A stretch of 64,000 bases of DNA from Histomonas meleagridis (Eukaryota > Parabasalia > Tritrichomonadida > Dientamoebidae). Numbering within the stretch: position 1 is the first letter of the stretch; each line of letters starts with the position of its first letter. Shown here piece by piece: positions 1-64,000 of the stretch. The notes below the pieces were generated by a model that was not told the origin of the DNA, ran no database searches, and worked only from the letters and a program-made list of their open reading frames with translations. The translations under genes were made by a program, and so were the position numbers. The stretch spans positions 62,001-126,000 of the forward strand of contig WSYJ01000147.1 of NCBI GenBank assembly GCA_020186115.1. Direction: 5' to 3'.

Positions 1-49
1 TTTGAATAGCATTCAATTGATAACCGCTTATTGCACCCTGTTCACAAAA

Positions 50-1165
50 ATGTTTTTTTGGAGAAGTTCAAACATACCTTATACAGAACCTATTGAGAAA
101 CTTTCACTCAACATGCTCAATCTTTTAAGTAATGACTCAGAAAATACTGTAGTCTCTCCTTATTCTGCATTTGCAACTTTGATAATGGTTTCATCCATTT
201 TCTCGGAACCTACTCGTAAGCAAATTCTTCACTCGCTTAATATGTCGGAAAGACATAGTGTTAATAATTTACTTACATCTCTTAAAAATTTGATGGAAAC
301 AATTGAACAAAAATCATCAGGAAGTATTGTAGAAGGTGCTAACTCGCTTTGGCCCAACAAAAAACAAGATGTTGACATGAAAGTTTATGAACCATTGGTC
401 AAATTTCTTAAAATCAATGTGACACCAGTTGAATTCCCACAACCTGGTTGTGACATCATCAATAGTTACGTTGCCAATCATACGCATGATCTTATCCAAA
501 ATATCATTACCACTGAAAATGTACCCGAATCTACCGAAAATGTAATTGTTAATGCAATTTACTTTAATGCCAAATGGAAACAACCATTCGATGATAAAAG
601 TACTAGTGATGAACAATTCACTCTTTTTGACGGTTCTAATGTCACCACGAAATTAATGTACAAAAGAGACAAATTTGAATATGGAGAAGATTCGGAAGCG
701 AAAGTGTTATCCATACCTTATGTCAATGACTTTTCGATGGTTGTTATTCTTCCAAATAATAATAACATTGATTCTTTCCGTGCATTAAAGCAATCTCTTC
801 TTAACGGTAAATATCAGGAATACATTAAATTGTTGGAAACACAAAATGTTACTGTTAAGTTCCCAAAGTTTGAACACAGATGGGGAACTCAATCATTACG
901 TAATATGTTGGAGCAAATTGGAATTAGAAATATCTTCGACTCAAAGCTTGAAGAGAAATACGTCGATGATGTATTGCAACAAGTCGTAATTATTGTTGAT
1001 GAAGAAAAAACTGAAGCTGCTGCTGTGACTGTCACTACTTTGAAACCAGCAACGTACTTAATCCCTATGAACCCAAAGACTTTCTATTGCGATCATCCAT
1101 TCTTCTATTTCTTAAGGCATAAGGATGGCACAATCTTATTCGCTGGTGAATATGTTCACCCATAA
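50..1165 (+). CDS. Serpin-family protease inhibitor
   Basis: Serpins trap target proteases through a mobile reactive-centre loop. The frame is open to the left edge, but the first ATG is at 50 and gives about 371 residues, the usual serpin length. It shows the N-terminal helix A/B block with NTVVSPYSAFATL, the NAIYFNAKWKQPF strand, the FPKFEHRW segment and the C-terminal DHPFFYFLRHKDGTILFAGEY motif. The hinge reads DEEKTEAAAVTVTT: small residues fill P12-P10, as in inhibitory serpins, but the usual Gly at P15 is Lys. By loop counting P1 falls near Ala-Thr-Tyr, so target specificity cannot be read with confidence. No clear signal peptide follows the ATG at 50. An upstream start outside the window cannot be excluded. 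Confidence 0.9.
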   Translation: MFFWRSSNIPYTEPIEKLSLNMLNLLSNDSENTVVSPYSAFATLIMVSSIFSEPTRKQILHSLNMSERHSVNNLLTSLKNLMETIEQKSSGSIVEGANSLWPNKKQDVDMKVYEPLVKFLKINVTPVEFPQPGCDIINSYVANHTHDLIQNIITTENVPESTENVIVNAIYFNAKWKQPFDDKSTSDEQFTLFDGSNVTTKLMYKRDKFEYGEDSEAKVLSIPYVNDFSMVVILPNNNNIDSFRALKQSLLNGKYQEYIKLLETQNVTVKFPKFEHRWGTQSLRNMLEQIGIRNIFDSKLEEKYVDDVLQQVVIIVDEEKTEAAAVTVTTLKPATYLIPMNPKTFYCDHPFFYFLRHKDGTILFAGEYVHP

Positions 1166-1609
1166 ATAAAAAGATAATGAACATTAAAATACGATCGTTT
1201 TTCTTTAAATTCCATTATAACAATTAACTTTATAATTATATATTATAGGTTTTACATTAGACGGAAGTCCTTTTTGTTTCACTCTGTATCAACAGCCACT
1301 AATTACTTTAACATTTTTCTAAAGTTAAAATACAACATTTTTCATTCTTCTTCTAAATATAACAGCTCAAAATTATATATGGAATGTTTTGTATGACTTG
1401 TTCCTCATTTGCATCACCAACTAAATTAAACCCAATTTGCAAAAAGAATCAAATGTTCGCCAACAGATAATTTCGCGATGTTTTATACTGTTTCAAATTC
1501 TATTAACGATAATCGATTTTCAGAACAATAATACTCTGAATTCCCTATCGGCGTTCACTGATTTTTGATGTTATAAAATATATTTTTTACTAAACAATAT
1601 AAAATGGCA
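1166..1609. other. Intergenic, no gene seen
   Basis: AT-rich spacer between the convergent 3' ends of the serpin and beta-adaptin genes. No coding frame, RNA gene or repeat was recognised. Confidence 0.5.
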
Positions 1610-4036
1610 TCACTCATTGCAGAACGCGTATTGCGCCGACTCCTCAATGAACTTAAACATCACTTCGTCTCCTTTCAGTGTCACTTTGACTTGATTTCCA
1701 TCAAATTCAGCATCGACAATGTAAACTCTTCCTCCATAAAATGCGAAAGCCAAACACATTTCTCCATCTCTTTTAGCCACTACACAAATTTTCCTTTTCT
1801 TTAATTCCTTTTCTGCTGCGAAACCCGAATTATTCATTTTAAATGTATAAACATATTCACAATCTTTCCAAATCTTCAAATAATCTTTTCTTTTCATTTC
1901 GATATCCACAGTAATTTGATGGAAGTCGATAAAATCGGAGAAATAGACAATTCCCAATGAAGTTCTTAAAGCGAAATCCAAATAAACAGCACTTGTATTT
2001 GGGTCAATTTCACCAGCAAAATTAAAGGGCACCCTAACCTCCAGTTGACCGTTAGGCTCTAAAAATTCTGGAAAATTTAACGCTGAAGACACATCAAACT
2101 TTGATGCATTATTCTTCACTGCCAATGCGAAGTTACACAACTTCACTTCGGATGTGCTAATGATTTGCAAGTAATAACATTCCGGATCCCAATAACCATT
2201 TAGTTGTAAGAATGTAATGTTATTTCTAATTGGTAAAGGTTTCCAATTTTTGGTTTCAATTGATATCCCATCGATTTTATGTTTGGTTTGATGATTATTA
2301 AATGAAGAAGGGATTATATGTAAAACACCAGAAGTAGTGCCCATGTTTTGTAATAATTCGATCAATATATCATCAGAGAATTGTACTGGTGAATTATCAA
2401 TACCTTCTTTAGGTATATTCATGATTTTTTTAGTGATTTCATTACCAATAGTTAATAATCTCCAATATATCATAGCCCTATTTCTTACATCAGGTAAAAT
2501 GTTTTCTTTAGTTGCTTCATTTAAGACATATTGTAATTGATCACTAGTTTCATTAGGCTTGGAAATATAAATTTTTACTATAGTTGTAATGATTTGTAAT
2601 TGTACATTAAAAGGTTCATCATTAAAGTTATCTAGAAATGGATCAATTAATACATCAACGTTATCGATTAATTTGGAATATTCACCAAGAATCCAAATTA
2701 ATGATTGTCGTGCATTAGCATCTTTTAATTGATTAATATTTTTACATATAATTGAAATTGTTGATTCGAATTTTCCAGGAAACTTACGTAACAATTCCGT
2801 TAATATGATAATTGCTTCTTCAATAGCGTAATCTGCTTTACCATTAACTATTTTAATAAGGATATCAACGCATTTATTATTCACTTGAGGTATTTTCATA
2901 GCAATTTGTCCAATACATTTAATACTTTTACGGACAAACTTTACATCTATTTCATTACAATATTCAATTAATTCCGATAATATAATATTTACATTTTTAA
3001 CATTACAATTAGTAATAATGATATCTAATTTCTCCATTTTAATATACGAAGGATCATTATATTTACAAAAGAATATCCGTATTTCTTTACTTAAAGCTTT
3101 CGGATATTTCTGTGAAAATAAACTAAATGTCCGTAAAATTATATATTGGATTTCTGGTTCAGATGAATTAATTAATGTAATAAGTGGTGGTAATATAATA
3201 GGAAATAATTCTTTAGTACTTTTATCACTTTGTTCAATAAATAAATAAATACATTTAAAAGAACTGACGATAACTGATGCATTAGATGACTTTAAAAATG
3301 GTAAAAGTCGTTCAATGATCATCGTCGCTTCTTTAGAATCAGTCGGTTCATATTGCGCCAACGAATCAAATAATATCGTGCGACACCATTCATTACAATT
3401 CGATGTAAGTGAATTTAATATGATATTAATATTCGTATTCGTTAATTCAAAAATAGACTCCGAACGTTTGGAATTGATTTCGAATATCGCCGCTAATGTG
3501 TTAGAGATAACAAGTGGATTATCATCTGCTAATAGATTAATAAGTTGTGGAAATAATTCCGAATTTTCAACAGCTTCCGGTATGATGTCGTTAAGTTTCG
3601 CTACTGCTAAAGACGCCGTCTTACGGACAAATGGATCTTTGTCATGAAGACATTTCTTTAATGGAATTATCATACTCTCTGCAACACTCTCTATCTGAAT
3701 ACGACTCATTGTACGTATCGACAATGCTCTGATGAATGGGTTAAAGTCTTCCATGTCTTGAATAAAAGTATTGACGACCATAATTGATTGTTCAGATTCT
3801 TGTGATGAATATGTAACTATGTAATGATATACGAGGCGCTTAAGTTCGATGTCGTCTGTCTTTACACATCGTAACATTGATGAAAATAAATTTCCGACAT
3901 TTTCACCAGACCGCATAAGTGACACTACGCTCTTAGCAGCTTTCTTCCTTAACACCGGATCGTTGGAATCTAAGTTCTCACGTAATTGCAATAGTTCATC
4001 TTTAACTACTTTTTCCCTCAGTCTTTGATTTTCCAT
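1610..4036 (-). CDS. Beta-adaptin, large subunit of a clathrin adaptor (AP) complex
   Basis: The 808-residue product matches AP-complex beta subunits, which bind dileucine cargo and clathrin at the trans-Golgi, endosome or plasma membrane. The N-terminal trunk (about residues 1-540) is a helical HEAT/ARM solenoid with beta-adaptin signatures: VLRKKAAKSVVSLMRSGENV, the DIELKRLVYHYI segment, and KDPFVRKTASLAVAKL followed by a LLADDNPLVISNTLAA-type block. A hinge of only about 50 residues, with no obvious clathrin box, leads to an appendage (about 600-808) with alternating beta strands and a helical C-terminal subdomain. The gene is unbroken. Its start codon lies 82 bp from the divergent Yip1-like gene, so the two may share a promoter region. 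Which AP complex (1, 2 or 4) it serves cannot be told by eye. Confidence 0.88.
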   Translation of the reverse strand: MENQRLREKVVKDELLQLRENLDSNDPVLRKKAAKSVVSLMRSGENVGNLFSSMLRCVKTDDIELKRLVYHYIVTYSSQESEQSIMVVNTFIQDMEDFNPFIRALSIRTMSRIQIESVAESMIIPLKKCLHDKDPFVRKTASLAVAKLNDIIPEAVENSELFPQLINLLADDNPLVISNTLAAIFEINSKRSESIFELTNTNINIILNSLTSNCNEWCRTILFDSLAQYEPTDSKEATMIIERLLPFLKSSNASVIVSSFKCIYLFIEQSDKSTKELFPIILPPLITLINSSEPEIQYIILRTFSLFSQKYPKALSKEIRIFFCKYNDPSYIKMEKLDIIITNCNVKNVNIILSELIEYCNEIDVKFVRKSIKCIGQIAMKIPQVNNKCVDILIKIVNGKADYAIEEAIIILTELLRKFPGKFESTISIICKNINQLKDANARQSLIWILGEYSKLIDNVDVLIDPFLDNFNDEPFNVQLQIITTIVKIYISKPNETSDQLQYVLNEATKENILPDVRNRAMIYWRLLTIGNEITKKIMNIPKEGIDNSPVQFSDDILIELLQNMGTTSGVLHIIPSSFNNHQTKHKIDGISIETKNWKPLPIRNNITFLQLNGYWDPECYYLQIISTSEVKLCNFALAVKNNASKFDVSSALNFPEFLEPNGQLEVRVPFNFAGEIDPNTSAVYLDFALRTSLGIVYFSDFIDFHQITVDIEMKRKDYLKIWKDCEYVYTFKMNNSGFAAEKELKKRKICVVAKRDGEMCLAFAFYGGRVYIVDAEFDGNQVKVTLKGDEVMFKFIEESAQYAFCNE

Positions 4037-4117
4037 TTTTTTTTGGTGCGCTGAATTGACTATCTCTGTTAGGACGTAAGGAAAGGGTAAATTTTGAATG
4101 GAGGGGTAATTCTTGGG

Positions 4118-4792
4118 ATGTTTGTTGGTGGTGATGAACTTTCTTTTATAGAAACACCTTCAAATGAACAATCATTAAAAGGAAATATTACAAGGGAAAT
4201 GGGTAAGAAATCGAATGTACATGTAGCAGATGCTTCAACGGGTTATTTTGCATCTATTATTCACGGTGGATTTCCTGATGAACCTTCTTTGTTTGAAGAA
4301 ATGGGAATACATAATACTAACATCAAAGAGAATTTGAAAACAATATTGCTTCCAATGTCAAAATCTCAAACAATTGCAGATAATAATTTTATTGTAGGTT
4401 TATTATTCTTTTGTCTGTTTGCCGGGGCTCTCCTTCTTTTGGGGAAAGTAAGGTTCGGAATGGTATATGTAATTGGTATCTCTGGGTTTACATTATTATA
4501 TTTCTTATTCAAATTCATGGTAATAACTCAAATAGAAGCACTCGGATCAACGCTGTTCACAGCATTGTCATACTGTACAATTCCACTTGCGATTTTCCTT
4601 TTGTTGTCATTTATCCTAAGACTTCAATCTCCAACCTTCAAAATCCTTTTCGCAATGCCGTTCATAATTTGGGCCGGCATATCAGCAACAAAATATATGT
4701 TACCTGTACTAAATTTGAACGACGCAACGCCATTGATATTTTTCCCTATTTTCATCTTCTACTCATATTTGCTTCTTTTACCAATCGCATAA
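4118..4792 (+). CDS. Yip1/YIPF5-family ER-Golgi membrane protein
   Basis: Yip1-domain proteins are five-helix membrane proteins of ER exit sites and early Golgi that bind Rab GTPases. The first ATG is at 4118; an upstream TTG at 4094 would add eight residues and is less likely. A hydrophilic N-terminal half of about 95 residues precedes five closely spaced hydrophobic segments. The first, LLFFCLFAGALLLLGKVRFG, closely resembles the YIPF5 TM1-loop region, and FIIWAGISATKYM and the following PLIFFPIFIFYSYLLLL resemble TM4 and TM5. Length (224 residues) fits the family. It is divergent from beta-adaptin, another trafficking gene. Confidence 0.85.
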   Translation: MFVGGDELSFIETPSNEQSLKGNITREMGKKSNVHVADASTGYFASIIHGGFPDEPSLFEEMGIHNTNIKENLKTILLPMSKSQTIADNNFIVGLLFFCLFAGALLLLGKVRFGMVYVIGISGFTLLYFLFKFMVITQIEALGSTLFTALSYCTIPLAIFLLLSFILRLQSPTFKILFAMPFIIWAGISATKYMLPVLNLNDATPLIFFPIFIFYSYLLLLPIA

Positions 4793-5269
4793 AACGGATA
4801 ACTAAACAGACATTTCTATATAATAACTTTTTTTCTGGAATTTTATAATTTTTTCTTTTAAGATGCCACGAGACATTTATATCGTTTTGTTGTTAAAATT
4901 TGATTTATAAATTATTATTATTAAAGAAAACGATCAATAGCTATATAAAATAAAATTGTAATTGATGAATATTATACAATTTATTAATAAATTTCGAGTT
5001 CTTTTAAATTTTTTAAATCTTAATTAATAATATAATTAGAGAAGATGTTTCACCAATAGATTCCCTATGATTAAAATATGACGAGACTGGTTACACCCAA
5101 TGGTAATCATGAAGATATAATATTCTGTGTTGAATAAACAAAGATACCGATTGATGTAATGACACAACTTTCCATTTTTTTGGAATATTTTCAATTTATT
5201 CAATGTCTCTAATCTATATATAGATTATCTATCACAAATTGTTTTTAAACTTTTCACTGCTCTACTAAG
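4793..5269. other. Intergenic, no gene seen
   Basis: Very AT-rich spacer downstream of the Yip1-like gene. No recognisable coding frame or RNA gene. Confidence 0.4.
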
Positions 5270-5950
5270 GCATATTTAGATTTTCACCAATTTCTATTGA
5301 ATCAAATTCATCTTCATCATTTGTTTCAATATAAAATTGTATCATATCAAGAAATGTCGCTTTTCAACTCTTTATGTACATTTGAGGGACCTTTTTTTTT
5401 CAAAATAAATTTTATTGCTTATATTTTTATTTTATTTCTTATATAAGATATTATTTCTTATATAGTCTGATCCAACAGGTGTCAAAAAATATATTAAAAT
5501 CCATATGCCTCCTTTATTAGAATTTATTGTATATGATTTATTAGATTCTTCTAATTGTTCATTAAAATTTATTAATCCATTATTTTCAAGTTCTTCTTTA
5601 AGACCCTTGATGAAGAATTGATTAATTATGGGTATCGAAAAGGTCAGGATTCTGTGTATTCTTATCAAAAAACCATTTACGTTACATCAAACATATTTCA
5701 CGACAATTTGATAAATACAATTATTCTCTGTATTCAAAATACCAAATCTCAATGAATTTGGATGATTCTCATGCAATTATTCTGTTGGATAAATGCTTGT
5801 CCCATATCATTCAAGAAATTCTCCAAACTTTCAGTTTATACATTATTATTGAAACAATTTTATTCCGAAGAAGAAATAAATCAAAGTGAATTAGCAACAA
5901 GAAATAGTGAAAATAGGAAAGAAACCAGGATACAGTTAACTTCAAATTAA
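5270..5950 (-). pseudogene. Decayed coding remnants of unknown origin
   Basis: Broken frames on both strands retain codon-like composition. On the minus strand a 78-codon frame (5668-5432) ends with TPVGSDYIRNNILYKK. After a frame change, an acidic tail reading FLDMIQFYIETNDEDEFDSI ends at a stop near 5270. On the plus strand 5701-5950 reads DDSHAIILLDKCLSHIIQ before breaking. None was recognised as a known family. This looks like one or two old gene relics rather than expressed genes. Confidence 0.25.
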
Positions 5951-5996
5951 GGATTATATCTAATTGATTCATATTCTAAAGGAAATTTTGATGAAG

Positions 5997-5998
<2 letters not shown>

Positions 5999-6064
<66 letters not shown>
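5999..6064. repeat. Compound (GT)19-(AT)14 microsatellite
   Basis: Nineteen perfect GT units (5999-6036) pass directly into fourteen AT units (6037-6064), followed by GTAT repeats. It lies 95 bp upstream of the GOST-like start codon at 6160, within the likely promoter region. Frames reading through it give poly-His/Thr and poly-Tyr/Ile peptides that are artefacts. Confidence 0.98.
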
Positions 6065-6074
<10 letters not shown>

Positions 6075-6159
6075 GCACCAAAAAGTGTTTCCATAAGAAA
6101 GCGAATATTTTTATATTCGCGGTTATGATCGGTGTTGTGAAACCGTTTAAAATCAACAG

Positions 6160-7503
6160 ATGGATGAAATAGAAAAGAATGAAAACCTTCAGCCAGTTGG
6201 CCTTGATTATCAAACAAATAATTTGCTTGGGAGAAAACTTGAAGTAGTCACACACAGTAAGGCGGTAATTATTATTTGTCTTTTTTTCATTTCCATTTTC
6301 TTTGTTTTTTTGATAATGTTCCTTGGACCATCATACATTGTTACCACCTCTGTAGATTTTAAACATGATGATGTAGATATACGTTCTTATAGATATTCTC
6401 TTGAGATATCAGAACTCCATTTTTTCCATGATTTTATTACAATTGACATGATTTTCAAACTTGCTGACGTTTCCAATATTAATTTTAAGATAACCACATA
6501 CTTTTATTCATTTATGACCATGGATGCACGCCTTGAAGAAAAATTTGAAATGCCCACCAAAGAGCTTACAGTTTATTTTAACAACAGTCGCACATCGGAT
6601 AAGATTAGAATATTTGAAGAAGGACTTGTTCATTTTGATCGCATGTCAGCATTTCTCACAATCAGAGTTCCTGACCATATTAGAAATATCCCTACGGAGT
6701 TTATCCTTTCGTACGCCGATCCTGCCTTCTCTCTGTTTCAAGTTTTTATTAGATTTGTTTTATTTGTCATTTCATTTATCATCTTTATTAGTCTTCTTCT
6801 ATCCGATTTTAGTGTCAAAGAATCCCATATTTCGATGAAGTTAATGTTTTATCTTGATTTAATCGCAATTGTTGCATCTAATCCTTTATACATTTTGGAA
6901 TATTTTGTTGAGTCAAACTTCTTGAAAATTGTAGATACTACGCTTGTGCAATTTTTGGTTGTGGCAGTGCTATTCACAGCAATTTCTATAATGGAAATGA
7001 GGGATAATGCGTACGAAGATTTAAAGCTTTCATGGGTTCTTAAGCGTTTCATTCCATTTGGGCTCGGGTTTTTGGTTTTTACCGCATCTTCTGTCTACTC
7101 AATTTTGTTTTCAGGTATTGAAGGAAATATGGATGATTCTATGGTCAAAAGCTTTTCAATTACAAAGGTTGTTTTGTTACTTGTTTACATTGTTGCTTTT
7201 GTTTTCGTTTCCATTCGTTTCAAGTCTGAATTTGCTGAAGAAAAGGTTTTGGTAACGGTTTTGGGGTGCCTCATGTTTACGGTTATAACTGTTTCTGAGA
7301 TAAGGACTATCTTTAGTGAATCTTATGGGAATCATCATATCCTTCTTCTTTACTCTCTTATAGGGGCTGAGGTATATACATTTTTCTTTAACTATATTAA
7401 TTGGCCTGTGGATATGAGCAAGCTGTCACTCGAAAAAGAAGATGATCAAAAGAATCCAGAAGATATTGTGAATGAAGGATTAGCAGAGCAATTGGTTATG
7501 TAA
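6160..7503 (+). CDS. GOST/Wntless-like protein (luminal domain plus seven transmembrane helices)
   Basis: The 447-residue product has a short cytoplasmic N-terminus, a first transmembrane helix (about residues 35-60, IIICLFFISIFFVFLIMFLG), a beta-rich extracytoplasmic domain of about 130 residues and then seven hydrophobic helices (about 190-430). It ends in an acidic cytoplasmic tail. This is the architecture of the GOLD-domain seven-transmembrane family, which includes Wntless and TMEM181-like proteins that act as trafficking chaperones in the Golgi and endosomes. Assignment rests on topology and loose resemblance around NPLYILEYFVES and EMRDNAYEDLKLSWVL, so it is moderate. AAACCGTTTA lies just before the start codon and resembles a Myb-type upstream element. 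Confidence 0.55.
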   Translation: MDEIEKNENLQPVGLDYQTNNLLGRKLEVVTHSKAVIIICLFFISIFFVFLIMFLGPSYIVTTSVDFKHDDVDIRSYRYSLEISELHFFHDFITIDMIFKLADVSNINFKITTYFYSFMTMDARLEEKFEMPTKELTVYFNNSRTSDKIRIFEEGLVHFDRMSAFLTIRVPDHIRNIPTEFILSYADPAFSLFQVFIRFVLFVISFIIFISLLLSDFSVKESHISMKLMFYLDLIAIVASNPLYILEYFVESNFLKIVDTTLVQFLVVAVLFTAISIMEMRDNAYEDLKLSWVLKRFIPFGLGFLVFTASSVYSILFSGIEGNMDDSMVKSFSITKVVLLLVYIVAFVFVSIRFKSEFAEEKVLVTVLGCLMFTVITVSEIRTIFSESYGNHHILLLYSLIGAEVYTFFFNYINWPVDMSKLSLEKEDDQKNPEDIVNEGLAEQLVM

Positions 7504-7544
7504 CATTTTTTTTACTAAATGTTTTTTCTCTTGATTAACAAGGA

Positions 7545-7564
7545 TTGACGTGTACGAGGAATAA
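7545..7564 (+). pseudogene. 3' tail of an enolase gene (last codons only)
   Basis: The sequence encodes an enolase-like terminus (Asp-Val-Tyr-Glu-Glu-stop, TAA at 7562-7564). The following 130 bp match, inverted, the sequence downstream of the enolase pseudogene stop at 19658. The rest of the gene is missing, so a duplication breakpoint lies near 7545. It is convergent with the ankyrin pseudogene, with 84 bp between the two stop codons. Confidence 0.6.
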
Positions 7565-7648
7565 AGACAAACGTTTTGATTAATGAGAAATTTTATGTTT
7601 ATGTAACATTTGAGTTGGCAAATGAAAACATTTTTTCGATACAGTGCT

Positions 7649-8802
7649 TTATTTAATGTCTTTGCGTTTGTTTTGAGTTGATAAAGTAAGTGCTGTTTCA
7701 AATAATTTAAATCTTTTCCAAATATTATTTTGAAATATTAAAATAATAAAATAAGTCCTAAATAAAATAAATAAATACCTTTAGCATTAATATCAATTAG
7801 ATTTTGCTCAAGAAGATATTTAACAAGTTCAATATTTCCCGAAGCTGAAGAAAATATTAAAATATATTTTGGAAATTGTGATTCAAGAAAATATTTAGTA
7901 AGAAATATATTCCCTATTTTTGCTGATTCATAAATAATATTATCATTAATTTTCATTCCATTTTTTAACAAAAATAAGAATATTTCATAGTTATGATATG
8001 AAATACATTCGATTCCTAATTCTTCAAAATTGTTAATTTCAATAATTTTTTTTTTTTCCCCCATAAAGATATTTAAAGATATCATTTTGATAAAATTTAA
8101 TTGCTGTTTTATATGCACTTTTAAAAGACGAATGATTTTGTTCACATAAATGAATAATTTCAATATTTTCACCTGCAATTGCATATTTTCCTGTATTTGT
8201 TACTTTTGCACCATTTTTCTATTTCATCATTTCGAATTATTTTTGCTATTTCATTTGGATTATGTTCTTCTTTAATTCACTTCTTATGAAGTTCCCAATT
8301 ATTCTTTGAAAATTTATCATAATTGTTATTGATTTTATTCATGCCGAATAAAGAATTTGCTTTACAAATTTCTTCTCTTGTCATGTAATGAGCAAAATAT
8401 GATACCTTTTTGTTTTGTAAAACTGTTTGTTAAATCAATTAAGTTCAATCATATTATAAAGAAGATAATATGATTCTTGTGTATTTAAATGAAAAAGAAA
8501 TTTTGCTAACAAGTCGCATATTTTGTATTTATTTTTGTCTTGATCTTCTAAAAAAGTTTTAACTTCATTTAAAAAATCCAGATATATATCAAAATCTTTA
8601 ATTCTTATAACAAAAGATGTGTATATCATCTCAATAATTATCATATTTGATGATAATGGGTAATTTTCATCGATTTTGTGCTTTATAAAATTTAATACTA
8701 GAGAAATATTTTCTTTGTTCAAACCAAATATTATTTGCTTAACTTTAAAGTTTCCAATACACCGTGATTATTTTGGTTTGATTTTTCTATTTTAGAAGAC
8801 AT
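7649..8802 (-). pseudogene. Ankyrin-repeat (DUF3447-type) protein pseudogene
   Basis: Reads from an ATG at 8802 (SSKIEKSNQNNHGVLETLKL) to a TAA at 7649. Recognisable parts are an alpha-helical N-terminal region (MNKENISLVLNFIKHKIDEN onward), KNNWELHKK and NPNEIAKIIRNDEIE blocks, and ankyrin units such as SASGNIELVKYLLEQ. Stops follow about 23 codons, frame changes occur around 8185-8435, and there is a one-base excess in an A run near 8050. The last ankyrin repeat is split by a 71-nt spacer (7698-7768). It is a shortened inverted paralogue of the ankyrin pseudogene at 17.9-19.6 kb, with a near-identical 3' end reading TQNKRKDIK-stop. Ankyrin arrays bind proteins; the specific partner is unknown. 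Confidence 0.75.
7698..7768 (-). repeat. 71-nt spacer between ankyrin repeats (copy 5)
   Basis: Exactly 71 nt separate the codons IYL of one ankyrin repeat from TAL of the next. Removing it joins the repeats in frame. It is clearly homologous to the four 71-nt spacers in the plus-strand paralogue, including the block TTTCAAAATAATATTTGG. Here the first dinucleotide is AT where the others have GT, and the last is GA. Confidence 0.85.
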
Positions 8803-9255
8803 GTGGAAAATGTTATGTATGTACATACTTAATTATTTCTATAAACTTTTTTTAAATTATACTTTTCATTTTTTATCATTATTAAAAAGCAATTTAAGTA
8901 ATTTCAATATTGCATAAATCTTTTTTTGTTTTATCATAAGAAAGATTATGAATTATTTCATTCTGTTAACAATAGAAAATATTCCAATGATACATAAATG
9001 TAAGGAAAGAAAACAAAGCATACAGATGCAGCTGCACATGATAAATTGTTTCCTTTTTCGTTTCATTCCTGCACTTTTCTCTGACGGTTTAAAGTGACAG
9101 CGTCATGGCCTTCAGCAAGTCATAATTCCACATTAATTTAAAATAACAAACAGATTTCACTGCACCTCAATCTCATTCTGCACGTATGTTATACAATTTG
9201 AGTTTTGCTCAGAATATAATGATATATATTAAGAATGATTATTTGATCAATTTAG
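8803..9255. other. Intergenic, slightly GC-richer patch
   Basis: No coding frame. About 9000-9200 is less AT-rich than the surrounding spacers (for example GCAGCTGC and GACAGCGTCATGGCC). It could hold a non-coding RNA or a promoter, but no known RNA family was recognised. Confidence 0.35.
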
Positions 9256-10398
9256 TCACTTTCTCTGGCTCGCTGGTTGCACTGGGACGAAGAACTGACC
9301 CTGTGGTATCTGCGTTGGATATGACTGAGGTAAGCCATATACCGGCTGAAACATGACTTGTTGCTGCTGAGCTCCGGGCTCTTCGTTTACGGACTTAAAT
9401 GCCATTGGTCGTTGAGCGTTGTTCTCTTGACCCTGTGGCATTTGTGGATACACGCAAATAAATCCCGGTGGATGTTCACCAAGTTGAGAGTACTGCATCT
9501 GAGGAACAAAGTATGGATATAAGATTGGGCCCATTGGTTGAGGTCCATAATGTTGTTCAGGAGGATGATGCTCATTTTTATTATCTGATTTGGAATCATC
9601 AGCTGGCATTGGATGTGGCTGTGGAACTTCGATCTCTTCAAAGGAAGATGGTGTGTCGGCAATCTGTGGGAGTGGCTTAACTGGTGGAGCTGGTTTTGGT
9701 ATTGGACCTGCAAATATACCAAATCGTTTGTAATCGGGAGTAATCTTGGAAATTTCGGATGGAAGATAAAGAACTGTGTTCTGGAGACGAGTTGGAGTTG
9801 GCTTTGGAGTTGGAGATGCAGATGGAATTTGCTGTTGAGGTACTGTCTCAGTTGGTGGCTTGACTGCTGCAGGAGCTGGAGATGTAGGTTTTTCTTCTTT
9901 TGGAGCTGGTTCGTCTTTATTTGCCTTTATCTGAATTTGTTTTTGCTCATTGCTTGTCTTGGGTTCTGCCTTAGCAATGTGTGTATTTGTTACTGGCGGA
10001 AGAACTTCTTTTGGCTCTTCTACAGCTGGTGCTTCTGGTGTAACAATTTCATTATTATTAACAATAATATCACCCCAACCAGCACCACTAGATTGGCCCA
10101 TTACAACAGGTTTAGGTTTAGATGTAATTTTTCTGATTTTTTCTTCCTTTTGATTATTTCTTGATTTTTGTCCTTCACCTCTGGGCCTTTGTGGGCCGCG
10201 CCTTTTGTTTTGGGCGTTTTCTGGTTGAGCCTTTTTTGATTTTGGTTTCTTCCACATTGTTGAAGAATCTTTATTTTGAAGTCTTTCAATTACTTCATCA
10301 TCATCACGGCATTCTTTAACTAATTCGCGAATAAGGGCTTCGTCTTTATCTGGAAACATTTCAAGGAATTGAGTGATCTTGCTTTCCGATGTCATCAC
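9256..10398 (-). CDS. UBA/CUE-like, proline/glutamine-rich protein (possibly Lingerer/UBAP2-like)
   Basis: The 380-residue product starts with a three-helix UBA/CUE-type module (about residues 6-42; ITQFLEMFPDKDEALIRELV then DDDEVIERL). This fold binds ubiquitin or acts in RNA-associated factors. A lysine/arginine-rich segment follows (50-95), then a long Pro/Gln/Thr-rich low-complexity region. One conserved-looking island (LYLPSEISKITPDYKRFGIF, about 210-230) loosely resembles the short motif of Lingerer/UBAP2 proteins. The C-terminal 100 residues are Gln/Pro/Tyr-rich and likely disordered. Two adjacent ATGs (10398, 10395) can start it. The UBA/CUE call is fairly solid; the family name is an inference. 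Confidence 0.6.
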   Translation of the reverse strand: MMTSESKITQFLEMFPDKDEALIRELVKECRDDDEVIERLQNKDSSTMWKKPKSKKAQPENAQNKRRGPQRPRGEGQKSRNNQKEEKIRKITSKPKPVVMGQSSGAGWGDIIVNNNEIVTPEAPAVEEPKEVLPPVTNTHIAKAEPKTSNEQKQIQIKANKDEPAPKEEKPTSPAPAAVKPPTETVPQQQIPSASPTPKPTPTRLQNTVLYLPSEISKITPDYKRFGIFAGPIPKPAPPVKPLPQIADTPSSFEEIEVPQPHPMPADDSKSDNKNEHHPPEQHYGPQPMGPILYPYFVPQMQYSQLGEHPPGFICVYPQMPQGQENNAQRPMAFKSVNEEPGAQQQQVMFQPVYGLPQSYPTQIPQGQFFVPVQPASQRK

Positions 10399-10646
10399 GA
10401 TAGAGTAAAATTGACAAACTTTGTTTAAATTGATGTGGCCAGGCCAACCAAAGAGAGAAAATAATGACTAACTAAAGCGAACATTAAAAAACTCAACTAC
10501 TCAAGAATGCATAATTTAAGGGATTTTGTCAGAAATGAATTCAATGTTTTTAATTATTTTTATTTATAATTTTATATATCATATGAAATGGGCTTAAAAA
10601 AAAAAATAAAAAGCTTTTCCAAAACAAAAATAATAAATCATTTTTA

Positions 10647-13610
10647 TCAATTATAGATCTTCATGTCATGCTGGTTTGCCCGTTGTATCATTTGCAAAAT
10701 CACAGAAGGCTCAACTAAAATAAATAGTATTGCATCTTGTTCCGTTGCTAAGTTCGATAGTATAGAAGAATCATCTAAAACGCAAAATCTTTGTGGCTTA
10801 TTTTGACCCATGTATAATACGAACTTAAGCTCTCCAAGATTTGGCTGAATTATTGATTGTATCCTACAAACAGTTAATTCGAATTCTTCTCCTGGTTCAA
10901 CCTGGAAATAAAATGGAGTGAATATTGTACCGTTTGGTGGGTAATTAAAGTTATGTGAGAAACAACACCTTATTAAGAACTGACCTTCTTCCATATGAAG
11001 TTGTGGTTCTGGAACAAATTCTGCACGAATTTCTTTACCTTGGAAATCTTTAATATATTCATTTTCACCCAATTGTCTTATAATACATGCCTGAGCTATT
11101 AATAGTATTCTTAATGAAACATCTTTTGGTACGTCATCTCTTTTCTTCAATTCTGAAATGACGTCCTTAACGGTCGCATTTCCGGGTACCTCGATGTTAA
11201 CGGTCGCTATCGGGTCTATATCGTGATTCATCAAAGCGAATGAAAGTGGAATATATTGATCCAATTCTTTTTGTTCCACATCTTTAACTATTTTAATGAA
11301 CACTTTAGTTTCTGTAATTTTTCCTTTAATATTTAATACACTTTTTAGATCTACGTTTGATAACTTATTAATTAATAATTTTGAAGGAATTGTGTCATCA
11401 CTTTCAGAAGGTAAATATACAGCAACACTATCAGTTTCGGGCAATTTTAATGCGTTTTTAATGCATCGAATTAAGATACGTAAGTGCATTGAAGCTGGAA
11501 TTTCCACTGTTAATAAATATTTGCTTTCTAAATCATATGTTTTGATATGAATACATCCTTTAATATGACTTAAGAATCTTCTAGCGTTATCAAGTTTAAT
11601 TTCAGGTATCATATCTCGGACTTTAATGATTTGTTCTGTTGTTTCTTCTACTTTTGGAAAGACAAATGAACACTTTTGTTTTTGATCTTCTTTTGGATCA
11701 AGTTGAAATATTAATATTCCAGGATAAAACAAATACATTTGTTTCTCTAAGTTAACATCTGTAATTTGACCTTTATATTCCCTAAATCCAATTAACTTTG
11801 TATTGGACTTATAACCGGCGCGGCGGTTAACGACACCCAAAATTTTTGAGAACGTATCGCGCGGGTTTATGACGAGGTACCCCAAATCCTGTATCGGATT
11901 TTGTTTACCAGTGAAAAAGAACTTAATTTGATATGCACAAGAAGCTATTTTTGGATCATTGACTTGAAATGTTGCTGCGAAAATCCATCTATTTACACCT
12001 AATGTTTGTTGTGCTGTCTTATTAGGAGGCAAATATTTAAATGGTAAATTATCTAAAGTCGCAGACCAAATTGATCCTAAATTTGGAACATATTTTCGAA
12101 TTTCTTTACAAAGATTACTATACGTTGCATTTCTAGAAATTCGAATTTGTGGCATATCAGGAACATTCGATAATGTTATGGTCATCATATGTGGATCCTT
12201 AGCATCTCTTTCTTTTTGATAATAATCAATTAAATGCGAAGGAATCTCTGATGTTTTCACTGGTTGCATTACCCATTTAATATCACTTTGTCGAATGTAA
12301 CATAAGTAATATGCATGATTTGATTGATTAGGTCCACCAAAATTATGTTCGAAAACTGTTTCTAAATTAACTTCATCAATATATGAATCATTAAATCGAT
12401 ACCATTTGTTCTCTATGTTAGGTCGACAATATGCTATATAATGTCCGCCTAAACTATCGCCTAAATGTACAAGAACTGAAAATAGTTCATACGTTGTACA
12501 GCCTTGAATATTACCTTCAATGTAATCTCGCATGTCAATTATTAATGGATATTCAAAGCGATCTTTAACTTTTGACATTCCTGTGATTGAGTTCATATCA
12601 TATTCAAATCGGACTAAATGTAAATGAAGGACTGGAGGCAATTTACAAAACTTACAGCCCATTACTGCATCTTGTAAACCATGGCCATCAACTTTATATT
12701 GATTAGAACCACTTAATAGTTCATCGGCTATAAGTGATGTTAATGATTCTTCAAGACATGTCTTCCCTTTTACGACTAAAGAAACATCATAAAAGTCCTC
12801 GTTGCGATTAGTACTATAATCAATATTAACACATTTGATATAATTGGTCATGGTGCCGCGAAAAAGTGACGCAATTTCCCCATCAAGAGAAGTGTTCTTC
12901 ATTTTGTCTTCAAGGTTGGATATAAGAAGACGAATGAATTCTTGAATGTCATTCTGTTGAAAAGCATCAACAGATGTCCAGCCAAAACTTTTGATAAGAT
13001 CTATGGTGGAAACTGCGGAATCGGATAATTGAAGCATACAAAAAAGTCGTTGAAGATTAAGTGGAATGGATTTCTCTTCTTCTACATCGGGATTAATGGG
13101 CATGGAATAGATAAGACGTCGGAAAACTGGAAGATTAAATAACATTTGAATCACTGAGTTCATATAACATGTAGCTGCTTGATTGACAAGACCTACATAG
13201 CCAGTTAGAGCACGAGTGTTAGGAGGCTCTTTTTGAACAGGAGAATGAGATACTTGAATGTAAACGGATAAACGATCTTTCTTGGCATATTTGGGGATGT
13301 CTGCTTGAAGTAAAAATTCTGGGAATACACAAGATCTTGATCGTCTGGTAAGGATGGCATTTTGAGTCATTTCTTTATTCTTTTTACCATATAAAGTTAA
13401 TGTAATTTTGACATGATGAGGTTCTGCTGGTGGGTTTAGGAGCTTAACTTTTGCCAACATATACTGTGTTTTTGTGATAGAAGTTGGAACAATGGTACAA
13501 ATATATTTATATTCATCGTAAATCACGTACTCCGGAGATTTTAGTTTCTCTGTTAACTTAGAGATACAAGATGGTGTATCCCAAACTTTTTTTAATTCGT
13601 ATTCTTCCAT
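10647..13610 (-). CDS. USP7/Ubp15-type ubiquitin carboxyl-terminal hydrolase
   Basis: A cysteine protease that removes ubiquitin from proteins. An N-terminal MATH/TRAF-like beta domain (about residues 10-125) is followed by a USP core. The Cys box reads GLVNQAATCYMNS (Cys148), the His box reads GDSLGGHYIAYCR (His390), and RFNDSY supplies Asp408. The Cys-His-Asp spacing matches human USP7. A QNDIQEFIRLL block (219-229) also fits. The finger cysteines appear reduced. About 550 further residues resemble the tandem ubiquitin-like domains of USP7, and the total of 987 is close to the usual length. The gene is intact. TCACAA on the minus strand, with its A 10 nt before the ATG, is a candidate initiator. 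Confidence 0.93.
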   Translation of the reverse strand: MEEYELKKVWDTPSCISKLTEKLKSPEYVIYDEYKYICTIVPTSITKTQYMLAKVKLLNPPAEPHHVKITLTLYGKKNKEMTQNAILTRRSRSCVFPEFLLQADIPKYAKKDRLSVYIQVSHSPVQKEPPNTRALTGYVGLVNQAATCYMNSVIQMLFNLPVFRRLIYSMPINPDVEEEKSIPLNLQRLFCMLQLSDSAVSTIDLIKSFGWTSVDAFQQNDIQEFIRLLISNLEDKMKNTSLDGEIASLFRGTMTNYIKCVNIDYSTNRNEDFYDVSLVVKGKTCLEESLTSLIADELLSGSNQYKVDGHGLQDAVMGCKFCKLPPVLHLHLVRFEYDMNSITGMSKVKDRFEYPLIIDMRDYIEGNIQGCTTYELFSVLVHLGDSLGGHYIAYCRPNIENKWYRFNDSYIDEVNLETVFEHNFGGPNQSNHAYYLCYIRQSDIKWVMQPVKTSEIPSHLIDYYQKERDAKDPHMMTITLSNVPDMPQIRISRNATYSNLCKEIRKYVPNLGSIWSATLDNLPFKYLPPNKTAQQTLGVNRWIFAATFQVNDPKIASCAYQIKFFFTGKQNPIQDLGYLVINPRDTFSKILGVVNRRAGYKSNTKLIGFREYKGQITDVNLEKQMYLFYPGILIFQLDPKEDQKQKCSFVFPKVEETTEQIIKVRDMIPEIKLDNARRFLSHIKGCIHIKTYDLESKYLLTVEIPASMHLRILIRCIKNALKLPETDSVAVYLPSESDDTIPSKLLINKLSNVDLKSVLNIKGKITETKVFIKIVKDVEQKELDQYIPLSFALMNHDIDPIATVNIEVPGNATVKDVISELKKRDDVPKDVSLRILLIAQACIIRQLGENEYIKDFQGKEIRAEFVPEPQLHMEEGQFLIRCCFSHNFNYPPNGTIFTPFYFQVEPGEEFELTVCRIQSIIQPNLGELKFVLYMGQNKPQRFCVLDDSSILSNLATEQDAILFILVEPSVILQMIQRANQHDMKIYN

Positions 13611-14015
13611 TACAGGTTGTGATTGATGATAAGCCGAGGATTGTATTGATTATGATCGTCAAAAAATTGACAGACTTTAGGCGCACCAGGAAATGAAGCT
13701 GTAGGGAAACGAATTGATTTTTTTTAGCGTAATAAATGAAATAATGATGTCTTCACAAATAAAAACAACGAAGATGCAAAACGCCTTTGTGTATGTTTAT
13801 TCATCTCCAACATATTGCAAAAATTTAATTTTTTTCTTTATATTAAGAACAAATTATTCATGAATTGTTTAAACAAGAATTTGAATAAAAACCGATCAAA
13901 CGCAATAAATACTTTTTTGTAAATAATTAAAAGACAAGTTCGAAAAAGCTCAAAATGACAGTTTTCAAAATAAATGTTTTATTTTATGAAATTCATTAAA
14001 AAATAAAAAATTGAT
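13611..14015. other. Intergenic with candidate initiator at 13617-13622
   Basis: Spacer between the 3' end of the Raptor-like gene and the 5' end of the USP7-like gene, both on the minus strand. TCACAA (minus strand, 13622-13617) fits the trichomonad initiator consensus. Nothing else was recognised. Confidence 0.4.
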
Positions 14016-17000
14016 TTAAACAGTATTTTTAGATTTCAAACATATTATGAATCCATCTTCAGTACCGAACAAATAATAAGGTTCTTTTGGGTGTATGCAG
14101 CAAGAATTTCCATAAATTTCCTCGTTTATCACTTCGATTTTTTCAAACATTTCATCTGTCACGAAAACGAAACCATTTTTTGCAGTGCACAAAATTTTTC
14201 CGTTATTTGTTATATCGAAATTATTAATTTCGACATCTTGTTTTGAAATTATTTTTAATTTTTCATCTTCGTCTAACATTTCCAATTTTCCATTTGAGTC
14301 CAAACACAACAAAATGTTATTTAAGAATTTCATTTTTTTAATTTTAACATTAACATCGATAACTTTACTTTCTTTATTAAGTGTATTCACAACGATAATT
14401 TGATTATTATCTGTTGCCAAATACAAATTTTTATTTTTATTCATTAATCCATTTAAAATTATTTTATTTAATTTAATTTCATCTTCTAATTTTAATGTGA
14501 TGAAATTCCATTTACTTATTATACCATTTATACCATCGATAACATATAAAATATTATCATCATCGAAAATAGGAATTAAATTTGAGTTTTGTGTATCGAA
14601 TTGAGGATTAACTCTAAAAGTATATTTCAAGTTATCCTTAAAAGGTTGCCATACAGATATACATCCATTATTCATTGTGAACAAAATATTTGTTTCATTA
14701 TTAATATGAAATAATTTGGTATTAACAATTTCATTATTTTCGTCAATAGTATACGTATTAATAATTCCATCATTATAATAGAAAAGTGTATCTTTAGTCG
14801 ATGCAAATATTCCATTTGACATGAAATCGAATTCAACAAAATTTATTTTATTACGTGAAATATTTAAATATAAATTATTAATTAAACAATTATTTTTTTG
14901 ATTATTAATTTCATCTGTCGATTTTGTATATATTAAATTACGTAATAAAATATAATTTATCGATTTGTTCTGCTCTAAATTATTTAATTCCATACTATCT
15001 GATTCATAATTATTAAAGTCATATGATATTATATTCTCATCTGAAATAGATTCATTTATTAATGAATTCGAATTTGAGTTCTGTGAATGAACAAATTGTA
15101 ATATCAAATTAGAAACTGTACTAATTGATGGATGTGGATCTTTAGATAACATTTGTAACAAATAAATACATATTTTATTACATTTGATATTAATTTGTGG
15201 ATCTTTAATTAATTCATCGATTTTTTCATATAAATTTTCTTCGTTTAAATTTTCATATATTTTATCATTTATTAATTCTTTATATGTTTTACATGTAAAA
15301 TAATTGTCATCAATTAAATCATCATCAATTGTCTCAATCGACATAATATATTTACGTATTAATAATAAAAATTGAAATCGTACTAAAAAAGATAAATCTG
15401 AAATCGATTTAAATGACATTAATAATAATTGGATATTAGTTAAACATTCAAATGGTTTCATGAAACATTCCAATACTGATAATGATATTGCTCTAAGTAT
15501 TGATGAATTCATTTGTAAACAGATCGAACATTTAATATGAAATCCATTGCTAACAAATAACGAAGTCTCTGGTGAATATAAATCAAATGCTCGGCGAATA
15601 GTTAATAACATCCAACATGTTAATATGATATTATTCGACGAAAATAAGTTTGCACTAACTTTATTAATGTATTCACTACTCGTACAGACCTTTTGAAATG
15701 TTTCATTATAATTTACAAATGTAGATACAAATGCTGCTGAAAGGATTCGCGTTTTTTCTGTTAATTGTTGATCAAAAATATTATCAATAAATGTGGAAAC
15801 ATCTAATTCATGTGGTATTTCTTCAAAAAAACTGGAACTAGAATATACTAAAGCTAAGATAAATGTACATAACGGATTAAAATAGTTAGACGTGGGTGGT
15901 AAACTTAAGAGTTTTTTGTATAATGGACCGATAACATTGCACGTTGAAATCATTTCAATGGAAAAATGGTCACTTGATACGTAGTCCGTTAATATGGATA
16001 ACGGTCGCTCGTCATTTGGATTGGATTCAATCATATGAAATAGAAGAGTTATATGATACGATTGTAATAAATCAAATTGTTTGTTCTTTATTATTAATTC
16101 AAGCGTTGTAGCGGCACGACTAAAAAGATCTGTTGAATATGATGGTGATGATTTAATGGGATTAGTAACAACAGAATCAAGTAAAATAGTCCATTGCTTC
16201 CATAAGGGATGCATTGATAGATCTGGAATTGACGGATATGATTTTGGATGTACTCGATATGGTCGAAGTAAATATTGTGATAAAATAAAGTAACTAAATA
16301 CATGTCGAATATAATTATCTTCTCGAAAGAGCTTCATGTATAAATTTAAAGGTAATGAATCAGCTGCAATAGCATCAATAATTGAATTTAGAACAAGTAA
16401 AAGTTGTTCATGATTTTCAGATTTGTTTAGCCATAATTCTTGTAAAATTGAATCAAATGGAAATTTTTCACTTCTAAGATTAACTCTGTAAAATCTAAGA
16501 ACATGACAAATAACCGCCATTTTAACGGGCGTCAAAATTGCGGAAGTTAAAAAATCATGTGGAAGATGAGGATCGTCTGGTAAATCTTCACCAACATCAG
16601 TGGCACAAACACACATCCAATCTTCCCAATTTGAATAGTCACTATCTTGGTTAGATGAGATATTTTTAATAATTGATGAAAATGAATTAATGATAACAGC
16701 AGCATTGGAACAATCAAAAAAATAGAATGAAGGAGGTGGGATCTGTGAGAAAAGAGATTTAAATGGAAATTGTGTAAAATGTGTTGATCTTCTTTCTGAA
16801 CACCAAATGTTGTTTTCGGTGATTTTTGGAAAACCATATCCAACATAATGAAATGCAATTCGACACGATGGATTTTCTCTTCTAATTGTGGATAAATAAT
16901 TTAATCGTTCTTTAGAAGGTGCAATTGAAAAAAATAATTTTAGGTTGGGATCAATTTGGTAATATCCTGACTTATAATAATTTTGGATACTTGAAGGAAA

Positions 17001-17393
17001 TTCAGAAGAAAATGTTATATGCGAATCAAACCATCCAAAAATGCATGGGAGAGATGCAGAATATGGAGAGGGTGCCTTCGGAAATTGTTCAATATGTGCA
17101 GTATTTATAATAGCACATTTTGTGGAATCCATAGATAACATTTGTGGAATAGAATTATTTCCTATTTGATCAATAAAATACTCTGCATTAGAAATATCAA
17201 TAATGGGAGCTTTCTTATATTCATTTGAAATTTCAAGTTTAAGATTTGATAAAATTTCTGTTAAAGGAGTAATTTCTTCTTCTGCTACTGGCTGCCAAAA
17301 TCCTGATTCCTGGCTTTGATAAGTCTCATCTTCTTCAGATGAATCGTAATCAATATCCCAACTTTGTAAATCAAATTTTTTGCTGTTTTTCAT
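14016..17393 (-). CDS. Raptor-like TORC1 subunit
   Basis: Raptor recruits substrates to the TOR kinase in TORC1. The 1125-residue product carries the N-terminal caspase-like Raptor domain. RIAFHYVGYGFPKITENNIW (about residues 178-197) and FYFFDCSNAAVIINSF (223-238) match the conserved HYNGHGVPKPT and DCSNAG blocks. DPHLPHDFLTSAILTPVKMA (277-296) matches the region downstream. A helical solenoid follows (320-820), including the SLPLNLYMKLFREDNYIRHVFSYFIL segment typical of Raptor. The C-terminal 250 residues form degenerate WD40-like blades. The gene is shorter than animal Raptor but complete and unbroken. The Glu/Ser-rich first 35 residues are not conserved. Confidence 0.87.
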   Translation of the reverse strand: MKNSKKFDLQSWDIDYDSSEEDETYQSQESGFWQPVAEEEITPLTEILSNLKLEISNEYKKAPIIDISNAEYFIDQIGNNSIPQMLSMDSTKCAIINTAHIEQFPKAPSPYSASLPCIFGWFDSHITFSSEFPSSIQNYYKSGYYQIDPNLKLFFSIAPSKERLNYLSTIRRENPSCRIAFHYVGYGFPKITENNIWCSERRSTHFTQFPFKSLFSQIPPPSFYFFDCSNAAVIINSFSSIIKNISSNQDSDYSNWEDWMCVCATDVGEDLPDDPHLPHDFLTSAILTPVKMAVICHVLRFYRVNLRSEKFPFDSILQELWLNKSENHEQLLLVLNSIIDAIAADSLPLNLYMKLFREDNYIRHVFSYFILSQYLLRPYRVHPKSYPSIPDLSMHPLWKQWTILLDSVVTNPIKSSPSYSTDLFSRAATTLELIIKNKQFDLLQSYHITLLFHMIESNPNDERPLSILTDYVSSDHFSIEMISTCNVIGPLYKKLLSLPPTSNYFNPLCTFILALVYSSSSFFEEIPHELDVSTFIDNIFDQQLTEKTRILSAAFVSTFVNYNETFQKVCTSSEYINKVSANLFSSNNIILTCWMLLTIRRAFDLYSPETSLFVSNGFHIKCSICLQMNSSILRAISLSVLECFMKPFECLTNIQLLLMSFKSISDLSFLVRFQFLLLIRKYIMSIETIDDDLIDDNYFTCKTYKELINDKIYENLNEENLYEKIDELIKDPQINIKCNKICIYLLQMLSKDPHPSISTVSNLILQFVHSQNSNSNSLINESISDENIISYDFNNYESDSMELNNLEQNKSINYILLRNLIYTKSTDEINNQKNNCLINNLYLNISRNKINFVEFDFMSNGIFASTKDTLFYYNDGIINTYTIDENNEIVNTKLFHINNETNILFTMNNGCISVWQPFKDNLKYTFRVNPQFDTQNSNLIPIFDDDNILYVIDGINGIISKWNFITLKLEDEIKLNKIILNGLMNKNKNLYLATDNNQIIVVNTLNKESKVIDVNVKIKKMKFLNNILLCLDSNGKLEMLDEDEKLKIISKQDVEINNFDITNNGKILCTAKNGFVFVTDEMFEKIEVINEEIYGNSCCIHPKEPYYLFGTEDGFIICLKSKNTV

Positions 17394-17857
17394 TTTGGAG
17401 AATCCGCAAATTCAATGGGTTTCGGTTTTATTCAATATCACTTCACAATCGGCATTTCCCAAACTTTGATTACATGACCAAAAGGTTTTTATATATCAAT
17501 TTTAAATTTTCCATATACGAATAATAAGAGAAAAGAATTGATTTTAGCTAAGGTCTTACATGTTTTATGTATTTCTCGAATCAAGTTAACCAATAAATTT
17601 ATTTTTTCAATTGAATATTTTAACCGAATTCGAGTCTTTTTCTGTTACCTCATCCCAGTATTCAAAAAGTGGAGCATATTGTGAGAATAAACTTTTGAAA
17701 AAAATCGAGAAGTTGACAACCCCAAATTACAATTAAATGTTATGCCACCATCTTCATGTGCTGGATCAATTCACAAAGCGATCGTTCTGAAAAATAGCAG
17801 AAAAATATCTTGCTGAAAATATGGTTTTACTTAGACTTTACAGATAAATTAGAATAA
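17394..17857. other. Intergenic, no gene seen
   Basis: AT-rich spacer between the Raptor-like start and the first recognisable ankyrin pseudogene sequence. No coding or RNA feature was recognised. Confidence 0.4.
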
Positions 17858-19572
17858 CTTAAATGGGTGTTTAATTGCTTTCATTATCAGCAAGTTTTGT
17901 AAAGAATATCCAATATCTTATGATATCATTATATACCGAATGATATATACATCCTTTTTGATTGATAATAATGATTTTGATATATATTTGAGATTATTAC
18001 AGGAAATTGAAAAATTTGAAGTAAATAATAAAATCAGCACAAAAATAATAAATTTATTTTCTCAATTTCTACTTAAAGAAAACACACAAGAATCATTTTA
18101 TTTACTTAGTTACATGATTAAGTATAATTTACTTGAATCAAAATTCATCAAAAATACATTTAATCCATTTTTTGTTCATATTAATCAAGATAAATCAAAT
18201 GAATATGAATATTTATTTATTCAAGAAAATATTTCTTATGAAGAACTTTCGAAGAATGATTGGAAACTTCATAAGCAATTAATTAAAGAAGGAGTTAATC
18301 CAAAAGAAATTGCGAAAGTAATTCGAAATGATGAAATAGAAGAACTTCAAGAAATATCATCACAAAATGAATTCGATTTTAATCAAATAAGTCCAAAATC
18401 AATTTATGAAAGATGTTCATTTATTAGTAAGGAAAATGTTTCATTAATTGATTATGCAGCACTTTTTTCGTCAGTTAAATGTTTTAAATATTTACTTATG
18501 AATGGTGCAAGTGTAGAAAATACAGGTAAATACGCTGTTGCAGGTGGAAATGAAGAAATCGTTCATTTATGCGAACAAAATCATTCATCTTTTCAAAATG
18601 CATATGAAGCAGCAATTGAATTTCATCGAAATGATATCTTTAAATATCTTTAGGAAAATAAAATTGAAGATATTGATAAAATAAAAAAATTAGGAGAAAA
18701 ATGTGTTTCATATTTTAATTATGAAATTTTTACATATTTAGAAAAAGAATGAATGAAAATTAATGAAAATATCATTAATAAAGCAGCAAAAATTGGAAAT
18801 ATTTTTCTTGTAAAATATTTCCTTAAAAATAATCAAATTCCAGAAAATATTTTAGTTTTTGCTTCATTTTCAGGAAATATTGAACTTGTTACATACATTT
18901 TAAAGCAAAAAGGAATTGATATTAATGCTAAAAATATTTATTTGTTTTATTTGATATTTATTTTAATGATTTGATATTTTAAAATAATATTTGGAAGTTA
19001 TATAAAATATTTAAAACAGCACTTATGTATACATCTTCATATGGTCATATAGAAATCGTGAAATTACTTCTTGAACAAGAAGATATTGATGTTAATGCTA
19101 AAAATATTTATTTGTTTTATTTAGAATTTATTTTAATAATTTCTTATTTCAAAATAATATTTGAAAATTATTTAAATTATTTAGAACAGCACTTATTTAT
19201 TCATCTTGGAATGGTCACACAGAAATTGTTAAAATGCTTCTTGAACAAGAGGGAATTGATATTGATGCTGAAGATGTTTATTTGTTTTGTTTGATATATA
19301 TTTTAATAATTTGATATTTCAAAATAATATTTGAAAATTATTTAAATTATTTAATACAGCACTTATGTGGGCATCTGAAAAAGGTCATACAAAAATATTT
19401 AAATTACTTCTTAAGCAAGAAGGAATTGATATTAATGCTAAAGATATTTATATGTTTTATTTAGAATTTATTTTAATAATTTTATATTTCAAAATAATAT
19501 TTGGAAATTATTTAAATTATTTAAATCAGCACTTGATTTAGCAACTCAAAACAAACGCAAAGACATTAAATA
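17858..19572 (+). pseudogene. Ankyrin-repeat (DUF3447-type) protein pseudogene with 71-nt spacers
   Basis: Trichomonads carry large families of such ankyrin proteins of unknown role. Sequence upstream of the first in-frame ATG (17940) already aligns with the minus-strand paralogue (KEYPISYDIIIY), so the true 5' end is decayed. The helical N-terminal region is open from 17940 to an in-frame TAG at 18651. A TGA at 18750 also interrupts it, and the frame resumes on the far side of each stop. Ankyrin units follow (AAKIGNIFLVKYFLKNN, SGNIELVTYILKQKG, and three full 33-residue repeats). From 18944 on, each repeat boundary contains a 71-nt spacer. Excising the spacers restores an open frame ending TQNKRKDIK-stop at 19572. 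The two nonsense codons argue for a pseudogene. Confidence 0.75.
18944..19524 (+). repeat. Four 71-nt spacers in a 170-bp ankyrin-plus-spacer array
   Basis: Spacers occupy 18944-19014, 19114-19184, 19284-19354 and 19454-19524. Each is exactly 71 nt, and they are separated by exactly 99 nt (33 codons) of ankyrin sequence. All four begin GTTTT and end TTTAA or TTTAG. Removing each joins IYL or a close variant to TAL/SAL in frame. By eye, copies 2 and 4 differ at about 4 of 71 positions, while the ankyrin units 19015-19113 and 19355-19453 differ at about 20 of 99. No trichomonad branch/acceptor motif (ACTAACACACAG) is present. Confidence 0.9.
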
Positions 19573-19657
19573 AAGCACTGTATCTAATAAATGCTTTCAT
19601 TTGCCAACTCAAATATTACATAAACATAAAATTTCTCATCAATCAAAACGTTTATCT

Positions 19658-20240
19658 TTATTCCTCGAGAATATCGTGTTCCTTAAGATATTCGTAGAAT
19701 TTGAAGAAGATATTTGTACTTCTCAATACATTCTCCACATGCTGTAGATCCGGTATTAATTTGTTGTACACCAATACGGCAATATCAGCGATTTATGATT
19801 TAATACTATGTTTTGTTCGGCGTCAATTTCATGAGCTTCGCCGCATACATAACATCTGAGATAGTACAGATTTGGTTTACCTTAAGTAACAACGCGTTGC
19901 AATATTTTCCTTCGATTGTCTTTGGGTTTGATGTGTATAGGTCATCGCCGACGAGTTGCACCTTTTTGACGAGTGTTGCGTTGAGTTCTTTCCAATGTAT
20001 ATAGTCATTTTCATGAAGACCATCTTCGATTGAGACAATGCATGGGTGCTTCGCTATGAGGATAGCCCAATATTAGATCATTTCGTCGCCGACTTCTTGA
20101 CAACTATCTCCACTTCGCAGAGTTTAGTTTCTTCGTCAGAGAACTCAGACGCTGCGGATATCCTTAGATGGCGTCTTTGATCGCAAGACATGGCGTGAAG
20201 CCTCCTTCATCGCTGAGGTTCTTTGTGGAGGTGTCCATTT
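19658..20240 (-). pseudogene. Enolase pseudogene, C-terminal part
   Basis: Enolase converts 2-phosphoglycerate to phosphoenolpyruvate in glycolysis. Read on the minus strand from 20240, broken frames give NLSDEGGFTPCLAIKDAI (the DEGGFAP region), then CIVSIEDGLHENDYIHWKEL, VQLVGDDLYTSNPKTIEG and CNALLLKVNQICTISDV. A degenerate ADIAVLVYNK and the C-terminal EYLKEHDILEE-stop follow. Multiple stops and frame changes are present, and the GTGQIK/SHRSGE catalytic loop is lost. The ankyrin pseudogene converges on it with 85 bp between stops. The sequence is visibly less AT-rich than its neighbours, as expected for an ancestor that was a highly expressed gene. Confidence 0.75.
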
Positions 20241-20497
20241 TCTGTGCCAAAAATTTGTGTTCTGCATTTATGTACGTAAAAGTTTTATGTGTATATATTT
20301 TTATAATAAAAACCCATTGAGATCAAATGCTTTTATAATGTTCGTACTGCACATATTATAACATTGATTTCAAATTCCTATGAGATATTTTACACAAAAG
20401 CATTAACAAAAGTGCAATTTCAAACGAGTAAATACATTTAATGACCATCTCAAACTTTTTCAAACATAAAATTTCTCAACAACTAGGATGTTTATCT

Positions 20498-20765
20498 TTA
20501 TTTAAAGGACATGTTGGGTTTCTAAAGATATTCTTAGATTAACATCATGTGCTTCACAAGAACCTGTGGAGCGGATGTTCGGCCAGCAATCATAACAGCC
20601 CCCAGGTAGTTTACATAAACGTCGGTTTCGACTGTTGGGTTAGAATGATTGATTGTTGATGGCGGAGCTTTAGCTTTGAGAAGATGTTAGAGGGCACCAA
20701 TTGGATCTAATCTTTCACCAATTTGGCTCCTTCATTCTGCGATAGCTTGATCAAGATCAGCAGAA
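20498..20765 (-). pseudogene. Second enolase relic: N-terminal block joined to a C-terminal tail
   Basis: On the minus strand, NPTVETDVYVNYLGAVMIAG (about 20645-20585) resembles the enolase N-terminus (RGNPTVEVDV). It runs almost directly into a sequence aligning with the last codons and 3' flank of the neighbouring enolase relic (GAATATCTT...AATAAAGATAAAC, ending at 20498). The central catalytic part has been deleted. It is arranged in tandem with the relic at 19658-20240, so enolase was duplicated before decay. Confidence 0.6.
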
Positions 20766-20824
20766 TTAAAAAAAGTGAAGTAATCAGAATTTTTTGCCAC
20801 TTTTCAATTTAACCTTTAAATTTT

Positions 20825-21835
20825 ATGACTGAAGAAAATCAACCACAATTACCAGAAAATATATCATCCACAATTTCAAAATTACCTGTTGAACTACAAT
20901 CAGTCATACGACGAAAATGTAGTCGAGATCCAAAAACACGTTTCACACATAAAATACATTTATTATTAGCATTTATCTTAAATAATCCCAATCTTGAAGA
21001 TGAAATAGGAATTGGTTGGGTTTCGGAACAAGAATTTCGTATAAACAAAAAACGGCTTGTAGAATTACTTGGTATCAAAATGAACTCCATGAATGTCAAT
21101 CTTCATGATTTAGGATTTCGAAAAATGCAACATGAAAAAAATGGTTGGACCAGATGGACTCGTGATGGCTTTACAAAAAGTCGAATTTTCATGGATACTA
21201 ATTTCGATTCACCCAAACATGACATCAAAAAAACTCGAAAATTCTCGGAAATTCATGAACCATTTGATCGTGTTTATACCCTAGGGTTTATAATTGGAAC
21301 CTTAAGTGATCGATTTCTTACAAATACACATAACTTATGGTATAAAATGTTTTCACAAGAAACTAATGCCATTATTTCAAATCAGCTATTTTTAGAGAAA
21401 TTAGCCGAGAATGTAAAACAAGCTGAGCAACCATTACAAAATGCTCTTGATGTTCTCAAGTCGATAATTTCCGTTGATAACCCATCAACTTTATCATTTT
21501 TGGATTTATTAAAGTTTATGGCTGTTTTTGGCCCAAAAGATTCTGTTATGATGAAGATACATTCTCTCATCAGTTGTCCATCAAGTAATAGATGGTTATT
21601 TTTTAACACGCCGAACCCTAACGACATATCTTCTATGACATATTACGCTCATTTCGATCAAACAGAGTTAAATTGTTTGGTTTTCACATTCGAAAACGGA
21701 ACAACGAAAAAGGTTTGGAACATGCCATTGATCGAAGCATACGGAAGCTATTTGATAGACGAAACTGTTAAAACTTATACATCATGGAAAAGTTTTTATT
21801 CTCAAAACCTTTCTTCGATTTCTTTTAAGTATTAA
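20825..21835 (+). CDS. IBP39-like initiator-binding transcription factor
   Basis: IBP39 of Trichomonas vaginalis recognises the initiator element of protein-coding genes and contacts RNA polymerase II. This 336-residue product is nearly the same length. An N-terminal winged-helix initiator-binding domain (about residues 15-130) shows WVSEQEFRINKKRLVELLGI, MNVNLHDLGF and the basic GWTRWTRDGFTKS segment. A C-terminal domain (about 150-336) contains the FGPKDSVMMKIHSLISCP block expected of the IBP39 C-domain. The ATG at 20825 is preceded by TCAATTTAACC, a possible initiator variant. The gene is intact. It could be a paralogue rather than the orthologue of IBP39, as trichomonads have many such genes. 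Confidence 0.85.
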   Translation: MTEENQPQLPENISSTISKLPVELQSVIRRKCSRDPKTRFTHKIHLLLAFILNNPNLEDEIGIGWVSEQEFRINKKRLVELLGIKMNSMNVNLHDLGFRKMQHEKNGWTRWTRDGFTKSRIFMDTNFDSPKHDIKKTRKFSEIHEPFDRVYTLGFIIGTLSDRFLTNTHNLWYKMFSQETNAIISNQLFLEKLAENVKQAEQPLQNALDVLKSIISVDNPSTLSFLDLLKFMAVFGPKDSVMMKIHSLISCPSSNRWLFFNTPNPNDISSMTYYAHFDQTELNCLVFTFENGTTKKVWNMPLIEAYGSYLIDETVKTYTSWKSFYSQNLSSISFKY

Positions 21836-22234
21836 ATGCGTTGTTATTAATAAATAAATAATTTTTTTTTGTTTTCTTTTCAGAGCAGTTACTAAAAAAA
21901 ATTATTAACTTTAAAACGATCCCTTGCTTGAATTTTAGATATGACATTTAAATTTTGTCCAATATCATAACCTTTCGGGTTATCATAATTTAATTTTGTT
22001 TATTTCTCTTAAAAGAGCTTGCTTTTGTGTTCAATAAGTTAAAACTAATGAAATAAGAGTAAGTTGTTAAACTTAAAGACAACAAGTCAAAAATTTTAAA
22101 CGTAATTGATCGACAAATTGTGAATTTAATTTCTGACCGGTCAGAATAAAACCGAACAAAGTCACACAAAAAGTCCGTTAACACGCGTCGATATCTATCG
22201 TATTTAATCACTTTTTGAATAAGATTTCGGATTT
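21836..22234. promoter_or_regulatory. Intergenic with initiator (TCACTTTT) upstream of the DENN gene
   Basis: TCACTTTT at 22208-22215 matches the trichomonad initiator. Its A is 25 nt before the DENN start codon at 22235. The rest of the spacer shows no gene. Confidence 0.5.
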
Positions 22235-23833
22235 ATGAGATGGAACAACGAAAAGTTCGAGAAAACATTCGAACAAGACATAAAACTAAGGAAAGGAGTC
22301 GTCTTTGAAAGCAAGCAACAAAGGGAAATTGCAAATTCTTTATTTGATCAATTTTTACTAATTGGTGTACCACCAAATTCATCTACTTCTCCAACAATCC
22401 TTGCTGCTTTTCCACCATTTGTTAATCCAAACTTCTCTTTATCAAACGTAATTCAATTTTGCTTTCCATCAGGGACTAAAAGACATAACTTAGTTAAAAG
22501 CAATGATAGAACAATTCAAGACGAGTTTATATTCCAAATGACATCTGAAACACATACTATTTATGGTGTTTGTGTTCATGTTTTATGTACAAAAAAACAA
22601 TCAGAATTACCATTTTATATCTCCAAAAAGACAAAACAAAATTCATTTTGCTTTTGTTTACTCACCAGAGTTCCATCCTTTGGTCCGCATTTTGCGTTTC
22701 TAACTTTTCTTGCTCTTACAACTTTTGGAAAAATTCCAATTAATAATTCACTTCCCTCATCCATTCCATTAATGATTCCTATATCTGATCCTATTGATGG
22801 ACTTGATTTATCAGGGCAATTTGGTTATCATCCATCGATAAAAATTCCGCATTATTTTGAGATTGAAATAGCGAAATATTTCAATACCAAAATTTCCTCC
22901 CCAATGATTTCTTTTCACAAAAACCTGGAATGTGTATTTCCATTAGAAGAAACCCTTAACGGCAAATCAGCTCTATACGCGTCGCTCGACACATTATTTT
23001 CACTTTTGTCTCCAATTGATATAATCCGTTTAGTTAACGGTCTCCTCCTTGATGGGCAAATTCTTGTTATTGGATCAATTTTGCATGAAGTTTCCATGTG
23101 CATATATGCCCTTCAAGAGATAATAGCTCCTTTTAAGTTCTTCGGAACTATTATCCCAATTCTTCCATCGAACGATAACTTTTTCGAATTAATCAATCTT
23201 CCAACACCTTTCCTAATTGGTGTAGCTCCATATCCTAAGCTTAAAACAGTAACTTTCCTTGAGTCAATAATATTTGTTAATCTTGATAAAGGAACTATAT
23301 CTGACACAAAATCATATCCGACATATCCACAAACAGAGAAGATTATTTCTAATCTTTCAAAGCTACTATCTCAACACAAGTGTGTTGAGCAAAGTTTAAG
23401 CAATGGTGCTCCATCAATTTTTTTAAAAGTTCTCAATCATCGATACAGATTCACTCCAAACACTTCGGATGCCATTTGCCAGACCATACTTCGGCCATTT
23501 GCGAAGTATTTTACTGAACAACTATGTGGGTTTTTTGTTACCGATACGACCACAGATGAAAACGGTATCACTATCTTTAATCAAGAACTATTTCTAGCAC
23601 ATGTACCAAGTCGAGAACGCGATTTTTATGACAATTTGGTGAACTCGCAGACATTTCGAATGTATGTCGAAAACAGAATCATCGAGTTCCAAGAAAAAAG
23701 AGGAATTCACTTGTCAACTAAAGCTGACCCAAGCTTCGTGCAGGTGCCGGAAGCAAAGGGGGTGATGAGAACAAAAGCATTGGAAATGGAATTCGAAGAC
23801 GATTCCAATCAATCAACAACAGAATCAAATTAA
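22235..23833 (+). CDS. DENN-domain protein (probable Rab GEF)
   Basis: DENN proteins activate Rab GTPases in membrane traffic. The 532-residue product shows the upstream uDENN-like half (residues ~35-150; FFPPF-like FPPFVNPNF, CFPSG) and PFYISKKTKQNSFCFCLLTR. The core cDENN signature follows: LSPIDIIRLVNGLLLDGQIL, VIGSILHEVSMCIYALQEII, PFKFFGTIIPILP and the NLPTPFLIGV block (about residues 250-335). A dDENN-like helical end follows. No extra recognisable domain is attached. The start ATG at 22235 has a good initiator 25 nt upstream. The Rab partner cannot be read from sequence. Confidence 0.88.
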   Translation: MRWNNEKFEKTFEQDIKLRKGVVFESKQQREIANSLFDQFLLIGVPPNSSTSPTILAAFPPFVNPNFSLSNVIQFCFPSGTKRHNLVKSNDRTIQDEFIFQMTSETHTIYGVCVHVLCTKKQSELPFYISKKTKQNSFCFCLLTRVPSFGPHFAFLTFLALTTFGKIPINNSLPSSIPLMIPISDPIDGLDLSGQFGYHPSIKIPHYFEIEIAKYFNTKISSPMISFHKNLECVFPLEETLNGKSALYASLDTLFSLLSPIDIIRLVNGLLLDGQILVIGSILHEVSMCIYALQEIIAPFKFFGTIIPILPSNDNFFELINLPTPFLIGVAPYPKLKTVTFLESIIFVNLDKGTISDTKSYPTYPQTEKIISNLSKLLSQHKCVEQSLSNGAPSIFLKVLNHRYRFTPNTSDAICQTILRPFAKYFTEQLCGFFVTDTTTDENGITIFNQELFLAHVPSRERDFYDNLVNSQTFRMYVENRIIEFQEKRGIHLSTKADPSFVQVPEAKGVMRTKALEMEFEDDSNQSTTESN

Positions 23834-24844
23834 ACTGTATGTCCACTTAATAAAATAAAAAACCTTTCCAAAATAGAAAATTTCGTGTATTTTTAATTAA
23901 ACAATTTTTGTTTCTTTATATTTAATTCATAATATCAATCTCTATTAAAATGATTTCGCAGTTATTTTTTTTATTGTTTTTTGTTGTTCAGAATGTATCT
24001 TTTTTTAAAGTTTAAATAACCTGTAGTAATTTGCTATTTATAGGAATATTTTTTTATTCTAAGTTTTAATTATTTAATGGTTACTTGATTTGATAATATT
24101 GGCTTTATATGGTGATAATAAAAGTTGAATTAAAATATAAATGAAATATTTAAATCAACTTTCTGAAAATGAAAGGCAAATCATATTCATTCTTGAATGT
24201 GCTTCAAGAAAAAGATCTTCCATTCGAATGGAAATAGAAAATGGGCTAATTTAGATCTCAGGAGATAAAGGAGCATTGGATATTTTGGTGCCATTAAAGA
24301 AAATAATATAATTTAATCCTTCTGATTTTATAGAATTATGTAATTAATTTTTTATTATCATAATAAAAGCTTTCTATTATCTCCATCAATATAAAATATA
24401 ATTTACAAATGCATATGAGCAAAGATTCCTATTTATATTCAAGATCTGAAAGAATTACATTCCAGTAGATGATATTTTACACGTTAATATTACTAGCTAA
24501 TACTAATAGCATCCATTTTAGTAAAGATTTTAGACGACAGTGTCATCACGACACATACACAGAAATTTATAATTTATATCTTAATGAAATCTAAGAGAAA
24601 TATTTTAACTATAAATGCATAATATTTTTTTTAAAGTCTTTTATTTGATAATGATATATAATTAAAATTATGTGACAATTTTTTTTATTTATATAGCCAA
24701 AAACAAACACCAGAGTTAATTTTTCAATTCCAAATTATTAATAACATTTTCATTCCAAAACAATTGAAATGTTAAAATTTAAAATGAATATTTAATAAAA
24801 TAAATATATAAAATTATTCATTGTATTACATTTTATTCATTCAT
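23834..24844. other. Intergenic, about 1 kb without a supported gene
   Basis: Very AT-rich spacer between the convergent DENN and Hsp70 genes. A 38-codon frame near 24141 (LNQLSENERQIIFILE) is open but too short and isolated to call. No RNA gene or repeat was recognised. Confidence 0.4.
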
Positions 24845-26790
24845 TTAATCGACTTCTTCAACACGTGGTCCTGATGAATGTCCACTATTTGCTGATGGTC
24901 CACTTCCTCCTTGCATGTTCGCGCCCGGCATTCCGCCTTGTGCGCCGCCTGCTGCATGTTGATAAGCCGCTTGCATAATTGGCATTAGTTTGCCTTCGAG
25001 CTCCTTCTGCTTCGCTTCGATTGTAGCGACGTCTGCGTCTTGGTTAGACTCGATCCATGCGAGCGTGTCGTTGATTTCCTTGTTAATTGTGTCCTTATCT
25101 GATTGTGACAATGCGTTAGCGAATTGTTCTTGATTTAATGAGTTGCGTACGCCGAAGCAGTATCCTTCGAGTGCGTTCTTCGCTTCGACTTTCTTTCGTA
25201 CTTCTTCATCTTGTGCTTTGTACTTTCTCTGCGTCTGCAAACCATTTTGTCGATATCTGCTTGTGAAAGACGTCCTTTCTCATTCTTAATCGTAATCTTC
25301 TTCACGTTACCTGTCGACTTATCTTGTGCTGAAACGTTCATAATACCATCCGCGTTAACATCGAATGTAACTTCAATCTGTGGTACGCCGCGTGGTGCTG
25401 GCGGAATGCCTGTTAAATCGAATGTACCGAGTAAGTTGTTGTCGCATGTTCGCGAACGTTCTCCTTCATAAACTTTGATTGTAACTGCGGGCTGATTATC
25501 TGAGAATGTCGTGAAGACATTTGACTTCTTCGCTGGAATTGTTGTGTTACGTGGAATGAGCACTGTCATCATTCCGCCAGCTGTTTCGATACCTAATGAA
25601 AGTGGTGCAACATCTAACAATAAAATATCTTTCACTGTATCTGATGTATCGCCTTTGATAATTGCTGCTTGCACTGCTGCGCCATATGCAACTGCTTCAT
25701 CCGGATCAACACCACGGCATGGCTGCTTGCCATTGAAGAAGTCTTGTAGCAATTGTTGGACACGTGGAATACGTGATGAACCTCCAACTAAAACTATATC
25801 AGTGACATCTGACTTCGACATGTTTGCATCCCTTAATACTTGTGCAACTGGTGTCATCGTCGATCTGAATAATTCGTCATTTAAGTTCTCGAACATTGCA
25901 CGTGAAATGTTATCCATGAAGTCGTGGCCTTCATATAATGAATCGCAAACAATTGATGCGGATGTGGCTGTGGATAATGTTCGCTTAGCTCGTTCGCATG
26001 CTGTGCGTAATGTACGGAGTGCACGTGGCGATTGTCTTAAATCGCATTTGAACTTCTTCTGGAAACGATCTGCAAAGTAATTAACCATACGATTATCAAA
26101 GTCTTCGCCGCCAAGATGTGTATCGCCTGCTGTGGCACGCACTTCGAACATGCCGCCATCGATATCAAGTAATGAAACATCAAATGTACCGCCGCCAAGA
26201 TCGAAAATAAGAACATGACGCTCTTTATCGGATTTTTCGTTAAGACCAAATGCAATTGCGGCGGCTGTTGGCTCATTAATAATACGTAATACATTTAATC
26301 CGGCTATGACACCGGCATCTTTTGTGGCTTGACGTTGACCATCATTGAAATATGCTGGAACTGTAATAACTGCATCTTTGACTTTGTCTGTAAGTTGACT
26401 TTCTGCAATTTCTTTCATTTTACCTAACACCATAGCTGAGATTTCTTCTGGATAAAATTGTTTTGTTTCACCTTTCCATTGGACTTGAATTCTTGGACGA
26501 TCTGCTTCACCGCGAACAACTTTGAATGGCCAATGTTGCATATCTTTTTGAACAACTGGATCACTAAACTTACGGCCAATCATACGCTTGGCATCAAATA
26601 CTGTGTTTGTTGGATTCATGGCTGCTTGGTTCTTCGCAGCATCACCAACAAGTCTTTCATCTTCTGTAAATGCAACATAAGACGGTGTTGTACGATTACC
26701 CATATCATTTGCTATAATATCAACACGATTATGTCTGAAAACACCGACACAACTGTATGTTGTACCTAAATCAATACCTATAGCTGACAT
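24845..26790 (-). CDS. Cytosolic Hsp70, interrupted by two apparent one-base insertions
   Basis: Hsp70 is an ATP-driven chaperone. The frame from 26790 carries the complete ATPase domain ([43 protein letters not shown]) and substrate-binding beta domain through [11 protein letters not shown]. The reading frame then shifts twice within 20 bp. An extra base lies in a three-base run at 25239-25241, and another lies in 25224-25226; the short stretch between them encodes the expected ADAE in the third frame. The lid and Gly/Ser-rich tail continue in the second frame to the cytosolic EEVD terminus at 24845. Everything else is conserved and the codons are less AT-rich than neighbours, as in highly expressed genes. 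The breaks could be sequencing errors or a very recent inactivation. Confidence 0.93.
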
Positions 26791-26795
26791 AATAA

Positions 26796-26803
26796 AAAAA
26801 TGA
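26796..26803 (-). promoter_or_regulatory. Initiator element of Hsp70 (TCATTTTT)
   Basis: On the minus strand TCATTTTT places the +1 A at 26801, 11 nt before the ATG. It fits the trichomonad initiator consensus and its usual short 5' leader. Confidence 0.65.
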
Positions 26804-26932
26804 TCTTATGAAGGCATATTTTGGTTGAGCATTTAATGATTCAATTTAAATATTCGACCATTTAAAGTATTGAAATCACAAAAACGTTTAATAATAAACG
26901 GTCAAAAAATCTTGTTAAATAGGGTTTTTATT

Positions 26933-27361
26933 TTAGTGTTTAGCAGAAAGAGGACTGTCGGAAAGAGCCCAGCCTTCAACAACACGTACACCTATAGGTT
27001 CTGGATTCTGCTTAAAGTTAACAAATTCCATAGTGTGTTGTAAGATTTCTTCATTTGTATCAAGATTCTTTACCTTAACACAGTAGCGAATTGCTGCCCA
27101 ATCATCCTTAATAATCATATTATCGAATTCACCCAGTTCCATAGTGTAATGTTGGAAAAGTTGTCCCATCATATCTTTATATTGTTGTAATGTTAATCGG
27201 TGGCCATATACATTATAATGCGCATCTGGTTCATATAATGTATTACACCATTCTAACCAACCATCATACCCACCATTCCAGTTCTTGAATCCATTTACAA
27301 GACGATCACGGATTGCTTCTTCCATATTTGGTGCACTTTGTATCTTTTGTGCTTCTGACAT
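26933..27361 (-). CDS. SnoaL-like / NTF2-fold protein
   Basis: The 142-residue product has the cone-shaped NTF2-superfamily pattern of SnoaL-like proteins. An N-terminal helix (EEAIRDRLVNGFKNWNGGYD) precedes LYEPDAHYNVYGHRLTLQQY, where the last segment is the typical small-molecule pocket entrance. Beta strands follow (DDWAAIRYCVKVKNLDTNEE; MEFVNFKQNPEPIGVRVVEG). Relatives include polyketide cyclases and many uncharacterised proteins, so no substrate can be assigned. The gene is intact even though both neighbours carry apparent frameshifts. A strong initiator lies 9 nt upstream of the ATG. Confidence 0.75.
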   Translation of the reverse strand: MSEAQKIQSAPNMEEAIRDRLVNGFKNWNGGYDGWLEWCNTLYEPDAHYNVYGHRLTLQQYKDMMGQLFQHYTMELGEFDNMIIKDDWAAIRYCVKVKNLDTNEEILQHTMEFVNFKQNPEPIGVRVVEGWALSDSPLSAKH

Positions 27362-27364
27362 TAT

Positions 27365-27372
27365 AAAAATGA
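27365..27372 (-). promoter_or_regulatory. Initiator element (TCATTTTT) of the SnoaL-like gene
   Basis: Minus-strand TCATTTTT puts the +1 A at 27370, 9 nt upstream of the ATG at 27361. It is identical in its first eight bases to the Hsp70 and M60-gene initiators. Confidence 0.65.
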
Positions 27373-27475
27373 TTATCTAAAGAAACTTTTCACCGGAAAT
27401 GTATATTCTCGGTGAACATCATCCAATCAATTCACCATTCCATCATAAACTATTCAATATTTCATTTACAGAACT

Positions 27476-27704
27476 TTACCCGTCACCGGTGACGGTGATC
27501 GTTTTTCCAAGAAAAATACAAAAGCGAATAACCGTCGCTTTATCCAAATGTTGATTAAACAAGACTGCATCATTATTAATTAAATGTCGTTCGACTACAT
27601 CATCATATTTCAAATTGTGTGTGACTTTATCAATTTCTTCTTGTCTTAAATCCCTTAAAGAACTCTTATACTTGTTCAAACACCTGAGATTTAAACGGTT
27701 TCAT
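27476..27704 (-). CDS. Small unrecognised protein with one apparent frameshift
   Basis: An ATG at 27704 directly follows a perfect initiator-like TCACTA (27710-27705). The first nine codons (MKPFKSQVF) lead into a frame that soon stops. If one T of the TTT run near 27680 is an excess base, the frame continues through SSLRDLRQEEIDKVTHNL and VERHLINNDAVLFNQHLD to a stop at 27476, giving about 75 residues. The peptide is helical and charged with no recognised domain. It lies in the same stretch where Hsp70 and the kinase show one-base insertions. It could also be non-coding. Confidence 0.35.
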
Positions 27705-27873
27705 TAGTGATGAACTTTTTCAATATGCTGATCCTATGAAAATAAGTAAAAAAGAAATTAAATTTTATTTTTATTGACATCGAATTAAACAGAAATTACA
27801 TATCAAAATATTACTTTTAATTTTATTCCATATATTCCAAATCTATTTACACATAAAATACCAAACAAAAATT

Positions 27874-28978
27874 CTATTTCATTGGACTGATAATGATTGA
27901 CTGCCTCAAAGCGTTTGACGTTTCCTGCAACAAGAACAGCTGCTCCTCGTCCATTTCCTCTTCTTCCTCCTCTTCTTCCTTAATGAAGTCATCTTCAATG
28001 AAGTCGTCTTCGATTACCATTTCTTCTTCTTCGTTTTTCATCATCTTCGTCGATGAAGTCATTAAATGGAATATTTTCTTGTTCATTAGCATTTGTATTA
28101 TTCATTAAGTTTAAGTTCAATAATCTTTTTCGCTTTGGCGAATTAATTTGCTTCGATATTATTGTTTGGTTCTTGTTGATAATGTTAATTGCGCCTTTTG
28201 TAATTATTTTCATTTGTTTTATTTCGCGTGCTGTTGGACGTTGATGTGGATCAAGTGATAACATTCGGTTAACAAGGTTTTTAAGGTCATCAGAATATAT
28301 GTTCGGGATGTCCTCGTGTTCCCCTTTAGTTACAATGGAACAAAGCGCTAATGCATTAGGCGCTTCATATGGTTTTTTAAGTGCGCATAGTTCATAAAGA
28401 ATAACACCCAAACTATAAATATCAGAATGAGAATCATATGGCTTGCCTTCCCAGATCTCTGGGGATAAGTAATATGGTGTCCCAATGACTATATTGGGCC
28501 ATGTCAAATGTATTGTCAAGTGATCGAGCTACCCCAAAATCTCCAAGTTTGATCATGTTGGTCTTGGTTACAAAAAATGTTGTCGGGTTTAAGATCACGA
28601 TGAAGAATATGATTGGGAATGAATATAATCAATGACGGAAACAAGTTGGACAAAATAATGGAGAACTTCTGATTCACGAAAAAGAGTTCCATGGCGTTTT
28701 TTGATGACTTTGCCTAAATCACCACCTTCAATGTACTCCATGACAATATAAAGTTTCTCGTTTTTTGTCCATGATTCTTTATAGGAAACAATATTTGGAT
28801 GATGGAGTTTGGAAAGAAGCTGAGCTTCTTTGAGGGCTTTTGATTTTTCTGTTCTATTGAGATGCTTCAGTTTAATTGTTTTGATTGCAACAATTTCATT
28901 TGTGTGAATGTTGCGTGCTTTGTATACTTTTCCATATGATCCTTTCCCAATTATTTCTGCATCTTTGTATTTTTCCAT
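27874..28978 (-). CDS. NEK-like serine/threonine protein kinase with four apparent one-base insertions
   Basis: The best start is the ATG at 28978, reading MEKYKDAEIIGKGSYGKVYK. The glycine loop, VAIKTIKLKHL lysine, EAQLLSKLHHPNIVSYKESW helix C and YIVMEYIEGGDLGKVI hinge are in one frame. Then come HRDLKPDNIF, a shifted IKLGDFGVARSLDN (DFG) segment and, in another frame, VIGTPYYLSPEIWEG onward to HQRPTAREIKQM. These patterns match NIMA-related kinases. The acidic C-terminal tail (EEEEMVIEDDF onward) lies in a further frame. Each change is explained by one extra base: near 28610, in the run 28572-28577, near 28493, and in 28034-28038. Domain order is complete, so it is either miscalled sequence or a recent pseudogene. 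NEK kinases often act at basal bodies and in mitosis. Confidence 0.8.
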
Positions 28979-29493
28979 AGCAGTGGAACCTAAAAAGTGG
29001 CGGCAAATAATCGCTTCAGAAACCAACTTAGTTAACGGTTTCAATAATCAAATTTTCACATAACATTTCGGTGACTTCGCTTTTTTAGTGTAAAAGCACA
29101 CTAAATTTTTCATTAAGTTTGATGATAAATCAGCAAGAAATTTTAAATAAACAATGTTCGAGTATAGTAGATAAATGAGGTTTTATATCTCTTTATCGAA
29201 TGTACTATATCTATCAAAAATTAGAATTAATAAACAAATAGAATACAAATCATTTCATAACATATTAATCATTTACAAAATTGAAACGGAGGATTTATCA
29301 GCAGAGCATGGACTCTGAGATTTGTGCAGCTTATTATCGGAATTATTGAGCTTATTATCGGAATTAATATGAAAGATCATCACTCCCAAAGAAGCTTACT
29401 TTACACCATTCAAATAAAATATTTTTCAAGTGGACGTTGTTGCTTTGACTTTTCGAGGTATATACAGAACATATTTAAAATTTTATTAATCTT
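28979..29493. other. Intergenic, no gene seen
   Basis: AT-rich spacer between the NEK-like start and the 3' end of the 4-TM protein gene. A short tandem pattern (CTTATTATCGGAATTA twice, about 29330-29365) is the only structure noticed. Confidence 0.4.
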
Positions 29494-29961
29494 TTAATCA
29501 TACAAAATTAAGCAAGCAAGATTTGAAACCAAAAGTGCTGCCAGAATAGTGAAAACAATCGATGAAGCTTTGTAAGCAGGATAAATTGCGATTGTGAAAA
29601 GTATTAGAAATGCTATAACAAATATAATTGCGGCAATTGAAAGGAAATGTAAATGCAGCCATACCATTCTCATTCTGTTCCTTCTGTATTCGTTGGATTT
29701 TACCAAAATATATGCACATAAAATAAAAGATATGAAAAAACATACCATTGAAAATTTGAAAGTGAGAGATGAAAATACAAAATTTGTTCTACATCTTTCC
29801 ATAAATGAAGTTGCATAAAAAACGAAAGCTATCATTGAAGTCGTTGCAATTATCCAAATCCAAAATCGTACCTTTGGATGATGCCCTTCAACTTCGTATC
29901 GGTGGCGATAGTATTCAGGATTGTAAGGAATGTCATGATTTACATGAGGGCGTTCATGCAT
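29494..29961 (-). CDS. Four-helix membrane protein, function unknown
   Basis: From the ATG at 29961 the product has about 155 residues. A His/Tyr/Pro-rich cytoplasmic head (ERPHVNHDIPYNPEYYRHRY) is followed by four predicted transmembrane helices (FWIWIIATTSMIAFVFYA, MVCFFISFILCAYILV, LSIAAIIFVIAFLILFTIAI, SIVFTILAALLVSNLACLIL). Basic residues between helices 2 and 3 suggest a cytoplasmic loop. No family was recognised. The frame is open 33 codons further upstream but has no earlier ATG. Confidence 0.65.
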   Translation of the reverse strand: MHERPHVNHDIPYNPEYYRHRYEVEGHHPKVRFWIWIIATTSMIAFVFYATSFMERCRTNFVFSSLTFKFSMVCFFISFILCAYILVKSNEYRRNRMRMVWLHLHFLSIAAIIFVIAFLILFTIAIYPAYKASSIVFTILAALLVSNLACLILYD

Positions 29962-30745
29962 TTTCTGGATATTTTGACGATTTAGCCACTTTTGCCATTG
30001 AAAAAACTGTTTATTTTGATTTGACACATGCGAAGTATTTGAAGCCAAAATGCAGATCAATAATTATTATAAAAATTATTTTGTTGAAGATAAATTGCCA
30101 ATTGATTGACTATTATTTAGGCGCACAATAAAAATATTAGTATCTTTCTTGGCTGATATTTTTCAACATGAATTTCATTCAGAACTCATAAATTTAGCTC
30201 ATTAAATTATAAAATTTAAGAATAATTTCAATAATATGGTGTTAAATAGATTAAAGTGAATGAAAACAACATGGTGGTGTAAAATAAAAACGTTAGAAAT
30301 AATATCGTTAGAAATAATATCGTCGAAAGCAAACTGCCATGAACATTTTTAATCGTTATAATTTATTTGTTTGCATTCACAAAAAGTATACTCTCAAAAA
30401 GCTGCTATCAAAAAATATCGACGTTCAAAAAATTGTATCGAAGAACCTAGGACGTATAGTAAATTACCGTCGTAAATTAAAATAAAACCCAACTTTTTGT
30501 GTTCAAAAAGATGGAGGGTTTGTGATAACGAATTAAAATTAATATTTCCCAATATAGAAGTAAAAACTATTAAAAATATTAATGTATCAAATTTAATAAA
30601 TGATTTCCTTCTCATGTAATGCTTTAGTTTGTCGATTTAGCACGAATACAATGAAAAATTTTGATATTATTGAGTTTTGAGTTCCACACAAAAATCAAAA
30701 AATTCAATCAAGCATTGAATTGAAGTAAAGTATTTAATTCTATAG
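29962..30745. other. Intergenic, no supported gene
   Basis: AT-rich spacer. A 73-codon minus-strand frame (30615-30394) begins with a signal-anchor-like MRRKSFIKFDTLIFLIVF but then loses any recognisable pattern. It may be a secreted-protein relic and is not called. Confidence 0.35.
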
Positions 30746-31519
30746 ATGGAACAAGGACAAGAAGAAAAGACGCAACCCGTTCAAAAGAAGTATTTTCCAA
30801 TCGGAGGGAAAAACAAACTCCACGACTCAGATATAAACTTCATCCACAAGCCACTAAATATGCAATCTCTTGCATATGCAAATTCATATGTTTCCCCAGG
30901 CATTTATTTAAAGAAGCCCAATCCTCTTCCCGATATTTATACTACATGCCCTGAACTTAAACAGTTTAAACCCATAATTTCATTCCAAAACCAAGTAATC
31001 CAAAAATCCCGCCCACCAAGTTTCGACCCAGAAAAAACAATAATTGTTCCATCAGAGCTCGGATTTATTCCGGAATCTGATTGGTCTGCCAAAGCCTTTT
31101 CATTATGGGAATTAAGGGAAAAGTATTTCATGCGAAGAAATGGAGCCATTCGTCAATTTGACTGCAAGCTTTTCAACGCCCTTCGAATAACATTAAAATA
31201 CCCAGATGCTTATCAATTCGTTGGAGCAATCTGGATCACAAATTCAATAATGAAAATTGATTCTCAAATTTTTGCACATCTTTTAAACATCCACGCTGTT
31301 CAAGGCGGTTTATTCCACAAACAGGGCAACTTCTCAAGGCATGGATTTCAACATATACTTCGGAGCAGCTCAATTTCCTTGATGAAGAGCCCCGATTGTA
31401 GTGATGTTGACGATTATCAAGTTCGATTATACCAAGATAAAGCAGTGAATGGATTCCGTGATGGCTATTTCCGGTTTACGAGGGATTTTGAGCCGTCTTG
31501 TTTCGGTCGAACGAATTAA
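30746..31519 (+). CDS. Probable initiator-binding-domain (IBD-like) protein
   Basis: The 257-residue product has a disordered N-terminal half and a compact domain at about residues 105-210. It contains WELREKYFMRRNGAIRQFDC, LFNALRITLKYPDAYQFVGA, IWITNSIMKIDSQIFAHLLN and GGLFHKQGNFSRHGF. The order (helices, a WVTN-like turn, an FAHLLNI recognition-helix block, then a basic turn) resembles the trichomonad initiator-binding winged-helix domain seen in the IBP39-like gene at 20.8 kb, though not closely. If correct it is a DNA-binding regulator. No IBP39 C-domain is present. The assignment is an inference. Confidence 0.5.
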   Translation: MEQGQEEKTQPVQKKYFPIGGKNKLHDSDINFIHKPLNMQSLAYANSYVSPGIYLKKPNPLPDIYTTCPELKQFKPIISFQNQVIQKSRPPSFDPEKTIIVPSELGFIPESDWSAKAFSLWELREKYFMRRNGAIRQFDCKLFNALRITLKYPDAYQFVGAIWITNSIMKIDSQIFAHLLNIHAVQGGLFHKQGNFSRHGFQHILRSSSISLMKSPDCSDVDDYQVRLYQDKAVNGFRDGYFRFTRDFEPSCFGRTN

Positions 31520-32561
31520 TTCCGATTCAAGTTTCAATAAAACTAGAATTTTTCAATTCTATAGTTCTCATTCAAAAAGTCAAAAACGCAATGAGGCGGG
31601 TTCAAATGCAATTGAAGTTGCTATCGTTTTTGCAACCGCGAATAAATTTGTCCGCAATTCAGCAATTGCAAACGTTCGTCAGTTTCTCTGACGACGAAAA
31701 ATAACAGTTATTTTACAACGATTTATCCGAACTTTGATTCAAAAGCGATATTGAAAAGCTTCTTTATTGAGACATTGAAAAATTGAATATTAATCGTTTT
31801 ATAACGACGATAAATCGTTGGATTGTGTACAGAACGATAGTACAAACGTTTTTCGATGCGTTAGCAAAAATTTCTTTTTCATGATTATATTATGATTTTT
31901 GAGGAAAAATATTGAGGTCACATTGTAAAACTTCCTGTTTTTTTGTCATATTATAATTGTTACATCAAGGATTCATACCATCTATAAGGTTTTCCAAATT
32001 AATGAGGAATATTCCCGAAAAGTTTATCTTATCAAAAAGTTATTTTATGGTAATTCAATTTGCCCGACCAAATTTTTTCAGATATGTGAAAAATGATATT
32101 CATCGTCAAAATTTGGAGTAATTATTGTTTGATGTTCCATCACTAAACTTCCATTTTTTTGTGGCTCCAAAAGAAATCGATTTCGTTCAAAAATTGTTTG
32201 ATATGTTGCTCGATATTTAAGTCAGCAACAAAAGCATCGTTTTACATGCGTTGGGATAATAACAAGCAAGTTATCTGATATTGAATAGATCTCAAAAGGC
32301 TGTACTTCTTATTTCGAAATAATATATTTCTATTTGAAATAAAAATTGAATATCCGATAAAATTTGTGTTATTGAAGTATGAACGGATTTGTAAATTCTT
32401 TACTGAAAACCCTAATTTGCTTTCTGTGAGACGATTTAAGTTTTATGGCGATTTACTTTCTTCATAGAAATCTTAACGTCTTTTACGACTTTTCGAATTT
32501 TGCTCTCTTAATTCCATTGAAAATTTTGTAAATTTGAAAGAATTGAATTCTGACCTCTAAA
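31520..32561. other. Intergenic with a decayed coding relic (32002-32220)
   Basis: A 73-codon plus-strand reading frame from ATG 32002 to TAA 32220 is interrupted only by one TAA at 32119. It retains coding-like composition (SYFMVIQFARPNFFRYVKND; PKEIDFVQKLFDMLLDI). No family was recognised. The rest of the spacer shows nothing. Confidence 0.3.
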
Positions 32562-33893
32562 ATGACTGTTGTTAGCGCCATCGGATCTGAAGTTACTAAA
32601 TCGATATGGAAAGCATGCGACGAAGTTGAAAGAACATGGGAAGAAGTCCTCGAATTGTTCCAACTTATTCCATCAAAAAAGGAGTCTGAATTAATTCTTT
32701 ATAAAATTTTATCTTTTAATCCAAGCAACACAATCGTTTCAAAAAATCCAAAAACGTCAAGTGCTATTTCAGAAATCAATGATATTGTATTAAGACTCTC
32801 AGATTCGATCCAAGCAGATCCACATAATTATACAAATTGGGTTTCATTAGGTCACTGTTATCTTCTTATGCATGATCATCCCAACGCTTACACAGCCTAT
32901 ACACATGCACTCTCTCTTACTCAACAAAATGAAATCCAAGATCCTAACTTTTGGCTTGGCATTGGCTCTGTTTATCAATATTTCAAATACAATGCCTCCA
33001 TTGTTTTTCTCCGTCATGCCGATACTATTCCTACTGATAGTCCTCTTTATTCTGATTTACAATTTCGCATTGCGTTAGCCAATCGTGATACCGGCAACTA
33101 TCAAAAAGCGTTAGAAATCTTCACAGATCTTATCCAATCACCACCACCTGATTTACTCTCAGATGATATCTTACTTCACATTGCCTTTACATATCAATTA
33201 GACCATCAAACCACCAAAGCCACTGAAACGTATGAAGCGTTATACCAACGCCATCCGGATAGTCTAGATCTTATCCAACAATACGCCTGGTTCTTATCAC
33301 TTCAAAATGATCCAATCAGTCTCAACAAAGTTGACTCATTAATCCTACAGTTCAACAATGACTCAACGCTTAAACTTATATCAGCACGAATTGCGATGAA
33401 ACGTCAAGATATGACCACTGCGTATCATAACTATTGTGATTGCATTACGTATTGGAGCGATTCCCCATTGTTTTGGTGTGGTCTTGGAGTGTTATATTTC
33501 AAGAACGATCAAATGCGTGACGCAGTCATTGCGTTTCAACGCGCATTGTACCTCAGAGGAGATATCTATGAGGCGTGGGCGAACTTGGGATTAATTCTCG
33601 AGCTACAAGAACAGCCGAAAAACGCTTTCAACATTTATCAGGCATCAATCAAACAATGTCCGAATAGCGAACTCCTGAGAGAAAGATACCATGCACTGGA
33701 GTCAGGAAGATCGAGACAGCCAACTCCTGCTATGGTGTTGGAGATTAACGACTCAAACTATTTCACACAGGCAGTAGAAAGGATATCAGAAGAATACGTG
33801 GCGCTGCCTCCAGCAATCGAAATAAAGGATTTGGATAAACACTCACAGGAAGTGCTAAGGGAATTCACATTGAAGCCAAAGTCGATTTTCTAA
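32562..33893 (+). CDS. TPR protein, Cyc8/Ssn6-like
   Basis: The 443-residue product is built of about nine tetratricopeptide repeats (about residues 85-385). Repeat sequences include NYTNWVSLGHCYLLMHDHPN, FWLGIGSVYQYFKYNASIVF and SPLFWCGLGVLYFKNDQMRD followed by AVIAFQRALYLRGDIYEAWA and NLGLILELQEQPKNAFNIYQ. The last two repeats are very close in pattern to yeast Cyc8 (NPIFWCSIGVLYYQ, EVWYDLGTLYE). Cyc8 works with Tup1 as a transcriptional corepressor; UTX demethylases share this TPR type, but no JmjC domain is present. No glutamine-rich tail follows. The corepressor role is an inference from repeat similarity. Confidence 0.7.
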   Translation: MTVVSAIGSEVTKSIWKACDEVERTWEEVLELFQLIPSKKESELILYKILSFNPSNTIVSKNPKTSSAISEINDIVLRLSDSIQADPHNYTNWVSLGHCYLLMHDHPNAYTAYTHALSLTQQNEIQDPNFWLGIGSVYQYFKYNASIVFLRHADTIPTDSPLYSDLQFRIALANRDTGNYQKALEIFTDLIQSPPPDLLSDDILLHIAFTYQLDHQTTKATETYEALYQRHPDSLDLIQQYAWFLSLQNDPISLNKVDSLILQFNNDSTLKLISARIAMKRQDMTTAYHNYCDCITYWSDSPLFWCGLGVLYFKNDQMRDAVIAFQRALYLRGDIYEAWANLGLILELQEQPKNAFNIYQASIKQCPNSELLRERYHALESGRSRQPTPAMVLEINDSNYFTQAVERISEEYVALPPAIEIKDLDKHSQEVLREFTLKPKSIF

Positions 33894-34371
33894 AAATTTA
33901 TGATGAGAATATATTAATTTTTGCAATGTAATGTGAATTTTTTTAACGAATATTAAAGTTTCGATGATTCGATATACCATATTAACATCTATTCACGAAA
34001 AAAAATTGTAAAAATTTACTTAAAAAAGTAAAATGCACAAATTTTTTTATGTTAAAAAAAATAATGGCATAAAAGTCTTATTTTTTTTTTTTTTTACAAT
34101 CAATAATGAAGTACTAATACATGTTAATAAATAATAGAAGATGAATCTAAATTTATATGATTATATTTAAAACACTTTTTGTGATAATGAGGTTGACTCA
34201 GAAAAAACTATAAAAATTAGAAGAGATAACATATAATAACATCAGAGCAAAAAATTGCTTTCATTAATAATAAACCCAATTTGAATTATGTGAATCACAT
34301 TACTTAAATTCTGAATTTAATTAAAAACAGATTATATTGTAACATTTAAAAATATTAATCAATGTTTTCTT
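33894..34371. other. Intergenic, no gene seen
   Basis: AT-rich spacer with a long T run near 34080-34096. No coding frame or RNA gene was recognised. Confidence 0.4.
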
Positions 34372-34869
34372 TTACTTTTCATTGATTACTTCTCTTGGTA
34401 CTTCCTCAGTTGTTTCCAGGATTATGTTTCCTATTATTGGCTTAATCATTAGTATCTTCTTGATATTACTCGCTGCATTAAGTATATCATCATTCTCTTG
34501 AATAAATTGATTTGTTTTCAAAATTAACTCATCGATATCACTCCCAAAATAAGCAACAGAATACTTATAATTAAAAAGACTGGCCATATCATCTGTATAA
34601 ACTTCTCTTGATACATTAAAGAATACTATTGAAGAATAAAAAGGATAATCATCCGAAACAAGATCTATTTTGTTAATCAATGCCACATATTTATTAGGGC
34701 GTGCAACTATGGTTTTGGTGTAATTACTTTTTGGTTTTTGAATAATTACTACCATTGGGGGAAGGGAAAGAGTAGTATAATTAGTGACATTGTCTTCTTC
34801 TAAAAAACTAGTAGTGTTGTTCAGAAATGTTGAAGAAAGACTCATGGACAATAGAAAAGAAACAAACAT
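34372..34869 (-). CDS. Small secreted protein, function unknown
   Basis: The 165-residue product begins with a likely signal peptide (MFVSFLLSMSLSSTFLNNTT) and continues with several potential N-glycosylation sites (NNT, NYT, NVS). There is no later transmembrane helix. It shows alternating strands and helices (PPMVVIIQKPKSNYTK; ASNIKKILMIKPIIGN) but no recognised domain. It appears complete and isolated, with spacers on both sides. Confidence 0.5.
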   Translation of the reverse strand: MFVSFLLSMSLSSTFLNNTTSFLEEDNVTNYTTLSLPPMVVIIQKPKSNYTKTIVARPNKYVALINKIDLVSDDYPFYSSIVFFNVSREVYTDDMASLFNYKYSVAYFGSDIDELILKTNQFIQENDDILNAASNIKKILMIKPIIGNIILETTEEVPREVINEK

Positions 34870-35587
34870 TTAAAATTATGTGATAACGAAAAAGTCATCT
34901 GAATCATAAACTTATAAAATTAAGCAATGTACTTTTTGAGCGATGTGAATATTAATATTAAAATTGTTTTCAAATATAAATTTTCATAAAAATTGAAAAA
35001 TTAAAAAACTCATATTAGTTTATTTATATAAATTTGAATAAAATATAATTACGATAATTAACATATGTAAAAATTTGTTTTACAATCAAAAATAGCATTT
35101 TAATGTAATTTTTTTTTATACACAGTGGCGATCGTACAATATTACCAATTTTAAAATTGCTTGAAGAATGGAAACAATCATTTTAATATCACAATTCATT
35201 CAAAAACACAAAAGTGCTACTTGATAAGCCAAACAATTTCCAATGTACATTTTTGACTAAGTCTGTTGCCATATTTGACGTCGATCATTTCCATGTGAAA
35301 AATGGCAACGATAGCTCTTAAATATGGAAACCGTTCCGATAGGTTTTTTTGCAGTCACTTTTAAAAAATGTGTTGCCATTTTCTTCTATGTGTTTCCCAC
35401 AGTTTTTGAATTTTGGGTGGCAATGAAAGTGTTTACTTTTGAAGCTAATAGACAACTTTGAAATAATTTCTTTAATTAAAAATGGTCAATATATTGTGAT
35501 GTATATACATCTAGATTTTTGACAAAACATTTTCACACAAAAATATCTGACAAAATTCATTCGGCCAATTTCAAAAAAGTAACAAAG
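34870..35587. other. Intergenic with repeated GTTGCCAT motifs
   Basis: No coding frame. The octamer GTTGCCAT or its complement occurs at 35265-35272, 35302-35309 (reverse complement) and 35372-35379, with a related GGTGGCAAT at 35416. All lie 160-320 bp upstream of the small membrane-protein gene. Confidence 0.45.
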
Positions 35588-35803
35588 ATGAGCCAATTTA
35601 GTCCTTGTATTTCTTTTAAAGGACAGAACTTTATCTTTGTTTTAATGTCAATCATTGCATTTTCGTGCGTCGTTTTATTCTTTCTTTATGAAAACAAAAA
35701 GCGTAGAAACTTTGGAATGGAAATAATTTTTGCAATTTTTGCCGCATTCACTCTTAGCATCTGGATTTTCTTTGCTCTTCTTCGTGCCGATATTATTTTA
35801 TAA
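35588..35803 (+). CDS. Small two-helix membrane protein
   Basis: From the ATG at 35588 the product has 71 residues. A short head (MSQFSPCISFKGQ) is followed by one helix (FIFVLMSIIAFSCVVLFFLY), a basic loop (ENKKRRNFG) and a second helix (EIIFAIFAAFTLSIWIFFAL). No family was recognised. The regular two-helix design with a basic turn, and a stop right after the second helix, support a real gene. The frame extends upstream but without a better ATG. Confidence 0.5.
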   Translation: MSQFSPCISFKGQNFIFVLMSIIAFSCVVLFFLYENKKRRNFGMEIIFAIFAAFTLSIWIFFALLRADIIL

Positions 35804-36078
35804 GCAATAAAATTTATTTTCTGTACTAATTTCTTGCGATTTTTTTTAAATACTTAAAACAAACCTAATTTACTGCTTTCATATGTTTTTAGCTTTGATA
35901 CATTAAAACAAAAAGATTTCTTCATATTTAAGATAACATTTAATTTTTATTTTTCACAAAGTTATTATGTCTTATGTAATTACTCCTCATGTTTTAAACA
36001 AGGGTAGGCAAAACGCGGACACGCAGAAACAAAAAAATCTTTGAAATGATAAAAATATGACTTCTTTCTTTTTTTTAT
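35804..36078. other. Intergenic, no gene seen
   Basis: Short AT-rich spacer between convergent genes. Nothing was recognised. Confidence 0.4.
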
Positions 36079-36417
36079 TTAAAAAATCATTTGATTAATT
36101 ATGTAGATTTTTGTATTTACATCCTGTAGTACAAATGTAAAAGTACGTTGGGCGTTTCCCCAAATGCAATCGCCAGAAACAATGATTGAGCTGTCATTAT
36201 ATGAAATTACGGCATATGAATTAGCTTTAAAGTCATGTTTTTCTTTTTTCAGAAAATCTACAATTTTTGAAACTCCAACTAATTTGGTATTATCGATAGT
36301 TAATTTGGATTCATTTGTGTAAATATCTTCAAGGGAAGTTCCATCAGCAACGAATTCACCATAGGCTGAAAGAATTTGTTCGACTTTTGCTTGAACGATT
36401 TGGGGTTGAGATGCCAT
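36079..36417 (-). CDS. NTF2-like protein
   Basis: Nuclear transport factor 2 carries Ran-GDP into the nucleus. This 112-residue product (from the ATG at 36417; an ATG at 36465 would add 16 residues) follows the NTF2 fold order: helix VQAKVEQILSAYGEF, the LEDIYTNESKLTIDN strand, the LVGVSKIVDFLKK helix, ISYNDSSIIVSGDCIW, and RTFTFVLQDVNTKIYIINQM close to the family C-terminus (IYITNDMF). The inner start was chosen because family members begin near this point. It could also be an NTF2-like domain protein with another role. Confidence 0.7.
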   Translation of the reverse strand: MASQPQIVQAKVEQILSAYGEFVADGTSLEDIYTNESKLTIDNTKLVGVSKIVDFLKKEKHDFKANSYAVISYNDSSIIVSGDCIWGNAQRTFTFVLQDVNTKIYIINQMIF

Positions 36418-36465
36418 TGGTCTGATCTCGAAAAAATATGTATTTTTTTTGAAATAGTTTGACAT

Positions 36466-36915
36466 CTTCCAAAGTTATCAATTTTTTTAATTGTTTACAT
36501 TTTCCAATAAAACGTTACAAGAAAAGTTTTTGGCCATTTAAACAATTAAAAAGTTATAGTTAATTTTATCGAGTCTGTTTATGAATCTTTAAACGATACC
36601 GCGAAAAGATCTCGAATGTGAAATTTGATGAAATATTTTTTTGAATATCGCTTGTAGAGTACGCTTTAAAGGGAATTCAATTTCATCATTTATTTTATCT
36701 ATGTTATTAATAAGTATTACCATTATTTTATTATTATGAAATATATCAAGACTAGCTAATTAAATGTGTTAGTATTTTACAATATAAAACAATTTTTATT
36801 CAAAGTATACACATACCAGTATAGATTAATGTGAAGCTTAAAATCATCAATCTTAAGAAGAAAAATAATACGATCAAAATTAATTGAATTTAACATCCAC
36901 AAATGAAAAAATAAA
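36466..36915. other. Intergenic, no gene seen
   Basis: AT-rich spacer. Nothing was recognised. Confidence 0.4.
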
Positions 36916-37881
36916 ATGAAGGAAAACAAAATAATATCAAAACAATATAAGCAAATTTCACATGCTTTTGCTGATAGTTCAAAGGAATAACGACATCAAA
37001 ATTTCAAAAAAAAAAAAATTCTTGAAAATTTACAAAATATTTTTTATTACCACATTCTTACCGGAAATCATCAAATCTAATATTTCATTTGAACAAACCT
37101 CAGATAGCTATAAAAAATCCAACCAAATATATCAAATTTTTGATTTGATTCGTGGTCCACAATATGTTCAATCTATCTCTCATGGAATTGGTTATATTTA
37201 TCAAAACCCATCTGAATTTGCGACATCTTTATAATGATATTAAAACGAAACAAGAAAGGAGTTTATATTATATAAAAATCATGGAATTTTTTCAAAAACC
37301 AGAATCATATACATGTTGTAATTTAATATCATTTGCAGAACATATCAGATGGTCATTTAAACGAACTCAAAAAAAAGTCTTTTTTATTATTATGAAATAA
37401 TATACTTATTGATTCCAAATTTTATGGAACTTTATTTCGTTATAATTTGCTTAATAAAGATATCCCTAAATTTGAAATAGTTTGTGATGATGCAATTGAT
37501 TTATTATCAATTAAAGATGCACAAAATAGTTTTAACTTAGCTCTTGATAAAAGAACGAAAAAATTTAATAATTTGGATAGTGACACTAGCATTAAAAATT
37601 CGATATTATTTCCGCTTTCAAAACTTGACGAAATTCCAATCGGTGAACAATTTCATATAATTTTAAATGTTTATTCGAAAATTGTCGGACTGTTCCAATG
37701 AGATAATGAACTTTCACTTGGCTATTTAGGACATTTCATTATAAAAGCGGGCGTGAAAACATTGCAAACTATAAGCATTTGTTTTTATAAGAGAAATGAC
37801 TTATTCGAAATGTTAAGTAATAACCAAAAACATTGGTGGGAAGAAATATCATCCTTCCTACAAAATATTACATCTGGATAA
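36916..37881 (+). pseudogene. VPS9-domain (Rab5-type GEF) pseudogene
   Basis: From the ATG at 36916 broken frames read YKQISHAFADSSKE, FITTFLPEIIKSN, IRGPQYVQSISHGIGYIYQN, YNDIKTKQERSLYYIK and FYGTLFRYNLLNKD. Then come PLSKLDEIPIGEQFHIILNV, FIIKAGVKTLQT and the C-terminal HWWEEISSFLQNITSG with a stop at 37881. The KLD...VNVYSKIV and FIIKAGVKNLQ-type blocks match the VPS9 domain, which activates Rab5-family GTPases at endosomes. There are at least three frame changes, explained by one-base excesses in A/T runs, and an in-frame TGA near 37698. The mixture of lesions makes a true pseudogene likely. Confidence 0.6.
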
Positions 37882-38300
37882 ATTTTTAATAAATGTTCAC
37901 TGTTGATTAACAAATATATAAAAACCTACAAAAGAATTCATTAATACAAAAATTTTTGGAATTTATTTATTCACAATTTTATTCAAGACATGATGTCATC
38001 CATCGGTAAAATTTTTTTTTTTTATTAATTAGGTTCTAAAAATATAAACTCATACAATTTTATCATAATTTTTAGAACCGTTTATAAACATTCAATAACT
38101 TTTTGAACACAACATGTTGTTTGTCACGTGACGCAAGAAGTTGATTTAGTTAGTCAAATACTGATATAGACAGAAAACTTCACAAATATTTCATAACGTT
38201 ATTATTACAACAGAGTTCAATTTTTCCAACGTCATTTTTTCAATTTTTTTGTGATTTGAATTTCTCAAAAAGATGAAATAAGATAATTTCATTTTTATAT
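37882..38300. promoter_or_regulatory. Intergenic with initiator (TCATTTTT) of the M60-like gene
   Basis: TCATTTTT at 38289-38296 places the +1 A at 38291, 10 nt upstream of the M60-like ATG at 38301. The same eight bases serve Hsp70 and the SnoaL-like gene. The rest of the spacer is AT-rich with no gene. Confidence 0.55.
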
Positions 38301-41300
38301 ATGATTCTTAATTTATTGCTATATCTCATTAAAACAGAGAATATAGGGAGATCTGTATATGGAAGCCCTGGTATTGATGAAGTTAATCTTGATTTACATG
38401 ATGGATTCGAGATCCTAGAACGCAATTTAACTATACCAAATCGTACCCATATCAAAGAAGCTCATTTTACAAGTTCGGTTATTAATGATGACGACTATCC
38501 GTGGCCAGGACATCCATATAAAAATACATGTAATTGGACACTATTATCAAATGAAACAATTAATGTCAAAAATAAATATAAATCAGTAGATATGACACAA
38601 GAAGAATTATATTGGCATCCAGCAGGTGCAAAACAATTTTATACCACACAAGAAGAGATAGATCAGATGGAACGTGTTAAAGTTCGCCTTATTTTATCAC
38701 CAAAACGTTTACGCCATACAACTCCATTCTTTTTACCACCTGGCGAACTCATGACAATTGAAATTTCTGAAGAAACTGTTTCTAAAAACATTAGAATTGA
38801 TTATAATCAACATACAGAAAATATTTGGAAAGGAGGAAATGGTGAAGCAGTGTCTAAGAACCGTTTAAATGAACTTTTACTTGAGGGAATGAGACTTACA
38901 AAAACCAAATGCACAATGGGGACACCATATGGTGCCAACTTATATTTCCATATAAGTTCTGCTGAACCGATTGAAATTAATATCACTGGTGTAATCATTA
39001 ATCCATTTTTTGTTTATGGTGTTCATTCTGATACTGAATGGAATAATTCACTTTCATTATTCAAAGGTCCTGTCTTTAGTTTTTATACTGGTAATATTGA
39101 AATTGTTGGATATTCACCATCAATTAAAGATTCAGCACAACGAATTAACGATTGCGGAGAATGGTTACGTAGTGCATATCAAATTGGTCAAACATCAGCA
39201 TACGATTATGGGAACAATCCAAAATTTGGACGTTCAATTAATCCACCACAACTTACATCAGAAACATTTGTTCCAGCAGGTGCAGCAGTAGCTATAACTG
39301 GAGAAAATAATTGTTTCTTCCCAACAAGCACTATAAATACATTTCTGAAATTTTCATCATTAATGGGTAATCCATGGATGGTAGTACATGAAATGAATCA
39401 TCTTAGGCAAAATAATTGGGGAAGAGCATTGAATGGTTGGGGTGAAATTACTAATAATGTAATTAATTTAGTTATATATGCGCAAAGTAATGAAGCAAGT
39501 AAATCAAGAACTATTGATGGCGCAAGTGGTTGGCCTGGTTTTGCAAATTCATTCACTAATTTAAATAATAAGGATGCGAATGATTTACGCTTATATTCAA
39601 TAATGCTTCATTATTTCGGTATCGAAAAAATGAAACAATTTATTGATGATGATCAATACGTTCGTTATTATCCTAGAAATACTTATGGAATTGCAGGCTC
39701 TGAAATGCTTCGTGCCTCAAAAGTTTTCGGTAGAAATATGAGATATCATTATAATTGGGAAGGTGTTACTGATGAAAAACTAACTAATGCCACATTAAAA
39801 GAATTAGAGAAAATGAATCTTCCTGAATTTCATCCAGTTACTACTGCTTATGGCTCAGGTTTTCTTGTTAATGATACAACAGGATTTATTACACAAAGAC
39901 CATTTTATTTACCAAATATTAATCAAACAATTGATTTTATTGAAACAATGCATTCTATTAAAGAAGAACATTTTGGTGAATTTGAATATGTTAGTGCTGA
40001 ATTTGAAGAAAATAGAAAACGATTTTGGGTTGAAAAATCCAAAGGAAAATTCACAAGAATTCCATTTACTAATATCACTGATGTTGAAGAAGTAATTGTT
40101 TCATATAATGATACAACAACAGGTGAAATTACTCGATGCATTTGTCACTTTAAGGAAACTATTCATAGTATTTATGATTATCAATATTATGATCTACCAA
40201 ATGGTTTGAAGATTAAAGATGCATATAATTTAACAGTAGGTAGAGAAGCTGATGCAATAATACCATTATCAAATACAGACGTATCAATTCCAAAGAAATC
40301 TGATCTAAGTACTGTTGACGTTGTTAAGCTTAGAATTCGTCCACCTAAAAATGCTTCATATAGATTCGTATTAAAAGGTAATGGTCAATCACAAATTTAT
40401 ATTTCAAATGAAACTTTAACTTATAATCCAAACATTGATGTTGTATTAATGACTGAAAAAGCTGGTCAATGGTATGCGAATAATCCAAGTGATCCAATTT
40501 ATCTTGAAACTACACAAGTTTATAATATGGCATATGTTATGTACACTACAAATACAAAAACAAATGGTTGGATAAGTTACTTTGAAGGATCAAGTTCAAG
40601 TTTGAAAACAATGGATGCTTCATGGTATGTTACAGAAGAAATACCACCAGAAGATTTGTTTTATACACAATATATCCCACAGAAAGAAAAAATTTATGAA
40701 ATGGATCTTTATAATGATCTTTCATTTTTGAGTAATGATCAATCAAAATGGAATATTACTAAATATCCGATTGGATTTGTATTCACAGGAGTAACTACTT
40801 CAAATCAGGGAACTAAAAATGAAAAAACTACAACGGAACTTATTAACTCGGCTATAACTGATGATGACCCAACAACTGAATTTAGAACTAATTATTGGAA
40901 TGGCCAAATTCCTGATTTCCCACACATTTATGAAATAGATATGGGCGAAACAAATGAATTTGATTCAGTTTATTTAGCAGTATCACAGAACACAGGTTAC
41001 TTTGATGTTTATGGCTATTTAGAAATTAGTGTATCAAACACAGAAGAAAATTTAGAATCAGAATCTTCGATTGTTTGGGGAGGATACTATGAATCTTTAA
41101 ATCCTGCAATTTCAATAGGAGAAAAAACTAAAGGACGCTATCTCAGACTTAAATTCCATAATAATACTAAAACTTGGAAAGATGGCCATAAAGGACGTAC
41201 TTCGATTAGAGAAGTTAAAGTTGGATATCAGTTTTACACACAAAAGGTTATTCCAATCACAAACACTAAAGTTATAACTAAGTCATCGAAGTGGCTTGAA

Positions 41301-42287
41301 ACACGCGCAGGTCCTTATTATAATGGCAAAGCTTATATTGGTAAACCAGATGAAGAAATTATATATAAAATTCCAAGTGGCCAACGAGCGTTTGGTATTA
41401 TTGGGGATTATTATGAAGGCATTGGTTATGCAGATGTTTATTTGGATGGAAGTAAAATTGGAGAAATTCATCAATCAGTTACACCACAAATTGATTCACG
41501 AAAACTTAAATATTCGACACGTGCATATCGTTCAGTATTATTTTATCATTTACTTGACACTACATCAGAACATGAAGTTAAAGTTTATGTAACTCAAGGA
41601 AGTATTACAGTATCAGGTTTTCTTAAAGATGAAATTGTATACAATTATTTCACAGATCCAACGCGTTCATATATGTATACACTTGGAGATATTCATAAGC
41701 AAAAGGAATTTGTACCAGAAGATTCCGATCCGAATTATACATTTAGTTACGAACACCAACGATATTCAGTCCGAATTGAAATTGGAACAAATACGACGAA
41801 AGAAGCCAAATTTTATTATTCATATATTGATGATGTTAATCGTATTAATGAAATTAACGAAACAACGAAAGAATTTCAAGAAGACTTTCCAATTGATTTA
41901 TATTTATATGTTCAATATCAAAACAACGAAGTTGAACTAATTGAACACATCTTCACAGGAATGACATCGAACCACGTCGAATATGTCATTAACTACACAC
42001 CGCCACCAGAAGTTACAACAGAAGTACAATCTGAAGTTGCATCAAATGTTTCAGAGATAAACGAATCCGATATAATTAATGAAAATTCTGATACAATATT
42101 TAAAGACATTAACGATGATGATGGAGCTAACCAAGACGATAAAGGAAAAGACGGTTCTTTAAGTGGTGCTGCCATAGCTGGAATTGCAATTGCAGTTGTT
42201 GCTGCAATCGCAATTGCTATTGTTTCTGTTGTTGTCATAATGAGACGTAAAAAAAGTCAAATGGCACATAGTGAACCGACCACATGA
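38301..42287 (+). CDS. M60-like (enhancin-type) surface metallopeptidase with C-terminal membrane anchor
   Basis: M60-like peptidases are gluzincin proteases of mucosal microbes and parasites, thought to cut mucin-type glycoproteins. The 1328-residue product has an uncleaved or short N-terminal hydrophobic start (MILNLLLYLIK). Its M60 domain (about residues 105-480) contains the zinc motif HEMNH at 363-367 and the third ligand Glu at 382 in GWGE. A second beta-rich region follows, then an F5/8-type C (discoidin-like) domain around 830-975 (FPHIYEIDMGETNEFDSVYL, KGRYLRLKFHNNTKTW). The tail is Thr/Glu-rich, with a single helix (AAIAGIAIAVVAAIAIAIVS) and a short basic cytoplasmic end. Many N-glycosylation sites support a surface location. 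The gene is intact over nearly 4 kb. Confidence 0.88.
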   Translation: MILNLLLYLIKTENIGRSVYGSPGIDEVNLDLHDGFEILERNLTIPNRTHIKEAHFTSSVINDDDYPWPGHPYKNTCNWTLLSNETINVKNKYKSVDMTQEELYWHPAGAKQFYTTQEEIDQMERVKVRLILSPKRLRHTTPFFLPPGELMTIEISEETVSKNIRIDYNQHTENIWKGGNGEAVSKNRLNELLLEGMRLTKTKCTMGTPYGANLYFHISSAEPIEINITGVIINPFFVYGVHSDTEWNNSLSLFKGPVFSFYTGNIEIVGYSPSIKDSAQRINDCGEWLRSAYQIGQTSAYDYGNNPKFGRSINPPQLTSETFVPAGAAVAITGENNCFFPTSTINTFLKFSSLMGNPWMVVHEMNHLRQNNWGRALNGWGEITNNVINLVIYAQSNEASKSRTIDGASGWPGFANSFTNLNNKDANDLRLYSIMLHYFGIEKMKQFIDDDQYVRYYPRNTYGIAGSEMLRASKVFGRNMRYHYNWEGVTDEKLTNATLKELEKMNLPEFHPVTTAYGSGFLVNDTTGFITQRPFYLPNINQTIDFIETMHSIKEEHFGEFEYVSAEFEENRKRFWVEKSKGKFTRIPFTNITDVEEVIVSYNDTTTGEITRCICHFKETIHSIYDYQYYDLPNGLKIKDAYNLTVGREADAIIPLSNTDVSIPKKSDLSTVDVVKLRIRPPKNASYRFVLKGNGQSQIYISNETLTYNPNIDVVLMTEKAGQWYANNPSDPIYLETTQVYNMAYVMYTTNTKTNGWISYFEGSSSSLKTMDASWYVTEEIPPEDLFYTQYIPQKEKIYEMDLYNDLSFLSNDQSKWNITKYPIGFVFTGVTTSNQGTKNEKTTTELINSAITDDDPTTEFRTNYWNGQIPDFPHIYEIDMGETNEFDSVYLAVSQNTGYFDVYGYLEISVSNTEENLESESSIVWGGYYESLNPAISIGEKTKGRYLRLKFHNNTKTWKDGHKGRTSIREVKVGYQFYTQKVIPITNTKVITKSSKWLETRAGPYYNGKAYIGKPDEEIIYKIPSGQRAFGIIGDYYEGIGYADVYLDGSKIGEIHQSVTPQIDSRKLKYSTRAYRSVLFYHLLDTTSEHEVKVYVTQGSITVSGFLKDEIVYNYFTDPTRSYMYTLGDIHKQKEFVPEDSDPNYTFSYEHQRYSVRIEIGTNTTKEAKFYYSYIDDVNRINEINETTKEFQEDFPIDLYLYVQYQNNEVELIEHIFTGMTSNHVEYVINYTPPPEVTTEVQSEVASNVSEINESDIINENSDTIFKDINDDDGANQDDKGKDGSLSGAAIAGIAIAVVAAIAIAIVSVVVIMRRKKSQMAHSEPTT

Positions 42288-42527
42288 TTGCAAGTGACTA
42301 AAAAATGATGTTTCGTTAAATTTTTTTTTATGTTCTTACGAAAGGTTATGGTTTTCTTAATAATTATTTTTGACAGAAGGATGAAATTATTTCAAGAACG
42401 AGAATATAAATCACATTCTTAAATTCTATAATAAAACGAAATTATTCTAATGTAATTGAAAAAAGTGAACAATGTATTTGAAGATTGTATTCATAAATGT
42501 GATGCTTTATTTTAAACCATTAATGCT

Positions 42528-42983
42528 TTATGATGAAAGCATCATATGAACGAACTCGGCATAGTCAATAATTCCATCCTTGTTAGTATCTGCTTGTGCA
42601 ATCATTTCATCAATTTCTTCTTGTGTCAAAGGTTCACCTAAATTCTTCATAATGTGAGTGAGCTCCGCAACAGAAATTTTTCCATCACCATCCTTATCAA
42701 AAACACGAAAAGCGTCAATAATTTCTTCTTCGGTATCACCTTCACGGAGTTGACGACTCATCATATAAAGAAATTCATCGAACTCAATTGTTCCATTTCC
42801 ATCAATATCGACTTCATTTACCATATCTTGTATTTCGGCTTCTGAGGGATTTTGACCTAAAGAACGCATTACAGTTCCTAATTCTTTAGCTGTAATCCTT
42901 CCATCCCCATCTTTATCGAAGATATTAAAAGCCTCGCGGAATTCTGCAATTTGCTCAGGCGTCAAATTGAGATCTTCGGACAT
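42528..42983 (-). CDS. Calmodulin
   Basis: Calmodulin is the ubiquitous calcium sensor that regulates kinases, motility and membrane events. The 151-residue product has four complete EF-hand loops, at residues 23-34 ([12 protein letters not shown]), 59-70 ([12 protein letters not shown]), 96-107 ([12 protein letters not shown]) and 132-143 ([12 protein letters not shown]). Each has acidic residues at positions 1, 3 and 12. The [20 protein letters not shown] start and the [20 protein letters not shown] linker are typical. A two- or three-residue extended N-terminus and an SS end are the only small differences. A candidate initiator lies about 33 nt upstream. Confidence 0.96.
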
Positions 42984-43390
42984 ACTCCAAATATATTAAC
43001 GGTTATCTCAGAAAATGACAAAAACGATAGCTATCTTAGAATGACATGTGATGTGAAATATGTTATTTGGAGGTTTTCTCAAGAGTAAATGATGGAGCAA
43101 TAGCAAGAGACCTTTATTGTTAAATGTGTATCACATTTATACTATTTCACTTTTTTAACTTGGAGAAATTAAAAATAGAATTCATATGTTTGACATAAAT
43201 ATTTTTTGATTAAAAAAAAGTGTAAAAATTCTATGGTGTATAATACTTATATTAGAAATATCATTATTCCGATTGTGTTTGATCATCACAAGCTTCATCT
43301 AAAAAGCATCATCTAGATGATGTTTTGGGGTGCACCTCCTGCGAGAGCACTTTCCTTGTAAATCATAGAATACCCAATATCCAATTTTGG
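42984..43390. promoter_or_regulatory. Calmodulin upstream region with initiator (minus strand, 43011-43018)
   Basis: Minus-strand TCATTTTC at 43018-43011 places the +1 A at 43016. The remainder is a spacer between divergent genes with no other feature. Confidence 0.45.
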
Positions 43391-43729
43391 ATGGAAGAAG
43401 AATGGAATGAAATATGTAATGATTTAGAAATCACATTGTTAAAAGTAATGACCAGTGGAATGGACTCAGAAAATTCGCTTAAACTTGGAGAGTCTGAAAC
43501 GAAAATTACAGAATTATTAAATAACTTACCAAAACAGATTCTAAATTACCAAAGCAAAACGCATCCTCAAAACGATTCTATTACTTTTATGCAGTTAGTT
43601 AACAAAATCAAAAATCAATCCGAAGTTGCTTTAGTGATACTTCGCGAATTAAATTCATCAGTTACATCGGGGAAAATGCGTAACTTTGTGACAACGTGGC
43701 GAATGCGCGACTCTGTAATCAAATATTAG
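43391..43729 (+). CDS. Small helical protein, function unknown
   Basis: From the first in-frame ATG (43391) the product has 112 residues, almost all predicted helix: EEEWNEICNDLEITLLKVM, SETKITELLNNLPKQILNYQ and MQLVNKIKNQSEVALVILRE. The open frame extends upstream to about 43285 (including CTSCESTFLVNHRIPNIQFW) without an ATG, so the real start may be non-obvious or lost through a small indel. Size and heptad-like pattern suggest a subunit of a coiled-coil complex, but no family was recognised. It is convergent with Sec24, with 36 bp between stops. Confidence 0.5.
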   Translation: MEEEWNEICNDLEITLLKVMTSGMDSENSLKLGESETKITELLNNLPKQILNYQSKTHPQNDSITFMQLVNKIKNQSEVALVILRELNSSVTSGKMRNFVTTWRMRDSVIKY

Positions 43730-43765
43730 GCTGAATAAAACATAAAGAATTAATATTTATTTAAT

Positions 43766-45856
43766 TCAAATGAGAACGTTTGTCTGTCCGATGAAAGGTC
43801 CCACATCACTACCGCAAGCCTTTGAGCAGTCCACCAAGAACTCAGCGAACAAAGCCTCTTTTTCACTTCCTGGCGGGATAATTTCCACTGGTAAATATTT
43901 ACCACTTAAATTATAACATTCTGCTATTTTCTCGTTAATAATCTTATTTTCATTTGTTTCCAACTTTGGTATATTATTTAAATCCAATTGGTCCACAGCC
44001 CCCACCCCGAAAGCGGCCGTTAAGTACTGTGGGGTAGCCCCGGGGCTTATCCAGATGTAAACCTTTGAAACCGTGTGAACCAAAAAACAATTTCCTTCAG
44101 CAAATGACTGTTGATTTAAAGGCAATTGTTTTAAGTTATTAATATTATCTAATACGTACATTTCAGGGTACAAATATAACATTGTATCGATTAAAGACAT
44201 TGATTGTAACTTTATAATGTCTTGAATTTTTTGGTCATTTTCATTCACGTTTACGTTCCTTAAACTTTTGCTACATAACAAAGAATGAACTAAGTATGGA
44301 AGTGTTGGGAACTTAACTCCGCCGGAGCAAATCGAGTTAAATTCTTTCCGAATGAATTGCGCCGCTTCATCTTGTTTCGTCTTTAATGCAATTGTTGAAG
44401 AACGCTTTGCTAATAACACTGCTAACGCTGCTTCGTCAATAGAGTTGCGGACTTCTTGCGGCTTATCACTCGTAGGAACTTCGAACGTGAATATGCGTAT
44501 CATTCGCTGTTTGTTCTCATTCGTCCATAAGAACGCTGCTTGGAATAATGCTGTCGGACTTTTGAAGTTTTGGTCTAACATGAGATTAAATAACATCGAA
44601 TTGTTGGTGGATGAAATGGGGAAATATACTGTCTTGCTACTGATGGAGCAGTTGCATGAAATGGATGTGATGTTAATCCCAGTTTTACAGCGTAAGCGCA
44701 TTGACGCATCCCATAAATAGTTCTTGGAAATTGTATCAAATAAATCAGCATGTAACGTTTGTGGATCAAATGTTCGATAATAATGGATGTCGCCATTAGT
44801 AAGTCGTGGTAATAACCCTAATATACTTAAATGACTCTCTTTTTGGGTAAGTGATGGTAAGAAAAATAAATGTGTCGAAATTCGATTACGATTAAGCTTA
44901 AATCCGATATCACGAATTAACGTCTCCTTTTGAGCATCATTGATGTTAACCGTCGGGAAACCGCAAAAACCGCTGATGATGATGCCTCCATATGAAAGAA
45001 GAGCTAATGATGCAACATTAAGTGCAGATGCTAAACAATGGCCTGGCTGTGGTGGATTAGTCTTGACGTCTTGAAGGATTTCATTTATAATTGTAATGAA
45101 ACTATCTTTACATTCAGATATTGGCGCAAATGAACCAGTAGGAACAACAGGATCACTAAGATCTGCAACAATAACTGTGGAACTTCGTTTAAAGTCATAG
45201 AGTGTAACTTTATGTGAAACGGTCATTAATCCGATTAAGACATATGGTGGAATTGTATCAACAAGTGCTTTCAGAGATTCAAGAAATTGGATGGAAAAGC
45301 CAGTGGAAACAGCTTCGGCTGAAATATCAACTAAAAAGAAATAAACAGGTTGTGCATTTGGCGCAATTCGAGAAATAAAACCGCGTGGAGCAATCATATC
45401 ATAAACACAATTACTAAGTTCGGGTATATTAAACATTGGTGCTTGATCTTTAGATTTAGATTTTGTTGTAGCACCACAAAATGGGCATGTGAAAGCCAAG
45501 CCATCAGGTAATATCCTAGAATATGGGCTTAAGTAAGAATAACAATTTGCACATCTTTGGATTTGACTTTGTGAATAATCAATACATGGAATTCCAACAA
45601 CATTTGCTGGATTAACAATTATACCTAACGGTATTTTTGCTGATAATTCTGTTGCTTTAGACGCAGGGAAAACGCTAACAGTGGGCCTGAAATATGAAGG
45701 CAGATTATTTGGTTTTAACACTTTTGGATTTGCCCAAGGAAAGATTGGCTGAGTCGGCGTTGGCGCGGGCGCATGTTGCATCGTCGGAGTGCTCGCTGCT
45801 TGTGCACCCTGGTACAGTTGCGCTTGCTCAGGGATCACATACTTATGTGTGCTCAT
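43766..45856 (-). CDS. Sec24-like COPII coat cargo adaptor
   Basis: Sec24 selects cargo for COPII vesicles at ER exit sites. After a Pro/Gln/Ala-rich tail, the 696-residue product shows the Sec24 lead-in (LPSYFRPTVSVFPASKATEL, KIPLGIIVNP) and a zinc ribbon with Cys102, Cys105, Cys124 and Cys127 (CANC...CPFC). A von Willebrand-like trunk with PVYFFLVDISAEAVSTGFSI follows, then the beta-barrel, helical (EFNSICSGGVKFPTLPYLVH) and gelsolin-like (CFLVHTVSKVYIWISPGATP) domains. The order is complete. Sec24 is preferred over Sec23 because of the N-terminal tail and the KLPLGxxVxP motif. The gene is intact. Confidence 0.9.
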   Translation of the reverse strand: MSTHKYVIPEQAQLYQGAQAASTPTMQHAPAPTPTQPIFPWANPKVLKPNNLPSYFRPTVSVFPASKATELSAKIPLGIIVNPANVVGIPCIDYSQSQIQRCANCYSYLSPYSRILPDGLAFTCPFCGATTKSKSKDQAPMFNIPELSNCVYDMIAPRGFISRIAPNAQPVYFFLVDISAEAVSTGFSIQFLESLKALVDTIPPYVLIGLMTVSHKVTLYDFKRSSTVIVADLSDPVVPTGSFAPISECKDSFITIINEILQDVKTNPPQPGHCLASALNVASLALLSYGGIIISGFCGFPTVNINDAQKETLIRDIGFKLNRNRISTHLFFLPSLTQKESHLSILGLLPRLTNGDIHYYRTFDPQTLHADLFDTISKNYLWDASMRLRCKTGINITSISCNCSISSKTVYFPISSTNNSMLFNLMLDQNFKSPTALFQAAFLWTNENKQRMIRIFTFEVPTSDKPQEVRNSIDEAALAVLLAKRSSTIALKTKQDEAAQFIRKEFNSICSGGVKFPTLPYLVHSLLCSKSLRNVNVNENDQKIQDIIKLQSMSLIDTMLYLYPEMYVLDNINNLKQLPLNQQSFAEGNCFLVHTVSKVYIWISPGATPQYLTAAFGVGAVDQLDLNNIPKLETNENKIINEKIAECYNLSGKYLPVEIIPPGSEKEALFAEFLVDCSKACGSDVGPFIGQTNVLI

Positions 45857-45980
45857 TGTAAACTGACACTTTTTGATTCAAACATCTTCTCAAAAGTGAA
45901 AAAACAGCAAATTTTTGAGTGCCGCGTTTGAGGAGAAAATACAATTGGAAAAGGTGATGTGCCTAATATTACTTCTTTGT

Positions 45981-46277
45981 TCATAGTGAGGGTGCGCTGT
46001 CAACGTCTATTTCCTTGTTCTTGCGCCTGATTACGAAAACAGTAACAACTGCGATGACAATAACTGCAACAACAGCAATCACATTGCCGGCAATGGCGCC
46101 TCCGCCCAATGAGTTGCCTTCGCCCTGTTACATCTGTTTTTACTTCAGTGGCTTCTGTTGTTACTTAAGATGTTATATCTATAGTTACTTCAGTGGCTTC
46201 TGTTACAACTTCTGTTGTAACTTCAGTGGCTTCTGTTGTCACTTCTGGTGGTGTGTAGTTAATGACATATTCGATGG
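45981..46277 (-). pseudogene. Detached C-terminal tail of an M60-like surface protein
   Basis: Minus-strand translation gives IEYVINYTPPEVTTEATEVT, further TTE repeats, then GGAIAGNVIAVVAVIVIAVV and a basic end RRKNKEIDVDSAPSL-stop at 45981. This closely parallels the end of the intact M60-like gene at 38.3-42.3 kb (VEYVINYTPPPEVTTEV, GAAIAGIAIAVVAAIAIAIV). The catalytic part is absent and there are stops or frame changes within the Thr-rich part. The opposite strand reads as a Cys/Phe-rich peptide that is an artefact. Confidence 0.7.
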
Positions 46278-46814
46278 GGGCTGTGGGATGCGTGTGCGTT
46301 TATACGCGCTTTTCATAATAAACTATTCAAATACACTTTTTTAAATGAACGCCGAATTCCAATTTTTTTTTTATTTTTATTTTTTCTAGACTTCAAACTT
46401 AATGATTTTTGATAAATTAATATATAATATAGCTTATATAAAGTAATAAAATAATTTAATATTAAATCTTCAAAAAATTAATTCTAAAATAAGATAAGGT
46501 CAATTTAAAAAAATATTTTTATTTTAAGATTCCGACAGCATTAATCAAATCTACACATTCAAAAACATATATCTATGATGTTTTTTTGAATTTAAATATC
46601 TTGTATTCATGGGATGAAATAATATCTTTTAAAAAATCGAGTATTCAATTATAACGTTAGAAACAGAGTAAATAAGAACAACTCATTAAAAAAAATTTGA
46701 AATACGATATTTGTTTCAAAAGTGATTTTTTGTTCGTAATAAAAATATATCCATTAAAAATGATAAACTAATGATTTTATTATTAATATATGGATAAATA
46801 TCAATAATTATTGA
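46278..46814. other. Intergenic, no gene seen
   Basis: Very AT-rich DNA between the M60 tail relic and the transposon boundary. Nothing was recognised. Confidence 0.4.
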
Positions 46815-46833
46815 GTATATCTAGGATTGTCAA
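46815..46833 (+). repeat. Left target duplication and terminal inverted repeat
   Basis: GTATATC (46815-46821) is followed by TAGGATTGTCAA (46822-46833). Confidence 0.75.
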
Positions 46834-47476
46834 CGGGAGAAAAAAAATGACATTTGGGAGAAAAAAAATTCTTGCTTGGGAGAAACATTAGAATCGGTTT
46901 TGAAATACGTTTTGAATAACCGGTTTTATTGAATACCCTTGTTTCTCTCCAATTCGCTGTATTCAATTTTCTTGACACATAAATTGAATAAAAAACCGTT
47001 TTCATCCATATTTCCTGCAAGCATTTTTTTTTTGCTGATTACAAATGTCTGGATTTGTACGGGTTAATGGACCTCTGTATTTAACCGCGTTGCCCTCATG
47101 TCATTTTTTTAAGAATCATTTCTTTCAAATTATTCATATTTTTGTTTTTAACCTAAAAAAGGTCAAGAGACAAATTTTAAGCCAATGATGACTTTTAGAT
47201 ACAACATAAGGGAACATAAAGCCACTCAACAAAAAAAATGAAATTTGCAAAAATAAATTATTCGTTTGATCATTCAATTCTTCAATATTTTTAATGATCA
47301 ACATTCCCTACAGTATCATGCAATTGTTCTTCAAGTTATAACAATCTTTGACTTTTTGCATGTGATAATTTGAGATTTCACTAAATCATAATTTGGGATT
47401 ACACTCTGAGCATTTTCATTCATATAGCTTCCTCATTTCTTTTGTAGTCGAAAGACAAACAGGAATAATGAATTTT

Positions 47477-48640
47477 TTATTCATCATAAATGGACCATGA
47501 TTCTGTGATTGTATGCATTTGTAAGTGTTCCCAAGCTGCCAGTAAGTGCTTAATTGCCATTTCTTTGTTAAAGACCGTATTTGGATTTTCTTGAAATGTT
47601 TTTTTATAGAGTCTTCTGGCTGTTGATTTTAAGCAGCCAAACACCAATCTATCGAGGGGCTGCAGGCAATCTGTTAGTCCAGCTGGTATGAAAATCAAAT
47701 CAATGTTTAATCGATTTGCAAGATCTTTGATCTTTTCCGTCTCGTGAGATTTGTAATGATCAATTATGAGGTGTATCTTATCGTTGTCGCCGAAATGCTT
47801 GCGAAGAAATGTTAAATAATCTTGAAATGTGCTATCTGTAGTCCATCCGCTCTTTTATCTACCGGACATGTGATATGAAATGTCACCTAAATTTCTTTCT
47901 GTTCTCTCAGTTGTGCCCTTTGCAATGATAAACAAAGACAACTTAGTTCCATCGGCCTTTATTCCAGCCAATACAGTAACAGATTGCTTCGGATTTCCCT
48001 TAAAAAAAACTTTCACATTATCTGATCCTTTCTCGGACCATGTTAAAATTCCACCTGGAAAGCTCTTCCAGCTTGTCTCATCAGCATTCACTATTCTTGA
48101 GCGATCAGTGGTCTCATCAAGATTTCGAATTTTCTCAATAAATTTATTCTTGTCATCTTCTGGTGTTACAGGTTCCCTTTTTAAATGAGGTTTCCTCGAA
48201 GATATGTGGTTTCTCTTTTTGAAATTATGGATAAAGCATTTGCTAATCAAAAATTCTTTTTCAAACATTTTTTCATTTTGATTGTTCTTTTCAAGGTATG
48301 CTTGATATGCAATATCTGCAAAATCTTCGTCATTTAAGTAGAATCCTTGGGAGATAAAATTAGTGAAAATATAATCTTTGATTGCAGCTTCTTCGTCATC
48401 AGTAAATATTCTATGCCCAATCCCATGGTTATTCAACCACGGCCTCCAATTGTTGTTAATAGACATTTGTTTCTTTCAATATTTTAAAGTGGATTCTGGA
48501 ATATTTGATAATTTTAATAATTTATAAATTGATAGCTTTCCATTCATGAGTTCATCTATCACGATTTGAATCTTCTTTCTCGAATCTTTTCTCGTGTAAT
48601 CATTATGGGGTTCTCCCTGAAAGACATTTCTAATTTGCAT
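47477..48640 (-). pseudogene. Pogo-like DDE transposase (Tc1/mariner superfamily), two nonsense codons
   Basis: One continuous 388-codon frame runs from ATG 48640 to the stop at 47477. It is interrupted only by a TGA at 48476-48478 (expected Trp in KYWKKQ) and a TAA at 47855-47857. The N-terminus is a helix-turn-helix (KIQIVIDELMNGKLSIYKLL). The DDE_1 core shows RIVNADETSWKSFPGG with the first Asp, IHLIIDHYKSHETEKI with the second, and FIPAGLTDCLQPLDRLVFGC with the third. All three catalytic Asp survive. Flanks sharing CATGTCATTTT in opposite orientation (47096-47106 and near 48650) hint that it was once a separate element nested in the larger one. Confidence 0.75.
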
Positions 48641-49064
48641 TGGCAAAATGACATGGCCAGGCCGTTTGCAAATAATTTTGTATGGGCGTTGAAAATTTGT
48701 ATAAGGCGAATTGGAAAGAAATGAGCGTAACTCTGCCAGTGAAGATGATTAAAGCCTAAAAACAGCGATTCTAGAAACTAGAAAGAAAAAGCTTTGCTTT
48801 TTCTAGGGCTTTCTCTGTTTTTGTTCTAAGATCTGATCGAACCTTTTGAAGCCTCGAAAATGCTCGTTCTGCTGCGGCTTCAGTGGATTGTATCAATAAG
48901 ATCTGCTGTCCGATCCTTGCGAATGGTTACCAACTTTCAATTGTATACAATACATCAAAATATCCATAAGACGAAGTCTTACTGCTTGGATAAAATGGAA
49001 GCTGATTGCCACTCAATGTGAACCAATCAATAAACTTGCATGAAACTTTTTCGATATTATCATC

Positions 49065-50729
49065 TTAATAATTATGCATGTGACAAATCTTCGTCATTCG
49101 CTCCAACAAACTTTGTAATGAAACATCTGCTTCAACGTTTGAATTTTCGAGGTTTTCATCTAGTACAGCAAAATAATCGAATTCTTTTTCTTCTTGGGCC
49201 TCTTCTTCCTCTTGTACTTCAATAGGTTCAATTTCACCTCCGGTTATCATTCCATCAAATACTAAATTCTCGTCGATTTCAATTTGATTATAATCTTCTT
49301 CTAATTGCTCATTAAATTGTTTAGTGCTATTAAGTGACATCTTGTCGTTTTGTTCAAGTTTAAGTTTTTGATTTAAGTTACTAGTATCCACATTTCTTTG
49401 GGCAACTTCGACTTCTTTTGCATATTCTCTTCCTTGTAACGTGAGATAAAATGAAAGTTTAATCAATCGATAATCTCTCGTCGTTTGCAATCTTCTGATA
49501 ATTTTATTATTAATATGATCATAATCAAATGTCGTATTATAATAATTATTGATTTCAGAATGAAAATCAGGCAAACTAAGAATAAGTGGATAGATGTTTG
49601 ACGCAGGGAAATGATCTTTTTCAATTGTTTTTATTAGTTTCATGAAAAATAATAATAAAAGAGTTGTATTTGAAATTACATCTATGAGCATGAACTTGAT
49701 GAAGCTTAAATCATCATCACTATTAAACAGATTTGTTTTATTTAATATTTGTTTGATTTTACCAATCTTACGGATTCCCCATTCACAAATCTCAAATGTA
49801 TTAAACCATCTTGTTGGACAAAATCCGGGACATACTTCTCGCAAAGTTGAACTGATTAATAATAATCGAAAAATTTTCGAAAATCTCGAAATATAATCTC
49901 GAATCATTGACAAATTGTCCAATTGAAATGTGTCTTTGATACCTAATGCTATTGTATGTGAAATACATGGGAAAAAAATAATTGGATAATTGTTCTCATG
50001 CATTGATGTAAATCGAAATGAATTTTGTGATTTCGGATCAATGGCAGATTTTTGTACTGATAGGTTGTCCGCAGTGCTCGATCCAATTGCAACGTTGTAT
50101 AATTCTAATTGATCAATAATATTGATAACAACATCTTTATAGTTCTGTAAGTTCCCAATAAAATTCCTATTTGCTGAAATTATTAGTGGTTTTAGGTCTA
50201 ATGCTATAGGGTTTGAAACTATTGCTATTAAATATAAAACGCCATGATTCATCCCAGCATCAATCACTAAAGAATTAAGAGGAAACAAAGAATACCCTCG
50301 AAGTGTGGCCTTTTTGTTGGTTTTCGCATATTGGCAGAAGTTTTTTCTCAGTGTGTTTTTTGAGTTGAATGAAAATAATGATTCGATTTCTGCGTTTGGA
50401 TTACTTTGGCCCAGCTGAATACACATCCTAATGAAATCATACATTTGAGGACTTGATGCAGCATTGATTGAAAGATCTAGACTTGCGATTAAAAAGTAGA
50501 ATTGAACATCTATATGTTTGGAAATTTTCGTTATGCCAAAATAATTTTCAAGAGGGGAATCATAGACATGTTTGTGTTGTGTTGGCTTGGGGTGATCAGT
50601 CCTCATTTTGTATGAACATTGAATAACTTTGCCATAAATATTTTTGGTATATCTACATTGGTAATAAGTATGCTTTCTATCAGAATTGATATGGGTGATC
50701 ATGAAGCCAGGAGGACAAAAAGATTTCAT
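49065..50729 (-). CDS. hAT-like transposase or transposase-derived protein
   Basis: The intact 554-residue frame starts at an ATG (50729). It begins with a short Cys/His-containing head (PPGFMITHINSDRKHTYYQC; possible zinc-binding or FLYWCH-like module). Segments reminiscent of the hAT catalytic domain follow: LNSLVIDAGMNHGVLYLIAI with an Asp, a GSSTADNLSVQKSA block, IIFFPCISHTIALGIKD (the CxxH..L pattern) and PGFCPTRWFNTFEICEWGI (the TRW motif). The usual C-terminal dimerisation region is replaced by an acidic, Glu-rich tail. It is the main gene of the TIR-bounded element and shows no lesions, so the element may be fairly young or the protein selected. Confidence 0.55.
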   Translation of the reverse strand: MKSFCPPGFMITHINSDRKHTYYQCRYTKNIYGKVIQCSYKMRTDHPKPTQHKHVYDSPLENYFGITKISKHIDVQFYFLIASLDLSINAASSPQMYDFIRMCIQLGQSNPNAEIESLFSFNSKNTLRKNFCQYAKTNKKATLRGYSLFPLNSLVIDAGMNHGVLYLIAIVSNPIALDLKPLIISANRNFIGNLQNYKDVVINIIDQLELYNVAIGSSTADNLSVQKSAIDPKSQNSFRFTSMHENNYPIIFFPCISHTIALGIKDTFQLDNLSMIRDYISRFSKIFRLLLISSTLREVCPGFCPTRWFNTFEICEWGIRKIGKIKQILNKTNLFNSDDDLSFIKFMLIDVISNTTLLLLFFMKLIKTIEKDHFPASNIYPLILSLPDFHSEINNYYNTTFDYDHINNKIIRRLQTTRDYRLIKLSFYLTLQGREYAKEVEVAQRNVDTSNLNQKLKLEQNDKMSLNSTKQFNEQLEEDYNQIEIDENLVFDGMITGGEIEPIEVQEEEEAQEEKEFDYFAVLDENLENSNVEADVSLQSLLERMTKICHMHNY

Positions 50730-51225
50730 ATAAAATTGCTATGATTCAGATGGATCTTCAACAATAAAAATATGATTTCGGTTTATCTCAATTATTTCCA
50801 GGTTTTTGACAGCTCAAATAAACGGTTATCTCCCGGAAGAAAAAATGGGAGAAAAGTGGGAGAAAAAGTGGGAGATCCTCAGAAATAGTGGGAGAACAAA
50901 ATCTAATTCAAATGCCACGTATCAATTTTGAATGAAGAGAGCGAAGAATTCTCCCACTTTTCTTCCACTTTTCCCCACTTTTCTCCCATAATTGAAATCC
51001 AACTCCGATACGGTGAGCTATCGTACTCGCAGAACGATCAATTTCCTATGAATACGAGGCGACCGTTAGAATCGAAAGGAAAAATTTGGAAAGAAAAAAG
51101 ACACTTTTCACTAGAGTACGTTAATACTAAACGATTAATGATCATACAAAAATTCCTTTTCGTTTCTACCATTTCTTACATCTATTTGAAGTGGAGCGGG
51201 AGAAAAAACTACAAATGGGAGAAAT

Positions 51226-51244
51226 TTGACAACCCTAGTATATC
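51226..51244 (-). repeat. Right terminal inverted repeat and target duplication
   Basis: TTGACAACCCTA (51226-51237) is the complement of TAGGGTTGTCAA, one mismatch from the left end. It is followed by GTATATC (51238-51244), identical to the left flank. Confidence 0.75.
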
Positions 51245-52131
51245 AAAGTTTTATTAATTTTATCAAATTAACTTTTGTTACCTCAATTTGAGTAGACACC
51301 ATCTAGATAAACTACTTATAATTGAGAAGCATCATTATAAATATGAAATTAACTCCTGAAGAGTAATTTGAATATATTTTAACACGAATTGAGTGAAGTA
51401 TTCAATTCCGTACCATAACCTATGTAATTAATTAACAATTCATTTGACAATTTTATCATTAAATTTTATTTGAAGATACCTAAAATTGAAACCAATCAAT
51501 TATATCTGTTCATAGAACAAAAAAAATTTATAGGGAGACCGATCGAAATGATTTAAATTTATCAAGTGAAGTATTCAATTGTGAACGATAGACGACATTT
51601 TATAAGACAAAAAATATTTTCGACAGGTAATATATTTTAGGAGGTACCATTAACGTCATTCACAAGACGGGGTGGCCTGTCGAAAAATTATTTTATTTCT
51701 CGAACGTCCTCGAATAACGGTCTCTCTCCGGAGAAAAGGATAACTCAAACCTTCACTTTTGATACACTTTATACTGATCACCTGTCTACGCCCTTTATTA
51801 AAAAAAGTGCTCCGCTGAGTCGGGCTATGGCAGGTTTGTGATAAATGCACTCATTCGCCATTAAAGCTCTCTTTGGGGGAGGGGGTATTTTGGTTAAAAG
51901 AAAAAGAAAAAAAGAAAAAAGTTCTCAATCACCCATTGAGTGAACAAACTTTGTTATTATCAATAATGTGCTGAGTCGAAAAGAAAAAATAATATAACCA
52001 GAAACATCGAAAAACAATTATCTATAAAATCAATTGAATGGTTTACTCAGACGTTAATATTTCATGAGCGATAACAGAACGTTAAGAATAAATAATATAA
52101 TTCAACAAGTCATCCCATCTTGCGGAGATCG
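51245..52131. repeat. Repeat-rich spacer with a 15-bp perfect inverted repeat pair
   Basis: GAGGTACCATTAACG occurs at 51641-51655 and as its complement at 52130-52144, bounding about 500 bp (MITE-like). Just outside and inside the left copy, TTTTCGACAGG and CCTGTCGAAAA (about 51617-51687) form a second hairpin. GTGAAGTATTCAATT occurs twice (about 51393 and 51569). No coding gene is supported. Confidence 0.5.
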
Positions 52132-52239
52132 TTAATGGTACCTCTCAAGTAATATTACCTTCACTTCTCCTCGAAACGGGAACCTATCACCCCAGTCTTT
52201 TAATAGATCCACCAATATTGATTTACTAGGATTCATTTC

Positions 52240-52436
52240 GGTACTCTCCAACCTAATGGGAGAATTTGAATACCTTCCTTTCAAAAAGTGGAAATGCCTT
52301 TCAATTATGCGTGATTTTTTGAATAGCATTGAAAAATTCCCATTCATAATATTTTTGTGAGAAAATATTCCTTCTCAAATTTGATTTCTATGTTCTACAT
52401 TTTTTTTTTTTTTTTTTTCTGAAAATTTATAAAATG
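52240..52436 (-). repeat. Left arm of an ~11-kb-spaced inverted repeat
   Basis: About 200 bp that match, in inverted orientation, 63288-63487. Shared blocks include GTAGAACATAGAAATC, GAGAAGGAATATTTTCTCAC and AATCACGCATAATTGAAAGG. Both arms keep an open frame reading NFSMLFKKSRIIERHFHFL followed by GRYSN. A long T run (about 52392-52412) interrupts the left arm. Confidence 0.8.
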
Positions 52437-55279
52437 TCACCAAATAGATTTTTACTTTGAACGGTCGCCACCAAAAAAATATTGCTTTGTTGATAAATCA
52501 GTACACATTCATAATTTTGATCTGTAAACCAAAAAACATATATAATAATTAATGCTTTTTGTTAAATATTAAAATATTCGAATTTTTTTTTATTATAGAT
52601 AATCATTTTCACTTAAAAATTAAATAGTTGAAAAATATCTTTATCACATTTATTAAAATTATATGATATATTAAAAGTTTCATTAATTTTGATTTATATT
52701 CAGTTAATATTGAGATTTATTCATTTTAAAATCAATTCTCAAGATTTTTATTCAAAAACAACATAAAGAATAATAAATAAACATGAATTAACTATAGCAT
52801 TCATTAATGAACATGAGTAGGTATATATACAAACACAAATGAATTTGAATTAACATAAGTAAACATGAAGAATCATGAGTGAATAAGCTACAAGATATAA
52901 TAGATCAAATGAAATAACAATATTATTTGAATTCATTTAAAGTAATTTTCGATTCAATACTGTATAAAGTTTATTCAAACTAAGTGTCCTTACTTTATTG
53001 TGAATAAATAGAATAATTAAAATCCCTCCTTACTATTATTCGAATGAAATACAACACGAAAAATCGCATGGTTTTAACATATATGAACATAATACAATAT
53101 GAGATAAAATATTTTGGAGAAATTGACATCGCTGATTTTGGTATTATAATTTCATGTAATAATATTCTATAAAATAAGTTATTCTATTGTAATAAAGAGA
53201 ATTAGGTATTTCAACATTTATTATTTGGCTGTGTTCATAAAAAACAAGATTTATTAATGACATTTGTATATAAAATTATAATTTTATTAGCTTATTTTAT
53301 TCCTTTAATCATTTATAATAATATTAACATGTTAATGAATATCTATAAAGCTCCATTTACGATTCCATAATCGTAAAAGACTAGTTTTTACAAACAATTT
53401 TGGTAATACTAAAATTTTCCTTGAGAAATAATATATTATTCCAAGATTATTTAAATATAAATATCATATAATAAGTATTATGCAAATCTCCTAGCTATTT
53501 TCTTTAATATATATCATCCGGCACATAAACACATATAACACTCATACCACATGCAAGGAGAAAACACATAATTAAAATGAATAAGCATAAATAAGCTTAA
53601 TTTAACAAGATAAAAAAAGAATGGAATATATTAATTTTTTGATAAGCATGAAATAGCATCATCAAATATAGAATAAAAATGAATAAAGTTGAGATAACAT
53701 AAAGAACTGGGGGGAAAAAAAGTTAACATAGGATAACATTAAAAAAACACTTAATATACATGTCCATTAACAAATATAACATAGCATGAATTAAATTAAT
53801 AAATGTGAGTATATATGATTTTTAAATATGAATATTATATTAATTTGTTTATTATAATAAATTATGACTTCTCTACCTTAATTTAGTCTCTCTCTTATGA
53901 TTTAAATAATGAAATTTTTTCAAATATTCTAAGTTATCTTGATCTATCAATGAACAAAATGTATAAATTTAATATAATTATATGAATTATTATGATACCT
54001 AACTTAAAAAAAAATTCTTTATATTATGCATAAGAAATAGTAGTAACTCGAAATGTAATAAAAGTAATTGTACTTAATGAATTTGAAATAAAATATATAA
54101 GAGAGCGTAGATTTCATTCATTATTATAGAGGGGAAACTATAAAAATATTTAGAAATGATTTTTTTCGGAAAATTATATTTATGCTACAATTATGAAAAA
54201 TTGTAAATTACAATTATTTTTCTGGATCAAGGTTCGTGAAATCACCTATAAAAAATCTTTAATAATGTTAAATTTCAATGGATATATATATATAAGTGAT
54301 TTATAATTACAAAGAAGACTTTTAAGATCTAAAATAAAAATGTTTTCATGTTGAACTATTTCAAGATTAATATACTGTTTATTAATGATTATTAATTATA
54401 ACTATGATTAAAAAATGAACTAATTGTAATCATATCAAAAAATGATCGATAAATTCATATTTCCCATAAAATCAATTAGCATTATGACAATAACTTTATA
54501 CACTTATTTTCTTGGTAACTTTAGAAATATTATAAGATATACATTCATGTACATATAAGACTCTGAATAAGTTGAATCCCCCGTGTTTTTTGGTAAGATT
54601 TTAAAAAAGATTATTATCAAATTAAAAATTATATCAATTTTTGTCATTAAAAATTATATATTTCATTAGATTTATATTTCAAAAAAATATTCTAACATTT
54701 TTTTAAAAATAGAATAGATTATTTCACTATTTTTTTCATACAAAAATGAAAAATTTACCAGATAAAATAATATTATCGCTCATAAATGAATGTGTGTAAT
54801 AATTAATTCTTCAAAAAAAATGTTCACTTTTTGAATAAATGTTTGGAATTAACTGCTTTTTACGCAGAATTTTCTGTATAAATATTGAATTATCATTCAA
54901 TAATTGAATGAACATCATTTTACCGAAAATTATTATATTTTTTTTCAAGATTGCAATATGTTTGGTTGGACAAAATTCGAGTGATTAAATATGTATACAT
55001 TACTAAACATGAGAAATGTGATTGAAATCTGAAATCAGAAAAATTTATAAATTTAATTATTCCTAAAAAATCCGATTTTTTTATGTTTATAATAATATTT
55101 TATCGAAGTTTTTAACATATGTCAAGTTTATTAATGAGCTATATTAATGAATTTATTTGATTTTTAAAAATTGATATGATTTTTTTGACATCAAATTAAT
55201 GTAAAAAATTAATAGGACTAAAGTGTATATAATACATTAAGGTTTACCACGATATAGGATTGATTAATGACGATCTTTT
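52437..55279. other. AT-rich island without genes
   Basis: About 2.8 kb of extremely AT-rich DNA with no credible coding frame. Degenerate repeats of AACATGAATAA and related words occur at about 52745-52885 and 53545-53790. Confidence 0.5.
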
Positions 55280-55830
55280 TCGAAAATTAAATTTTCAAAA
55301 TTTCGAAATTTGTAACAAAAAAATTTAAACAAAACAAAATCTAAACAATATAACAAGATATGTTATCAAATAAAGATAATATATACAGATTTTTAAAAAA
55401 TTAAATTTTCAAAATTTCGAAATTTGTAACAAAAAATTTAAACAAAACAAAATCTAAACAATATAACAAGATATGTTATCAAATAAAGATAATATATACA
55501 GATTTTTAAAAAAAAAAATTTACAAAATTTCGAAATTTTGTAACAAAAAAATTTAAACAAAACAAAAATCTAAACAATATAACAAGATATGTTATCAAAT
55601 AAAGATAATATATACAGATTTTTAAAAAATTAAATTTTCAAAATTTCGAAATTTGTAACAAAAAATTTAAACAAATCAATATTTAAATAATATAATAAAA
55701 TATGTCATCAAATAAAGATAATATATACATATTTTTCAAAAATTAAATTTTCGAAATTTCGAAATTTGTAACATAAATCTTCACAAATCGATATTTAAAT
55801 AACATAATAAAATATCATTTATATTTCTAT
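55280..55830 (+). repeat. Tandem array, five copies of a ~114-bp unit
   Basis: Units start near 55287, 55401, 55514, 55630 and 55742, with spacing of about 112-116 bp. Each contains AAATTTTCAAAATTTCGAAATTTGTAAC and ends with AGATAATATATACAGATTTTT or a variant, allowing for small indels. The first four copies are close to identical; the fifth is diverged. The array lies just upstream of the 3' end of the Merlin-type transposase. Confidence 0.85.
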
Positions 55831-55888
55831 CCTCAATTTTCTAGAAATAAAAAAATGATCATAACAATCGAAGATATGAATTTTTTAC

Positions 55889-56859
55889 TTATTCCAACTT
55901 TTCTTCTTCTTCATCGCAATCAATTACTTTTGTAAACTTTGTGTCTGCAATTAATTGAACGGCGGCCCTAAACATTTGATCCTTATTGTGAATAACATTC
56001 CATCTCCACATGAACTCTGATATATGTTCATTGACTTTATTTTCTGGGATTCCTTCATATCTTTTATTAATTTTTTTTAGTTCCCTCCAAAGTCTTTCTA
56101 TCATTTGAGTGTGCGCTTTAGTTTCAGGATCAACAAAATTACATGAATGATTAACAGTTTCATGCTCGTAATCATTGTCATCATCAAGAAAGTCATACGC
56201 TTTCCAGCAATCAGAAATTTTTTTTTGTTTCAGGTAATATATGATTACGAATCTCTTCTTCTAATGTTTCTCTTGTTCGATCAGGTACAACAAGACAAAA
56301 GAATTGTCTATCTTCCACACAAATTCCCCCAAAGATCCACACTTGATTTAAACATCGTCCAACATTATATTTTCTTCGACACATTAAAGTTTCATCTATT
56401 TGAACAGTTTTATCAGGACCGCCAACAACAAGACCTTCTAAAGATAAAACATATGCATCACATGCATTTCTAAATAAAGTAAAATAATAAGTTACTGTGT
56501 TTCTGCTCACTCCTACTTCTCTCGCAGTATCTTTACATGAATATTTATATACCCAACAATATAATAAATAAAAAAATCTTAGAAAGTGATATTTTTGCTG
56601 AGTAAAAAAATACTTCCATATAAAAATACTTTTTTGATTTGTGGCATCTTGTGCATATCCATTTGTATCCAAATCCTTTTGAAGAATCTCTGTAGATCTG
56701 CATATCGAAATTACATTCTTCACACATCATTTGATTATAAATAACTCCATTCTGTAATGCGAATTGAATAGCTGCGTCTTCATTCGTAAAAAGCCAAAAA
56801 TAAGAGAGAGTATTATCGATAAACGGGAAAGATAATTGTTGAGGCTGATTGTAATTCAT
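55889..56859 (-). pseudogene. Merlin / IS1595 (ISXO2)-type transposase with two apparent frameshifts
   Basis: From the ATG at 56859 the N-terminus carries a zinc ribbon (MMCEECNFDMQIY and KWICTRCHKS). It is followed by an HTH region (KDTAREVGVSRNTVTYYFTL) and the DDE domain: VQIDETLMCRRKYNVGR with the first Asp, IWIFGGICVED, and DRTRETLEEEIRNHILPET. In another frame SDCWKAYDFL supplies the second Asp, followed by VNHSCNFVDPETKAHTQMIE and RLWRELKKINKRYEGIP, which ends the core. Frames change at the T runs 56630-56635 and 56218-56226, each by one extra base. The protein otherwise looks complete. Terminal repeats were not found by eye. Confidence 0.78.
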
Positions 56860-58692
56860 AATAACAAATAAATATTAAACGCATAATGCATACAATATTG
56901 AATTATTATTAATATGAATAATAAATAAAAGCGTATACATAAAAAGAAAATTAATTTATTAGTTTAAGTCGATAATAATCAAATATTATAATCAGCAAAA
57001 TCAATTAATTCATATAATATTTCATAAATAGCTCAATAAATCAAATATAATATATTTCATTTAAATCCAATTAAATTTTATAAAAATAATTTGTTTAAAT
57101 ATATTTGTAATCGAATAAATTATGATCATTGATATCTAGACATTTAGCTCATAAAAAAATTAATAATATAATTTCATAATATAGAATGAATGGATTTTAA
57201 TATATATCAAAAAATATATGAGGGTCAATTTTAATTGACTCACATATCTCTACATCAAATGAATAAATAATATTTTGAATAATATTATTTTATTATATAA
57301 GATGTGTGTATTAATAAACTAGAATTAAAGTTTTTAAACTTTTATTTGATAATGAAAAAAATTTGTTTGAAATTTTGGTGATGACCAAAATTTCATTGAG
57401 AAAGTTTGAAAAAATCATGGTTGAATTTATGTCAATTTTATAATTAAATATCTCATCCTCATTTATTTAGAATATAAAATCATGTATGTAGTATTAAATA
57501 ATCTAGTTAGAGAAAATTATATATGCATAAGAAATTTAAAAATGATTTGTAAAAAATGCAAAAAAAGTGAATTTATCATACTTATTCCGATATACTAATG
57601 AAATGGACGACAGTAACTTAATTGAGTCATTTACATAGATCCTTCCAAAATATTCATATGCAAGTACAAAAAACATATTATTTAAATATTAGGCAATACA
57701 TAAAATATATTTAAAAGTTTTCAAGTATGCTTTGTACTATATGGAATATGTTCGAAAGCTGATCCCATATAAATTAACTGTTGTTAGAAGAAATGAAATG
57801 GTACAACATTCAAATGAATTTTTGAGAAATATTGATGAAAGTTAGAAAGAAGTTTTTTTATTTATATTATAACAAATGAAAGTCTAATGTTATATTTAAA
57901 GTATGAAAGTTATTAAATTATGTTGTCAGCTAATAAAGTTCTCATCCGTAACTCAATGTTAATTTTATATAACAATTTATGTTTGCAACTCTACTTGATG
58001 AAAATACCCTTTTATTTCACATTATAACTGCAGTTATTTCACTTGTTTGAGTAAATAGTCATAAATTATCTAAAAATATAATCATTTAAGAGAATTTCTT
58101 ATACAAAAATCGATACATTAACTTTAAGGTGTTTTATATAAATTCAATTATATTATGATAAAATAAGATATTTATATATTCATAAAATCGAAATATATAT
58201 TATTGATATATGAATAGGGGGTAAATATAAATTGATCTAAATACCCTAATTTCTGGTTAGTAAGAAAAAAGTTTTAAAATATTATCTTATTATGTAGAAT
58301 ATGTATATTGACATTTAATGCATCAGCATATTATAGTTTTATTTATATATAATTTATTAAAAAAAAAAAAAAAATTGGGTTATTATTCGGCAAAGCTTAC
58401 AATAAAAACAAGCCTCATAATATATTGTAAATTACATAGTCAATATGTTTACGAATGTAAATATTCATATTCTTATGTTATTTATGGTGTTCAAATGTGT
58501 TTTCATATGTTATTTGATATTCTTATGAAATATATATGTTTTCCTGTTCATTTGCTTTTTTCTATTATATACAATATATAATAAACCAAAATCAAATGAA
58601 GAGAACATAATGAAACATAAAAAAATGATAAATTATTATATATATTAATTGCTATTTATTAATCATTATTTTACATAAGTAATTATAGGGGA
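56860..58692. other. AT-rich island without genes
   Basis: About 1.8 kb with no supported coding frame. An 87-codon frame at 58318-58581 is Tyr/Phe/Ile/Lys-rich as expected from base composition and is not called. Confidence 0.45.
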
Positions 58693-58857
58693 TACTGTTT
58701 AAGAAATAGAAGAACTTTCTTTTAATGAACAAAGTGCATTAACAACAGTATAAGTATCTAATTCTGTAATTTTCATTGATGGAACTTCATTTGACGAATG
58801 TTATAACTTGAAATCTATTGATATTGATAAACAAAATGGATTTTCATGGAATTATTA
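58693..58857 (+). pseudogene. BspA-like leucine-rich-repeat fragment
   Basis: Plus-strand reading gives IEELSFNEQSALTTV, a stop, then VSNSVIFIDGTSFDECYNLK and SIDIDKQNGFSWNY. The phrase SNSVIFIDGTSFDECYNLKSI fits one BspA/TpLRR repeat of about 23 residues. Only about 55 codons survive, with no start. It is probably a relic of a neighbour or paralogue of the larger BspA-like gene at 60.2 kb. Confidence 0.6.
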
Positions 58858-59335
58858 AGTGTAAAATGTCACACAATTCATAGAAAAATATAAAAAATTT
58901 CACTATATGTTATTATGACATGTATTATGAATAACATGGAGATAATACATTGAAAATAAACAATGAACAACAAATCAAACATGAAAAAAAAAACATGAAT
59001 AAACATGAATCAACATATTAAATCATGAGATAATATGAAAAAACATTAATAAATATGATATAACATGAGATAACATAGAAAATCATGAGATAACATTCAA
59101 AATTAATTTATAAACATTATATAACACGAATAAATATGAAATTATGTGAACAAACATAAAAAATTATTAATACAAATGAGATAATATGAAAAAAGTTTTA
59201 TAATGAGAAAAAACATGAATAAGCACAAGATAAGATAGAACAACATGAATGAACATGATAAAACATTTGATAATATGAAAAAGCATGAATAAACAAGTGA
59301 AAATACACAAATTTGATGAAGCTTTATGCATGTAC
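58858..59335. repeat. Degenerate AACATGAATAA-type short repeats
   Basis: Words such as AACATGA, GATAACATGA and GAATAAACATGA recur every 10-20 bp for several hundred bases. The pattern is irregular, unlike a perfect minisatellite. Similar stretches lie at 52.7-52.9 kb and 53.5-53.8 kb, on the other side of the island. Confidence 0.55.
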
Positions 59336-59749
59336 ATAACATAAATTTATGTTAGGCTATCATTATATTATTTTCTCATACAATTCCATAATTAATATAT
59401 CAAAAATAATATTTTTTTATTCAATATTAGAATAATTCTGATCAAAACACATGTTTTCAATCAACAATATACATTTTAAAATAATCTGTTGTATTCCTAC
59501 ATGCAAATATTTTGATGAAATTTTTGGATTATAATGGCATTTTTTTTAGCAAAAATGGCATTTTTATCAAAAAAAATCGAATAATATATTTTTTAAATAG
59601 CTAAATTATTATATGGTAATAACATAAAACATTATAAAAACATTAAATAATATAAAATAATATTAAAATTTTTAAAATATATTTAAAAAATTATTTAATT
59701 ATTAAAAAAATTAAATAAATCGATTGAAGTTCTTACACTTAATCTAGAT
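59336..59749. other. AT-rich spacer, no gene seen
   Basis: No coding frame or repeat was recognised. Confidence 0.4.
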
Positions 59750-60121
59750 TTATTCATCATCATACCAGCATCGATTACCTCCATACCAGGCTGATTTAAG
59801 AATAACATAGGCCCATTCATTTGCCTCAAACCATACTGGATCTTTTGGTTGAATTCTTTGGCCATGTCCTGGTCTACATGAAACTCTGTGTCTCTTTGAC
59901 GGATGGTAATAAAATGCATAAACATTACCGGAATCAACACCTGTAATAAATCTACCACCTCCATTTGTTGGAATTTCATTTTTTGCTGTTAGCAAGAAAC
60001 CTACTATTTTGCTGATTTGATCTATTAATTCGTTGAAATCAAGATCTCCTTTAACATTAACTAAAAGTCCTGGCTTAGCACTGTTTTTCCTCATTATTTT
60101 CTGTTGATTGTCTGGCAACAA
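59750..60121 (-). CDS. Small protein with weak lactococcin-972-like C-terminal half
   Basis: The intact 123-residue frame starts at ATG 60121. The N-terminal half is helical and unremarkable (LDFNELIDQISKIVGFLL), without a clear signal peptide. The C-terminal half (about residues 55-123) has the spacing of conserved Gly, Tyr-x-x-Tyr-x-His, Lys-x-His, Trp-Ala and a final Gly-Asn...Trp-Tyr that recalls the lactococcin 972 bacteriocin family. It is visibly less AT-rich than the island around it, which with the bacterial-type domain suggests lateral acquisition. The family call is a by-eye resemblance only; function is unknown and no immunity or export gene is nearby. It is divergent from the BspA-like gene. 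Confidence 0.4.
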   Translation of the reverse strand: MLPDNQQKIMRKNSAKPGLLVNVKGDLDFNELIDQISKIVGFLLTAKNEIPTNGGGRFITGVDSGNVYAFYYHPSKRHRVSCRPGHGQRIQPKDPVWFEANEWAYVILKSAWYGGNRCWYDDE

Positions 60122-60195
60122 TGATAATAGGGATCAAGAAAAACATTTGAACAATTGAATTTTAAATTTGCCAAAGATGGCATTTATTTTTATAC

Positions 60196-61849
60196 ATGTT
60201 TTACCTTCTTCCTATTTTCACATGCTGTAACTTTATTCTCGAAAATGATACTCTTAAAGTCTTTAATGTTTCAACTATTACACGAGATGATATTGAAACC
60301 ATTGGTCATTTTTCAAAACTGCAAATTGGGAGCAATGTATTTGTGATTGATAGCCATGCTTTTTATAATCAGAGCAAATTAACAAATGTAGTAATCGGTG
60401 AATCTGTTACAACGATTAAAGATTATGCATTTTATGGTTGTTCTATGGACCAGCTTATTATTCCTATATCAATTTCCTTAATTAATGAATCTGCATTTGA
60501 TGCATGCACAAAATTAAAGGCAATTAAAATCTCTGAAAATAATGAAATCTATTCGAATTATAATAATGATGGAATTGTTTATGATAAAAAACATATCAAA
60601 AGTAATATTATGTCCATCAGCAGTAGAAGGTATTGTCAATATTCCTAGTTCTGTTCAATTAATTGAAGATTATGCATTTGAGGATTGTTTTCTTATTACA
60701 AATATAAATATCCCCAATTCTGTAAAATCAATAGGATATTCCTCTTTTTCTGATTGCAGGCAGATAACAAATGTTATAATTCCAGATTCTGTTGAAAAAA
60801 TTCAAGAATTTGCGTTTTATAGGTGTTTAAATTTAGAGCAAATTGAAATTTCTTCTTCAGTTTCCCCTAATTAATGAATCTGCATTTGATGCATGCACAA
60901 AATTAAAGGCAATTAAAATCTCTGAAAATAATGAAATCTATTCGAATTATAATAATGATGGAATTGTTTATGATAAAAACATATCAAAAGTAATATTATG
61001 TCCATCAGCAGTAGAAGGTATTGTTAATATTCCTAGTTCTGTTCAATTAATTGAAGATTATGCATTTGAGGATTGTTTTCTTATTACAAATATAAATATC
61101 CCCAATTCTGTAAAATCAATTGGTGTCTTTTTCGTTCATTAATTGTTCTTTGTTGACAAATTTAAGTATTCCCAATTCAATCACAGTATTACAAGACTTC
61201 CAGTTTTATGGATGTTTGTTCCACAATGTCAATATTCCAGACTCAGTGGTTTCAATTGGTCTATTTGCATTTCAAAATTGTCCAAATTTAGTATCTGTAA
61301 CCATCTCACTAAATAATGTATATTACTCCAATTATAACAATGACGGAATTGTATATAACAAAAATATTACTAAATTAATATTTTGCCCTTCTGGAAAATC
61401 AGGTGATGTTGTAATTCCAAAAACCATATTAGCAATCCAAGAATATGCATTTGAAGGTTGTTCTTTGATTTCTAGTATTGATATTCCCAGCTCAGTAAGA
61501 ACGATTGGATTAGGCGCATTTATCAATTGCAATAGCATTAAGAAAGTTATCATTCCAGAGAACATTAATGTGATAGATAACTATGCTTTTTAGTTCATGC
61601 ATGAGTCTTGAAATTGTTTGCTTCTATGGTAAGAATGAACCATCGTGTTATAATACAACATTTGATAGTCCAACTATTTATGTAACAAATGAATATTCTA
61701 AAAGCACTTTTGCAGAGATCAATGTTACCAAGGGTAACAAAATAAGCGATGTATGCCCATTGAGCCATAGTAATGGTACAAAGCTTCATCCAAGTGCAAT
61801 TACAGGAATTGTTATTGCCATAGTTTCACTGTTCTTGGAATTATTATAA
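60196..61849 (+). CDS. BspA-like leucine-rich-repeat surface protein with four apparent one-base insertions
   Basis: BspA-like proteins are abundant trichomonad surface antigens linked to adhesion. From the ATG at 60196 a BspA-type N-terminus (ENDTLKVFNVSTITRDDIET) leads into about 15-16 TpLRR repeats of 22-24 residues (for example LTNVVIGESVTTIKDYAFYG). A capping region with CFYGKNEPSCYN and a C-terminal hydrophobic stretch (AITGIVIAIVSLFLELL) follow. The frame changes four times, at 60586-60591 (A run), 60864-60867 (C run), about 61127-61131 (T run) and about 61588-61592 (T run). Each is fixed by dropping one base of a homopolymer, after which the repeats are continuous. It is either intact but miscalled, or a young pseudogene. 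The exact C-terminus is uncertain. Confidence 0.75.
60479..61120 (+). repeat. Near-identical ~253-bp direct duplication inside the BspA-like gene
   Basis: 60479-60732 and 60868-61120 are direct repeats, each encoding about 84 residues of leucine-rich repeat. By eye they differ only by one extra A in the first copy (six versus five A near 60586) and one C/T change (GTCAAT versus GTTAAT). Flanking repeats are much less alike. Confidence 0.9.
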
Positions 61850-63287
61850 TAGAAGATTATTCCATTAATGCAATAATGAATCATAATTTATTAATGAATC
61901 ATTTCAGTGATAAATTGGTTTTTTGATAATAATTTGTTGCATAAAATTGTTGTATCTTTTTGATTTATTATGACTTACAATAAATGATTTCGCATCATCA
62001 ACAATAATAAATTAAATTATCAACACATGTGTTGTTCATTGTATTAATTATTATAATAATGAGTTATCTCATTATCTGATGTATTTTAGTAATATTTAAC
62101 TCGTTATATAATATTTTATATTTGTTCTTTGTTGTAGATATTTATATACATTTTTTTTATTCTTGATTATATCTTCCGATTTTTTGTTTTCAATGGAATT
62201 TAAATTATGATATTAAAAATAAATAAAATATTAATGTAATCTTTAATTACTCTTATTATTATTCTCGATTTATCTAATTCGTTTGCATTTTTTACTTATA
62301 TGTGGTAATATATTAATAAATATATTGCAGAATCCAGTTTCATGATCTTTATTTGTTTGGTACTGAGTATATAAGATATTATATTTTGTGCTTAAAAAAC
62401 TTGATAATATTTCAATATTCTTTATGAAATACGATAAATTATTAGTTTCAAATATTAATCAAATGAACATAAATATTCTAAATAAGGTGAAAATTCTCAA
62501 TTCTTCGAATTATGCAATAGATAGTGTAACAAATTGGTTTTTTAACTAATAGTATATTTAATATATCTAATATAAACATAACTTCTTCATCGAATTTAAT
62601 GTCATTCCTCTACCAATAATTATGCAATTTGGCAATATTTCTAAATGTCTATAAAGAAAATTTAATGATTGAAAACAATTGCATTTGGACATGATGAACA
62701 TAATGCTCACATATTTAGATTTAATAATGAATATTTAAATATGATATAATTTAAAAATAATTTTTATTGAATAGAAGTCGAGATAAAAGGGTCGTTCTTT
62801 TTTTACCCCCACCCCCCTCCTCATATATTTTTATTTCAAATAATGATTAATGATATTTTTGGGTAATTTTTACTTTATTTGCAATGAATTGATCAAGAAA
62901 TATGTTTATTTATTGCTCATTTATCTTGCATCTATTGGTCATATCGTTTACCATCGGCGCACCGACGAAAATAAACCATACAAAAGTGATATTTGTCACT
63001 TTTAAAAATGAAAAAAAATTTATCTTGACTTATCATGAATATTATTTCATATTTATATTAATTAATATCCTCAATTATGTGCATATATTATGTATTTTTA
63101 ATGGCTAGTTCTTATATCTTCCCAGTATACCTATGACCGAATTTCGGAAACGAATTTAATATATATTATCATTATAAATATTGAGTTCGATAAATATATT
63201 ATATCTGAGAATGTTGCGTGTCAGTGCATATTTGTCATATTAAAATTGAAAATATCGAATAATTTAAAATTATTTAAAAAATACAAT
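61850..63287. other. AT-rich island without genes
   Basis: About 1.4 kb with no supported gene. A pyrimidine tract (CTTTTTTTACCCCCACCCCC region, about 62794-62822) is the only distinctive motif. Confidence 0.4.
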
Positions 63288-63487
63288 GGCAATTTATAAA
63301 TTTTCAGAAATTTTTATGTCAAAAAATGTAGAACATAGAAATCGAATTTGAGAAGGAATATTTTCTCACAAAAATATTTTGAATGAAAATTTTTCAATGC
63401 TATTCAAAAAATCACGCATAATTGAAAGGCATTTCCACTTTTTGAGAGGAAGGTATTCAAATTTTCCCTTTTGCTTGGAGAGTACCT
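63288..63487 (+). repeat. Right arm of the ~11-kb-spaced inverted repeat
   Basis: Inverted match to 52240-52436, including GTAGAACATAGAAATC, the TTCTCACAAAAATATT block and the open frame NFSMLFKKSRIIERHFHFL. Outside the arm the frame continues about 50 more codons (ending near 63627) but diverges completely from the left arm. Confidence 0.8.
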
Positions 63488-63740
63488 TCATTTCATCTAA
63501 CACCACTACTTCAGTATCTTCTTGGTGGAACCCATCCCACCATTTATTTAAATTTTTTTTGTACACTTTATTTAAATCACTAGAGTACCTGGGAAAATAC
63601 CTTTATGCCGGGAAAAAGTCCCTATAAGGGTCCCTTATCGACAAACTGGAGTAAATTTCACAAAAAGTAATAAAAAACAAGCATCGTCAAAATTTTTATA
63701 ATGTGAATATTTTCTATGAGGACATTCAAATTTTTTGATT

Positions 63741-64000
63741 ATGAACACGAAAAAAGATTTCAGCAATTTAAAGCCTTCAGTTTTTCTATCAGAGCTCAAT
63801 CTCGACCATCTGTCACCGAATGATATAATTAGTGTTACAATTTTTATAGAAAGTGATGAATTCAAAAATTCAAAAACTTATAGAGAACAAGTTATATCAG
63901 TTTCAAATGTATTATATGGAGAAGGAAAACCAAAATTCACTGAGTATGCGAAAGTTTTTAATTGCAAACCCTCAAGCACAATGTGGCATTATAAAAGAAA
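63741..64000 (+). CDS. Partial gene running off the right end (possible transposase N-terminus)
   Basis: An open frame from ATG 63741 continues to the window edge without a stop (86 complete codons). It reads MNTKKDFSNLKPSVFLSELN, then DIISVTIFIESDEFKNSKTY and KPKFTEYAKVFNCKPSSTMW. The FTEYAKVFNCKPSSTMWHYK segment looks like the helix-turn-helix found at the start of pogo-type transposases such as the pseudogene at 47.5-48.6 kb. Its better coding composition contrasts with the AT-rich island to the left. The identity cannot be settled from this fragment. Confidence 0.45.
   Translation, partial: MNTKKDFSNLKPSVFLSELNLDHLSPNDIISVTIFIESDEFKNSKTYREQVISVSNVLYGEGKPKFTEYAKVFNCKPSSTMWHYKR

What the first reader, a model, noticed from the sequence alone, without database searches (positions are those of the whole stretch)
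18944..19524. Phase-locked 71-nt spacers between ankyrin repeats, more conserved than the repeats
Seen: four spacers of exactly 71 nt alternate with exactly 99 nt of ankyrin sequence (170-bp period). A fifth 71-nt copy sits at the same codon position in the inverted paralogue (7698-7768). Each shifts the frame, and each, if removed, joins IYL to TAL in frame. Spacer copies 2 and 4 are about 94% alike by eye while the 99-nt ankyrin units are about 80% alike. Four copies start GT but only one ends AG, and the known trichomonad intron acceptor motif is absent. Possibilities: an unusual intron copied along with each repeat, a self-removing or tolerated RNA element, or an AT-rich insertion amplified by tandem duplication in a dying gene. 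The host gene also has two nonsense codons, which favours the last option for this copy but not necessarily for the family.
Basis: partly seen in the sequence, partly recalled or inferred. Interest (0 to 1): 0.75.

Follow-up and report, generated by a model that had tools for sequence, protein, structure and literature searches.

The report
Intron-like spacer in every ankyrin repeat
A poultry parasite carries about two thousand near-identical 68-base inserts, one before each unit of a large and diverse family of ankyrin repeats, and the pattern of selection suggests the cell removes them as a strange kind of intron that lacks the normal splice signals.

Summary
The spacer array is real, but its frame must be redrawn: the coding unit is 102 nt (34 aa) and the insert 68 nt, not 99/71. 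The three bases before TAL are a translated codon (1128 exact-flank genomic copies: 105 TAT/TAC, 0 TAA/TAG).

It is not confined to two pseudogenes. The genome (43.3 Mb, inferred Histomonas meleagridis) holds at least 1128 exact-flank copies, roughly 1800-2800 by extrapolation, mostly 68 nt. Spacer-free junctions of this type are nearly absent (1 against 424). A second, unnamed trichomonad has the same insert at the same place.

Ankyrin units after the inserts are under protein-level selection (framework stop changes 2 against 30 expected) with three hypervariable codons; the inserts show no coding constraint (stops 33 against 33.0 and 28 against 22.8). They are probably removed from RNA. They lack the trichomonad acceptor motif seen in a real intron of this genome, any in-frame GT-AG solution and any detectable fold.

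Best reading: a non-canonical intron in every repeat of a diversified ankyrin repertoire. No RNA evidence was available; removal is inferred. The window's own copy is a dead gene. "More conserved than the repeats" reflects the hypervariable codons.

The parts
17853..18653 (+). First open piece of the host gene (266 aa stop to stop; DUF3447 match), ended by a nonsense codon at 18651-18653
18654..18752 (+). Second piece of the same frame, ended by a nonsense codon at 18750-18752
18753..18944 (+). Third piece: spacer-free ankyrin sequence (64 aa) up to the first insert
18945..19012 (+). Insert copy 1 (68 nt; register positions 2-69)
19013..19114 (+). Ankyrin unit 1 (102 nt, 34 aa, no stop in its frame)
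19115..19182 (+). Insert copy 2 (68 nt)
19183..19284 (+). Ankyrin unit 2 (102 nt)
19285..19352 (+). Insert copy 3 (68 nt; like copy 1 it has stops in both the upstream and the downstream frame)
19353..19454 (+). Ankyrin unit 3 (102 nt)
19455..19522 (+). Insert copy 4 (68 nt)
19523..19573 (+). C-terminal cap, 16 aa ending in a stop; similar 16-aa caps in the inverted copy and in L031
7700..7767 (-). Insert of the inverted, also broken, paralogue (one copy)
7649..7699 (-). C-terminal cap of the inverted paralogue with its stop

Best explanation
The spacer is a 68-nt intron-like element sitting between codon 34 of one ankyrin repeat (Leu of ...KDIYL) and codon 1 of the next (hypervariable residue before TAL). 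The two were multiplied together as a 170-bp unit through dozens of arrays in a trichomonad, most likely Histomonas meleagridis. In intact genes it is removed from the RNA, so repeats join as contiguous 34-aa ankyrins whose codons 1, 6 and 9 are diversified like a binding surface. Its signals are not those of ordinary trichomonad introns, so removal uses either a spliceosome with relaxed recognition of the GTTTTATTT start and the 3' half (TATTTCAAAATAATATTTGGAAATTATTTAAATTATTT), or a separate route. Shown: position, length, abundance, coding selection on the units, lack of coding constraint on the insert, presence in a second species. Inferred: removal at RNA level, exact cut sites, machinery, expression of the family, and the binding role.
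For: (1) Position and length fixed: 192 of 218 full-length hits exactly in register; 1128, 940 and 424 genome-wide pattern matches with 0 in the backward controls. (2) Units after inserts are translated: 1 of 197 has a stop in the ankyrin frame against 188 and 197 of 197 in the other two frames; framework changes syn 115 obs/127.8 exp, nonsyn 255/443, nonsense 2/29.8; codon 70-72 has 0 TAA/TAG against 105 TAT/TAC in 1128. (3) Inserts are not translated: stop changes 33 obs/33.0 exp in the downstream frame and 28/22.8 in the upstream frame (the rates come from the inserts themselves, so the split between classes, not the total, is the test); 19 of 160 have stops blocking both paths. (4) The length is 2 mod 3, so without removal nothing beyond the first insert could be read as ankyrin. 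(5) Spacer-free junctions nearly absent: 1 match at 0-30 nt against 424. (6) Intact 5' frames of 389-461 aa up to the first insert in 9 of 25 locus-strand groups. (7) The same insert at the same junction in a second species: P0004, found through the N-terminal domain alone, reads into it; more. (8) A 34-aa unit is an ankyrin with one extra residue.
Against: No transcript was seen. The element lacks GTATGT and the ACTAACACAYAG or TCTAAC..AACAG motifs; no GT...AG pair gives the required length; the nearest AG (position 76) would leave 94-nt exons and delete the codon shown to be translated. The element does not fold better than shuffled sequence and its ends pair less. The published genome paper reports 573-638 predicted introns and at most one per gene (PMC8529796, passages). 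Among 27 nearest-neighbour pairs synonymous framework differences were also low (2 against 12.8 expected), so present selection could not be separated there from homogenisation. About a tenth of copies are an in-frame 153-bp type lacking the 5' 17 nt (109 against 940); how these are handled is unclear, and several distinct ones also carry stops. Codon 10-12 of the insert has no stop in the downstream frame (0 of 112), which a pure intron does not predict. G1 is lost in some first and last copies.
Confidence: 0.6

Rival explanations
1. Silent cassettes: the arrays are not translated as such but serve as donors (gene conversion) for expressed ankyrin genes, which keeps their coding parts clean.
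For: Strong homogenisation (framework third-position diversity 0.047; few synonymous differences between nearest neighbours); 16 of 25 locus-strand groups have no long intact Met-started frame to the first insert, though some are cut by locus ends or have other N-termini.
Against: Spacer-free recipient copies with these exact junctions were not found; codon 70-72, which lies at the insert junction, avoids stops; 9 of 25 groups have intact 5' frames.
Confidence: 0.14
2. Programmed ribosome bypass: the insert stays in the mRNA and ribosomes skip it, as in phage T4 gene 60 or Magnusiomyces mitochondria.
For: Would explain the absence of splice signals; 2 mod 3 inserts that must be skipped; low-complexity flanking repeats TATTT. 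PMC5009743 (passages) says perfectly matched codons are absent in several of the yeast cases.
Against: Take-off codon TTG/CTG and the codon before resumption (TTT) do not match, and where the first is CTG the second does not follow (columns -1 and 67); no fold beyond shuffles; up to 39 hits in one locus (L049) would need near-perfect efficiency; no nuclear case appeared in the passages read.
Confidence: 0.1
3. Decaying satellite: a coding repeat with an AT-rich insert spread recently by tandem and segmental duplication and is now a non-functional repeat; clean frames only reflect youth.
For: The window copy and the inverted copy are broken; array L049 shows 1-nt length changes in units and inserts, some perhaps long-read errors; the nearest-neighbour test was inconclusive.
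Against: Nonsense changes in unit framework 2 against 29.8 expected at the insert's own rate, nonsynonymous 255 against 443, synonymous about as expected; amino-acid-like hypervariable codons; the insert is shared with a species about 43-51% identical at the N-terminal domain.
Confidence: 0.1
4. -1 frameshifting: the insert is translated, the ribosome shifting once per insert into the downstream frame (giving a 57-aa repeat); or the in-frame 153-bp type is the functional form.
For: In-frame copies exist in both species with a similar peptide (...YFNN.IFQNNIW..F.LF.TAL); no stops at codon 10-12 in the downstream frame (0 of 112).
Against: Stop changes in the downstream frame occur as often as neutral (33 against 33.0); 19 of 160 inserts offer no path at all; of 11 second-species ORFs with in-frame inserts read by eye, 6 end inside an insert (contig ends not separable, P0161 ambiguous).
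Confidence: 0.05

Closest known systems
Trichomonad spliceosomal introns, types A and B (T. vaginalis, T. stableri; PMC12316389, passages seen)
   Same: Short, AT-rich, inside coding sequence; GTTTTA at positions 1-6 fits the degenerate type-B 5' motif GTWYWD; 68 nt lies in the type-A length range (56-196).
   Different: No CTAAC branch motif, no in-frame AG end; many per gene; near-identical sequence in most copies. A canonical intron exists in this genome: L051 has GTATGT...ACTAACACATAG between two halves of an Aa_trans transporter gene. Short type-B-like strings were found too but no more often than the backward control (4 against 5), so they are not evidence.
Nonconventional introns of euglenids and diplonemids (PMC4770533 and PMC6221363: start of abstract in listing; PMC12621601: passages)
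   Same: Non-canonical ends, short direct repeat at the two borders (TATTT), coexistence with canonical introns, unknown machinery.
   Different: No end-to-end base pairing; one multiplied family; another lineage (Metamonada).
Translational bypass elements (T4 gene 60, Magnusiomyces mitochondria; PMC5009743, passages)
   Same: Frame-disrupting non-coding blocks inside functional genes; 81 in the yeast mitochondrial genome.
   Different: No matched codons, no fold beyond shuffles, nuclear genome, far more copies.
Diversified ankyrin or LRR repertoires (DARPins; recalled: lamprey VLR cassettes)
   Same: Constant repeat framework with a few hypervariable codons; a natural unit matches DARPin repeats by sequence.
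   Different: Natural, protist, with an intron-like insert between repeats; binding not tested.

Membership tests
Canonical trichomonad spliceosomal intron | 5' GYAYGY or GTWYWD | tested here: inconclusive
   GTTTTA fits GTWYWD only (motifs); positions 1 and 2 are G and T in 185 of 190 each but G is lost in some first and last copies
Canonical trichomonad spliceosomal intron | Fused branch and 3' motif RCTAACACAYAG or TCTAAC..AACAG ending at the exon | tested here: not met
   Absent from the consensus of 190 copies; AG at position 76 is out of frame and lies after the translated codon; the motif is present in a real intron of the same genome
Canonical trichomonad spliceosomal intron | Removed in mature RNA | not testable with these tools
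   No transcript data; no contiguous array of this family among the 120 listed of 6237 protein hits
Intron in general | Untranslated sequence interrupting a selected reading frame | tested here: met
   (units selected, insert without coding constraint in both frames); nearest-neighbour version inconclusive
Euglenid/diplonemid nonconventional intron | Non-GT-AG borders with short direct repeats | tested here: met
   No frame-keeping GT-AG choice; TATTT at -4..0 and 65..69
Euglenid/diplonemid nonconventional intron | Intron ends brought together by RNA secondary structure | tested here: not met
   60 of 122 distinct copies: mean MFE z -0.11 against dinucleotide shuffles; expected pairs between first and last 15 nt 1.14, shuffled 2.29. 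RNAalifold also gave no pairs, but so did its shuffled control, so that test has no power
Ribosome bypass element | Matching take-off and landing codons | tested here: not met
   TTG/CTG against TTT, no covariation
Self-splicing intron | Conserved catalytic fold of a known ribozyme family | tested here: not met
   68 nt, no folding beyond shuffles; no Rfam match up to E 1 in window 18850-19650

The most novel reading that the evidence does not exclude
A parabasalid removes thousands of copies of a single 68-nt element, up to several tens per gene, by a route that does not use the canonical trichomonad splice signals. This would be a new class of intron outside Euglenozoa, or a nuclear ribosome-skipping element, built into a DARPin-like repertoire of hypervariable ankyrin modules in which every exon is a phase-symmetric single repeat and can therefore be shuffled or skipped freely.
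Probability: 0.4. Interest if true: 0.9.

Novelty: new variant of a known kind. Interest (0 to 1): 0.74.

Why it matters
If these are introns, the parasite would have several times more introns than annotated (about 1800-2800 copies by extrapolation, against 573-638 with at most one per gene in PMC8529796), and the rule that trichomonad splicing needs an extended fused branch/acceptor motif would fail. It would also expose a hypervariable ankyrin repertoire built of single-repeat exons. One long-read RNA experiment would decide between splicing, bypass and silent cassettes.

Tried and rejected
Rejected: 71-nt length and 99-nt unit (codon 70-72 translated). GT(1)-AG(76) intron (frame and stop avoidance). 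Translation through the insert in either frame. Hairpin joining the ends or a known ribozyme. Spacer as more conserved than coding framework. Restriction to two pseudogenes.

Led nowhere: strict T. vaginalis motif pair, 0 matches at 10-40 nt spacing. RCTAACACAYAG: 58 matches, control 17; many sit at about 825-bp spacing on C9 and C84, and the C9 copies whose upstream was in view (L055, L056) have no 5' motif; L051 is a real intron; L052 and L054 gave no match on the strand read. Short type-B pattern: 4 matches against 5 in the control. Contiguous-ankyrin query: at most 57% identity among the 120 listed of 6237. Viral contigs gave no relative. Genome contigs gave one misbinned trichomonad contig without the insert (L063). 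RNAalifold and its shuffled control both gave 0.0, so no power. Paper searches showed no title or abstract start describing this element; most texts were not read. Nearest-neighbour selection test inconclusive. A claim that C at position -1 marks a synonymous Leu was dropped because CTG ends come mostly from L049 (37 of 255 copies end ATCTG; L049 sequences).

Dropped before counts: 37 of 255 hits not full length; 33 of 230 inter-insert intervals not 102 nt; 95 of 255 inserts not 68 nt with a TTTG flank; 7 of 34 unit codons and, in the insert, 5 variable positions for the rates and 4 codons per frame. One search's pattern does not cover gaps between that and its own lower bound. P0005 was not viewed.

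Full report
What was checked. The window lies at C83:62001-126000 of a 43.28-Mb, 121-contig genome. It carries IBP39 and IBD genes typical of trichomonads. The organism is therefore inferred, not stated, to be H. meleagridis (Parabasalia, Dientamoebidae). The 170-bp array, the four plus-strand copies, the fifth inverted copy and the two nonsense codons are as described.

Redrawing the unit. Positions 70-72 behave as a codon: in 253 copies they read AAT, GAA, AAA, CAA, GAT, TAT, AGA, CGA, TGG and rarer sense codons, never a stop. Genome-wide, with exact flanks on both sides, there are 1128 copies, 105 with TAT/TAC and none with TAA/TAG, although for first bases A, G and C together NAA is commoner than NAT (121 against 84; for A alone it is 43 against 62). 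So the coding unit is 102 nt (34 aa), which aligns to DARPin repeats with one extra residue, and the insert is 68 nt. It lies between Leu of KDIYL and the residue before TAL if placed in phase 0; because the borders share TATTT, cut sites a few bases upstream are also possible.

Abundance. In 20 fetched loci plus the window a spacer profile gives 255 hits; of 218 full-length ones 192 have the standard length. Three genome-wide patterns give 424, 940 and 1128 matches with 0 in the backward controls; scaled by their frequency in the fetched loci they suggest roughly 1800-2800 copies. The same flanks with 0-30 nt between them occur once, and not as a clean junction. Rarer length classes exist: 48, 54, 59, 62, 69, 70 and 71 nt, and a 153-bp unit lacking the first 17 nt (109 against 940).

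Selection. Of 230 intervals between inserts, 197 are 102 nt; 1 of 197 has a stop in the ankyrin frame, against 188 and 197 in the other frames. Codons 1, 6 and 9 are hypervariable (W/Y/F/K/E/N/R and others). Most of the rest is nearly fixed, even at synonymous sites, so the arrays are recent or homogenised. Using the insert's own substitution rates as the neutral scale, framework codons of 152 distinct units show synonymous changes 115 observed/127.8 expected, nonsynonymous 255/443 and nonsense 2/29.8. In 112 distinct inserts stop changes are 33/33.0 in the downstream frame and 28/22.8 in the upstream frame; the insert's totals match by construction, so only the split between classes is informative there. 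The coding parts are kept; the inserts are not read. In a smaller test on 27 nearest-neighbour pairs synonymous framework differences were also too few (2/12.8), so that test cannot separate present selection from homogenisation.

What this implies. Because 68 is 2 mod 3 and the inserts are untranslated, ankyrin units beyond the first insert can be selected only if inserts are removed or skipped, or if the units act elsewhere. Nine of 25 locus-strand groups have an intact 389-461-aa Met-started frame up to the first insert. The window's gene and its inverted copy are broken and say nothing about function.

Is it a known intron type? Ordinary trichomonad introns have GYAYGY or GTWYWD at the start and a fused CTAAC...AG motif at the end (PMC12316389, passages). 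Such an intron is present in this genome: in L051, GTATGT...ACTAACACATAG separates two halves of an Aa_trans transporter (profile 8-272 before, 272-409 after). The ankyrin insert has GTTTTA at its start but no branch motif and no AG that keeps the frame. It folds no better than shuffled sequence and its ends pair less than in shuffles (60 of 122 distinct copies), and Rfam has no match. It shares direct repeats at the borders and non-canonical ends with euglenozoan nonconventional introns, but not their end-to-end pairing (PMC12621601, passages). It works like an intron; it is not shown to belong to any named intron class.

Second species. Ten N-terminal homologues 43-51% identical come from unnamed ENA contigs (P0002-P0011). 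Of the nine viewed, eight end at or just after the same junction and P0009 ends before it; P0004, found through the N-terminal domain alone, reads into a recognisable insert. Further ORFs show in-frame copies with the peptide YFNN.IFQNNIW.FFKLF before TAL. Histomonas has the same in-frame form, with stops in some copies. In divergent Histomonas copies TGGAAA and TATTT of the 3' half are kept best and GTTTTATTT less (16 copies at 70-80% identity: 0.84, 0.80, 0.65). Whether the out-of-frame form arose by turning a coding insert into an intron, or the in-frame form by loss of the 5' end, is open.

Confidence. Intron-like removal at RNA level 0.6; silent cassettes 0.14; bypass 0.1; decaying satellite 0.1; frameshift or in-frame form 0.05. 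RNA data would settle it.

Noticed in passing
fetched loci L031-L050; window 19013-19454: Ankyrin codons 1, 6 and 9 are hypervariable in an otherwise almost fixed repeat, like a natural DARPin library; this repertoire may be as interesting as the insert.
   Followed up: partly
window 7555-8629 and 17940-19667: The two ankyrin genes lie in inverted copies of one segment (arms 71-90% complementary, about 9-12 kb apart); both are broken.
   Followed up: partly
window 55276-55777: 113-bp tandem repeat, 4.4 copies, 93% matches.
   Followed up: no
window 52240-52405 and 63321-63486: 166-nt inverted repeat, 95% complementary.
   Followed up: no
window 38277-42287: 1336-aa frame with Peptidase M60 and F5/8-type C domain matches.
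   Followed up: no
C9:2517-24247 and C84:1707642-1717696 of the genome: ACTAACACATAG recurs, often at about 825-bp spacing, in an AT-rich repeat; the two C9 copies with upstream in view have no 5' splice motif. It would inflate motif-based intron counts.
   Followed up: partly
L063 (CALUSQ010000040.1): A contig binned as a Gastranaerophilales bacterium encodes a trichomonad-like DUF3447-ankyrin protein (P0002, 100% over residues 1-254) and a second long frame that looks like a transposase by eye: probably a misbinned protist contig.
   Followed up: no
L049: Array of 39 inserts with 1-nt length changes in homopolymers of inserts and units; real decay or long-read assembly error.
   Followed up: partly
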